From positions 1 to 38,427 of IMG/VR virus record IMGVR_UViG_3300009091_000032: DNA of 38,427 bases. One strand, written 5' to 3'. Positions 1 through 38,427 of this stretch are shown piece by piece. Numbering within the stretch: the first letter of the stretch is position 1; the number at the start of each line of letters is the position of its first letter. Origin of the DNA: a virus. Both the position numbers and the translations under genes were made by a program. A model generated the notes under the pieces. That model had not been told where the DNA came from and ran no database searches. It worked only from the letters and a program-made list of their open reading frames with translations.

Positions 1-159
1 GAAGCCGCCTCGGCTCCCGCGAAGGGCCGACTGCGCAAGCGGGGCGAGAAGGCCCCTGAGCCTGCTCCGGCTGCGGACGAGTCAGAGGTCGTCGATCCGA
101 GGCGGGAGAAGTTGCGCAACCTGGTGAAGAACCCGCTTTCCAATGGGGGCCCCAAGTGA
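1..159 (+). CDS. C-terminal end of an unknown protein (partial)
   Basis: An open frame runs from the first base of the window to a TGA at 157-159, so only the last 52 residues are visible. They are rich in Lys, Arg, Ala, Pro and Glu, like a charged, disordered tail. No domain can be named. The stop overlaps the GTG start of the next gene by four bases (GTGA), the same coupling seen through the rest of the block, which supports this as the real frame. Confidence 0.6.
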   Translation, partial: EAASAPAKGRLRKRGEKAPEPAPAADESEVVDPRREKLRNLVKNPLSNGGPK

Positions 160-467
160 TCGACTACACGCCGTACCTCCTAGTCGGGCTCACGCTCGTC
201 TTCGGCCTCGGCTTCTTGGTCTGGGGCCTCACCCACCATTGGCACTCGTGGGGGCCGTGGAGCGAGCCCTACGAGGTCGACCGGGTTCGCTTCTTCGTGA
301 GTTGCGGGATCATCACGGATCGGCAGGAGTACATCGAGACCTGCCAGCAGAGGCGGTGCACGACCTGCGGATTGATCCAGACCCGCAAGTGCCCGCATGG
401 GGCAAAGGGTACCCAGTCCTTGGGCAAGGCAGGGGAAGTGATCCAGTTCCCGAGGCGGACCTCGTGA
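156..467 (+). CDS. Small membrane protein with a cysteine-rich tail
   Basis: 103 residues, starting at GTG 156 inside the stop of the preceding frame. Residues 6-25 form one clear hydrophobic membrane segment. The soluble remainder carries five cysteines, among them a CTTC pair followed by another Cys about eight residues on (QTRKC), which could bind zinc or form disulphides. I do not recognise the family. The gene ends in a GTGA overlap with the primase, so the two are probably translated together. A role near the replication machinery is suggested only by position. Confidence 0.65.
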   Translation: MIDYTPYLLVGLTLVFGLGFLVWGLTHHWHSWGPWSEPYEVDRVRFFVSCGIITDRQEYIETCQQRRCTTCGLIQTRKCPHGAKGTQSLGKAGEVIQFPRRTS

Positions 468-1435
468 TCGAGATGTCGGCGGTGGACCTGCTGGCCACCA
501 AGCTGGGGGCCCCGAACCACGCCGAGGGCTCCTCGGAGTTCATCTTCCGGTGCCCGTTCTGCGCCGAGGAGCATGGCTCCGAGGACACCAAGGGCCACCT
601 CTACGTCAACCCGGACAAGGCCAAGTGGATCTGCTTCCGGTGCTCCTCGAGGGGGACTCTCGAGCGGCTGTTCGAGCGCATCGGGCTCGACCCGCTGACC
701 GAGCCTGACCCGATCTTCTCGGTCGACGAGTTGGCCAAGGCGCTGGAGGCCTTCCAGGTCACCAAGGAGCAGGAGGTCCCCCGGCTGGTCCTGCCCTGCG
801 AGGATCCCCGGCCCGTGGTCCCGGGCACCGACGCCTTCCGGTGGCTGCACTACGTGCGCGGCTACGAGTACGAGCAGATCGATCCGTACCACCTGCAGTG
901 GGGCCGCCACCGGTTCACCCGGGCCGATGGGACGGTCTCGCCCGAGGAGAACCGGATCTACTTCCCGGTCTACGACCTGACGGGCTCCAAGATGGTCTAC
1001 TGGGTGGGGCGCAAGTACCTCTCGTCTTCGGAGAAGAGCCCGAAGTACGTCAACCCGCCCGTGGCCAAGACCTCGGTGTTCAACCTCCATCGGGCCTACA
1101 AGGCCGACTGGGTGATCCTGTGCGAAGGCGTGCTCTCGGCGATGGCCGCCGGCCCTCAGGGGGTCGCCCTGCTGGGCAAGACTCCCACCCCGGCCCAGAT
1201 CCGGCTGCTCGTCAGCTTGGGGCTTCAGGAGTACGTGGTCTCGCTCGATGGGGACGCCCGCAAGGAGGCCTACACCCTGTGCCAGACCCTCTTGGGCCAC
1301 GGCTGCCACGTCAGCATGGTGGACCTGCCGGACGGCTCCGACCCGGATTCCCTGCCGCGGGAGTCCTACCAGCAACTCTTGGCCGACCGGCACGTCGTGT
1401 CGATGGCCGAGGCCACTTTCCAGGAGATCCTCTGA
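464..1435 (+). CDS. DNA primase (CHC2 zinc finger plus TOPRIM)
   Basis: 323 residues. An N-terminal zinc finger of primase type is visible as C30-x2-C33 and C57-x2-C60, with the intervening stretch HLYVNPDKAKWICFRC typical of CHC2-like fingers. A TOPRIM fold follows: CEG at 220-222 (catalytic Glu221) and DGD at 262-264. Such proteins make RNA primers for lagging-strand synthesis. No helicase domain is attached, so a separate replicative helicase must be encoded outside the window or supplied by the host. I chose GTG 464 because it gives a four-base GTGA overlap with the upstream gene. An in-frame ATG at 473 is the alternative. The open frame continues upstream to 143, but that part lies over the previous gene in another frame. 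Confidence 0.88.
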   Translation: MIEMSAVDLLATKLGAPNHAEGSSEFIFRCPFCAEEHGSEDTKGHLYVNPDKAKWICFRCSSRGTLERLFERIGLDPLTEPDPIFSVDELAKALEAFQVTKEQEVPRLVLPCEDPRPVVPGTDAFRWLHYVRGYEYEQIDPYHLQWGRHRFTRADGTVSPEENRIYFPVYDLTGSKMVYWVGRKYLSSSEKSPKYVNPPVAKTSVFNLHRAYKADWVILCEGVLSAMAAGPQGVALLGKTPTPAQIRLLVSLGLQEYVVSLDGDARKEAYTLCQTLLGHGCHVSMVDLPDGSDPDSLPRESYQQLLADRHVVSMAEATFQEIL

Positions 1436-1719
1436 TGGTGACTATCGCTTTCCTGTTGGGCTTCGTGAGCTTCCTCGGGCTGCTCGCTGTGTTGTACAAG
1501 TCCGTGGCCTACCAGGTCGAAATGGCGACCGAGCTCACGACCCTGAAGATCCGCATGACGGAGCTCGAGTCCTACATCCCGGCCTGGTATCAGAAGGACG
1601 TGCTGCCTCCGGGGTACGAGGACCGGATCATCCGCAAGATCGAGGAGCGGGCGGATCAGCGCCGGGAGGCCGAGGCGCGCTTGGCGAAGACCTCGCCGCC
1701 GCTGCCCGGGACCCTGTGA
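1435..1719 (+). CDS. Membrane-anchored coiled-coil small protein
   Basis: 94 residues from ATG 1435, overlapping the primase stop (TGATG). Residues 3-22 are a hydrophobic membrane anchor. A charged, helical stretch rich in Glu, Arg and Lys follows, probably coiled coil, then a Pro-rich end. This layout (one N-terminal anchor and a helical cytoplasmic tail) is common among phage proteins of unknown role, and I cannot assign a function. The stop overlaps the next start in the same ATGA manner, so it is one link in a translationally coupled chain. Confidence 0.65.
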   Translation: MVTIAFLLGFVSFLGLLAVLYKSVAYQVEMATELTTLKIRMTELESYIPAWYQKDVLPPGYEDRIIRKIEERADQRREAEARLAKTSPPLPGTL

Positions 1720-1949
1720 TGAAGAAGTACCGGGTGTCCTATCGGGGCCCGTGGCCCAACGAGAACCCCGTCTCCATGATCGTCGAGGCGGATCGGCTCG
1801 ACTTCGTCGGGGGAGTTGCCTGCTTCTTCCGGGCGGAGGAAGTCCCCTATCCCGAGGTGGGGATTCCGGGGGCACGGATCCTGACCGAAACCCCCTTCCT
1901 CTCCCTGTCTCCCTCGTTCTGGTCCTCGATCAAAGAGGAGGTTCCATGA
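1719..1949 (+). CDS. Hypothetical small protein
   Basis: 76 residues beginning at ATG 1719, coupled to the previous stop (TGATG). It looks soluble, with beta-strand-like segments (KYRVSYRGPW, SMIVEADRLDF, GGVACFFRAE) that resemble small single-sheet phage proteins. No catalytic motif or metal site is seen. The reading frame uses the GC-rich codons of its neighbours and ends just past the start of the following gene, which supports it as real. Function unknown. Confidence 0.6.
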   Translation: MKKYRVSYRGPWPNENPVSMIVEADRLDFVGGVACFFRAEEVPYPEVGIPGARILTETPFLSLSPSFWSSIKEEVP

Positions 1950-2227
1950 AGCTGTTCAAGCGGCTCAAGTTCGACTCCGTGGCGGATCCTCTGTTCTGGG
2001 TCACTGCGGCGGTCTCCCTCGCGTTCGTCGTCTACCCCTTCGAGGCGGTCCCGATGTTCTACCGGGTCCTCACCGGGGTGCTGGTGGTCCTGTTCCTCAG
2101 CCTGTTCTACGCTGTCGTGGCGCTGGCCCGCTTCTGCCGGTCGCTCGAGGCGCGGATCCATCAGGTGGAGCGGGCCTTCACGGGGATGCGCGAGGGCTTC
2201 GGTCAGAAGTTCGAGAGGAAGGGGTAG
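1946..2227 (+). CDS. Small membrane protein with two transmembrane segments
   Basis: 93 residues from ATG 1946. A strong ribosome site (AGAGGAGG) lies about seven bases upstream. Two hydrophobic segments at about residues 15-32 and 41-62 should form a membrane hairpin, followed by a basic, helical tail (residues 63-93). Family not recognised. Several small membrane proteins sit between replication genes in this block. Tethering of replication complexes or host take-over are possibilities, but nothing in the sequence decides this. Confidence 0.65.
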   Translation: MKLFKRLKFDSVADPLFWVTAAVSLAFVVYPFEAVPMFYRVLTGVLVVLFLSLFYAVVALARFCRSLEARIHQVERAFTGMREGFGQKFERKG

Positions 2228-2233
2228 GTCCTC

Positions 2234-2503
2234 ATGGCCGACGAAACCATGGAACGCGGTCCCGTCGACTTCGCCCGGACCCTGTCGAAGGTCGTCCACG
2301 ACCTCATGGCGATCCGGGACGACCTCAAGCGGGTCTCGGCCCGGGTGCACGACTTCCGGGCGAGCACGTCGATCCGGGACGACGAGCGCCGGGCGGTCCG
2401 GGAGGTCTCCGAGGACCTGCTCCAAGACATGCGGGCCTTCGACGAACTGATCGCCAAGCGCCGGCAGTTGGAAGGCGAGCGCAGCGATCTTTCCGGGGAC
2501 TGA
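2234..2503 (+). CDS. Small helical (coiled-coil) protein
   Basis: 89 residues, ATG at 2234, six bases after the preceding stop. Almost the whole chain is predicted helix, rich in Asp, Arg, Glu and Leu with heptad-like spacing (VVHDLMAIRDDL, RRAVREVSEDLL), so a dimeric coiled coil is likely. There are no cysteines and no catalytic motif. It lies directly upstream of the DNA polymerase. A polymerase accessory role is possible but unproved. Confidence 0.62.
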   Translation: MADETMERGPVDFARTLSKVVHDLMAIRDDLKRVSARVHDFRASTSIRDDERRAVREVSEDLLQDMRAFDELIAKRRQLEGERSDLSGD

Positions 2504-2507
2504 CCCA

Positions 2508-5249
2508 GTGGCCCTTGAGGACCTCTTCGACCGGGGTTGTGCTCGCTGCGGGCTTTCTGCCAATGCCCGCACGGTCTGCCTCGGCAACCGGGGACAGGAG
2601 GAGCAGCCTCTCCTCGTGCTGTTCGGGGAGAGCCCCGGCAAGGACGAGGACTCCTTCGGCCAGCCCTTCGTGGGCCGGGCCGGCCAACTGCTCGACAAGC
2701 TGCTGGAGCAGGCCGGGGTGGACCCCCAGCGGGTGATGTGGACCAACGCGGTCCGGTGCTTCGCCCAGACGGCTCAGGGCACGCCACGGCAGCCCACGGA
2801 CGGAGAAGTCTCCGCCTGCCTGCTCTACACCTACCGGCTGCTCGAACGGCTCCTGGCGGTCAACCCGGCCCATCCCCCGCTGCTGGTGGCCTTGGGCAAC
2901 ACGGCCTTGAAGGCCCTGACGGGCAAGGGGGCGATCACCCGCAACCGCGGCCTCGAGTTCCCCTTGGCCGTCCACCCGTCCTATCGGCGGGAGTTCGAGC
3001 ACCTGAACGGCTGCTTCCAGGTGGTTGGGACGATCCACCCCTCGGCGGCTCTGCGGACCGAGTCCTACGCTCCCTCGATCGTGGCGGACCTCGCCCGGAT
3101 CTGGCGCCGGGTGACGGGCCAGTTCGAGGACCGGTACTGGGACCAGTACATCTGGGTCAACGACCCCCAGATCTTCGCCGGCTTCGTCGACGAGGCGATT
3201 CTCCAGTACCGGGCCGGAGAGATCCCGTGGGTGGCCTACGACCTCGAGACGACCGGCCTGAACGTCTACGACCGGTCCCACAAGACGGTCTGCTTCTCGG
3301 TCTCGAAGGGGCCCAAGCAGGCCTTGGTCGTCCCGCTCTGGCACCAGGACTCCCCGTGGAAGGAGGACCGGTTCATCCAGGACCGGATCCTCTCCGACTT
3401 GGGCCGCCTGCTCGCTACGGTGCCGGTCTGCGGCTGGAACCTCTCTTTCGACATCAAGTGGTCCCTGTTGCATCTGGGGGTCCAGATCCGGGAGATCGGG
3501 CTCGACGGGTTCCTCGCCCGCAAGTGGATGAACTCCTCGAAGACGATCTCGAACGACCTGAACACGGCGGCCGAGGGCGAGCTCGGATTCATCGGCCACG
3601 GCCTCGAGATGAAGCCCTTCACCAAGTCGGTCACCGGGGAGGCGGGCAACCGCATGCACGACTGCCCGAGCGACAAGATGCTGCGCTACTCGGGCGGTGA
3701 CGCGGATGCTTCCTTCCAACTCTGCGTCCGCTACCGGGACAAGCTGGCCGAGATCGACTCGCTGGAGAACTTCTCGACCCTGATCCTCAAGGGCATGCTC
3801 CCGGTGTGCCGGATGGAGATCGCCGGGGTCGCGGTCAACCCGGCCACGACGGCGTACCTGATGGAGCTCTATCCCAAGGAGATGGAGCCCCACATCCAAG
3901 CGGTCGAGCAGACCGAGTGGGGCCGCAAGACCAAGGCGTGGCTGGCGGCCCGGATCGACGAGCGGGGCAAGCCCGCCCCCTTGGAGTTCAACCTGCGCTC
4001 GCCGCAGACCCTGCAGCGGCTGCTCTACCACGAGATGAGCCTGCCCGTCGTCGCGCAGGGCAAGAGCGGCCCGTCTTCCGCCAAGGAGTCGCTCGAGGAC
4101 CTGATCGAGATCTGCAACGACCGGGGCTGGCCGGATCGCCGGGAGGTGCTCGAGCACCTCAACGAGTGGCGCACCTTGGCCCACACGTTCAGCAACTTCG
4201 TCAAGAAGATGTCCGAGCACACGGCGGCGGACGGCTTCTTCCACACGAACTACAACATCATCGGCACGGTCACGGGCCGGTTCTCCTCCTCGGACCCCTC
4301 GATCCACACCCAGCCCAAGGGCTCGAAGGCTCGCTGGCAGTTCGTCTCCCGCTGGGCCAAGCAGGGCGGCCTGATCGTCTCGGCCGACATGAAGCAGATG
4401 GAGATGCGGGTACTCGCCGCCCTCTCCCAGGACGCGAACCTGTGCCAGACGATCCTCTCGGGCGTGGACATCCACACCGCCAACGCCGCCCAGATGTTCG
4501 GGGTGCCCCACTCCGCCGTGACCAAGGAGCAGCGCCAGATCGCCAAGACGCTGGGCTTCGCGGTCGTCTACGGGTCGGGCCCCGGCAACTTGGCGGCCCA
4601 ACTCGAGATCTCCAAGGACCGGGCCCAAGGGATCATCGACAACTGGTATCAGACCTTCCCGGGGACCTTGGAGTACCAGCGCTCGGAGTACAAGATGGCC
4701 GTCAAGTACGGCTGCGTGACCACGGACTTCGGGCGGATCATCTGGATCCCGGACATCACGACTTCCCGTTGGGGCGACCGGGCGTGGCGGCAGGCCATCA
4801 ATGCCCGCATTCAGAGCACCGCGAGCGACACGACCCTGATGGCTCTCCTGGAGGTCGACGCCGAGATCCTCGCCAGGGGCCTCCGCTCGAAGCTGTTCGG
4901 CTTCGTGCACGACGCGATTCTGGTCGACGTGGCCCCCGGAGAGTTGCTGGATATTCTTGACATACAGAAAACCAAGATGGTAGATTGGATCAACCATGAG
5001 TTCGTCGGTTGGCTCAAGGAAATCCCAGTGGTCAGCGACATCGAGTTGTGCCCCGGCTGGGGCTTCCCGTGCTCCTTGGTCGAGCGCAACGGGCAACGTC
5101 TCGTGGTGGAGAGTTCCGTGATGCACGGGACCCTCTTGCTCTCCGAGTTGAGGCACCTGCACGCTGAGATCGTCGAACAGAAGGTCGAGGGAGACAAGAT
5201 GCTGATCGACTTCGTTCTGCCCTCGATGGCTGCCCAGGGGGTCGCGTGA
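2508..5249 (+). CDS. DNA polymerase A with N-terminal family-4 uracil-DNA glycosylase domain
   Basis: 913 residues from GTG 2508, in three parts. Residues 1-200 resemble family-4 uracil-DNA glycosylases: motif GESPG at 40-44, PFVGRAG at 53-59, HPS near 180, and four cysteines (C11, C14, C84, C104) placed as in the iron-sulphur type. A DnaQ-like 3'-5' proofreading exonuclease follows, with Asp245 and Glu247 in AYDLETTG. The C-terminal half is a family A polymerase: motif A with Asp627 (SADMKQMEMR), motif B near 676 (RQIAKTLGFAVVYG) and motif C HD at 801-802 (FVHDAILVDV). Glycosylase/polymerase fusions are known from SPO1-type phages. This enzyme should be the replicative polymerase. The glycosylase part may remove or sense uracil in the template. 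The arrangement is continuous, with no frameshift. Confidence 0.93.
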   Translation: MALEDLFDRGCARCGLSANARTVCLGNRGQEEQPLLVLFGESPGKDEDSFGQPFVGRAGQLLDKLLEQAGVDPQRVMWTNAVRCFAQTAQGTPRQPTDGEVSACLLYTYRLLERLLAVNPAHPPLLVALGNTALKALTGKGAITRNRGLEFPLAVHPSYRREFEHLNGCFQVVGTIHPSAALRTESYAPSIVADLARIWRRVTGQFEDRYWDQYIWVNDPQIFAGFVDEAILQYRAGEIPWVAYDLETTGLNVYDRSHKTVCFSVSKGPKQALVVPLWHQDSPWKEDRFIQDRILSDLGRLLATVPVCGWNLSFDIKWSLLHLGVQIREIGLDGFLARKWMNSSKTISNDLNTAAEGELGFIGHGLEMKPFTKSVTGEAGNRMHDCPSDKMLRYSGGDADASFQLCVRYRDKLAEIDSLENFSTLILKGMLPVCRMEIAGVAVNPATTAYLMELYPKEMEPHIQAVEQTEWGRKTKAWLAARIDERGKPAPLEFNLRSPQTLQRLLYHEMSLPVVAQGKSGPSSAKESLEDLIEICNDRGWPDRREVLEHLNEWRTLAHTFSNFVKKMSEHTAADGFFHTNYNIIGTVTGRFSSSDPSIHTQPKGSKARWQFVSRWAKQGGLIVSADMKQMEMRVLAALSQDANLCQTILSGVDIHTANAAQMFGVPHSAVTKEQRQIAKTLGFAVVYGSGPGNLAAQLEISKDRAQGIIDNWYQTFPGTLEYQRSEYKMAVKYGCVTTDFGRIIWIPDITTSRWGDRAWRQAINARIQSTASDTTLMALLEVDAEILARGLRSKLFGFVHDAILVDVAPGELLDILDIQKTKMVDWINHEFVGWLKEIPVVSDIELCPGWGFPCSLVERNGQRLVVESSVMHGTLLLSELRHLHAEIVEQKVEGDKMLIDFVLPSMAAQGVA

Positions 5250-5725
5250 TCGTCAAGGAGTTCTTCGCGGAGATCGCTGCCCAACTGGGCTCCGACGGGG
5301 TCAAGCTGACCCGCCACTTCCCCCATCTCGTCGTGCTCGAAGAGGCGCTCGTCGAGAACTCGGATCTGGACGATCTGCTCCAGAACCTGCCGGTGCAGTA
5401 CCGGGATCTCGTCGACCTGCTTTCCATCGTCCGTTCCGCGCTGTCCGTGAAGGAGGTGCAACTCGAACGACTGATCCAGCAATCCGAAACCGCAGTCCGC
5501 TTGGGCCTCGGTGCCCAGAAGGCGACGCTGGCCGAAGTCCGGGCCCGCGCCGTGGACCGAGACCCCCAGATTCCCGACCTCCACGGCAAGGTCGAGGCTC
5601 TCAAGATCCTCGCCGACCACCTACGCGAAATTCGTACCTTGGCCCTGATGCGCCGCGACATCCTGTTGGAGCGTTCCCGCGACCGGCGCAAGGCCCGTGA
5701 AGACGACCGCAACTCATTCGACTGA
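5246..5725 (+). CDS. Hypothetical helical protein downstream of the polymerase
   Basis: 159 residues from GTG 5246, overlapping the polymerase stop as GTGA. The sequence is mostly amphipathic helix with many Leu, Arg and Glu, and looks like an all-alpha soluble protein. The C-terminus is strongly charged (ERSRDRRKAREDD). No motif is recognised. Position between polymerase and single-strand binding protein suggests a replication-accessory or loader role, as many phages place such proteins there, but this is inference only. Confidence 0.65.
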   Translation: MIVKEFFAEIAAQLGSDGVKLTRHFPHLVVLEEALVENSDLDDLLQNLPVQYRDLVDLLSIVRSALSVKEVQLERLIQQSETAVRLGLGAQKATLAEVRARAVDRDPQIPDLHGKVEALKILADHLREIRTLALMRRDILLERSRDRRKAREDDRNSFD

Positions 5726-5735
5726 GGAGACCCGC

Positions 5736-6932
5736 ATGCCTTCCTTCCACAAGCCCAACCTCGACGAACTGCTCCGCCAGGCCGAACAGGCCGAGGAGGA
5801 GAAGAAGAATCGGGGCTTCAACGACGGAGATATCCGCTTCTTCAACGGCAAGGACGGTCTGGCGACCGGCAACAACATGTTCGTCGTCTGCCCGCCGTAC
5901 TCCGAGGCGGGCCTGTACGTGTTCAAGGAGTTCAGCCACTGGACCGCCGAGCGCGAGCGCTCCGTCTGCCCGGAGTTGACCCACCCCGGCACCCACCTGT
6001 GCCCGGTGTGCGCCGTGCTGCGCGACCTCGCGGCCAACAACCACGACGCCGAGCAGCTCCGGGAGTATCAGGCCCGGCCCACCTGCTTCGTCAACGTCCT
6101 GCCGCTCGAGATCGGCAACAAGCGGATCGACTACGAGGACCCGTCGAACCTCTGGCTGCCCCACATCCTCCGGTGCTCGCCGATGGTCGGCGACTTCATC
6201 ATCCGCGCCCCGCGCGAGTTGCCCGACTTCGCCGAGCCGGGCAACGCTGCCCGGCTGACGGTCAAGAAGACGGTCAAGGGGGGCAGCAACAAGCGCTCGA
6301 ACACCCGCTACGAGATCTCGTGGTACCCGGACCGGATCAACATCGGCGACGAGGCCACCCTCGAGGCCATCGCCTCCTCGATCTACCCGCTGGACAAGAT
6401 CTTCGGCCGGTGGAACGAGGAGCGCTGGAAGGAGTCCGTGGCCCGGGCCAACTCGATCCTCGCCCGGTTCCACTACGAGGAGTACAGCGTGGCCCAGTTC
6501 GCCGCCGGGATCGCACCGCCGCCCGAGGAGCAGGCGAAGGAGGCCCCCAAGGCGGCTTCCCCCCGTCCGGCTCCGGCGGCTTCCGGCCCCCGCCCGGCGG
6601 GTCCGACCGTCGCCTCCGGTCCCCGCCCCGCCCCCACCGGTCCCCGCCCGGCCATGTCCACGGCGGGTCCGCGCCCGGCTGCTGCAGCGGCGGCTTCCCT
6701 GCGGCCCGCTCCGGCTCCGGCGGCGGCTCCCGCGACCGCCGCTCCCCGCCTGCGCACGCAGGCTCCGGGGGCTTCCGAGAGCATCGTCCGCACCGCCCAG
6801 ACGGATCCCACGGGTGAGCGGCCGGCGTGCTTCGCCCACCAGTCCGCGATGGATCCCGAGTGCACCCGGTGCGCGGCCCTCGAGACCTGCGTCGTCGAGT
6901 CCCTCAACCGCATGACGACCTCCGGCCAGTGA
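5736..6932 (+). CDS. gp32-like single-stranded DNA-binding protein
   Basis: 398 residues if started at ATG 5736, preceded by GAGGAGA. The frame is open further up to 5697, but that part lies over the previous gene. The first 260 residues look like T4 gp32-type SSB: an N-terminal Glu/Lys-rich stretch, a core opening IRFFNGKDGLATGNNMF, and a cysteine/histidine cluster CPELTHPGTHLCPVC like the zinc site inside the gp32 fold. The long linker that follows (about residues 270-355) is nearly all Pro, Ala, Arg, Gly and Ser. A last segment holds a second cluster with Cys365 (PACFAH, CTRCAALETC) before the stop. The gp32 family coats single-stranded DNA during replication and recombination. The Pro/Ala linker and terminal Cys cluster are unusual for the family. 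The UvsX gene overlaps its stop. Confidence 0.85.
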   Translation: MPSFHKPNLDELLRQAEQAEEEKKNRGFNDGDIRFFNGKDGLATGNNMFVVCPPYSEAGLYVFKEFSHWTAERERSVCPELTHPGTHLCPVCAVLRDLAANNHDAEQLREYQARPTCFVNVLPLEIGNKRIDYEDPSNLWLPHILRCSPMVGDFIIRAPRELPDFAEPGNAARLTVKKTVKGGSNKRSNTRYEISWYPDRINIGDEATLEAIASSIYPLDKIFGRWNEERWKESVARANSILARFHYEEYSVAQFAAGIAPPPEEQAKEAPKAASPRPAPAASGPRPAGPTVASGPRPAPTGPRPAMSTAGPRPAAAAAASLRPAPAPAAAPATAAPRLRTQAPGASESIVRTAQTDPTGERPACFAHQSAMDPECTRCAALETCVVESLNRMTTSGQ

Positions 6933-7975
6933 GCCGGAAGAACCCCGAACCGAAGAAGAAGGACAAGACCACCGAGATCCTGAGAGCCGCCGCAGACGAG
7001 ATCAATGCGGCTCTCAAGGACTCGGTGGTCACGCTCGGGATCGATCCGCTCGATTCCGAGGTCAAGATCTGGATTCCCACCGGGTGGACCCTCCTCGATC
7101 AGGTGATCGGCGGGGGTCTGCCCGTGGGCCGGACCGTGGAGTTGTACGGCAAGGAGTCGGCTGGAAAGACCACCCTCGCCGTCCACGCCATGGTGGGCTG
7201 CCAGAGGCTGGGCGGAGTGGCGGTCCTGTTCGACCCGGAGTCCACCTTCGACCGGGACCTGGCGACCAGGATGGGAGTCAACTTCAACCGGCTCCTCATC
7301 ATGTCCCCGAAGATCGCGCTCGAGGATGTCTTCACCTGCTTCCTGTCCATGATCGAGGTGGTCCACAAGTCGAGCCCCGAGGTCCCGATCCTGATGGTGT
7401 GGGACACTCTCGCGGCGACTCCGACCAAGAAGGAGCAGGCGGAGCAGAACGACTCCGGGCGCATGGGTGGCCAGTACCGGGCCCAAGTCGTTCGCCGCGG
7501 CATGCGGTCGATCACCCACATGATCTCGAAGACCAACACCTGCCTGCTGGTCCTGAACCACGTCTACGACACGGCGGTCAACGGCATCATGCTGACCGAG
7601 ACTCCGGGCGGGCGCGGGGTGAAGTTCCACGCCTCGATCCGGATCCACCTGAAGTCGAGGGGTTGGATCCGGGAGAAGGAGGACGGGGACCCCGTCGGTG
7701 CCTTCGTCCTCGCCCGGGTGGAGAAGAACAAGCTCGCCTGCCCGCGCCGCGAGGTCGTCTCCAGGCTCTACTTCGGCAAGGGCTTCTCGGACCTCCACTC
7801 TCTGTTCGACGCCGCGACGGACCTGGGCGTCGTGCGCAAGGCCGGGGCGTGGAGCGTCTTCACGGTGGGGGACCGGGAGTTGAAGTTCTACGGCAGCGCG
7901 CTGGCCCGGATCGCTTCGGAGAACCCGGACTTCGAGCCCGCCCTGCGCGCAGCGGTCATGGGGGCTTGGGTGTGA
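6929..7975 (+). CDS. UvsX/RecA-like recombinase
   Basis: 348 residues from GTG 6929 (GTGA overlap with the SSB). The RecA ATPase core is evident: Walker A GKESAGKTT at 74-82, a following AVLFDPESTFD segment corresponding to the catalytic-Glu region, Walker B hydrophobic strand VPILMVWDTLAA, and a downstream LVLNHVY strand. The order and length match phage UvsX proteins better than host RecA. It should form filaments on single-stranded DNA and promote strand exchange for recombination-dependent replication and repair, working with the SSB just upstream and the SbcCD fusion further down. Confidence 0.9.
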   Translation: MSRKNPEPKKKDKTTEILRAAADEINAALKDSVVTLGIDPLDSEVKIWIPTGWTLLDQVIGGGLPVGRTVELYGKESAGKTTLAVHAMVGCQRLGGVAVLFDPESTFDRDLATRMGVNFNRLLIMSPKIALEDVFTCFLSMIEVVHKSSPEVPILMVWDTLAATPTKKEQAEQNDSGRMGGQYRAQVVRRGMRSITHMISKTNTCLLVLNHVYDTAVNGIMLTETPGGRGVKFHASIRIHLKSRGWIREKEDGDPVGAFVLARVEKNKLACPRREVVSRLYFGKGFSDLHSLFDAATDLGVVRKAGAWSVFTVGDRELKFYGSALARIASENPDFEPALRAAVMGAWV

Positions 7976-8304
7976 TCTCTCGAGTCGCCCGCCGGGCTGC
8001 CAAGGTGATCGACCGTCGACGCTTGGAGGCGTGGAAGAAAGAGGTCCACCAAGCTAAGAGGGAAGAGGCACGGATTTCGGGGTTGGAGGAGGAGTGGAAG
8101 TTCCTCTTCAACTACCGGATCTGCCCTCGTTGTACGGAGCCCCTCAACTGGGACAACTACCATAAGCGGGTGGCGATGTACCACAAAGAGGGACCACCTG
8201 CCCAAGAGGGCATCTACACTTGTCCGAAGTGCGAGAGGCTGTTTCGGGAGAATCCACGGCTCTACGGTTACCAAGATCCAACGAAGGACTACAGGGGGGA
8301 TTGA
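7972..8304 (+). CDS. Small zinc-ribbon protein
   Basis: 110 residues from GTG 7972, overlapping the UvsX stop (GTGA). The N-terminal third is basic and helical. The second half has two CxxC knuckles, CPRC and CPKC, about 35 residues apart, typical of a zinc ribbon that binds nucleic acid or protein. Some of its codons (AAA, CGT, TTT) are less GC-rich than those of neighbouring genes. I do not recognise the family. A role with the recombinase is suggested only by coupling. Confidence 0.66.
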   Translation: MISRVARRAAKVIDRRRLEAWKKEVHQAKREEARISGLEEEWKFLFNYRICPRCTEPLNWDNYHKRVAMYHKEGPPAQEGIYTCPKCERLFRENPRLYGYQDPTKDYRGD

Positions 8305-8315
8305 GGAGGAAGAGG

Positions 8316-8669
8316 ATGAAGTGCGTCCGGATCGAACCCGCTAACGCATTCCGGTGGACCGGGCACCTCAACGAGTTCCTGTTGTGGGCTCGTGAGGTCG
8401 AACTCGATCCCTACCGGGACTGCGAGACCCACGTCAGCCCGGAGAACTTGTCCTTGAGGGTCTATCGGGTCATGGACAACAACTACAACCAGCGCGTGGA
8501 CCTGTTCATGGAACTCGGGGACTGGGTCATTTGCGAGGACGGTCACCCGATGGTGCTCACCGAGGAGGCCTTCCGCCGGAAGTTCCGCATGGTGGACCCC
8601 CCGCCGACGCAGGTGATCGGCATCGGCTCGATCGAGAGCGCCGAGAAGTTCAGCAAGTTCGGGGGCTAG
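8316..8669 (+). CDS. Hypothetical phage protein (small beta-rich)
   Basis: 117 residues from ATG 8316, which follows GAGGAGGAAGAGG, a clear ribosome site; upstream codons in the same frame lie over the preceding gene. The segment LGDWVICEDGHPMVLTEEAFRRKF resembles a motif seen at the end of many small phage proteins (a GDWI-type turn followed by a helix ending in F). The chain looks soluble. No enzyme function is proposed. Confidence 0.68.
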   Translation: MKCVRIEPANAFRWTGHLNEFLLWAREVELDPYRDCETHVSPENLSLRVYRVMDNNYNQRVDLFMELGDWVICEDGHPMVLTEEAFRRKFRMVDPPPTQVIGIGSIESAEKFSKFGG

Positions 8670-8670
8670 G

Positions 8671-9084
8671 GTGGCGGACCTCGTCAACCACCCGCCGCAC
8701 TACACGTCTCACCCCAGCGGAACCGAGTGCTTGGATGTCGTCTCGTTGCTTGGGTTCTGCTTGGGCAACGCCCTCAAGTACGTCTGGCGCTTCGATCAGA
8801 AGGGCGGGGTCGAAGACCTCAAGAAGGCCAACTTCTACTTCTGCTACTTCTTGAAGAGGGAGTGGCCCGTGGAGTTGGTGGGCTCGGCCTCCCGGACACT
8901 CTTCGTTGGCTTGATGCTTAGGGTCCTCGTGCACGAGACCGACATCTTGAAGCGGATCGTCTTCGCCAGCGTGCTGGCCGCCCTGAATTTCGAGGATCCT
9001 TCTCTTCTCACGGATGCTGTGGAGGCACTTCGGGAGCGGATTCTTCTTGAGGATCCGACCTACGTGCTCCCCGACGAGTTCTAG
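8671..9084 (+). CDS. DUF3310-type phage protein
   Basis: 137 residues from GTG 8671, one base after the previous stop. The N-terminal half matches the DUF3310 pattern: VNHPPHYTSHPSGTECLDVV, then GNALKYVWRF and KGGVEDLKKANFY. These small proteins are widespread in phages and are sometimes listed as nucleotide-kinase-like, but their activity is not established. The C-terminal half (about residues 65-137) extends the usual family length and is hydrophobic and helical, ending DPTYVLPDEF. The place between recombinase and exonuclease genes fits nucleotide or DNA metabolism. Confidence 0.8.
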   Translation: MADLVNHPPHYTSHPSGTECLDVVSLLGFCLGNALKYVWRFDQKGGVEDLKKANFYFCYFLKREWPVELVGSASRTLFVGLMLRVLVHETDILKRIVFASVLAALNFEDPSLLTDAVEALRERILLEDPTYVLPDEF

Positions 9085-9086
9085 TC

Positions 9087-10007
9087 GTGGCCTCCAAGGT
9101 CCTGCTGGTCGACGCGCAGAACTGCCTCTACCGGGCTGCGTACCGGATCGGGGCGGAGCTCGGTCGCAAGCAGGAACCGGTCTACGGGCCCTCGACCCGG
9201 GCGGCCTTCCTCTCGATGGTCCGGGCAGCGGCTTCGCGCGTCCTGCCCCGCATGGTCTGGGTGGTCTGGGATGGAGGCCGATCCAAGCGGCGCTTGAGCC
9301 TCCATCCCACCTACAAGGCCTCGAAGCATCCCTTGGCCGAGCAGGTCCGCCGGGACCAGTGGTCCGACGTGGCGGAGATCTCGCGCCTTCTGCTGCGACT
9401 GGGCTGCAGGGTGCTCGTCCTGCCCGGGCGGGAGGCCGACGACGTGCTCGCCTTCCTCGCGCGGAAGTTCGAGGCTCCGGTCGTGCTCTCGGACGATCAG
9501 GACTACCTGCAGTTGGTCGAGGGGGGCGTGGCGGTCTATCGGCAGTCGGCCGAGGAGTACGTCTCGCGCCTGAACTTCCGCGAGCGCTTCGGGGTCGAGC
9601 CCGAGTCCTATCTGCTCTACCGAGCGCTGGTGGGTGACCGGTCGGACAACCTCGAGGGCGTCCCCGGGATCGGGGAGAAGATCGCCTCCAGCCTCGTCAA
9701 CGATCCGACGATCACGACTCCGGAGCAGTTGGCCAAGCGGGTCCAGACCGATGGCGTGAAGTGGGCTGTGAAGCCTCGGATCCGGGCCCTTGTGCTCGAG
9801 AACCTCGACCGCATCCGAATCAACATCGAGATGCTCGATACGGCTCGTGAGATCCTCAACGTCGACGAGATCTCCAAGATCCACATGGCCATGACCTCCG
9901 ACATCGTCTTCGACGAGTCCGTTGCCTCGGACTTGGGACGGTTGGGGGTCAGTTGGATGGTGGACAACTTCACAATCTGGTCGCAATGTTTCAGGAGACT
10001 CGTGTGA
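9087..10007 (+). CDS. 5'-3' exonuclease / flap endonuclease (T4 RNase H or T5 D15 type)
   Basis: 306 residues from GTG 9087. It has the acidic residues of the FEN/PIN-like family: an N-terminal LLVDAQN, PGREADDVLAF with paired Asp, VLSDDQDYLQLV, and GDRSDN followed by the helix-hairpin-helix GVPGIGEKIASSL. The family removes RNA primers and 5' flaps during lagging-strand synthesis. Since the polymerase upstream has no 5'-3' exonuclease domain of its own, this stand-alone protein probably supplies that activity. The final codons overlap the next gene's start. Confidence 0.88.
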   Translation: MASKVLLVDAQNCLYRAAYRIGAELGRKQEPVYGPSTRAAFLSMVRAAASRVLPRMVWVVWDGGRSKRRLSLHPTYKASKHPLAEQVRRDQWSDVAEISRLLLRLGCRVLVLPGREADDVLAFLARKFEAPVVLSDDQDYLQLVEGGVAVYRQSAEEYVSRLNFRERFGVEPESYLLYRALVGDRSDNLEGVPGIGEKIASSLVNDPTITTPEQLAKRVQTDGVKWAVKPRIRALVLENLDRIRINIEMLDTAREILNVDEISKIHMAMTSDIVFDESVASDLGRLGVSWMVDNFTIWSQCFRRLV

Positions 10008-10270
10008 GACTTTCTTCGGAGGTTCCCTTGAGCGAGCGTCTCGACCGTGGCATGTTGGTCTTCGTCCACCTCGGAGCCAGCGAGCAGATCCGCATCCTCG
10101 AGTACACCGTTCCCCCCCATTCCCTGCTCCGCCCGGAGCCTCCGGATGTCAACGGGTGGGAGTTGGTGTCGACGGAGATCCTCGGGAACGGCTTGACCGA
10201 CGGGGGCACCAAGTACCGGTGCACCTGGCGGCGCAAGGTGGAGCCCACCAAGGTCCCCCTGCACGACTGA
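10004..10270 (+). CDS. Hypothetical small protein
   Basis: 88 residues if read from GTG 10004, which is preceded by AGGAG at 9993-9997 and overlaps the exonuclease stop. In-frame ATGs at 9953 and 9986 would give longer forms lying over the exonuclease gene and lack the ribosome site. The chain looks soluble and beta-rich, with segments RILEYTVPP and WELVSTEIL and a C-terminal TKYRCTWRRKV. Function unknown. Confidence 0.58.
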   Translation: MRLSSEVPLSERLDRGMLVFVHLGASEQIRILEYTVPPHSLLRPEPPDVNGWELVSTEILGNGLTDGGTKYRCTWRRKVEPTKVPLHD

Positions 10271-10279
10271 GGAGCCCCC

Positions 10280-10504
10280 GTGGCCGAGCGCAGGGTTCGT
10301 ATCACCCGCGGGGCTCCGGCCTCCATGCAGATGATCGAGTTGGGGGACGAGGAGTTCCTGTTGGCCATGAACTCCTTGGTCCAGTTGATCGGAGGGTCCC
10401 CCAAGGACAATCGGCTGGGCTCCTACTTCATCCCGGCCAACTCCGTGGACTACACCATCGAGTGCCTGATCGATGCCGGGGTCAAGGTCGAGGTCTCGAA
10501 GTGA
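10280..10504 (+). CDS. Hypothetical small protein
   Basis: 74 residues from GTG 10280, nine bases after the previous stop, with GAGGAGC upstream. It looks soluble and mixed alpha/beta (FLLAMNSLVQLIGG, SYFIPANSVDYTIECL). No motif is recognised. Its stop overlaps the GTG of the nuclease-like gene that follows, so the two are probably co-translated. Confidence 0.6.
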   Translation: MAERRVRITRGAPASMQMIELGDEEFLLAMNSLVQLIGGSPKDNRLGSYFIPANSVDYTIECLIDAGVKVEVSK

Positions 10505-11283
10505 GCCGTGATCCGACTTCGGCCGATGTGATCGAGGCCCTGCGGCGCAAGTACGCAGCGCCCGAGTGGGCCCTGTTCGAGCAGGTGGCTCGAGGCACGG
10601 GCTACGCTGCCCGGGGCCTGTGCGATGCCATGGCCTTGAGCCTTTGGCCCTCGAGGGGGATCCGCCTGATGGGCTTCGAGGTCAAGGTCTACCGCAACGA
10701 CTGGCTGCGCGAGTTGAAAGACCCGAAGAAGGCGGATCCTTTCGTCCTGAGGTGCCACCAGTGGTACATCGTAGCCCCGGTCGGTGTGGTCCAAGACGTG
10801 TCGGAGTTGCCTCCGGACTGGGGCTTGCTCGTCTTGAAGTCCGACCGGAAGCTGTGGACGATGAAGGAAGCCGCGTCGCGCGAACCCGGGCCCCCGGACT
10901 GGCTCTTCTTGGCTGCGTTGCTGCGCCGGGCTCACGAGTCGATGGATCAGGTGCGCCAACTGCGGGTTCGGGAGATGGCCGAACAACTCTTCGCCTCGGA
11001 GAAGGAGTCTCTGGAGAGGCGGATGGCCGACGTGCGGAGGGGGCACGAAGAGTTGCAGAAGAAGGTCTACGCTTTCGAGCGGGCCTCGGGGGTTTCTCTC
11101 CAACGGGCGTGGGATGGCGGGGAGATCGGAGAGGGCGTGCGCTTGCTGCTCAACGGCGGGCTCAAGGACCACCTCTGGAAGATCGAGCAAGCGGCCCGTC
11201 AACTGCGCGAGGCTTCGGAGGTAGCGGAGAAGGCAGTGGAGTCGGCGAAGGCCTGTGAGTTCAAAGCCGAACTTTCCAAGTAG
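10501..11283 (+). CDS. MmcB-like PD-(D/E)XK nuclease with coiled-coil tail
   Basis: 260 residues from GTG 10501 (GTGA overlap). Residues 35-115 resemble the MmcB-like branch of PD-(D/E)XK nucleases: LCDAMALSLWPSRG, then GFEVKVYRNDWLRELKDPKKADPF with the E-x-K signature, then HQWYIVAPVGVV and LPPDWGLLVL. Related phage proteins are usually annotated as hypothetical or as DNA-repair nucleases. The rest, from about residue 130, is a long charged helix with heptad spacing, probably a coiled coil for oligomerisation. It closes the replication block. About 100 bases without a gene follow. Confidence 0.68.
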   Translation: MSRDPTSADVIEALRRKYAAPEWALFEQVARGTGYAARGLCDAMALSLWPSRGIRLMGFEVKVYRNDWLRELKDPKKADPFVLRCHQWYIVAPVGVVQDVSELPPDWGLLVLKSDRKLWTMKEAASREPGPPDWLFLAALLRRAHESMDQVRQLRVREMAEQLFASEKESLERRMADVRRGHEELQKKVYAFERASGVSLQRAWDGGEIGEGVRLLLNGGLKDHLWKIEQAARQLREASEVAEKAVESAKACEFKAELSK

Positions 11284-11351
11284 CCACGGATGAAATCTCT
11301 CTCACCGTAACCTAGATTCCCACCCCCAAGGGTAGTAGGTAAAAACTCCGT

Positions 11352-11360
11352 GCTACACTA
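11352..11360 (+). promoter_or_regulatory. Weak promoter candidate upstream of the SbcD-SbcC gene
   Basis: The 100-base gap at 11284-11383 is one of the few breaks in the gene chain. It contains TGCTACACT, which fits an extended -10 box (TGC plus TACACT at 11355-11360). The expected -35 position reads GTAGTA and does not match TTGACA. The start codon at 11384 has its own ribosome site, TTGAGGAGA. The gap could also be a plain leader. Confidence 0.28.
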
Positions 11361-11383
11361 CTGGAAGTAGTTGAGGAGACTCG

Positions 11384-14300
11384 ATGCAGATTCTGGCGAC
11401 GGGGGATCTACATATTTCGCCCTTCGGCGAATTTTCCCGTAGTCTCGATGCAGAAGGCCTCACCTCTCTCGCCCGGCGGCACATCGAGACCGCCAAGTGG
11501 ATCCGCACTCTCTTCCGCAAGACCAGATCCGAACTGCTGCTGCTCAACGGGGACCTGACTTCGATCCCCGGCCGGCTCGATGCGCCGACGATCAAGCTGT
11601 TGGAGTTGGTCGAGCGCGAGTGGGCCGACGTGCCCCGCGTGGTCAACGTAGGCAACCACGATCTCTCGATCAAGGTCGGGCTGCACAACCTGCACCTGCA
11701 CTCTCTCCTAGCTGGGGTCCACGTCGTGGACGAGCCCGTCTACCAGACGGGCAACCTTTGGGTCGTCCCCTACACCTACACGCTCGAGGAGCAGCAGCTC
11801 GTCCTCTCGACGATCCCGGACGGCGCGGTCGTGGCGATCCACTACCCCCTCTTGGGGGCCCAGATGACGCCCCAGATCGCCGAGGGCTCCGGGCTCGAGA
11901 TGGACGAGCTCCTCCGGTTCCGGTTCGTCATCGCCTCCCACTACCACCTGCCCCAGGTCCGCACGGGCTCCACGGGGATCGTGCTGGGCTCCGAGATGAT
12001 CGGCCACATCCCGCCGGGCTCGGTCGTGGTCACCGGGACCCCGATGCCCCACTCCTTCGCGGATACCGGCGAGGCCTACGGGGTCTGGTTCCTCGACACG
12101 GAGACAGGAGAGAGCGAGTTCTTCGTCAATCCGCACGCCCCGGTCTACGTCTCGGAGACCGTCCGGACGATGGGCGAGGCCGCCGAGGTCCTGAACCGCC
12201 ACCCCAGCCGGGAGACCTTCTTCTCGCTGACCGCGCCCAAGGACATCGCCGACCGGCTGCCCAAGGAGCCCAACCTCAGGATTCGTCGTACAAGGCCCGA
12301 ATCGGCCTCGGGGCTGCCCCGGGTACGGGTCCAGTCCGAATCCCCGGTCTGGCCCAACCTGGTGGCCTACGCCGCCCACGCCAAGCTCGACCTCGACTGC
12401 AACGCGGCCGAGGAGATGCTCGCTCCCATGATCGCCGAGATCACGGCCCAGACGAACACGGGCCCGATCAGCTTCACCCGGCTCCAGATCAAGGACTTCA
12501 TGTCGTGGGGCGAGGCGGATCTCGACCTGACGGGTTCCGGGCTCGTGCTGGTCTCGGGCACCAACCACGACACCTCGACGGCCAGTTCGAACGGCTCGGG
12601 CAAGTCGAGCCTGCTCGAGGCCATCGCCTTCGCCCTCTACGGCTCGACCTTCCGCAGCTTCGAGACGAAGGACAAGGTGGTCCGCTCGGGCGCTGTGACC
12701 TCACATGTGACGGTCACGCTGGTCACGCGGGAGGGAGAGTTCGAAGTTTCCCGCTCCCGAAAGGCCAAGGGCGGGGCCTCCGTGTCCCTGCGCAAGCGCG
12801 ACGGGGACCGCTGGGTGGACATCTCCCGCGGCTCGGCTCCGGGCACCGACCAAGCCATCGTCGAGACCTTCGGGCTGGACGCCGAGACCTTCTCGACCCT
12901 GGCCTTCTTCGGCAGCCGGTACGGCAACCAGTTCTCCCTGATGGGCGATGCCGACCGCAAGCGGTTCCTCGGGGCCGTCCTGGGGATCTCCCAGTACGAG
13001 GCCCTGCGCGCCAAGCTGCGGGACCGGCTCGGGGCCCTGACTAAGGAGTTCGCGGCCTTGGACGCGAGCCTCAAGGCCCAGTTGAGGACCTTGGAGCAAC
13101 TCGAAGGACAGGTGGCCTCCGAGCAGGACTCGATTGCCGAGCGCAAGAAGGAAGGCCAACTCCTCCAGCGCGAACTTTCCGGAAAGATCAGAGTCTGGAA
13201 GGCCGAATCCAAGGGGATCAACGAAAAGATCGAGGCGGTCACGGCCCAAGAGGCCACGATCCGGGAGGGCTTGGCCGGCCTCGTGGATCCCGCGCCCCAG
13301 ATCGAGTCCCTGCAGCGCGAGGCGGACTCCTACGGGGCCCAGATCACCCGGCTGGAGAAGGACATCGAGCGGGGCCGGAAAGACCTCGCAGCGGCCCAGC
13401 GGGACCTCGCCGAGGCCCAGTTCCTCTGCCCGACCTGCGGTCAGGAGTTGCCCGAGGTGGGCAAGGAGGAGATCCGCTCCAAGTTGTTCGGCACCATCAA
13501 GGCCACGGCCGAGCGCGGGGTCGGCCTCCAGGCCCAACTGGCCGAGCAGCGGGATCTTCGGCAGGCTCGCCTCGGGGACCTCGAGGCCCTGCGGGCCAAG
13601 ACGGGCGGTCTCCAAGCCCAGCGGGAGGCTCTCAACGACCAGTTGCGCGAGGTGGTCGCCGAGCGGGCCCGCCTGCGCGGGGCGGACGGGCACCTGACGA
13701 ACGAGATCGCCCAAGCTGAGGCCCAAGTCGCCGAGTTGAAGGGCCGCGACTACGAAGCGGCCCTGCGGCGGCTCGAGGGGGTCCTCGCCACCACTCGCAA
13801 GGGGGCCCAAGACCTGACGGCCCAAGTCGACGAGTTGTCGGGCAAGGTGGGTCTCGCCCAGCAACTCGACCGCATGCTCTCGCCCCAAGGGGTCGTGTCC
13901 TACCTGCTCGATTCGGCCCTCTCCTCGCTCAACTCCTACCTCGACTACCTGTCCGGCCCGATCTTCGGGGGCGACTACGCGATCGCCCTCGACTCGACCC
14001 GCGAGTTGGCCAAGGGCGGGGAGGAGAACCGGATCTCGATCCGGTACTCGACACCGGCGGGTTCCTACTCCGCCTCCTCGGACGGGGAGAGGCGGAAGGC
14101 TGACCTGGCAATCTTTCTCGCTGTGAACTTCTTGGCGGGTGCTCAAGGGATGGGCTGCCCGTCGTTGGCGGTGTTGGACGAGGCCCTGGACTCGCTCGAT
14201 GCGGTGGCTGCTCGCGCCGTCGTCGAGGCGGTGGACCGTTTCGCTACCGAAGAGGGTCGCAGGGTGTTCCTCGTGTCCCACTCTCCCGATGTCGTCGTCT

Positions 14301-14407
14301 GGGTGGGCGAAGAGTTGCGGGTCGAGAAGCGCTCGGGGGTTTCGTTGCTCGTCCGGGAGCCAGGCGAGTCCGCGAACGAGACCTCCGAGGTCCACTCGGT
14401 GGCTTGA
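11384..14407 (+). CDS. SbcD-SbcC (Mre11-Rad50) fusion nuclease/ATPase
   Basis: 1007 residues in one frame. Residues 1-330 are a SbcD/Mre11-type metallophosphoesterase: GDLH at 7-10, NGD at 55-57, GNHD at 90-93, IHYP, and ASHYH in place of the usual GHxH. Residues 365-1007 are SbcC/Rad50: Walker A GSGKSS at 404-409 followed by LLEAIAFALYG, two long coiled coils flanking a zinc hook CPTC at 682-685, an ABC signature SDGERRKADL at 899-908, Walker B with Asp932-Glu933 (LAVLDEALDSLD) and SHS. In T4 and bacteria the two halves are separate genes (gp47/gp46, sbcD/sbcC). Here every catalytic motif of both is in one polypeptide. It should process DNA ends for recombination together with UvsX. Confidence 0.93.
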   Translation: MQILATGDLHISPFGEFSRSLDAEGLTSLARRHIETAKWIRTLFRKTRSELLLLNGDLTSIPGRLDAPTIKLLELVEREWADVPRVVNVGNHDLSIKVGLHNLHLHSLLAGVHVVDEPVYQTGNLWVVPYTYTLEEQQLVLSTIPDGAVVAIHYPLLGAQMTPQIAEGSGLEMDELLRFRFVIASHYHLPQVRTGSTGIVLGSEMIGHIPPGSVVVTGTPMPHSFADTGEAYGVWFLDTETGESEFFVNPHAPVYVSETVRTMGEAAEVLNRHPSRETFFSLTAPKDIADRLPKEPNLRIRRTRPESASGLPRVRVQSESPVWPNLVAYAAHAKLDLDCNAAEEMLAPMIAEITAQTNTGPISFTRLQIKDFMSWGEADLDLTGSGLVLVSGTNHDTSTASSNGSGKSSLLEAIAFALYGSTFRSFETKDKVVRSGAVTSHVTVTLVTREGEFEVSRSRKAKGGASVSLRKRDGDRWVDISRGSAPGTDQAIVETFGLDAETFSTLAFFGSRYGNQFSLMGDADRKRFLGAVLGISQYEALRAKLRDRLGALTKEFAALDASLKAQLRTLEQLEGQVASEQDSIAERKKEGQLLQRELSGKIRVWKAESKGINEKIEAVTAQEATIREGLAGLVDPAPQIESLQREADSYGAQITRLEKDIERGRKDLAAAQRDLAEAQFLCPTCGQELPEVGKEEIRSKLFGTIKATAERGVGLQAQLAEQRDLRQARLGDLEALRAKTGGLQAQREALNDQLREVVAERARLRGADGHLTNEIAQAEAQVAELKGRDYEAALRRLEGVLATTRKGAQDLTAQVDELSGKVGLAQQLDRMLSPQGVVSYLLDSALSSLNSYLDYLSGPIFGGDYAIALDSTRELAKGGEENRISIRYSTPAGSYSASSDGERRKADLAIFLAVNFLAGAQGMGCPSLAVLDEALDSLDAVAARAVVEAVDRFATEEGRRVFLVSHSPDVVVWVGEELRVEKRSGVSLLVREPGESANETSEVHSVA

Positions 14408-14432
14408 AGGAGGAGAGGGAGAGCCTGATGGA

Positions 14433-15260
14433 ATGAAGACTTACCTGGAGATGGCTCGGTCGTCCTATGACGCCAAGCGGTGTTCAGAGGCATTCCAACA
14501 GCTTTCCCGGAACCCCAAGAGTCCTGAGTTGGTCGCCCAGGTGATCGAGCAGGCGATGCCGGTGCTTGGTTGCCACCTGTCGACCACCTTTCGGCTCGTC
14601 ATCCGACCGGACACGGACGAGTACGACGAGGTTCTCTCCTCGATCCCGATGGCTCTGTACGAGTACCTGTCTTCGGACCGGTTCTATCGGCGCTACTACG
14701 ACAACCCGGACACGCTCTTTGCCTTCCTCTACGGCCTGATCCGCTACGAGATCCTGAACGTCTTGAAGCGGACCCGCCGCAGTTCCCGGGTGGACCCGGC
14801 GGTCATCCCGCGGCTCGGGACCGCTCACTCCAGCGCGGCGCTCGAGTCCTCGGCGTTCTACGTCGAGATGAAGATCCTGGCCGACGAGTTGCCCCGCTAC
14901 TTCCGGAGCGAGGTCCTGAAGGACCTGCGCTTCGAGGGCGAGGACCGCCTGATCTGCGAGACCATCCTGCAGCAGGTGATCGACTCGGAGGGAGTTCCTT
15001 GGGCCCTGATCTCGACCCGCTTCCGGGGGGTTCCGCGCGAGCGGGTGAAGTTCTTGGCGGAGCACATCATCGTCCGGTTGAAGGAAGTCATCGAGAGCAA
15101 CCGGGCGATCATCGACAACCTGCCCTACGTGGCGGACTGCGATGCGGCGGAGAGCGAGCGCCTGATGGCCTTCGCGTCCTTCGAGGACCAGCTTCACAGC
15201 CTCCCGGCCGGCCATCCCCACCCCTCGTCCCGGCACGAGCTCTTGGTGGAAGCGTCATGA
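14433..15260 (+). CDS. Helical protein, possibly a sigma-like factor
   Basis: 275 residues from ATG 14433. It is all-alpha. The stretch TLFAFLYGLIRYEILNVL followed by KRTRRSS resembles the conserved core-binding helix of sigma-70 region 2 (an Arg/aromatic-rich helix ending in basic residues). Near the C-terminus, DRLICETILQQ and the later RERVKFLAEHIIVRL could be a region-4-like helix-turn-helix. The match is by eye and weak. The next gene looks like a Mor-type activator, which makes a transcription role more plausible. It might instead be an unrelated helical protein. The upstream sequence GGAGGAGAGGGAG is a strong ribosome site. Confidence 0.5.
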   Translation: MKTYLEMARSSYDAKRCSEAFQQLSRNPKSPELVAQVIEQAMPVLGCHLSTTFRLVIRPDTDEYDEVLSSIPMALYEYLSSDRFYRRYYDNPDTLFAFLYGLIRYEILNVLKRTRRSSRVDPAVIPRLGTAHSSAALESSAFYVEMKILADELPRYFRSEVLKDLRFEGEDRLICETILQQVIDSEGVPWALISTRFRGVPRERVKFLAEHIIVRLKEVIESNRAIIDNLPYVADCDAAESERLMAFASFEDQLHSLPAGHPHPSSRHELLVEAS

Positions 15261-15273
15261 GGGGGACGGGACC

Positions 15274-15786
15274 GTGGCACTAGGCCACTCGAAGGTCCAG
15301 GCGACCGAGGCGCAGGTCCTGCGGGCCCTTGCCAAGACCCTGTCGCCGACCGAAGATGTACACCTGATCTTCGCGACCTACTGCGCGACCCGCTATCCGG
15401 TCATCCCGAGGCTCTACAAAGTCTTGGGCAAGCGGATGCTCGAGTTCGTCAACCTGTTCGGGGGCCTGACGCTGGCCCTGCCGTTGCTCACCGAGGACGA
15501 CTCGGAGTTCTCCTACTCCCACCTGCCGGAGATCCATCGGCTCTTTGGGGAGCGGATCGCGATCGACCTGTATGAGGAGTTCCGGGGCGAGCGTCTGGTC
15601 CTGCCCTCGCCGAAGTACCTTGCCTCGGCCCTGCGCGAGGTGGACATCTACTGCTACCTCGAGCGGACGAAGGAACAGCAGGCCAAGATGGTCCGGACCT
15701 TGGCCTCGCGCTACCAGATCTCGTCGACCGAGGTGCGCTTGGCCCGCCAGAAGGTCCGGACGGCTCTAGGCGGAGGGCTGCGATGA
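15274..15786 (+). CDS. Mor-like transcription activator, apparently duplicated
   Basis: 170 residues from GTG 15274. Residues about 75-165 follow the pattern of the Mu Mor/C activator family: LPEIHRLFGERIAIDLYEEF, then RGERLVLPS, then a helix-turn-helix-like LASRYQISSTEVRLARQKV. The earlier segment IPRLYKVLGKRMLEFVNLF plus GGLTLALP has the same spacing as the first half of this unit, suggesting an internal duplication. Mor-type proteins activate middle or late phage promoters. Location just before the packaging genes fits control of late transcription. Its last codons overlap the following gene. Confidence 0.55.
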   Translation: MALGHSKVQATEAQVLRALAKTLSPTEDVHLIFATYCATRYPVIPRLYKVLGKRMLEFVNLFGGLTLALPLLTEDDSEFSYSHLPEIHRLFGERIAIDLYEEFRGERLVLPSPKYLASALREVDIYCYLERTKEQQAKMVRTLASRYQISSTEVRLARQKVRTALGGGLR

Positions 15787-16541
15787 AGATCTCGGAGGAG
15801 TCCCCGCTCCGGAAGCGCCAGAACCGCAAGAAGGCCTCGGCCAAGGCGAAGAAAGCGAGAAAAGCGAAAGAAGTCGTGGAGACCGCCCTCGCCGTGATCC
15901 AGCCCAAGATCCTCTTCGACGAGCCCGGGCCCGGGGGCTCGCCCGCTCCGGCCCAAGCGGAGAGGGGCCCAGCGGAGAGGAAGCCGGCGGAACTCTCGGA
16001 GTACCAGAAGCAGGGGACGGCGGGCCTCGAGTTGGCCCGGGACTTTGCCCTCACGATCGGCAAGGCCGACGAGCAACTCACCCAGCGGGTCAACGAGGTC
16101 CTCCTTTCGGACAGCAAGCTCAAGATCCATGTCGCATCCATCGCGTTCAGTCGAAAGTACATCGAGTCGATCGTCTCCATGCTGGGGGTCCTCGACAAGA
16201 TCGAGGCGGAGATCGCGAAGCTGGAGTTCCACAAGATGGAGGGTCCGGAGTTGGCGGCCTACCACCAGTTGGTGACCAACCGGATCGAGCTCATGCTCCG
16301 CTTCCTCCTGGCCTTGGCCGCGCTCGAGCCCCTGGAGCGGATCGAGCCAACCATCATCCCCGAGGAGGTTGCGGTCGAGTTGGCCAAGCGGGTGGGCCCG
16401 GAGATCGAGAACCTGCCGGTCGCCGCTCGGCGCAAGGTCGTGTCGATCATGGACCGGATCAACAGCCGGCCCGCCGTGGTAGAGGCCTTGGCCGCCCAGG
16501 CCGAGTCGGCTGAGCAGGGGCATGGAACCGACGCCGGGTAA
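15783..16541 (+). CDS. Hypothetical protein upstream of terminase, candidate small terminase
   Basis: 252 residues from ATG 15783, overlapping the preceding stop. The first 30 residues are extremely basic (many Lys and Arg), followed by a Pro/Ala/Glu linker and an all-alpha domain from about residue 70 with long amphipathic helices (SIVSMLGVLDKIEAEIAKL, RIELMLRFLLALAAL). The stop lies 20 bases inside the large terminase gene. A basic N-terminus, helical core and position next to the large subunit fit a small terminase subunit, but no family signature is seen, so this stays a proposal based on context. Confidence 0.55.
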   Translation: MKISEESPLRKRQNRKKASAKAKKARKAKEVVETALAVIQPKILFDEPGPGGSPAPAQAERGPAERKPAELSEYQKQGTAGLELARDFALTIGKADEQLTQRVNEVLLSDSKLKIHVASIAFSRKYIESIVSMLGVLDKIEAEIAKLEFHKMEGPELAAYHQLVTNRIELMLRFLLALAALEPLERIEPTIIPEEVAVELAKRVGPEIENLPVAARRKVVSIMDRINSRPAVVEALAAQAESAEQGHGTDAG

Positions 16542-18465
16542 TCCCTTGGTCGACGAGCTGCCCGAGGACATCCGGGCGGATGTCGGTCGCCTGTCGCCCG
16601 AGGAGCAGCAGCTCTTCTTCGCGGCGCTGGTGGATCCGAAGACCTTGGGGTTGCTCTACTCCGTCGACTACACCGAGGTCCCGGTCCCACCAGAGGTCTT
16701 CTTCTCGAGCCCGTATTACTTCGGCAAGGACATGGTGTGGGACCCCAAGGAGCATCGGGGCCTGTTCCCCGTCTGGTTCGACGAGTTGTGCTACGTGCTC
16801 AACCCGGACAACCGGATCAACGAGTTCATCCTCTCGGGGTCGCTCGGCTCGGGCAAGACGACGTGCGCGATGAGCGCCCTGATGTACCAGATCTACAAGC
16901 TGAGTTGCCTTCGGGATCCCCACGCCTACCTCGGCATGCTCCCCTCGGCTCCCATCGAGATCTTCATGTTCTCGGTCACCATGACCACGGTCGAGGACGC
17001 TGGCGTGGCCCGCTTCGAGCGCCTGCTGGGGCAGTCGCCGTACTTCCGCAAGAAGTTCCCGGTCACCCGCCGCCGGCGCTTCCGGGGCCGGCACGGCTCG
17101 GACCCCTACGACTTCAAGTTGGAGATGCCTCCGTTCCTCGAGATCGTCCAAGGCTCCCAAGAGACCCACTTCATCAGCCGAGACATCTTGGGCGGCATGC
17201 TCGACGAGGCGAACTTCGTCAAGCAGGCCAAGGGCACCGGAGCCCTGAACTACGACTCGACCTCCAAGGTCTTCAACCTCTACCAGTCGCTCCGGAACCG
17301 CATCGAGTCCCGCTTCATGAAGCAGGGGCAGAACCTGGGCCTGATGTGCCTGATCTCCTCGGCGGCCACCCGGTTCGACTTCCTCGAGCAGCACAAGCGC
17401 CGCCAGCGGGACGACCCACACGTCCGGATCGCCGAGTACCCCCTCTACGACGTCAAGCCTTGGGAGTACGCCGGGAAGAAATTTCGGGTCCTGATCGGCA
17501 CCGAGCACTCGAACTCCCGGATCTTGGCCGAGGGCGAGCAGCCGGACATGTCGGTCTCGACCCAGATCATCGAGGTCCCCTCGGAGCACGAGGACGCCTT
17601 CAAGAGAGATATTTCGAGGGCTCTCAGGGAAATTTCAGGCGTCCCGTCCGAGGTCATCTCCCCCTTCATCCAGCGCGACTACATCGGCCGGTCGGTCGAT
17701 ACGGTCCGGCGGCACCCCTTCAAGGTCGAGTCTCCGTCGATCTCCCACCTCTCGCCGATCCCGCTCGAGACCTACTTGCAGTCCCAAGACTTGGCCCGCT
17801 GGGCAGGCAGCCGCCTCGTGCCCAAGCACCACCAGGCGGCAGCCCGGTACATCCACTGCGACCTGTCGAAGAACCAGTGCGCGACGGGGCTGACCATGGG
17901 CTGCGTCTGCGGCTGGCAGGAGACCTCGAACATGGGTCCGGATGGCTACCCGGTGGTCTCCCGCTCCCCGCTCATCTGGGTCGACTTCACGCTGCAGATC
18001 CTGCCCCCGGAGGCCCCCGGCGAGATCGACTACTCGAAGGTCCGGGCCTTCATCCGGTACCTGCGCGACTCGCTCCACTTCCCGGTCGCCAAGGTCAGCT
18101 TCGACGGCTTCAATTCGATCGACATGATCCAGATCCTGCTCAAGGAGAACTTCGACGCCGAGGTCCTGTCGATGGACAAGACCCCGGGGCCCTACCTGGC
18201 CCTGCGGGCGGCCCTGATGGAGAACAGGGTCTTGCGGCCCCCCTATCCGCCGCTCGATACCGAGTTGGCTACGTTGAGAATGATCGTAGAGGGTGGGAAG
18301 GTCTGGTTCGAGCGCGGTGCCGGGGAGTTCAAGGACGTGGCCGACTCGATCGCCGGGGTGGTCTTCTGGTGCCAAGAGGAGTCCGACATGGGCCGGACTC
18401 CGCCTCCGCCAGGCCCCCCGAGCCAGACCAAGTCGGAGGCGATGTTGCCGTGGTTGAGTGGGTGA
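16522..18465 (+). CDS. Terminase large subunit
   Basis: 647 residues from ATG 16522, overlapping the preceding gene by 20 bases. The packaging ATPase shows Walker A GSGKTT at 109-114 (after LSGSL) and Walker B GGMLDEAN with Asp228-Glu229. The C-terminal RNase H-fold nuclease is indicated by HCDLSKNQ (Asp447), SFDGFNS (Asp528) and DVADSIAG (Asp606/Asp609). The motor pumps DNA into the prohead through the portal encoded next and cuts the concatemer. Family assignment within the terminases cannot be made by eye, so the type of genome ends is unknown. The C-terminus is Pro-rich. Confidence 0.92.
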   Translation: MEPTPGNPLVDELPEDIRADVGRLSPEEQQLFFAALVDPKTLGLLYSVDYTEVPVPPEVFFSSPYYFGKDMVWDPKEHRGLFPVWFDELCYVLNPDNRINEFILSGSLGSGKTTCAMSALMYQIYKLSCLRDPHAYLGMLPSAPIEIFMFSVTMTTVEDAGVARFERLLGQSPYFRKKFPVTRRRRFRGRHGSDPYDFKLEMPPFLEIVQGSQETHFISRDILGGMLDEANFVKQAKGTGALNYDSTSKVFNLYQSLRNRIESRFMKQGQNLGLMCLISSAATRFDFLEQHKRRQRDDPHVRIAEYPLYDVKPWEYAGKKFRVLIGTEHSNSRILAEGEQPDMSVSTQIIEVPSEHEDAFKRDISRALREISGVPSEVISPFIQRDYIGRSVDTVRRHPFKVESPSISHLSPIPLETYLQSQDLARWAGSRLVPKHHQAAARYIHCDLSKNQCATGLTMGCVCGWQETSNMGPDGYPVVSRSPLIWVDFTLQILPPEAPGEIDYSKVRAFIRYLRDSLHFPVAKVSFDGFNSIDMIQILLKENFDAEVLSMDKTPGPYLALRAALMENRVLRPPYPPLDTELATLRMIVEGGKVWFERGAGEFKDVADSIAGVVFWCQEESDMGRTPPPPGPPSQTKSEAMLPWLSG

Positions 18466-18476
18466 GGAGATGACCG

Positions 18477-20642
18477 ATGGCTGATACCCCGATGCAGTCC
18501 CGACTCTTGGGGCTCTTGCAGCAGTTCTTTTCGCTCAAGCCCGGCGAGGCTCTGCCTCAACTCGTCGCGATCCAAGGCCTGTCCCCGGCCCAGTTCTCCG
18601 ACGAGGCCTCCGGCGGCGACTTCACCCACTTCGAGGACGACCGGACCACCCGGTACTTCGAGTACGACACGATGGACCAAGACTGTTCGGACATCGCCAT
18701 CGCGCTCGACATCTACGCCGAGGAGTGCACCCAGAAGTCGATCGAGAAGAACCGCACGGTCTGGGTGACCGGCCCGGACGATGCCGTGACCCAAGCGCTC
18801 GAGAAGTTCTTCGAGCGGATCCAGATCGAGGACAAGGTCTGGGGCATGGCCCGGCACCTGGCCAAGTACGGGGACCTGTTCCTCTACCCGATCCTCGACA
18901 AGGAGTTCGACCCCGACGACGATGACGAGGAGAACGACGAGGAGCAGGGGCCGGGCGACCCCGAGAAGGGCCGCAAGCGGTTGGGCAAGGGCGACGACGA
19001 GGAGGATGACGAAGAGCAGGCGGAGTCCCGGAAGCTGCACGAGAAGGACCTGCCGGCCTTCCTGAAGAAGAAGAAGTCGAAGGGCAACGGCAAGGCAGGC
19101 GAGGAGGACCCGGAGACGGGTCTCGACCCGGAGGAGGACCCCGAGGCACTGGCGGCGGCTCCCAACCAGCCCTTCGATCCCAACCAGCCGTTCGACCCGA
19201 TGGACCCCAACGCGCCGCGGGACCCGGTGACCGGAGAGATCCTCATGCCCGAGGTCCATTCCGAGCGCGATCCCACGCAGTTCCGGATCAACGACTTCTG
19301 GGTGGTCCACCCGAGCTCGGTCAAGGTCTCGATCAACCCGGAGACCAACAAGATCATCGGCTACGACTGCAACGTCCTGACCCTGCTCGACACGGTGCAG
19401 GACGAGAAGAAGCCGCCCCAAGCCCTGCGCCAGAAGGCCCCCGAGGGCTTCGCTCCTTGGGACTTCGTGCACTTCAAGATCTCCGGCTCGAACCTGACCT
19501 CGAAGTACGGCCACTCGATGGTCGAGGCGGTGCGCCGGTCGTGGCAGACGCTCTCGATGCTCGAGACGGCGATCTCGCTCTGGCGCCTGAACCGGGCGGG
19601 CAACCGGTTCGTCTACTACATCGACGTGGGCTCGGCCTCCCCGGACGAGGCCTACGCGATCGTGGCCAAGTGGTCGAAGCTGGCCCGCAAGGAGCAGTTC
19701 CTGCGCATCGACGACCCGGCGAGCCCGAGCACCCGCCGTCCGGGTACCCTCTCCGAGTACCTCGAGCGGTTCAAGCCCTACACCCAGTTCCAGGACATCT
19801 TCTGGCCGACGAACAAGGAGTCGGCTTCCAAGGTCGAGAACCTGTCGACCTCGCCGGACCTCACCTCGATCGAGGATGTCAACCACTTCAAGAACAAGAT
19901 CCGCACCGGGCTGGGCATCCCCAAGGCCTACTTCGACCAGGACATCTCGGGCTGGAACGCCAACAAGGCGCTCGCCCAGCAGGACATCCGCTTCGCCAAG
20001 AAGACCGAGCGGCTGCAGCGCTCGCTGCGGCTGGGCCTGGAGCGGCTCTGCTCGCTCGAGTTGCTCTATCGCGGCTTCAAGGAGTTCGAGTTCTCGATCC
20101 ACCTCGAGGTGCCCTCCTCGCTGGCGATGATGCAGCGGCTGGAGATCCTCAACGAGCGGATCACGACGGCGACTGCGATGATGGGCATCGCCAACTCCTT
20201 GGGCCTCGACCAGCAGAAGCTGTCCCGCTACGTGATGAAGCACATCATGGGCTTCTCGGACGACGAGATCTTGGAGTTGCTGGCTCCGCCGGGAACCATG
20301 CAGCCGGTCCTGGGGCCGGACGGTCAGCCGATGATGCCCATCCAAGCCCCCGTGGGGGATCCCTTGGGGGATCAGCGGGGGTGGGCCACCCGCATGCCCC
20401 CGGGGCCGTCGCCCCAGCCGGTCTTGCCGACCGAGCTCGGTCCCATGGGAGGCCGGGGTCAGGACCCGGGCTTCTCGATGGGCGAGGCGGCGGTCAGGAC
20501 CTTCCGCGAGATGGTGGAGGGGAGGTATCCCCCCGGCCAGCAGAGGCACGGAGGCCTCTTGGAGGACGATGCCGAGGGCCTGTTCCGCAGGGTACGGTTC
20601 CCGGTCCCGCCGGTTGTCGAAGACGACGAGGTCCCGTCGTGA
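18477..20642 (+). CDS. Portal protein (gp20-like) with acidic low-complexity insert
   Basis: 721 residues from ATG 18477, preceded by GAGGAGATGACC. The early segment RYFEYDTMDQDCSDIAIALD and IYAEEC, and later HFKISGSNLTSKYGHSM and IEDVNHFKNKIRTGLGIPKAYFDQD, are typical of T4 gp20-type portals, which form the dodecameric channel for packaging. Residues about 143-256 are an insert rich in Asp, Glu, Lys and Pro, including runs of acidic residues and a tandem QPFDPNQPFDP. It interrupts the conserved fold. The C-terminal 120 residues are Pro/Gly-rich. Order terminase then portal is standard. Confidence 0.9.
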   Translation: MADTPMQSRLLGLLQQFFSLKPGEALPQLVAIQGLSPAQFSDEASGGDFTHFEDDRTTRYFEYDTMDQDCSDIAIALDIYAEECTQKSIEKNRTVWVTGPDDAVTQALEKFFERIQIEDKVWGMARHLAKYGDLFLYPILDKEFDPDDDDEENDEEQGPGDPEKGRKRLGKGDDEEDDEEQAESRKLHEKDLPAFLKKKKSKGNGKAGEEDPETGLDPEEDPEALAAAPNQPFDPNQPFDPMDPNAPRDPVTGEILMPEVHSERDPTQFRINDFWVVHPSSVKVSINPETNKIIGYDCNVLTLLDTVQDEKKPPQALRQKAPEGFAPWDFVHFKISGSNLTSKYGHSMVEAVRRSWQTLSMLETAISLWRLNRAGNRFVYYIDVGSASPDEAYAIVAKWSKLARKEQFLRIDDPASPSTRRPGTLSEYLERFKPYTQFQDIFWPTNKESASKVENLSTSPDLTSIEDVNHFKNKIRTGLGIPKAYFDQDISGWNANKALAQQDIRFAKKTERLQRSLRLGLERLCSLELLYRGFKEFEFSIHLEVPSSLAMMQRLEILNERITTATAMMGIANSLGLDQQKLSRYVMKHIMGFSDDEILELLAPPGTMQPVLGPDGQPMMPIQAPVGDPLGDQRGWATRMPPGPSPQPVLPTELGPMGGRGQDPGFSMGEAAVRTFREMVEGRYPPGQQRHGGLLEDDAEGLFRRVRFPVPPVVEDDEVPS

Positions 20643-21538
20643 CCAAGGGGGAGTTCCTGGCCCTCTGCCAGAAGCACTTCTCGGATCGGGTCCCCGAGGT
20701 CAAGCTGACGGACCCCCAAGTCTCCGCCCTAGTGGCCTCGGTCTTCGAGGCCATCCTCATGGTGGTCGAGCGCGGCGACGAGTTGCGGCTGCCTCCCTTC
20801 GGGGTCTACTTCCCGCGGATCTTGCATCGGGACGGCGAGTTGGTCATGGCCAAGATCGGCTTCCAGAGTTTCTCCAAGGTGGATGACCGGCTCCTCCAGC
20901 GCTTCGCCCGCCTGCCGATGTTCAAGATCAGCGAGAACGCCAACATCCGGATGACCTCGCCTGCCCGATCCGTCGAGGTCAAGGACCAGGACGGAAACCG
21001 GCTGTACTCGATCAGCAAGGTGGCCAACCTCGCCGGCATCTCCTCGCCTACGGCCAACAAGTACCTCGCCCGGCACAAGGACAAGGTGGCCCCGCTCAAG
21101 GTCGAGACTCCTTCCGGAGTGCGCTACCGCTGGGGCGTGGTCGAGCTCTTCCGTTCGATCAAGATGTCGAACCTGGAGCGGATGCGTCCCAAGGTCCTGG
21201 AGTCGCAAGTCCCCGAGCCGCCTCCGCGCGATACGTTGACGGACAAGGATCTGCTCTCGCTGGCCGATGTCTCCCGCCAGTCCCGCATCTCGATCCTGAC
21301 CCTCTACAAGTACCTCATGCGATACCCCGAGCAACTGGGTCCCTTCGTTCGGGTCAACGACAGCGGTCGGCGGCTCTTCGAGCCCGGCTTCGTCAACCAG
21401 GTCATCTCGATCAAGCAGCGCAACATGACGCGCTTCCTGTCGTCGAACATGGACAAGATGATGATCCAACTCCCCGGTCCTCCCTCCGATCCGTTAGCGA
21501 GCCAAGATTCCAACCTGCGGCCCTTCGAGGTCTTCTAG
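20639..21538 (+). CDS. HU-like DNA-binding domain fused to two helix-turn-helix domains
   Basis: 299 residues from GTG 20639 (GTGA overlap with portal). Residues 1-65 resemble HU/IHF: a first helix KGEFLALCQKHF, then VSALVASVFEAILMVVERG, DELRLPPFGVYFPRIL, where a conserved P-x-FG-x-F turn is expected. Two helix-turn-helix units of MerR-like appearance follow: YSISKVANLAGISSPTANKY with YLARHKDKV (about 120-150) and SLADVSRQSRISILTLYKYL with MRYPEQL (about 207-235), each ending in a short basic wing. The second is clearly related to the C-terminal part of the protein at 29824-30504. A DNA-binding protein between portal and MuF-like genes is unusual. It may act in head assembly, DNA condensation or late gene control. 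Confidence 0.65.
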   Translation: MTKGEFLALCQKHFSDRVPEVKLTDPQVSALVASVFEAILMVVERGDELRLPPFGVYFPRILHRDGELVMAKIGFQSFSKVDDRLLQRFARLPMFKISENANIRMTSPARSVEVKDQDGNRLYSISKVANLAGISSPTANKYLARHKDKVAPLKVETPSGVRYRWGVVELFRSIKMSNLERMRPKVLESQVPEPPPRDTLTDKDLLSLADVSRQSRISILTLYKYLMRYPEQLGPFVRVNDSGRRLFEPGFVNQVISIKQRNMTRFLSSNMDKMMIQLPGPPSDPLASQDSNLRPFEVF

Positions 21539-21547
21539 GCGGCCCCG

Positions 21548-22387
21548 ATGTCCGAGGGACTGTTCCGCCTTCTGATCGAGCAGCTCAGCGCCCGTCTCGA
21601 CGAGACCTCCAAGTCGATCGGTCACCTGCGGGGCGGTCCGACCGAGGTGCCCCAGGAGCTCGGCCAGAAGGGCCATCCGTACTACCCGGTCCGGGGCTCG
21701 GTCCGCCATGGCTACCTGACGATCCGGGGCCAGTACCGGAAGGCGTTGGCCGACCTCGTCACGGCCTACACGAAGAACCGCAAGACGATGCCGTTCGCTC
21801 GGGTCAAGGAGCAGACCCAAGCCATCATCCGGTCCTACTTCGAGAAGGCCTACCGCTACGGGATGCTGGACCGGGCGGGCCTGTCGACGAGCCCGAGGAA
21901 AGGGTTCTCGCTCACGCAGTCCCAGTACCAGTGGTTGGCCAAGGCCGCGAGCGAGGAGTTCGGCTACTTCCAGCGGCTCCTCGATGACGTGCGCTACAAC
22001 CGCAGCAAGATGCACTACCTCGCCCGCATCGACAACTACGCCCTGAGCCTCGATCCGATCTACGACGCGGGCCGAGTCTCGGTGCTCCCGCAGGAGGCCG
22101 GGCACTTCCTGGCCGACTGGGTCATGGACTACGAGGCCGAGCACTGCCCCTCGTGCCTGTGGCTGGCCAACCACTCTCCTTGGGTGCCGGAGAACCTGCC
22201 CACGACCCCCAGGGCCGGGGCCACCCTCTGCATGGTGGGCTGCAAGTGCAAGGTCGTCCTCCGGCGGGTCTCAGAGGAGGAGTACAAGTCGGCCCTCAAG
22301 GCCCAGACCCCGAAGAAGCAGGCCCTCTGGCATCTCAACCGCCTGCAGCAGAGAAAGCACGGAACCCGCCGGGCCCGCCGGACCTGA
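21548..22387 (+). CDS. MuF-like head morphogenesis protein
   Basis: 279 residues from ATG 21548. The first half is helical. The C-terminal region carries the cysteine pattern of the phage Mu F/SPP1 gp7 family: EHCPSCLWLANHSPWVPENL, LPTTPRAG, then CMVGCKCKVVL. These minor head proteins bind the portal and enter the prohead early. Location two genes after the portal fits. The end of the protein is basic (RKHGTRRARR). This is the last gene before the long non-coding stretch. No scaffold, protease or capsid gene follows, as would normally be expected. Confidence 0.75.
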   Translation: MSEGLFRLLIEQLSARLDETSKSIGHLRGGPTEVPQELGQKGHPYYPVRGSVRHGYLTIRGQYRKALADLVTAYTKNRKTMPFARVKEQTQAIIRSYFEKAYRYGMLDRAGLSTSPRKGFSLTQSQYQWLAKAASEEFGYFQRLLDDVRYNRSKMHYLARIDNYALSLDPIYDAGRVSVLPQEAGHFLADWVMDYEAEHCPSCLWLANHSPWVPENLPTTPRAGATLCMVGCKCKVVLRRVSEEEYKSALKAQTPKKQALWHLNRLQQRKHGTRRARRT

Positions 22388-22393
22388 GTCGGC

Positions 22394-22423
22394 TTGACAG
22401 TTGCTTGGCATCCCTGCTAGTTT
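22394..22423 (+). promoter_or_regulatory. Sigma-70-type promoter for the long structured RNA
   Basis: TTGACA at 22394-22399 is followed after 15 bases by TGCTAGTTT, giving a -35 box and an extended -10 (TAGTTT at 22418-22423, spacing 18; or CTAGTT with spacing 17). Three further sites in the window share the pattern TTGACAG-N13-TGCTA. The predicted start is near 22430, just upstream of the helix that closes the RNA. Confidence 0.7.
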
Positions 22424-22707
22424 CACCCCAACGATCTTGGCTGTTTGACAACTGAGGCGGAACAGAGTTCAAGGATTCGAAACCCGCAGTGAGGCACGCC
22501 CTCTCGACGGTGAGCGGTTGTCGACTCTCGCTCCTCGTGACGCTGCGGCTTGACGGTTGAGACGACCAGGGACTACTCAGACCCCTGAACCGCTTTCCGG
22601 TAGGCCGGTACCGGATAGCTCGACCAGGCGCAAGGCACCGCTTGGCCGGGTGAAACCTATTGGGACGAGGCGAACGCCGGGTAGCCCAACTGCCGACTCG
22701 GCTCTGT

Positions 22708-22783
22708 TGCGGGGTGGAGCAGCTAGCAGCTCGCCTGGTTCATACCCAGGAGGTCAGGGGTGCGAATCCCCTCCCCGCTACCA
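22708..22783 (+). tRNA. tRNA-Met (CAT), initiator-like
   Basis: A complete cloverleaf of 76 bases including an encoded CCA. Acceptor strands 22708-22714 and 22773-22779 pair at six of seven positions, with a T-T mismatch at 1-72. D stem GAGC/GCTC, anticodon stem CCTGG/CCAGG with loop TTCATAC (anticodon CAT), T stem AGGGG/CCCCT. The 1-72 mismatch and A11-T24 pair are initiator features, and the 5' half GCGGGGTGGAGCAGC matches bacterial initiator tRNA. The three G-C pairs expected at the base of the anticodon stem are only two here, and the T loop reads TGCGAAT. It lies inside the long structured RNA, so it must either be cut out or stay as a domain. Confidence 0.88.
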
Positions 22784-22791
22784 TGCTTCAT

Positions 22792-23106
22792 CGAACCTCG
22801 ATGCCCCTGCGGAGAGGGCTTACCTCCGTGATCGAAAGAGGTCGGGTGCATGCAGGGGCTAAGTCACCCGAGTACGCTAAGGGAGAGATCGAAATAGCTT
22901 GGTAGGAGTTTCTGCTGACCCGCAGAAGGGCGCGTGGGCGGTCTCCGTCCACCATGACAACCCCCAACGCGGAAGCGGAAGAGCGCCGAATTGACGGCAC
23001 GATAGGCGGTGCGCGCGGTGGGGACGAAGAGTAACCAAGCTGATACGTCCCTGCACAGGAATCCGAGTCGAATGTGCGCGAAACACTCCCCGAGCATCGA
23101 GGTTCG
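22792..23106 (+). ncRNA. RNA domain closed by a 12-bp helix, with two predicted pseudoknots
   Basis: CGAACCTCGATG at 22792-22803 is exactly complementary to 23095-23106 and a TTTTT run follows directly. First pseudoknot: 22803-22810 pairs with 22852-22859 (GCCCCTGC), and the loop segment CGGGTG 22843-22848 pairs with CACCCG 22865-22870 outside it. Second: hairpin 23021-23026 with 23046-23051 (GGGACG), whose loop bases 23034-23041 (ACCAAGCT) pair with 22896-22903. Hairpin 22934-22952 lies between. It begins eight bases after the tRNA. The T run could also mark a partial termination site. Confidence 0.62.
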
Positions 23107-23184
23107 TTTTTAGTCTCGCCTGCCATGCGCAGGAGGAGCGTTCGGGGCCGTCCTCGCGGGCGGCTCTAGCCAGAGGGAAAACTG

Positions 23185-23317
23185 GAGCAGGTGTTACGCA
23201 CCGTAAGCGAGGTGCACGACCGTGGGGTGCGTTGGTAGGTGTGCCACGGCCTCAGCCCAAGAGCAACTGGGGCGAAGGGGACCAACGCGAGCCGGTGAGA
23301 TCCCGGCACACCTGCTT
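23185..23317 (+). ncRNA. RNA domain with an 8-bp pseudoknot
   Basis: GCAGGTGT 23187-23194 pairs with 23308-23315, extended by two pairs to 23185 and 23317. Within it, hairpin CCGTGG 23220-23225 with 23244-23249 has a loop whose bases GCGTTGGT 23229-23236 pair perfectly with ACCAACGC 23281-23288 beyond the hairpin, forming a pseudoknot. A further hairpin at 23291-23307 (GCCGG/CCGGC) completes the domain. Confidence 0.55.
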
Positions 23318-23392
23318 CGGTAGTTCGAAGAGTCCGTGACTGCCAGAGCCGCTAGCGGCTCGTTCCGGGCGACGGCCTGGAGGCAGACGCAA

Positions 23393-23428
23393 CCCTGCAC
23401 CGAGATTCCCCTAGGGGTCGGTGCAGGG
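23393..23428 (+). ncRNA. Strong 11-bp hairpin within the structured RNA
   Basis: CCCTGCACCGA (23393-23403) pairs exactly with 23418-23428. The 14-base loop contains CCCCTAGGGG, a self-complementary sequence that could make a loop-loop contact between RNA copies. The nearby GAGCCG-CTAG-CGGCTC hairpin at 23346-23361 also exposes CTAG. No T run follows, so it is not a terminator. Confidence 0.55.
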
Positions 23429-23712
23429 GATTGAGTTGATCCCCATCGGACACGCCGCAAGGCCTCAGGTGGGGTTTGGACAGTGTGGGTACGGCAGGCG
23501 CTCACCACCGAACGACGATGGAGCCAAGAGGGGGCCAGCACTCTCAAGGAATCTCCTAGTCCGCGGTCCCAAGCGCGCGTTGGGCTGGATTCCAGCGTGA
23601 AGTCTGCTGGTTGGTCATGGGTCATCAGAATGGTCTGTTGATCCACAGTTGGAGTCGAGAGATCAACCGGCGGTCGGAGCCGTTCCAACACCGACACCAA
23701 TTCGTGAATTGG

Positions 23713-23895
23713 CCTCAGCACCTCTGGGAACAACCCCACTGCGGAAGGACGCAGACCGCGCCAACACCTGGAACAGATGGGCAGTTAGTACCGGAGTCAT
23801 GACCGCGAAGCCTGCCCAATGTTTAGCGGGTCGGAGCAAACCAGGAGATAGAGCTCCAGCCGGAATCAAGCCCGGCGGGCCTGGGGGTGCTGAGG
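23713..23895 (+). ncRNA. RNA domain closed by a 10-bp helix
   Basis: CCTCAGCACC 23713-23722 is exactly complementary to 23886-23895. Inside are TGGGCAG 23778-23784 with 23812-23818, CCTGG 23766-23770 with 23841-23845 and GCCGG 23859-23863 with 23872-23876. Just upstream, CCAATT-CGTG-AATTGG (23697-23712) and GTTGATC 23637-23643 with 23661-23667 form further hairpins. The domain ends shortly before the tRNA-like element. Confidence 0.52.
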
Positions 23896-23912
23896 TCAGT
23901 TCATGGTTCATG

Positions 23913-23989
23913 GGTAGGGGTAGCTCAGTTGGGAGAGCAGCCGCGAGGTGATCTCGCTGCCTACGCCGGTTCAAATCCGGCCCCCTGCC
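23913..23989 (+). tRNA. tRNA-like element with histidine-tRNA features (anticodon arm atypical)
   Basis: Acceptor 23914-23920 pairs with 23982-23988 (one T-G wobble). T8-A9, D stem GCTC/GAGC with loop AGTTGGGA, and T stem GCCGG/CCGGC with loop TTCAAAT are all canonical. G at -1 and C at 73 are hallmarks of tRNA-His, and GTGAT occurs where a GTG anticodon is expected. However, the anticodon arm is three bases too long: it pairs best as GCGAG/CTCGC with only a five-base loop, or as GCAGC/GCTGC with a large loop. No CCA is encoded (CGC follows). It may be a diverged tRNA or a mimic that ends the large RNA. Confidence 0.5.
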
Positions 23990-24040
23990 CGCTCCGCCTC
24001 AGTGTCTTCCCCTCCACTCTTTCCCTCCGCCTCGGGGTAC

Positions 24041-24069
24041 TTGACAGATTGGAACTCCCTTGCTAAGGT
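24041..24069 (+). promoter_or_regulatory. Sigma-70-type promoter of the Ku gene
   Basis: TTGACA at 24041-24046, 17-base spacing, and extended -10 TGC-TAAGGT (24064-24069). The predicted start near 24076 leaves a short leader with ribosome site AAAGGAGG before GTG 24097. The Ku gene thus seems to have its own early-type promoter, separate from the RNA upstream. Confidence 0.72.
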
Positions 24070-24096
24070 AGCCGAGCAGTCGAAAGGAGGCTCTCG

Positions 24097-24915
24097 GTGA
24101 CCCAGGAGAAGGCGAGCGAACCCAAGGCTGTGACCTACAAGGCCACTCTCAAGACGGTCCTTTCCTGCGGGGAGATGTCGATCCCCGTGAAGCTCTACAA
24201 GGCCACCGAGAGCCACGACATCGAACTCCACCAAGTCCACGCCGAGTGCGGCACCCGGCTGCGCCAGCAGGACCTGTACTGCCCGTTCTGCACCGTCGCC
24301 CGCCGCACCGAGCAGGGGGACAACACGCTCCCGGTCGTCGCGGTCGCCAAGGAAGACGCGGTCAAGGGCTACGAGTACGAGAGCGGCCTGATCGTGACGC
24401 TCACCGAGGAAGAGATCGAGTCGACCCAGCCCGAGAAGGTCGTGGGGATCCAGATCGAGCGGATCCTCCCGGAGTACGACATCGATCCCATCTTCTACAC
24501 CGGAGAGGTCTCGTTCGTCGGCCCGGACAAGGGCGGGGAGACGGGCCTCTCGCTGCTCGCCCGGTCGCTGCGCATGTCCCGGGCCATGGCCATCGGTCGC
24601 CTCGTCGAGCGGGGCCGGTCCAAGGTGCTGGCGATCCGCACGATGTGGCTCGGATCCGGGGAGCGCCATCTTGCGGTGGTGGCTCAGGTGATGCGCTACG
24701 CGGGCGATGTCCGCGACCCGATGGCGGTCGTCGGCTCGTTGAAGCCGACCCCGGACGAGGCCGTCGCGGACTTCTCGGAGATGCTGGCGAAGGTGCCCCA
24801 CGAGACCTTCGCCCTGTCGAAGTACGAAGACCCGGTCCGCGCCAAGCTGCTCGAACTGATCGAGACGAAGAAGAAGGCCCTCGTCGAGGCGAGGGAGACC
24901 TCGGAGGTCTCGTGA
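24097..24915 (+). CDS. ku: Ku-like DNA end-binding protein
   Basis: 272 residues from GTG 24097. It matches bacterial Ku along its length: TLKTVLSCGEMSIPVKLYKATESHD, a core HQVHAECGTRLRQQDLYCPFC with three cysteines, VKGYEYESGLIVTLTEEEIE, IDPIFYTGEVSFVGPDKG, then a helical region RAMAIGRLVERG and QVMRYAGDVRDP. Ku rings thread onto DNA ends and recruit a ligase for end joining. Phage Ku proteins in mycobacteriophages Omega and Corndog help circularise the genome with host LigD. No ligase is seen in this window, so host LigD or a gene elsewhere would be needed. (In the quoted motifs the runs are as seen in the sequence.). Confidence 0.9.
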   Translation: MTQEKASEPKAVTYKATLKTVLSCGEMSIPVKLYKATESHDIELHQVHAECGTRLRQQDLYCPFCTVARRTEQGDNTLPVVAVAKEDAVKGYEYESGLIVTLTEEEIESTQPEKVVGIQIERILPEYDIDPIFYTGEVSFVGPDKGGETGLSLLARSLRMSRAMAIGRLVERGRSKVLAIRTMWLGSGERHLAVVAQVMRYAGDVRDPMAVVGSLKPTPDEAVADFSEMLAKVPHETFALSKYEDPVRAKLLELIETKKKALVEARETSEVS

Positions 24916-25229
24916 GGCACTTCGTGTTGATCTGGGCGGGCTACGAGCACGGGGCTCCGTTGGGGGTCTTCCCCGACTTGGAGCGGGCGCTCGAGGCCTA
25001 CTCCTCCTGCGACGCCCAGACCCACTACGGGCCGGGGGACCACTACGAGGTGTGGGAGTTCACCGACGGCCTGTTCCCGAAGATGAACAACGGCTGTCCG
25101 CTGACCAACGACAAGATCGACTCCGGCTCCCGGACCCACGTCGTCTTCGAGGGTCCCTGCCGTTGGGAGAGCCTGTCGGAAAGCCCCGAGGCCAAGAAGA
25201 TTCTCTCTCGCTCGAGGAAGAAGCGATGA
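24912..25229 (+). CDS. Hypothetical small protein after Ku
   Basis: 105 residues from GTG 24912, overlapping the Ku stop (GTGA), so probably co-translated with Ku. The N-terminal strand HFVLIWAGYEHGAPLGVF and following helix suggest a small alpha/beta fold. The C-terminus is basic and helical (EAKKILSRSRKKR). No family recognised. Coupling to Ku makes an end-joining accessory role worth testing, but nothing in the sequence shows it. Confidence 0.6.
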   Translation: MRHFVLIWAGYEHGAPLGVFPDLERALEAYSSCDAQTHYGPGDHYEVWEFTDGLFPKMNNGCPLTNDKIDSGSRTHVVFEGPCRWESLSESPEAKKILSRSRKKR

Positions 25230-25489
25230 GCAAGCCCAAGGAACACCGCTGGCGGAACCCGCGCACCGGGGTGGAGCTCTACCTTCGGCGCGGTGTCCGG
25301 AACGAGTCCAAGATCGTGACGAACGCGACCGCCGAGGAGTTGGGCTTCCGGATCCTGCGGCTGCTCGAGGACCAAGAAGACATGGTAGACCAACTGCGGA
25401 CCTACCAACTGGAGGAGAGGATCCAGCCGGAAGAGGACGAAACCCGGAGCCCTCGCAGCGTGGCCGAAGACGACAACTTCTGGAAGTAG
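25226..25489 (+). CDS. Hypothetical small charged protein
   Basis: 87 residues from ATG 25226, four-base overlap with the previous gene. A basic N-terminal half (HRWRNPRTGVELYLRRGVR) is followed by an acidic helical C-terminal half ending SVAEDDNFWK. No motif recognised. Confidence 0.6.
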   Translation: MSKPKEHRWRNPRTGVELYLRRGVRNESKIVTNATAEELGFRILRLLEDQEDMVDQLRTYQLEERIQPEEDETRSPRSVAEDDNFWK

Positions 25490-25498
25490 GGGGAAGCG

Positions 25499-25690
25499 GT
25501 GACCGCTAAAGAGTTGGTGGACGACCTGCAGAGGCTGATCGATCACGACCCGTCGATCCGGGACCTGCCCGTGGTGTGCGAAGGGGACGGCTACGGCCTC
25601 GCCACCGAGCTCGATGTCACCGAGGAGTACACGGTGACCCAAGGCCAGCGGGTGGTGCTCCTGTCCTACGTGGGCAAGGCGGACTTCTAA
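25499..25690 (+). CDS. Hypothetical small protein
   Basis: 63 residues from GTG 25499, with AGGGGGAAGC upstream. The opening (TAKELVDDLQRLIDHDP followed by LPVVCEGDGYGL) resembles a common family of very small phage proteins that start with a helix and then a beta hairpin. Function unknown. Confidence 0.58.
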   Translation: MTAKELVDDLQRLIDHDPSIRDLPVVCEGDGYGLATELDVTEEYTVTQGQRVVLLSYVGKADF

Positions 25691-25691
25691 C

Positions 25692-25892
25692 GTGTACTTG
25701 GGTCCCTTCGGAATGATCTCTCCCGAGATCCACGCCCACGAGATCGACCGGTTGAGGCGGGCTCTGGCCGATGCCCAAGAGGCGATCCGCAAGGCGTGGG
25801 AGATCGACAACGACCCCGCAGGAGACTTGTCCCGGGACTGGTTCGACCTGCCGGCGGTCCAGGACGCCATGAAAGCGGGGGCTCTCCGGTGA
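25692..25892 (+). CDS. Hypothetical small helical protein
   Basis: 66 residues from GTG 25692, one base after the previous stop. Mostly helix (EIHAHEIDRLRRALADAQEA). No ribosome site of note, so translation may depend on the upstream gene. The stop overlaps the methyltransferase-like gene (GTGA). Function unknown. Confidence 0.52.
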   Translation: MYLGPFGMISPEIHAHEIDRLRRALADAQEAIRKAWEIDNDPAGDLSRDWFDLPAVQDAMKAGALR

Positions 25893-26485
25893 GAGTCCTC
25901 GTCGCTTGCGAGTTCTCGGGGATCGTCCGGGACGCCTTTCGGCGCCGAGGGCACGATGCGGTGTCCTGCGACTTCCTGCCCACGGAGGCCGAGGGCCCCC
26001 ATATCGAGGGCGATGTCCTCAAAGTGCTGGGAGACGGGTGGGACCTGATGATCGCTCACCCGCCCTGCACCTACCTCTCGGTGAGCGGCCTGCACTGGAA
26101 CAAGCGCAGGCCCGAGCGGGCCGCCAAGACCGAGGAGGCCTTGGCCTTCGTCCGGGCCCTCCTCGAGGCTCCCATCCCCCGGATCGCGCTCGAGAACCCG
26201 ATCTCCGCGATCTCCACCCGGATCCGGAAGCCCGATCAGATCCTCCAGCCGTGGATGTTCGGGCACCCGGAGTCGAAGGCGACCTGCCTGTGGCTCAAGG
26301 GGCTGCCTCTCCTCGTCCCGACGAACGTGCTCCCGCTTCCGCCCGGCGGGCGCTGGTCGAATCAGACCCCGAGCGGGCAGAACAAACTCGGGCCGTCTCC
26401 GGATCGCTGGAAAGTCCGGTCCAAAACCTATCCCGGTCTCGCGGAAGCGATGGCCGAGCATTGGGGGGCACTCGATGGCCGGTAA
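25889..26485 (+). CDS. Short C5-cytosine-methyltransferase-like protein
   Basis: 198 residues from GTG 25889 (GTGA overlap). It opens with VLVACEFSGIVRDAF, the AdoMet-binding start of C5-methyltransferases, followed by SCDFLPTE and GWDLMIAHPPCTYLSVSG with the catalytic Cys60 in PPC. ALENPISAIS at about 100-109 corresponds to the ENV motif, here ENP. The protein is much shorter than typical cytosine methyltransferases and has no obvious target-recognition domain. Such short versions are common in phages. It could modify phage DNA against restriction or protect it by an altered specificity. Activity is not certain. Confidence 0.72.
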   Translation: MRVLVACEFSGIVRDAFRRRGHDAVSCDFLPTEAEGPHIEGDVLKVLGDGWDLMIAHPPCTYLSVSGLHWNKRRPERAAKTEEALAFVRALLEAPIPRIALENPISAISTRIRKPDQILQPWMFGHPESKATCLWLKGLPLLVPTNVLPLPPGGRWSNQTPSGQNKLGPSPDRWKVRSKTYPGLAEAMAEHWGALDGR

Positions 26486-26726
26486 GAAGTCTCCGTCGCT
26501 CGCAGCCTTCAAGGCCCAACTCCAAGCCAAGTTCATCGCCCCAAGGGAGGTGGAGAAGGCCCGCAAGATCCGGGACGACCACAAGTGGGTCGTTCAGGAC
26601 CAAGAGGAGGTCCTCCAAGACTACGAGGATCAGATGGTCAAGTGGACGTGGTTCCTCTACGGCTGGACGGCGGCCCTCGAGGCGGTAGCCAAGGGTAAGG
26701 TCAAGTTCGCATCGAGGAAGAAGTGA
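26475..26726 (+). CDS. Hypothetical basic helical protein
   Basis: 83 residues from ATG 26475, starting 11 bases before the end of the methyltransferase-like gene. Helical and basic, with a Trp-containing hydrophobic stretch (VKWTWFLYGWTAAL) and a Lys-rich end. No family recognised. It may bind nucleic acid or the membrane surface. Confidence 0.58.
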   Translation: MAGKKSPSLAAFKAQLQAKFIAPREVEKARKIRDDHKWVVQDQEEVLQDYEDQMVKWTWFLYGWTAALEAVAKGKVKFASRKK

Positions 26727-27121
26727 GCAGGCGCTATTCCTTGGCCGTGGACTTCGACGGTGTCCTGCACCGCTACGACACCCCGTGGATCGCCCCGCAC
26801 ATCATCCCGGACGCTCCCGTGGACGGGGCCATCGATTGGCTGCACCGGATGCTCCAGAGGTTCGACATCGTGATCTTCACGACCCGGGGCAGGACGTGGC
26901 GGGGCCGCCGCGCGGTCCGTCGTTGGCTTCGGGCGAACTCCTGGCCCCCGTGGTGGATCACCGACGAGTTCGGTCGGGGCTTGGAGGAGGTTCAGGTCAC
27001 GGCGGTGAAGCCCCCGGCGCTCATCTACCTGGACGACCGGGCGATCCGATTCGTGGGCACGTTCCCGACGGTGGACGAGGTCCATCGGGCCCGCCCGTGG
27101 CACAAGGAGCCGAAGCCATGA
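26723..27121 (+). CDS. HAD-like phosphatase
   Basis: 132 residues from GTG 26723, overlapping the previous stop. HAD motif I is LAVDFDGVL (Asp10, Asp12). Motif II is within IVIFTTRG. The acidic motif near the end is IYLDDRAIRF, preceded by a Lys (VTAVKPPALIYL). Small phage HAD proteins of this type are known, some acting as nucleotide or polynucleotide 3'-phosphatases. The substrate here is unknown. With Ku nearby, an end-processing role is conceivable but speculative. Confidence 0.78.
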   Translation: MSRRYSLAVDFDGVLHRYDTPWIAPHIIPDAPVDGAIDWLHRMLQRFDIVIFTTRGRTWRGRRAVRRWLRANSWPPWWITDEFGRGLEEVQVTAVKPPALIYLDDRAIRFVGTFPTVDEVHRARPWHKEPKP

Positions 27122-27951
27122 GCACTGACGCCCGCAAGGGCCCGAGCGCAGACGAGTTGAACGACTTCATCGAACAGTGGAGGATGCTCCACGCGCTCAG
27201 CGACGAGCGCCCCATCGAGTACGACCGCATGATGCTCCACTATGCGCTCAAGAAGTGGGGAGCGCCCGCGCCGAAGGTGGAGGCGAGCGAGGAGACGGAT
27301 TACGAGCGCGTGAAGCGGGAGCGCCCTGATCTCATGGCGGAGGCGGAAGCCGAACTGGACGAGAGCGAGAGTCGCTTCGCCCCGCCCGCGCCCTACTACC
27401 CCGCCGAGTGTGTGTCTCAGAAGAACGGCCCGATCATGGTGCGGACCTGCATCGAGTGCGGCGAGGAATACGCCGACTTCACCTGCATCTCGTCCATGAA
27501 GTGCCCGTTGTGCAGGAGGCCCGCGCCCTACGACGACAAGCTGGTGGAGGCGCTGATCGAGGCGGCTGACGAAGCGGCGGACGTTCTACGTACCAACGGA
27601 TTTCCTTTCGCGGGTGGAACTCTCAGCGACGCCGTGTTCAACCTCCGCGCCTCGCGCCCGGTCGAGCGCGCCGGGATACTTGAAGCAGCGGAATCCTTGC
27701 AGGCTGCCGCGTGTGATCCAGACGCACTCGCCAGGATAGTTCTGGAGCATCGCGCCTCGCGCCCGGTCGAGCGGCGGGTGGAGGTGGAGGGAGTCGCTCA
27801 CCTTCGTCCTAATGGTGAAATCTTCGCCGTCACGATTGGCGGGACGAGAGAGGAGAACGAACAGAGATGCGCGGAGTTCAACGGGCCAAACTCCAAGCGC
27901 GTCGATCCCTGCACGATCACACTCCACGCCGCCGCGCGGGAGGAGGGGTGA
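27118..27951 (+). CDS. Hypothetical protein with zinc knuckle and internal repeat
   Basis: 277 residues from ATG 27118. The middle has a zinc-ribbon-like CIECGEEYADFTC followed by MKCPLC. Further on a short unit RASRPVER occurs twice (about residues 178-185 and 213-220), coded by an exact DNA repeat. The last part is a beta-rich segment (VAHLRPNGEIFAVTIGG). Codon use differs from the replication genes: more GCG and CGC, fewer TTG and CGG, suggesting later acquisition. Function unknown. Confidence 0.6.
   Translation: MSTDARKGPSADELNDFIEQWRMLHALSDERPIEYDRMMLHYALKKWGAPAPKVEASEETDYERVKRERPDLMAEAEAELDESESRFAPPAPYYPAECVSQKNGPIMVRTCIECGEEYADFTCISSMKCPLCRRPAPYDDKLVEALIEAADEAADVLRTNGFPFAGGTLSDAVFNLRASRPVERAGILEAAESLQAAACDPDALARIVLEHRASRPVERRVEVEGVAHLRPNGEIFAVTIGGTREENEQRCAEFNGPNSKRVDPCTITLHAAAREEG
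27646..27773 (+). repeat. Exact 23-base direct repeat (27646-27668 and 27751-27773)
   Basis: The same 23 bases, CGCGCCTCGCGCC followed by CGGTCGAGCG, occur twice 105 bases apart in the same reading frame, giving a duplicated RASRPVER unit. The perfect identity, including silent positions, suggests a recent duplication. Confidence 0.8.
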
Positions 27952-28292
27952 TGGCGGCGCACGAGTCTTGGCACGTCAACGATCCGCTTGACAAGCGCTG
28001 TCCCCACGCAGAGCCACAAGCTGATTCTCAGTTGCACGGCGTTTGCGTGTTCTGTTGGCGTGATCGAGCTGGAGCCATCCGCGCCCACCTAACCACCGAG
28101 AACGAGGCGCTCAAGAAGGAGTTGGAGGAGACGAGGGGAAGACTCAAAAGGCTGGATGACGAGGGAATCCTCCCGCTGCTGAACACTCTGCTGTTGCGAG
28201 CCGAGTCCGGAATCCAGTCGTTCCCGGACGAGATCGCAGATGCCAAGAAGAGGTATCAAGCCGCGCTCGAAGGGAAGAAGGGGGAGACATGA
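27951..28292 (+). CDS. Hypothetical protein with Cys-rich head and coiled-coil body
   Basis: 113 residues from ATG 27951, which overlaps the previous stop and follows GGGAGGAGGGG. The N-terminal 45 residues hold three cysteines (RCPHAEP, GVCVFCWRD) that could form a zinc site. From TENEALKKELEETRGRL onward the chain is coiled coil. The ENEALKKELE stretch also occurs in the protein at 28552-29013, pointing to a shared origin. Confidence 0.6.
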   Translation: MAAHESWHVNDPLDKRCPHAEPQADSQLHGVCVFCWRDRAGAIRAHLTTENEALKKELEETRGRLKRLDDEGILPLLNTLLLRAESGIQSFPDEIADAKKRYQAALEGKKGET

Positions 28293-28555
28293 GCGTCTTG
28301 ACCAAGGAAGAGCTCGAGGAAATCCTTCCGTATGGGATCTACGACAAGGCGGCGATGACCGATTTCGGGGTGCAGGTCGCTGCGCTGGTCGAGGAGAGGC
28401 TGAAGGAGAAGGTGTGCTCGATCTGCGGTGCCCGCGCCGAGCCGTCCATCGACCTCATTCGTGACTGGCAACACACCGACCGGAAGGTCGATCACTCGGG
28501 GTGGAGGGTTGTCACCCGCGCCCAGTTCGAGGTCGAGATAGGGGGTGGCCGATGA
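28289..28555 (+). CDS. Hypothetical small protein
   Basis: 88 residues from ATG 28289, four-base overlap with the previous gene and a GAAGGGGGAGA ribosome site. A helical N-terminus (KEELEEILPYGIYDKAA) is followed by CSICGARAEP, a possible half zinc site. Function unknown. Confidence 0.55.
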   Translation: MSVLTKEELEEILPYGIYDKAAMTDFGVQVAALVEERLKEKVCSICGARAEPSIDLIRDWQHTDRKVDHSGWRVVTRAQFEVEIGGGR

Positions 28556-29013
28556 GCGAGTTCAAGGGTCGCAAGCACTCACCGCTGCCGTGGAGGTCCG
28601 AGCACGGCTACATCTTCGACGCGAACGGCGGCATGGTGGCCGACTACGACGAGCTCGACCGCGACCACCCGGAGGCGACCGTGCGCGCTCGCGGGGTCGG
28701 GCGCGGGCTGACCGACGCGCAGCAGGACGAGAACATGGCGGACATCTGCGAGGCGATGAACAACCGCGCCCGCCTCGCCGCCGAGAACGAGGCTCTCAAG
28801 AAGGAACTGGAGCAGGCCCGCAAGGAAATCGCCGAGTGGGAGGAGTCGTTCGACACGATGACCTCAGAGGGCCTCCGAGTGGCCACGGGCCTCAGAAACG
28901 AACTCGCACAGGCCCGCCAGCGAATCGCCCGGCTGGATTCCGACCTGATCCACCGTGAGGGCGAGGTCGAGAGGCTGGAGCGCGAAGCCGCGCGTCGCGA
29001 GGGACGGTCGTGA
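28552..29013 (+). CDS. Hypothetical coiled-coil protein
   Basis: 153 residues from ATG 28552, overlapping the previous stop. The start, KGRKHSPLPWRSEHGYIFDANG, resembles a phage family with an SPLPW motif. MADICEAMNNRARLAAENEALKK then leads into a long coiled coil to the end. Related in part to the protein at 27951-28292. Function unknown. Confidence 0.6.
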   Translation: MSEFKGRKHSPLPWRSEHGYIFDANGGMVADYDELDRDHPEATVRARGVGRGLTDAQQDENMADICEAMNNRARLAAENEALKKELEQARKEIAEWEESFDTMTSEGLRVATGLRNELAQARQRIARLDSDLIHREGEVERLEREAARREGRS

Positions 29014-29333
29014 TCGCCCGGGTTCTCGTTCTCCTCGTCGCGATTCTCTTCGCCGCGCCCGCGTTCGCGCTCTCTGGGGTCTTCCGCGACGGCTTCGAGT
29101 CCGGCGATGATCGCTACTGGACCGGACCGCTCGAAACTTGCCGCGCGCCGGACGACGATCCCGCGCCGCTTTGCTCGAGATCGATGGATGTCGAACCGTG
29201 GCTCTTCGTCTGCGAGGAGTGGCCCGTTCGCTGCTACCACATCTGCGCGCCCGAGTACGCGGGCGGAGGCGACTGCCTCTTCCTATGGTTCCACGGACTC
29301 CCCGCTCCGGGCGAGGAGGGTGGCGAGCCGTGA
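29010..29333 (+). CDS. Secreted cysteine-rich small protein
   Basis: 107 residues from GTG 29010. Residues 1-21 form a signal peptide (IARVLVLLVAILFAAPAFAL, a cleavage site after AFA being likely). The mature part starts GVFRDGFESGDDRYW, a motif common near N- or C-termini of secreted bacterial proteins, and carries six cysteines, so disulphides in the periplasm or outside are likely. It may alter the host envelope or be a moron. Codon use matches the insert-like block. Confidence 0.6.
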   Translation: MIARVLVLLVAILFAAPAFALSGVFRDGFESGDDRYWTGPLETCRAPDDDPAPLCSRSMDVEPWLFVCEEWPVRCYHICAPEYAGGGDCLFLWFHGLPAPGEEGGEP

Positions 29334-29530
29334 GCGTCGTCCCGTTCCGCCACGACGAAAGCACCCCGAGCGGGGCCGTGATGAAGAAGTTGGCCGAACT
29401 CCGGGCCAAGATCGCCAACGTCGAGGACCCGACCGAGGATGACTGGGCCGAGATGGACCAACTGACCGAAGAGCTCAAGCGCCGGATCGAGGTCGCCCTC
29501 GGGGTGGACCTGAGCGAGGACAGCGAATGA
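29330..29530 (+). CDS. Hypothetical small acidic helical protein
   Basis: 66 residues from GTG 29330, overlapping the previous stop; an in-frame ATG at about 29381 is the alternative. The body is helical and acidic (AELRAKIANVEDPTEDD, QLTEELKRRIEVAL). No motif recognised. Codon use returns to the style of the replication genes. Confidence 0.55.
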   Translation: MSVVPFRHDESTPSGAVMKKLAELRAKIANVEDPTEDDWAEMDQLTEELKRRIEVALGVDLSEDSE

Positions 29531-29778
29531 GCGACCGCACCAGTCGTCGGCTCTACTGCATCCAGCGTCCCGACCAGACCCTGATCCAGAAGTCGGTGAG
29601 CGACGATCCCAAGTTGTGTTGGGAGTTGGCGCTCGCCACCGACAAGCGCTGCGCCAAGTACGGGAAGAACTTGGTCGGGCGCGAGGATGGCCTCGCCTTC
29701 TCGATCTTTCGTCTCAAGCGCCGCGGCTACCGGCGTCGGCCGGCCAAAGTCGTGCTCTTGACTGCGGCCTCGAACTGA
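29527..29778 (+). CDS. Hypothetical small basic protein
   Basis: 83 residues from ATG 29527, four-base overlap. Basic, with a strand LYCIQRPDQTLIQKSV and a Lys/Arg-rich end (RLKRRGYRRRPAKVVLL). May bind nucleic acid. Family not recognised. A 45-base gap follows before the next gene. Confidence 0.58.
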   Translation: MSDRTSRRLYCIQRPDQTLIQKSVSDDPKLCWELALATDKRCAKYGKNLVGREDGLAFSIFRLKRRGYRRRPAKVVLLTAASN

Positions 29779-29823
29779 AATATCAAGTAGAAAGTTCGGC
29801 TCGGACCGGAAAGGAGCCTCTCG

Positions 29824-30504
29824 ATGTCCACCCCCAATGTCCTCTGGAAGGCCCCCGAATCGTGGGATCAACTCCACCTCGGCGGGCTGGCCAAGGTGAA
29901 GACTCGGGTCGGGGAGAAGCAGGGAAAGATCGTCGTTCTCGGGCAGGGGGGCCAGGACCAGTTGGTCACCATCGAGTTCGACCCCGAGCCCGGCGGAGTC
30001 TCCGGCCCGCGGATGACCACGCAGGCCTTCGGGCCCTACCTGCTCCTGGCCTTCGACGCTGAGACCGGCGGGGGCCTCGGAGCCCAAGCCGTGGCACCCG
30101 CTCCGGAGCCCGCTCCCGCTCCGGCCCCCGAGACCAAGTCCGCCCCCAAGAAGGCCGCCTCCAAGCCCGCCAAGCCGAAGCCGACCCCCGAGCCCAAGGA
30201 GGACCCGGAGGTTCCCACCTCCCTCGAGGTCATCGAGGAGTCCCCGGTCCCCGTCCCCCCGAACCGCATGACGCTCGCCGAGCTCGCCAAGGCCTCGGGG
30301 GTCTCCGTGGTCTCGTTGCGCAAGTACGTGGCCCGCTACCCGAGCGAGTTGCCCTTCGAGATGGACAAGCGGTGCCGCCCGCTGTTCGCGCCCGACGCCA
30401 TCCTCGTCGTCCAGCGCAAGCGGGCCGAGAACTGGGGGACCCCGAAGAGACCGCGCAAGCCCTGGACCCGCCGAAACCCCGAGGCTGCCTCCACGGCGTC
30501 CTAG
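29824..30504 (+). CDS. Protein with N-terminal beta domain, Pro/Ala linker and C-terminal helix-turn-helix
   Basis: 226 residues from ATG 29824, with ribosome site GGAAAGGAGC. About residues 1-85 are beta-rich, residues 90-145 are a Pro/Ala/Lys/Glu linker, and residues 150-200 form a MerR-like helix-turn-helix: MTLAELAKASGVSVVSLRKY, then VARYPSELPF and a wing with RCRPLFAPDAI. This module closely parallels LADVSRQSRISILTLYKYL-MRYPEQL-RRLFEPGF in the protein at 20639-21538. The C-terminus is basic. A DNA-binding partner or paralogue is likely; the target is unknown. Confidence 0.66.
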   Translation: MSTPNVLWKAPESWDQLHLGGLAKVKTRVGEKQGKIVVLGQGGQDQLVTIEFDPEPGGVSGPRMTTQAFGPYLLLAFDAETGGGLGAQAVAPAPEPAPAPAPETKSAPKKAASKPAKPKPTPEPKEDPEVPTSLEVIEESPVPVPPNRMTLAELAKASGVSVVSLRKYVARYPSELPFEMDKRCRPLFAPDAILVVQRKRAENWGTPKRPRKPWTRRNPEAASTAS

Positions 30505-30515
30505 GCGCCCCGGCC

Positions 30516-30842
30516 ATGGTCTCCCCAGAGAATGCCTCCGCCTTGGCCACCTTGGCCTTCTGGGTGGCCGCCCTGTTCGTCCTGTGGGTGCTCCTGATCG
30601 TCGGCCTGTACCTGTTCCTGCGCTTGAGCCGGAGGATGGCGTACCAGTCCTCGCTCACGGTTCGCCCGCGGGCGGGCCAAGTCTGGGACAGCGGCTTCGG
30701 GGATGATCTCCAGGTCCTTTCGGTGGATGACGAAGGCTCGGTCAAGGTGTCGTTCGGGGGCTTCGCGTGGGAGGAGACCCCCTTCGAGTGGCGCCGCAAC
30801 CAGCGCCGGGACCACCGCTTCTTGATCGAGGCCTGCCGATGA
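30516..30842 (+). CDS. Small membrane protein
   Basis: 108 residues from ATG 30516. Residues about 9-36 are one strong membrane helix (LATLAFWVAALFVLWVLLIV and on). The soluble part is beta-like, with PRAGQVWDSGFGDDLQVLSVDDE resembling the PGQ-W-x-D type beta domains of some phage and bacterial proteins. Its stop overlaps the resolvase start. Function unknown. Confidence 0.6.
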   Translation: MVSPENASALATLAFWVAALFVLWVLLIVGLYLFLRLSRRMAYQSSLTVRPRAGQVWDSGFGDDLQVLSVDDEGSVKVSFGGFAWEETPFEWRRNQRRDHRFLIEACR

Positions 30843-31486
30843 GGGTCGTGGGGGTCGACCCTGGTAACTCGGGCGGCATCTGCCTGCTGCAGGACCCGGG
30901 CGAGGTCAAGGTCTGGCGGACCCCGTTCGTCCTGCACAAGGACCGCTATGCCAAGCCGGTGATCGATCTCGAGGCGGCGGGGGAGATCTACCTCCACCTC
31001 TCCCGGGACGGGGGCACCGACAAGCTGCCCGTCTGGATCGAGGCCTCCCAGATCCGCATGAAGACCGCCTCGCGCAAGACGATCTCGGGCATCTGGTGGT
31101 ACGCCGGGGCCCTCGACGCGATGTTCCGGTTCTGGGGCTGCGAGGTCGAGTACGTCCAGGCCAAGCAGTGGCAGGCGGCGATCCTCGATCCCTTCCTCCA
31201 GCAGCAGCGGCTCGATCGGCCCAAGTCCCACGAGGAGTGGAAGGAAATTTCGGTCGACTTCGTGCGCTACGACGCCGAGAAGCCGGAGGGGGTCTTGTTC
31301 CCGCCCACCCGGACCGGTCGGGTGACCGAGGTCCCCCACGATGGCACGGCGGACGCCTACTGCATCGCCCGGTTCGGGCAGATGGTTGCCTTGGGAGGGA
31401 TCCACTACCACCGGGACTGGGTCTTCTCGCCGACGAAGGCCAAGCGGATCCGCCGGTCCAAGACGAAGGAAGCCGAGGAGGAGTGA
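30839..31486 (+). CDS. RuvC-like Holliday junction resolvase
   Basis: 215 residues from ATG 30839. RNase H-fold motifs of the RuvC family: VVGVDPGNSGG with Asp7, VWIEAS with Glu68, and DGTADAYCIARF with Asp168 and Asp172. The KTISGIWWYAGAL region and YVQAKQWQA also follow the family pattern (a helix after the Glu strand, then the K-x-W). It should cut branched DNA before packaging, complementing UvsX and the SbcCD fusion. The C-terminus is basic. Length is typical of phage resolvases. Confidence 0.8.
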   Translation: MRVVGVDPGNSGGICLLQDPGEVKVWRTPFVLHKDRYAKPVIDLEAAGEIYLHLSRDGGTDKLPVWIEASQIRMKTASRKTISGIWWYAGALDAMFRFWGCEVEYVQAKQWQAAILDPFLQQQRLDRPKSHEEWKEISVDFVRYDAEKPEGVLFPPTRTGRVTEVPHDGTADAYCIARFGQMVALGGIHYHRDWVFSPTKAKRIRRSKTKEAEEE

Positions 31487-31821
31487 TGGTTGCCACCGCG
31501 ATCTTCGTCGCGTTCGCCTTGGGGGTCGTGGTCGGAGCCGTGGGGGGAGCCCTGCTGCGCTCCGTCTGGCTGCTCCAAGGCCTGCATGGGATCTGGCGGG
31601 TGATCGGCTTCGACTCCCGCCGCTCGGTCTATCCGCTCGAGATCGGGTGGATGCCCGAGACGATGTTCACGGTCTCGATGCGGGACGCAGAGGGAAAACT
31701 CGTCGTCTTGGGCTTCGGGGAGACCCCGGAGCGGGCGGTCCGGCAGGCCCTTCAGTGGGTCACCAAAAGGGGTTTCCAACCCCGCCCTGAGGCCGAAAGT
31801 CCGCGTCCTGAGGTCCGGTAG
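31486..31821 (+). CDS. Small membrane-anchored protein
   Basis: 111 residues from ATG 31486, overlapping the resolvase stop (TGATG). Residues 2-24 are a membrane segment rich in Ala, Val and Gly. The soluble tail contains LEIGWMPETMFTVSMRDAEG and ETPERAVRQALQWV. Function unknown. Confidence 0.6.
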   Translation: MVATAIFVAFALGVVVGAVGGALLRSVWLLQGLHGIWRVIGFDSRRSVYPLEIGWMPETMFTVSMRDAEGKLVVLGFGETPERAVRQALQWVTKRGFQPRPEAESPRPEVR

Positions 31822-31839
31822 GAGATAGAGGAGACCTCG

Positions 31840-32748
31840 ATGCGCATCCGCCGCCCCCTTCGCCCCGAAGATCGCCCCATCAAGAACGAGGATCTCTTCG
31901 TTCAGCCGACCTACCCGCCCCGGGCGCTCGAGCAGCCCTTGGTCGACGGGGCCGCCGCCGGCATGTTCAACGCCCGCGAGTCCCTCGTCCTGTTCGACGA
32001 GTTCAACGAGGCGGTCGAGCGGCTGTCCATGAAGGAGCTGGTCCACAAGGTCTTCGAGCAGTACTTGGCCCGGGTCGCGGCCCTGCCGGATCCCCAGGAC
32101 AAGCACCTGATGATGTACTGGATCAACACCCACACCGGGGGCGGCAACCGGCTCCCCCAACTCGCGTGGGCCCACTACGAGAGCGCGCCCGGGTTCGATG
32201 CGGCGAAGATGGGCTTCAAGTTCGATGAGACTCCCGGCGGCTCCGTCGCCTTGGCTCCCGTCGAGGCCGCCGAGGTCGCCAAGGCTCAAGGCCTGATCGA
32301 CAAGCTCAAGTCGGTGGACTGGGGGACGGTCGACGACAAGTTCGTGATGACCCTCTCGGTCATCACGGCGATCACGACGCTCGCCCTGATGCTGCGCAAG
32401 GTCGTCACGAAGTTCCGGGTCCTGCGCTACATGGTACCCGCCGTCAGCGCCGTCGGAGACGACTTCGAAGAGGCGGCCAAGAAGATCCGGCAGGTCCAGA
32501 TGCGGGCCCACCGCTCGCCCTTCATGTACCCCGCGCCCTTCGAGATGGAGTCGATCCAGGAGGGCTGGATCAGCGACTTGGGGCAGGCCATCAAGGCGGT
32601 CTACACGATGGTCAGCCTGTACTTCACGGGCCGCAAGTTCGTCGAGAAGGACCCCGAGCTCGCGGCTCTCGTCGGCCCGTACTTCGCCAAGGCCGCGCCG
32701 GCCATCGCCGAACTTTCCGCTCACGCCGAGGCGACGCCCGTCTCGTAG
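31840..32748 (+). CDS. Hypothetical protein with a central hydrophobic segment
   Basis: 302 residues from ATG 31840 after GAGGAGACCTCG. The N-terminal half contains YWINTHTGGGNRLPQLAW. Residues about 167-186 (VMTLSVITAITTLALML) are hydrophobic enough for a membrane helix or a buried core helix. A second hydrophobic segment (AIKAVYTMVSLYF) lies near the end. Family not recognised. It starts a run of unassigned genes that might be virion components. Confidence 0.62.
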   Translation: MRIRRPLRPEDRPIKNEDLFVQPTYPPRALEQPLVDGAAAGMFNARESLVLFDEFNEAVERLSMKELVHKVFEQYLARVAALPDPQDKHLMMYWINTHTGGGNRLPQLAWAHYESAPGFDAAKMGFKFDETPGGSVALAPVEAAEVAKAQGLIDKLKSVDWGTVDDKFVMTLSVITAITTLALMLRKVVTKFRVLRYMVPAVSAVGDDFEEAAKKIRQVQMRAHRSPFMYPAPFEMESIQEGWISDLGQAIKAVYTMVSLYFTGRKFVEKDPELAALVGPYFAKAAPAIAELSAHAEATPVS

Positions 32749-32777
32749 GACCACCGCTCAACCCAAGGAGGAGTTGC

Positions 32778-33050
32778 ATGGCCATTCGCACGTCGAAGTA
32801 CATCGACCTCAAGGAGCAGGAGGCTCAGATCGAGGTCTTCGTCGCCGAGGGCCTCCTGGTCTTCACCCTGACCAAGAAGGCCGAACCCGCCAACGAGGAG
32901 TCCGACGAGGTCGTGGCGATCACCATCGGGATGACCGCCGCCGATGCCTCGGATCTCCAGCGCGCCCTGCGCTCGATGGCGCGCACGCTGCGCCTGGCGG
33001 CCAAGGGGCCCAAGGCCAAGGCGGACGACGAGCCCGCTGCGGGGGTCTGA
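32778..33050 (+). CDS. Hypothetical small protein
   Basis: 90 residues from ATG 32778 with AAGGAGGAG upstream. A beta strand region (AQIEVFVAEGLLVFTL) is followed by a helix (ASDLQRALRSMARTLRLAAK) and an Ala/Lys/Asp tail. Strong ribosome site suggests abundant expression. Function unknown. Confidence 0.62.
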   Translation: MAIRTSKYIDLKEQEAQIEVFVAEGLLVFTLTKKAEPANEESDEVVAITIGMTAADASDLQRALRSMARTLRLAAKGPKAKADDEPAAGV

Positions 33051-33508
33051 TGGTGTTCGTCGTTGTTCCCAACCCCCCCGTTGCCCTCTCCGGACCGCTC
33101 ACCGTTTCGGGGGTGACGATCCACTGGTCCCCCGGAGCCGAACGCCTGTTCATCGAGGGGTTCTCTTGGGACCATGAGGAGGGTGAGGCTTCCGCCTTCC
33201 TCCAAGGCCGTCGGCTGGGGACCCGGGTGAACTCGATCCTGTCGGGGTGGGCTGCGGACGTGGCGGTCCACGGCAATCCCAACCCCAAGCGGATGTCCGT
33301 GGCGGCCAGCCAGGACTTCGTGCTGGTGGGCAGCGTGCTGGCCAAGGCGATCTACATCCTCACGGACCAGGAGTACGCCGTGATCCAGCCGAGGGATGCC
33401 TCCCAGGACCCGAGTCTCGAGAAGTTCTTGGCGGCGGTCCAGAAGGTCTGCGGGATGTCCATCGTCGTGCCCACTCCGGCCGATGTCTCCCGGATCAACA
33501 GCCACTGA
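33050..33508 (+). CDS. Hypothetical protein
   Basis: 152 residues from ATG 33050, overlapping the previous stop. The first 30 residues are Pro/Val-rich and hydrophobic. The remainder looks like a mixed fold (FVLVGSVLAKAIYILTDQEY, KFLAAVQKVCGMSIVVPTP). Family not recognised. Confidence 0.58.
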   Translation: MVFVVVPNPPVALSGPLTVSGVTIHWSPGAERLFIEGFSWDHEEGEASAFLQGRRLGTRVNSILSGWAADVAVHGNPNPKRMSVAASQDFVLVGSVLAKAIYILTDQEYAVIQPRDASQDPSLEKFLAAVQKVCGMSIVVPTPADVSRINSH

Positions 33509-33517
33509 TCCCCCACG

Positions 33518-34141
33518 GTGATGACCCAGCCCCTCCGGATGTGGTGGACCCCCTCTCAGGGTCCGTTGCCGGTGGGCAAGGTCATCACCGTGGCTCTTTT
33601 GCGCCGACGCTACCAGACCCCCTACGCCGAGCCCCTGCTGGTCTACTACGGCTTCCTGCGGCCCTACAGCCGCGGGTCCTCGTCCCGTTGGGCCCGCTGC
33701 GTCATCGAGCGGGAGTTGCCCAAGACGCTGGACCCCTACTTCGAACTTTCCGTTCGGGACGCCTTGCTGGAGATCCCCATCTGGCTGAACCAACTCCGGC
33801 TTCAAGCCTTGGAGTCGATCCATCGGCACCCCCTGTCCCTGCGTGAGGCGGCCCAGGTCAAGTACGAGGAGTTCCTGCAGCAGGTCGAGGCCTGCCTCGC
33901 GCAGATCACGCAGGTGGACCTGCGCTCGCCGGCGGATCCGTCGGTGTTGAGCGAGAGGTTCCGGCTGGGGTTCCCGCCGCGCCTCTGGATGGAGGTCCCA
34001 ACCTTCCGGAGCCGGATCGAAGCCGTGATCGAGGCGGCCGAAGGGGTCTCCAAGTACCTGGCGGTCGAGCATCCGGCCACGAGGAACCAGTTCGGCAGCC
34101 TCCTGTTGGGGGCTTGCCCGAAGGGAGTCTTGAAGCCATGA
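33518..34141 (+). CDS. Hypothetical protein
   Basis: 207 residues if started at GTG 33518; ATG 33521 is the adjacent alternative. It contains RALLRRR-type basic and helical stretches (EIPIWLNQLRLQALESIHR, LSLREAAQVKYEEFLQQVE). Looks soluble and mostly alpha-helical after residue 70. No motif recognised. Stop overlaps the next ATG. Confidence 0.58.
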   Translation: MMTQPLRMWWTPSQGPLPVGKVITVALLRRRYQTPYAEPLLVYYGFLRPYSRGSSSRWARCVIERELPKTLDPYFELSVRDALLEIPIWLNQLRLQALESIHRHPLSLREAAQVKYEEFLQQVEACLAQITQVDLRSPADPSVLSERFRLGFPPRLWMEVPTFRSRIEAVIEAAEGVSKYLAVEHPATRNQFGSLLLGACPKGVLKP

Positions 34142-34431
34142 GGGAGCTCCATCCGGTCCAGGTTCCGATCCCCACGGTGACCCGCTACGGGGACGAGTGG
34201 ATGACCCCCGAGGTGCTGGCCCACGTCCGGCTCGAGATCCTCTGTCGCCTGCGGCGCAAGCGCTACGCCGTGACCTCCCTCGAGGCCGAGATCAAGACCT
34301 CCGGGCAGGGCAACCTCTACCTCGAACTTTCGGTCTCGCCCGCCGCGCCGGCGGAGGCGGTGTGGCAGGACGCCCGCCAAGTGCTCAACGACCAAGCCGA
34401 CTGGTTGGAAAGGGGGTCCCTGCCCGGATGA
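34138..34431 (+). CDS. Hypothetical small protein
   Basis: 97 residues from ATG 34138, four-base overlap. Mixed fold with basic helix AHVRLEILCRLRRKRYAV and strand QGNLYLELSVSP. No family recognised. The adjoining genes in this stretch are all linked by short overlaps, which supports the frame. Confidence 0.58.
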   Translation: MRELHPVQVPIPTVTRYGDEWMTPEVLAHVRLEILCRLRRKRYAVTSLEAEIKTSGQGNLYLELSVSPAAPAEAVWQDARQVLNDQADWLERGSLPG

Positions 34432-34682
34432 GCGAGCCCACCGTCATCGATCTGATCCTCGGCTACCTGCGCGAGGATTCCGACCAAGTCGAGGTCCTCA
34501 CGGAGGGCCGCTTCACCGTCCCCTTCTCCCAGTACCGGATCCTCGGCACCCCGGCGGGCATGATCTACGAGGCGGGCCTGCTGACCGATGGCGGGGAGGT
34601 CGAGTGGACCCCCCTGTTCGTGTTCGGGGCCACCCCGGATGGGTTCAGCCTGGCTTCCATGGCCCAGAGAGAGACCAACTGA
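34428..34682 (+). CDS. Hypothetical small protein
   Basis: 84 residues from ATG 34428, four-base overlap. A first helix (VIDLILGYLREDSD) and then beta strands (VEVLTEGRFTVPFSQYRIL, VEWTPLFVFG). No motif recognised. Confidence 0.57.
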   Translation: MSEPTVIDLILGYLREDSDQVEVLTEGRFTVPFSQYRILGTPAGMIYEAGLLTDGGEVEWTPLFVFGATPDGFSLASMAQRETN

Positions 34683-34984
34683 TGTTGGTCGTGAAGGTCG
34701 AACTGTGGCCCAAGGGCTCCGAGAAGCGGGCCCGGCTGCTGGGGGTGGCCCGAATCACCAACGATGGCTCCAACGGGGCCGATGCCTCCGTGGGCGACTA
34801 CCAGGTCGACTTTTCCCTGCTGGGCAAGCCCGAGGTCCCTTGGATGAACAGCAAGGTCTTCAACTTCCCCCGCAAGCGGCTGGGGGCGTGGGACCTGCTC
34901 TTCTGGGCCCTGTCGGCGGTGGTCGGGAATCGGAACCCTAGTGTTGCTACTCCCTCCGACGAGGCCCCTCCGCCTGCAACTTGA
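34682..34984 (+). CDS. Hypothetical small beta-rich protein
   Basis: 100 residues from ATG 34682, overlapping the previous stop. The pattern LVVKVELWPKGSEKRARLL with GVARITNDGS resembles a small beta-sandwich family seen in phages (a W-P-x-G turn followed by NDG), often annotated as hypothetical. The end is Pro/Ala-rich. Function unknown. Confidence 0.62.
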   Translation: MLVVKVELWPKGSEKRARLLGVARITNDGSNGADASVGDYQVDFSLLGKPEVPWMNSKVFNFPRKRLGAWDLLFWALSAVVGNRNPSVATPSDEAPPPAT

Positions 34985-35002
34985 GGGCGAGTACCTGTTG
35001 GT

Positions 35003-35230
35003 ATGGCACTGACCCCTGAGCAGGTCATCGACAAGGCAACCATCCTCCGGGACATGGTCCACGACATCGAACTGGTCTTGGAGGAGATCCCGACCATCGA
35101 GATCCAGGACACCGCCAAGCTCCTTGGGATCGACTGGAGCGAGTTCGCGGAGGCCTTCTCCGCCGTGGAGAGCGCCCTGATCGGGATCTGGGACGAAGCG
35201 GACCACCTCTCGAGGCACCACGGTCGATGA
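35003..35230 (+). CDS. Hypothetical small helical protein
   Basis: 75 residues from ATG 35003. Entirely helical with acidic surface (VIDKATILRDMVHDIELVL, WSEFAEAFSAVESAL). There is no strong ribosome site (GTTGGT upstream). The stop overlaps the following membrane-protein gene. Function unknown. Confidence 0.55.
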   Translation: MALTPEQVIDKATILRDMVHDIELVLEEIPTIEIQDTAKLLGIDWSEFAEAFSAVESALIGIWDEADHLSRHHGR

Positions 35231-35895
35231 GGGGTGTCCTGAAGTTTCTCCGAATTTTCTTGGCGACGCTGTTCTACGCTGCGCCGATCCCCCTTGCCGT
35301 GCTGGAGTGGACCACCGACTGGGACGTCCCGTGGTGGGCGTACTTCGCTTCGGCCTACACCGCCGAGGCGGTGCTCATGGTGGTGGGGGGCCTCGTGGTC
35401 CTCGGCCTCTCCTTGCGGGGGATCAAGGCGACGAAGCTCATCGAGTCCCGGGCCGAGAACCGGGACCTCATCCTCACCTGGAAGTACCCGTGGGCCTACC
35501 TGTGGGGCAACGAGGACGAGGGGATCAATCCCTTGGAGCCTCCGACGAATCCCTCGGGCCAGCGGTGGTGGGACAAGACCCGCAACTGGCCGTGGTGGCT
35601 GCAGGCGTGGTGGTGGTCCTCGATCCGCAACCCGGTCTCCAACCTGCGGTGGACTTGGTGGGCGGCCCACTACGACCCGAACCACTTCGAGATGTTCGGC
35701 AACGACTCCTACCCGGGGGCCCACGTCGGGGACGACACGAACTGGCTCTGGGGTCGGCAGGGCTGGAAGCCTGGCTTGTGGGCGGTCAAGGGGGACCACA
35801 CGCTCGCGCGCTTGGGCTGGGGGATCGGTGGGCCTCCCCCGCGGCCGATCGATGGCCACCACGCGATGAAATTTCAGGTCTACCGCGAGCGGTGA
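35227..35895 (+). CDS. Trp-rich membrane protein
   Basis: 222 residues from ATG 35227, overlapping the previous stop. Two hydrophobic segments (about 5-24 and 34-60) are followed by a soluble part unusually rich in tryptophan, including NWPWWLQAWWWSSIRNPVSN and RWTWWAAHYDPN. A related pattern (W-x-x-NP-x-x-N-x-RW) is found in phage proteins of unknown role that may contact the membrane. I cannot assign a function. Confidence 0.62.
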   Translation: MRGVLKFLRIFLATLFYAAPIPLAVLEWTTDWDVPWWAYFASAYTAEAVLMVVGGLVVLGLSLRGIKATKLIESRAENRDLILTWKYPWAYLWGNEDEGINPLEPPTNPSGQRWWDKTRNWPWWLQAWWWSSIRNPVSNLRWTWWAAHYDPNHFEMFGNDSYPGAHVGDDTNWLWGRQGWKPGLWAVKGDHTLARLGWGIGGPPPRPIDGHHAMKFQVYRER

Positions 35896-35939
35896 TCCTA
35901 GCGTCGCCGCCGAGAACGATTCATGAGGGGGAGTGACTC

Positions 35940-36305
35940 ATGCCACTGACCGACTTCACCATCTCGATGGCCTCCGGGCTGATCCGGGCCGACTCCGTCA
36001 GCCGCACCACGGTCAAGGCCTTCTCCGTCTCGGTGCCCAGTCTCCGGGAGGAGGTGGGCCCGTCCACCCAGCCCGTCGCCAACGACAACGTCCCGGTGGC
36101 CCTGTCCATGGGCACGGTCACCACGGCGAGCGTCGTCCAGATCCTCACCGACGAGCCCGTGTTGGTGAAGCTCAACGGCGACACCAACGGCTTCCCGGTG
36201 GACGGCCTGTTCGAGTTGATCGGCACCGCCGTCACCGCGATCGTGGTCTCCAACGACGGAGACAACCAGGCGAAGGTCTCGTATTACCTCGCTGGCTCTT
36301 CGTAA
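35940..36305 (+). CDS. Possible small structural protein (beta-rich)
   Basis: 121 residues from ATG 35940 after GGGGGAGTGACTC. Beta-rich, with many Ser, Thr and Val. The end, VLVKLNGDTNGFPVDGLFEL followed by TAIVVSNDGDNQAKVSYYLAG, resembles small phage virion decoration or fibre-associated domains in which a beta sandwich ends in a YxLAG-like tail. A virion role is an inference from composition and from the fibre-like gene that follows. Confidence 0.55.
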   Translation: MPLTDFTISMASGLIRADSVSRTTVKAFSVSVPSLREEVGPSTQPVANDNVPVALSMGTVTTASVVQILTDEPVLVKLNGDTNGFPVDGLFELIGTAVTAIVVSNDGDNQAKVSYYLAGSS

Positions 36306-36316
36306 GGGGAAGCGCC

Positions 36317-37054
36317 ATGAAGCGTCTGCTGGGAGTCTTCCTGCTCCTGCTGCTCGCTGCCTCGGCAGCGCAGGCGGCCTACGTCCAGTTCTCGGTGACG
36401 GCCACCACTCGGGCGGGCACGCCGCTCAGGGGCTACACGGTGACCGTCTACAACTACCCGGCCGGCACCAAGGCCTCGATCTACTCGGACGGCATCGGCA
36501 CGGTCAAGGCGAACCCGTTCCTGACCTCGACGACGGACGGCACCTACAGCTTCTACACCGGAGCGGACGGCGACTATCGGATCGTGGTGACCAAGCCGGG
36601 CATGTCGGGCACCTACGACATGAAGTACATCAACGTCACCGGCACCACGGTCCTGACCTCGGACATCGATGCCTCCTCAGTTGGACTGGCGACTCTCACC
36701 GGGGACGCGGACGGGCAGACGATGCAGGGGTTCGTCGGCGCCAACCAGCCTCGGCTCGAGTTGCTCGATGCCACGGCCAAGGTCTACGGCGACGGGGCGA
36801 CTCCGTGCACCGAGACGGTGGGAGCGACGACGGTGGTCGTCGCCTGCGCCGCGACGACGGTCTCCACGGTGGACGCCACCTCCGCCCGGTTCGGCATCGC
36901 GCTCGGAATCCCGAAGGCCGCTACGCTCCCAACCTGCAACGCCGCTCTCGCCGGCACCGGAGTGGCTCTCTACTACGACACCACGGGTCCGGACCTGTGC
37001 ATCTGCAACGGCACCTCGTGGGCCCCGGTGGACGGCAGCGGCACCTGCGCGTAA
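36317..37054 (+). CDS. Secreted, fibre-like beta-rich protein
   Basis: 245 residues from ATG 36317. Residues 1-20 are a signal peptide (KRLLGVFLLLLLAASAAQA). A Cna-B-like beta domain follows (RGYTVTVYNYPAG, DGTYSFYTGADGDYRIVV). The C-terminal part has PTCNAALAGTGVALYYDTTG and CICNGTSWAPVDGSGTC, a pattern often found at the ends of tail fibre proteins. A signal peptide is unusual for a virion protein, so it may be exported to the envelope or periplasm instead. Function unknown. Confidence 0.6.
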   Translation: MKRLLGVFLLLLLAASAAQAAYVQFSVTATTRAGTPLRGYTVTVYNYPAGTKASIYSDGIGTVKANPFLTSTTDGTYSFYTGADGDYRIVVTKPGMSGTYDMKYINVTGTTVLTSDIDASSVGLATLTGDADGQTMQGFVGANQPRLELLDATAKVYGDGATPCTETVGATTVVVACAATTVSTVDATSARFGIALGIPKAATLPTCNAALAGTGVALYYDTTGPDLCICNGTSWAPVDGSGTCA

Positions 37055-37064
37055 GGAGGAACAG

Positions 37065-37256
37065 ATGTCCTTGGGACTGATCCTGTTGATCGTCGTTCTC
37101 ATTCTCGTCTTCGGTGGAGGCGGGGGATACTACGGGTACCGCCAGTGGGGCCCCGGTGGGGGCCTCGGAGTCGTCGGCCTGTTGCTGCTCATCCTGCTGG
37201 TCCTGTACCTGTTCGGCGGGCTCCACATCGGTGGTGGGGGCATTCACTTCAGGTAA
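37065..37256 (+). CDS. Gly-rich small membrane protein (DUF3309-like)
   Basis: 63 residues from ATG 37065 with AAGGAGGA. Two hydrophobic segments separated by a Gly/Tyr/Trp-rich turn (GGGGGYYGYRQWGPGGGLG) resemble the very small DUF3309 membrane proteins of bacteria. A host-derived origin is possible. Function unknown; it may act at the membrane during host take-over or lysis, but no holin signature is clear. Confidence 0.6.
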   Translation: MSLGLILLIVVLILVFGGGGGYYGYRQWGPGGGLGVVGLLLLILLVLYLFGGLHIGGGGIHFR

Positions 37257-37266
37257 AGGAGGCACC

Positions 37267-37434
37267 ATGGCAGTGATCCCGCTGTTCGCGTTCATCCTGA
37301 TGGTCGCTGGAGCGATCGGCATGCTCGTCGGGACGAGGATCAAGAATCCCTACCTCGTCTCGCTGTCCTCGCCCGCCTACTGGATCGGCCTGTTCTTCGT
37401 CACCTGGAGCCTGTCCAAGGTCATCTTCGGGTAG
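37267..37434 (+). CDS. Very small membrane protein
   Basis: 55 residues from ATG 37267 with AAAGGAGGC. Two membrane segments (about 5-22 and 36-53) linked by a short positively charged loop (GTRIKNPY). Tandem with the preceding small membrane protein. A holin or antiholin role is a possibility but is not supported by any specific motif. Confidence 0.58.
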   Translation: MAVIPLFAFILMVAGAIGMLVGTRIKNPYLVSLSSPAYWIGLFFVTWSLSKVIFG

Positions 37435-37445
37435 GTCGAAGGGGC

Positions 37446-37474
37446 TTGACAGACCCGACTCGGTCTGCTAGAAA
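37446..37474 (+). promoter_or_regulatory. Sigma-70-type promoter
   Basis: TTGACA 37446-37451, 17-base spacing, extended -10 TGC-TAGAAA (37469-37474). The predicted start is at about 37481, where an ATG occurs directly, so the first transcript from it may be leaderless. Confidence 0.75.
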
Positions 37475-37480
37475 CCGCCC

Positions 37481-37630
37481 ATGACAAAGATCCTCATCGC
37501 CCGCCCCGAGCGGTCGTACCTCGAGAGCCTCTACGGCTCTGGGGTAGATGGATCTTTCCCTGAGTCCAACGCCATCGCCATTCGTCGCAGAGAGCGGGCG
37601 CGCGTTACCGGGACGCGGACGGCTCGCTAG
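37481..37630 (+). CDS. Small ORF, possibly leaderless (or part of an independent small RNA)
   Basis: 49 residues from ATG 37481 (MTKILIARPERSYLESLYGS, ending basic, RRRERARVTGTRTAR). The ATG lies six bases after the -10 box, so the transcript would begin at or next to the start codon. There is no ribosome site. A strong terminator follows at 37655-37701. An AGAGCC-TCTAC-GGCTCT hairpin lies inside (about 37523-37539). The unit might instead act as a non-coding small RNA of about 220 bases. Confidence 0.4.
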   Translation: MTKILIARPERSYLESLYGSGVDGSFPESNAIAIRRRERARVTGTRTAR

Positions 37631-37654
37631 AGCGACCAAGAGAGCCAGAGAAGC

Positions 37655-37709
37655 AAGGCCGGTGGTTCGGTTCTCCCGCGACGGGAGGCCCCACCGGCCT
37701 TAGTCTTTC
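37655..37709 (+). terminator. Intrinsic terminator
   Basis: AAGGCCGGTGG 37655-37665 pairs exactly with 37691-37701, with an inner hairpin CTCCCG-CGA-CGGGAG (37673-37687), followed by a T-rich tail TTAGTCTTTCT. It ends the small unit that starts at the 37446 promoter. Confidence 0.78.
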
Positions 37710-37725
37710 TAGGCCCCCCTACTAC

Positions 37726-37754
37726 TTGACAGATTCTTGTTCGGGTGCTAGGTT
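37726..37754 (+). promoter_or_regulatory. Sigma-70-type promoter
   Basis: TTGACA 37726-37731, 17-base spacing, extended -10 TGC-TAGGTT (37749-37754). The first ATG (37762) is at or next to the predicted transcript start, as at the 37446 promoter. Confidence 0.75.
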
Positions 37755-37761
37755 TTCCCCC

Positions 37762-38067
37762 ATGGGAACGCTTCCTCCAAGAGTAGAACTCATGCGATCG
37801 GTGTTGGCCTTTCTGGCCGGGGTGGTTCTTACTTCTGCTTGGCTCTGGATCCACCCCCACTCCGATTCGCCGCCCCCTGAGGCAGTCCCCCAACTGCCGA
37901 CGGTCCGCGAGGTCGCCAAGGTCAAGAACACCTTCTACTACATCAAGGACCAGCGTGGCCTGTGCTACGCCGTCCTCACCTCAAAGACCTACGCCGGGCT
38001 CTTGGTCCGTTCGATCACCAACATCCCGTGCGAGGGAACCCTGCAGGACTTCGTGGAGGTCAGGTAA
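37762..38067 (+). CDS. Membrane-anchored or exported small protein
   Basis: 101 residues if started at ATG 37762, seven bases after the -10 box (leaderless). ATG 37792 is the alternative, with a weak AAGAG ribosome site; its product would begin MRSVLAFLAGVVLTSAWLW, a typical signal or anchor. The remainder has two cysteines (GLCYAV, NIPCEGT) and a strand-rich fold. Function unknown. The promoter suggests early expression. The stop overlaps the next gene. Confidence 0.6.
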   Translation: MGTLPPRVELMRSVLAFLAGVVLTSAWLWIHPHSDSPPPEAVPQLPTVREVAKVKNTFYYIKDQRGLCYAVLTSKTYAGLLVRSITNIPCEGTLQDFVEVR

Positions 38068-38366
38068 TGGTCAAGAAGACGACGAAGGTCGCTCCCAAGG
38101 GGGCCAAGAGGAAGCCGGAGTGGGTCCCGCTCAAGGGACTGATGGTCGAGCAGGAGATCCCGAAGCCGACGAAGTCCACCTACAACTACGTCGCCATCGG
38201 CATGACGTTCGATGGCAACTCCAAGACGGCGAGGGGGTACAGCATCGCGTCCGCCGTCGCCGCCCTCAACGATCTCGTCGAGGGCGAGGTCGACACCGCC
38301 CCAATCCCTTCCTCCGTCCGGGTCTTCAAGCTGGACGACGGCGAAGGTCTCTCGCTGGCGGTCTGA
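38067..38366 (+). CDS. Hypothetical small protein
   Basis: 99 residues from ATG 38067, overlapping the previous stop (TAATG). The first 20 residues are very basic (VKKTTKVAPKGAKRKPEW), then a strand/helix body (NYVAIGMTFDGNSKTARGYS). May bind nucleic acid. Function unknown. Confidence 0.6.
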   Translation: MVKKTTKVAPKGAKRKPEWVPLKGLMVEQEIPKPTKSTYNYVAIGMTFDGNSKTARGYSIASAVAALNDLVEGEVDTAPIPSSVRVFKLDDGEGLSLAV

Positions 38367-38427
38367 TGGTCATCCGGCGCTACCCGATCCCCGAGCCGGA
38401 CAAGGCGGGTTCTTCCCAGATTCGTCC
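38366..38427 (+). CDS. Start of the next gene (partial)
   Basis: ATG 38366 overlaps the previous stop (TGATG). The frame is open to the end of the window. Only about 20 residues are visible (VIRRYPIPEPDKAGSSQIR), too few to identify. Confidence 0.5.
   Translation, partial: MVIRRYPIPEPDKAGSSQIR

Follow-up and report, generated by a model that had tools for sequence, protein, structure and literature searches.

A candidate structured, modular RNA from a phage tRNA island with two recurring pseudoknots

A 1.7-kb gap between two genes of a tailed phage is best read as encoding a structured, modular RNA of phage tRNA islands, which is comparable to GOLLD and ROOL but unrelated to them and, judged by its sequence, represents a new family. 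The region is noncoding and strongly folded and lies in a conserved slot; of its two pseudoknots, M2 is kept by paired changes and M1 is nearly unchanged. Since both pseudoknots are found again in other phages, where their base changes match, the region would be a new kind of phage RNA rather than an artefact.

The noncoding gap and its folding

The window, i.e., the whole stretch of DNA analysed, is an entire IMG/VR virus record of 38,427 bases. Its gene content is that of a tailed phage and includes a primase, a DNA polymerase A with a UDG domain, an SbcD/SbcC fusion, a T4-type portal, and a Ku-like protein. Two of these genes are fusions: at 2508-5249, a Uracil-DNA-glycosylase domain is joined to the family A DNA polymerase (Pfam UDG and DNA_pol_A), and at 11384-14407, SbcD-like and SbcC-like parts form one protein of 1007 aa, a fusion that also occurs in the related phage L028 described below. 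The gap (22388-24096) separates the gene at 21548-22387 from the Ku gene starting at 24097. Its borders and promoters, all on the + strand, are:

21548-22387, +, upstream gene (phrog_24776), left border of the slot; its homologue borders the slot in L028
22394-22423, +, RNA promoter, TTGACA-N18-TAGTTT with an extended TGCTA
22430-24010, +, predicted noncoding RNA, 5' end placed by the promoter and 3' end by the end helix
24041-24069, +, second promoter, for the Ku gene, TTGACAG..TGCTA motif
24097-24915, +, Ku-like gene (PF02735), right border of the slot; homologue at G005:C17 126482

The GC content by codon phase is flat within the gap (0.56/0.63/0.66), whereas the genes on either side show strong periodicity (e.g., 0.61/0.45/0.93), and the longest open frame on either strand has at most 196 codons. 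This flatness beside periodic neighbours agrees with a preliminary description of the region, which had found no protein gene here and had placed a consensus promoter at 22394, where TTGACA-N18-TAGTTT indeed opens the gap. The stricter motif TTGACAG..TGCTA has four copies in the window, with 0.00-0.09 expected, all of them on the + strand and between genes: at 22394 (5' end of the RNA), 24041 (just before Ku), 37446, and 37726. The promoters at 22394 and 24041 would thus provide the gap with its own transcription start and the Ku gene with another.

The folded elements outside the two pseudoknots are the following:

22447-22461, +, 5' strand of the predicted end helix P1, pairing with 23993-24006 (p 0.95-0.99)
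22708-22783, +, initiator-like tRNA-Met (CAT), found by ARAGORN, Rfam 55 bits, CCA encoded
22792-23106, +, domain II, closed by a perfect 13-bp helix (22792-22804/23094-23106)
23331-23485, +, strongly folded module for which no relative was found
23702-23906, +, module closed by a near-perfect 27-bp helix (23702-23728/23880-23906, p 0.97)
23914-23990, +, tRNA-like element in the predicted fold, 40.5 bits as tRNA
23993-24006, +, 3' strand of the predicted end helix P1

The two tRNA elements correspond to the initiator-like tRNA and the tRNA-like element noted previously. In the tRNA-Met, 1:72 is unpaired and A11:U24 is present, both initiator-type features. The tRNA-like element has an extended acceptor of 9 bp, lacks CCA, and carries a 5-nt loop where the anticodon loop would be; it sits directly inside P1. 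The joiner CGTTTTTAGT follows domain II.

Compared with shuffled sequences, the fold energy reaches a z of -4.5 for 22430-24010 and -5.4 for 22784-23913, and the + strand outfolds the - strand. P1 consists of 3 bp (22447-22449/24004-24006) and 11 bp (22451-22461/23993-24003), and 11 bp between the ends were reached in 2 of 2000 shuffles of both ends. The pairing of the ends over 11, or 14, bases and the perfect inner helices, both part of the preliminary description, are therefore found again. Most of the signal is carried by local folding, with z values of -4.1 for 23176-23330, -5.5 for 23331-23485, and -6.2 for 23702-23906, while the extra energy gained by pairing between modules was smaller than for shuffled modules (z +4.9). 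The gap is thus described as a chain of folded modules with ends possibly fastened by P1, and not as a single tightly interwoven fold. The end helix is above chance, but the earlier reading of the entire stretch as a single fold is not well supported, as the modules fold alone and do not pair with one another above shuffles.

These results bear on the alternative of a single integrated giant RNA that P1 would close and that would act, like GOLLD and ROOL, as a scaffold or multi-copy cage, the tRNA being a linker insert as in some GOLLD RNAs. The end helix above chance and the tRNA-like element directly within P1 suit such an RNA, as does the precedent of GOLLD and ROOL, phage RNAs near tRNA islands that form cages and of which GOLLD can hold tRNAs in its linkers (PMC12286853). 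On our analysis this alternative is nevertheless rather unlikely, given the lack of excess inter-module pairing and the separation of the modules by tRNAs in the relatives, where the pieces have no mutual complementarity.

The shared slot and the pseudoknots in related phages

Scanning bacterial and archaeal genomes by portal alignment yielded one close relative, L028 (JAHEYD010000003.1, 140,594 bp), a phage contig within a MAG named Candidatus Nitrosotalea nzgw12, with a portal 46% alike. Its gene order is that of the window: SbcCD, a homologue of the gene at 16522 (57%), the portal, a homologue of the gene at 21548, the slot, and Ku. The slot of L028 measures 15.7 kb (110725-126482) and contains 25 tRNAs detected by ARAGORN, along with noncoding pieces and protein genes, HNH endonucleases among them. 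It begins with the promoter TACTTGACAGATT, comparable to the promoter before Ku in the window. An additional CAT tRNA missed by ARAGORN (L028 15426-15500) follows the first piece, in the same place as in the window. After it come a helix-closed domain and the joiner CGTTTTGTAGT (cf. CGTTTTTAGT in the window) and, further on, a piece with M2 and a piece with M1; the order of CAT tRNA, helix-closed domain, M2, and M1 is common to both phages.

A third phage, L038 (= L040 = L043), has 136 kb, 27 tRNAs, and a portal merely 24% alike. M1 occurs there between tRNA-Pro and tRNA-Val, and other pieces also lie between tRNAs, several of them closed by a long helix of up to 23 bp. M1 and M2 are the only parts that can be aligned between phages; for the remaining modules, homology is argued from where they lie. 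At L035 474-905, a tRNA gene is apparently interrupted by an insert in which an HNH-like ORF and a tRNA-Phe lie.

Complementarity between the pieces of L028 and L038 did not exceed that of shuffles. The idea of one giant RNA, as first proposed, is thus weakened in two related phages, where tRNAs and genes part the modules. A variant would treat the giant RNA as one assembly whose modules, freed by tRNA excision in the relatives, assemble in trans like fragmented rRNA around M1 and M2 as a conserved, perhaps catalytic, core; with no complementarity between pieces to support it, this variant appears improbable.

Other searches returned little beyond these phages. Portal scanning of IMG/VR gave only relatives at 40%, which lacked the RNA, and scanning it with one protein at a time (Ku, the product of the upstream gene, or the DNA polymerase) yielded no relatives. 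In blastn searches against INPHARED and PLSDB (50,697 phage and 72,556 plasmid records), the tRNA part alone was matched. Several known phages, namely Elanor and DoCa5 of Xanthomonas, Caulobacter phages, and Wakanda, have a similar tRNA-fMet but were rejected, as the RNA is absent outside the tRNA. A 16-mer guessed from domain II (AGRGAGATCGAAATAG) had 16 matches, all of which were due to chance by context and alignment. As a separate observation, Elanor (L022 3793-4667) and DoCa5 (L023 1471-2031) carry an unannotated tRNA-fMet in noncoding gaps of 875 and 561 nt, respectively, after the terminase; the stretches preceding it are similar by eye and may harbour another structured RNA.

The preliminary description predicted three pseudoknots without giving their positions; related sequences support two pseudoknots, which are located as follows:

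23181-23321, +, M2 module, closed by a 14-bp helix
23217-23288, +, M2 pseudoknot, with stem A 23220-23225/23244-23249 and stem B 23229-23236/23281-23288
23629-23695, +, M1 pseudoknot, 89% identity to L028 and 81% to L038

M2 was found in four sequence groups: the window, L028 (18006-18089), L046/L051/L055, and L049. Stem A reads CCGUGG/CCACGG in the window and CCGUAG/CUACGG in L028, and stem B reads GCGUUGGU/ACCAACGC in the window, CGGAAAG/CUUUCCG in L028, and GCUGGAA/UUCCAGC in L046. When related phages were compared for compensatory changes, a check put forward in the preliminary description, all 39 of 39 cells (100%) paired across three groups of M2 and 8 of 13 pairs showed two-sided changes, a result equalled by none of 500 shuffles. 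This covariation was lost when a strand was slid out of register. A model built from three sequences picked up the held-out L049 with 60.6 bits (E 7e-12). Further matches to the M2 pattern (L044, L045, L047, L048, L050, L052-L054, and L056) were dismissed as chance or unsupported, and among 100 genomes around the MAG holding L028, the phage contig alone matched.

M1 is common to three phages, with E values of 4e-20 for L028 and 2e-12 for L038, and matches to its model are confined to these two and the window. It is formed by the stems S1 (23637-23643/23661-23667) and S2 (23648-23653/23684-23689) and an inner hairpin (23668-23671/23679-23682). S1 is GUUGAUC/GAUCAAC, with GUUGAAA/UUUCAAC as its counterpart in L038, S2 is GUUGGA/UCCAAC, and the inner hairpin is CGGC/GCCG, which becomes CGCC/GGCG in L038. 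In the alignment, 96% of cells pair, and three pairs have two-sided changes, which 24 of 500 shuffles equalled; with three sequences to compare, the covariation of M1 is suggestive. The minimum-energy fold of M1 deviates from these conserved pairs. Pattern matches in L036, L037, L039, L041, and L042 were attributed to chance because the conserved flank was missing.

Conservation of this kind speaks to the possibility that the region is a decaying tRNA island, consisting of functionless remnants of lost tRNAs and spacers. The tRNA-like element ('tRNA-His') without a proper anticodon loop and the presence of 25 tRNAs in the slot of the relative versus one in the window would fit such decay. It is, however, a most unlikely explanation: the modules fold strongly over several hundred bases, the pseudoknots are kept by compensation, with the covariation of M2 already speaking against decay, and 28 consecutive bases of M1 are identical between the window and L028, phages whose portals are less than half alike.

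Outside the slot, M2 also occurs alone, at L046 2487-2553 and at L049 5173-5239 (- strand), between genes in unrelated contigs. In both cases it ends approximately 20-25 nt upstream of the start codon of the same uncharacterised 174-aa gene, and it is a possible leader element there; L049 has a tRNA-like match just upstream of M2. This position would favour M1 and M2 as cis-regulatory elements (riboswitch or leader) that were absorbed into a longer transcript. In the window and in L028, on the other hand, M2 is followed by tRNAs or other modules and by no gene, and a cis-regulatory origin is considered very unlikely.

Comparison with known RNA families

When the gap was compared with all 4227 Rfam families, also at E<=10 with lax filters, just the two tRNAs rose above noise. 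The models of OLE and HEARO, as part of this search, had no match in the window, nor did GOLLD (RF02032) at E<=10, direct search included. ROOL (RF03087) had no match in the window either, in a direct search that gave no positive in any control genome. No tmRNA, including permuted forms, was matched in the window, while the same kind of search detected one in the Caulobacter phage CcrBL9 (L025 3424-3729), where an unannotated permuted tmRNA scores 73 bits. The covariance models suggested earlier for checking the region (GOLLD, ROOL, OLE, HEARO, and tmRNA) thus leave it unmatched, with the ROOL direct search lacking a positive control, and the RNA is longer than any of these five. Overall, the earlier interpretation holds as far as a structured phage RNA outside these models is concerned, while its single fold is not well supported.

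The RNA resembles GOLLD in being a large, ornate RNA of phages that lies near tRNAs or contains them, also downstream of tRNA-Met (PMC12286853), and like GOLLD it is located at or around tRNAs. It differs from GOLLD in being about twice as long, in having other motifs, and in that its relatives are split by many tRNAs. With ROOL it shares a large structured form, tRNA islands, and pseudoknots, but ROOL has a length of approximately 0.6 kb compared to 1.58 kb for the window RNA. A limited look through the open literature yielded no split-up relatives for other ornate phage RNAs of tRNA islands.

Among ribozymes, HDV-like theta ribozymes adjoin the 3' ends of phage tRNAs (PMC10879173). M1 and M2 resemble them as structured RNAs among phage tRNAs and in their strand order (stem 1, stem 2, stem 1', hairpin, stem 2'). 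Neither M1 nor M2 has the nested P1-P2-P3 pseudoknot of the theta type with a catalytic C at the start of J4/2; they lack P3 because just about 7 nt separate the second 5' strand from the first 3' strand. Theta cleavage sites lie at most 5 nt from a tRNA 3' end, whereas in L028 and L038 the starts of M1 and M2 are some 20 bases or more away from the closest preceding tRNA end, and in the window this distance amounts to hundreds of bases. No HDV-family Rfam match was obtained in the window. Without P3 and without this position at a tRNA end, M1 and M2 are not classed as HDV-like ribozymes despite their strand order. One match to the Pistol ribozyme (RF02679) lies in the homologous tRNA island of the relative (L034 13102-13162, 36.8 bits, above the gathering score); the window has none, and M1 and M2 fail the model.

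The ribozymes raise the question of whether the modules serve the processing of a phage tRNA array, in which they would set the tRNAs apart and mature them, either as self-cleaving ribozymes or as structured spacers. Such a role is consistent with the Pistol match in the relative's island, the theta ribozymes known beside phage tRNAs, the HDV-like strand order of the predicted pseudoknots, and the location of the L028 and L038 pieces directly between tRNAs. The missing HDV-type P3 hairpin, the starts away from tRNA 3' ends, the absence of any Rfam ribozyme match in the window, and the ratio in the window of more than 1 kb of modules to a single real tRNA argue against it, and we regard it as a minor possibility.

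Proposed function and significance

The explanation we tentatively prefer, with a confidence somewhat short of even, is a long noncoding RNA of a phage tRNA island that has its own promoter and self-folding modules acting on a conserved partner. The noncoding sequence with its own promoter, the folding of the whole and of three modules, the synteny of the slot, the covariation of M2 and its held-out match in L049, the presence of M1 in three phages, and the like layout in L038 support it. Counting against it are the small number of two-sided changes in M1, the restriction of alignable sequence to M1 and M2, and the lone M2 upstream of a gene in L046 and L049, which suits a cis-acting element too. 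The transcript would start from its own promoter, and its modules, most of them closed by a helix, are predicted to fold on their own. The tRNA would be cut out by host RNase P and tRNA 3' enzymes, and the helix-closed modules may then withstand decay and persist as stable RNAs, which would be the working product. M1 and M2, with loops that are conserved nearly base for base, would bind a conserved partner. This would most likely belong to the translation or tRNA machinery; for GOLLD, ribosome binding in pull-downs has been reported (PMC12286853). In the window phage the modules would remain joined, while those of the relatives are separated by tRNAs and homing-endonuclease genes.

If read correctly, the region adds a distinct ornate RNA to a short list. 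To our knowledge, only a small number of large ornate RNAs come from phages, and the function of each is still unsettled. The phages compared here would offer a natural experiment, with a single RNA of 1.58 kb in one phage versus modules spaced by tRNAs and homing-endonuclease genes in its relatives. The two pseudoknots are small and well defined, each with a conserved core in approximately 70 nt; M2 also recurs alone elsewhere, and both are amenable to binding and cleavage assays. Ornate RNAs would thereby be tied more closely to the tRNA islands of phages.
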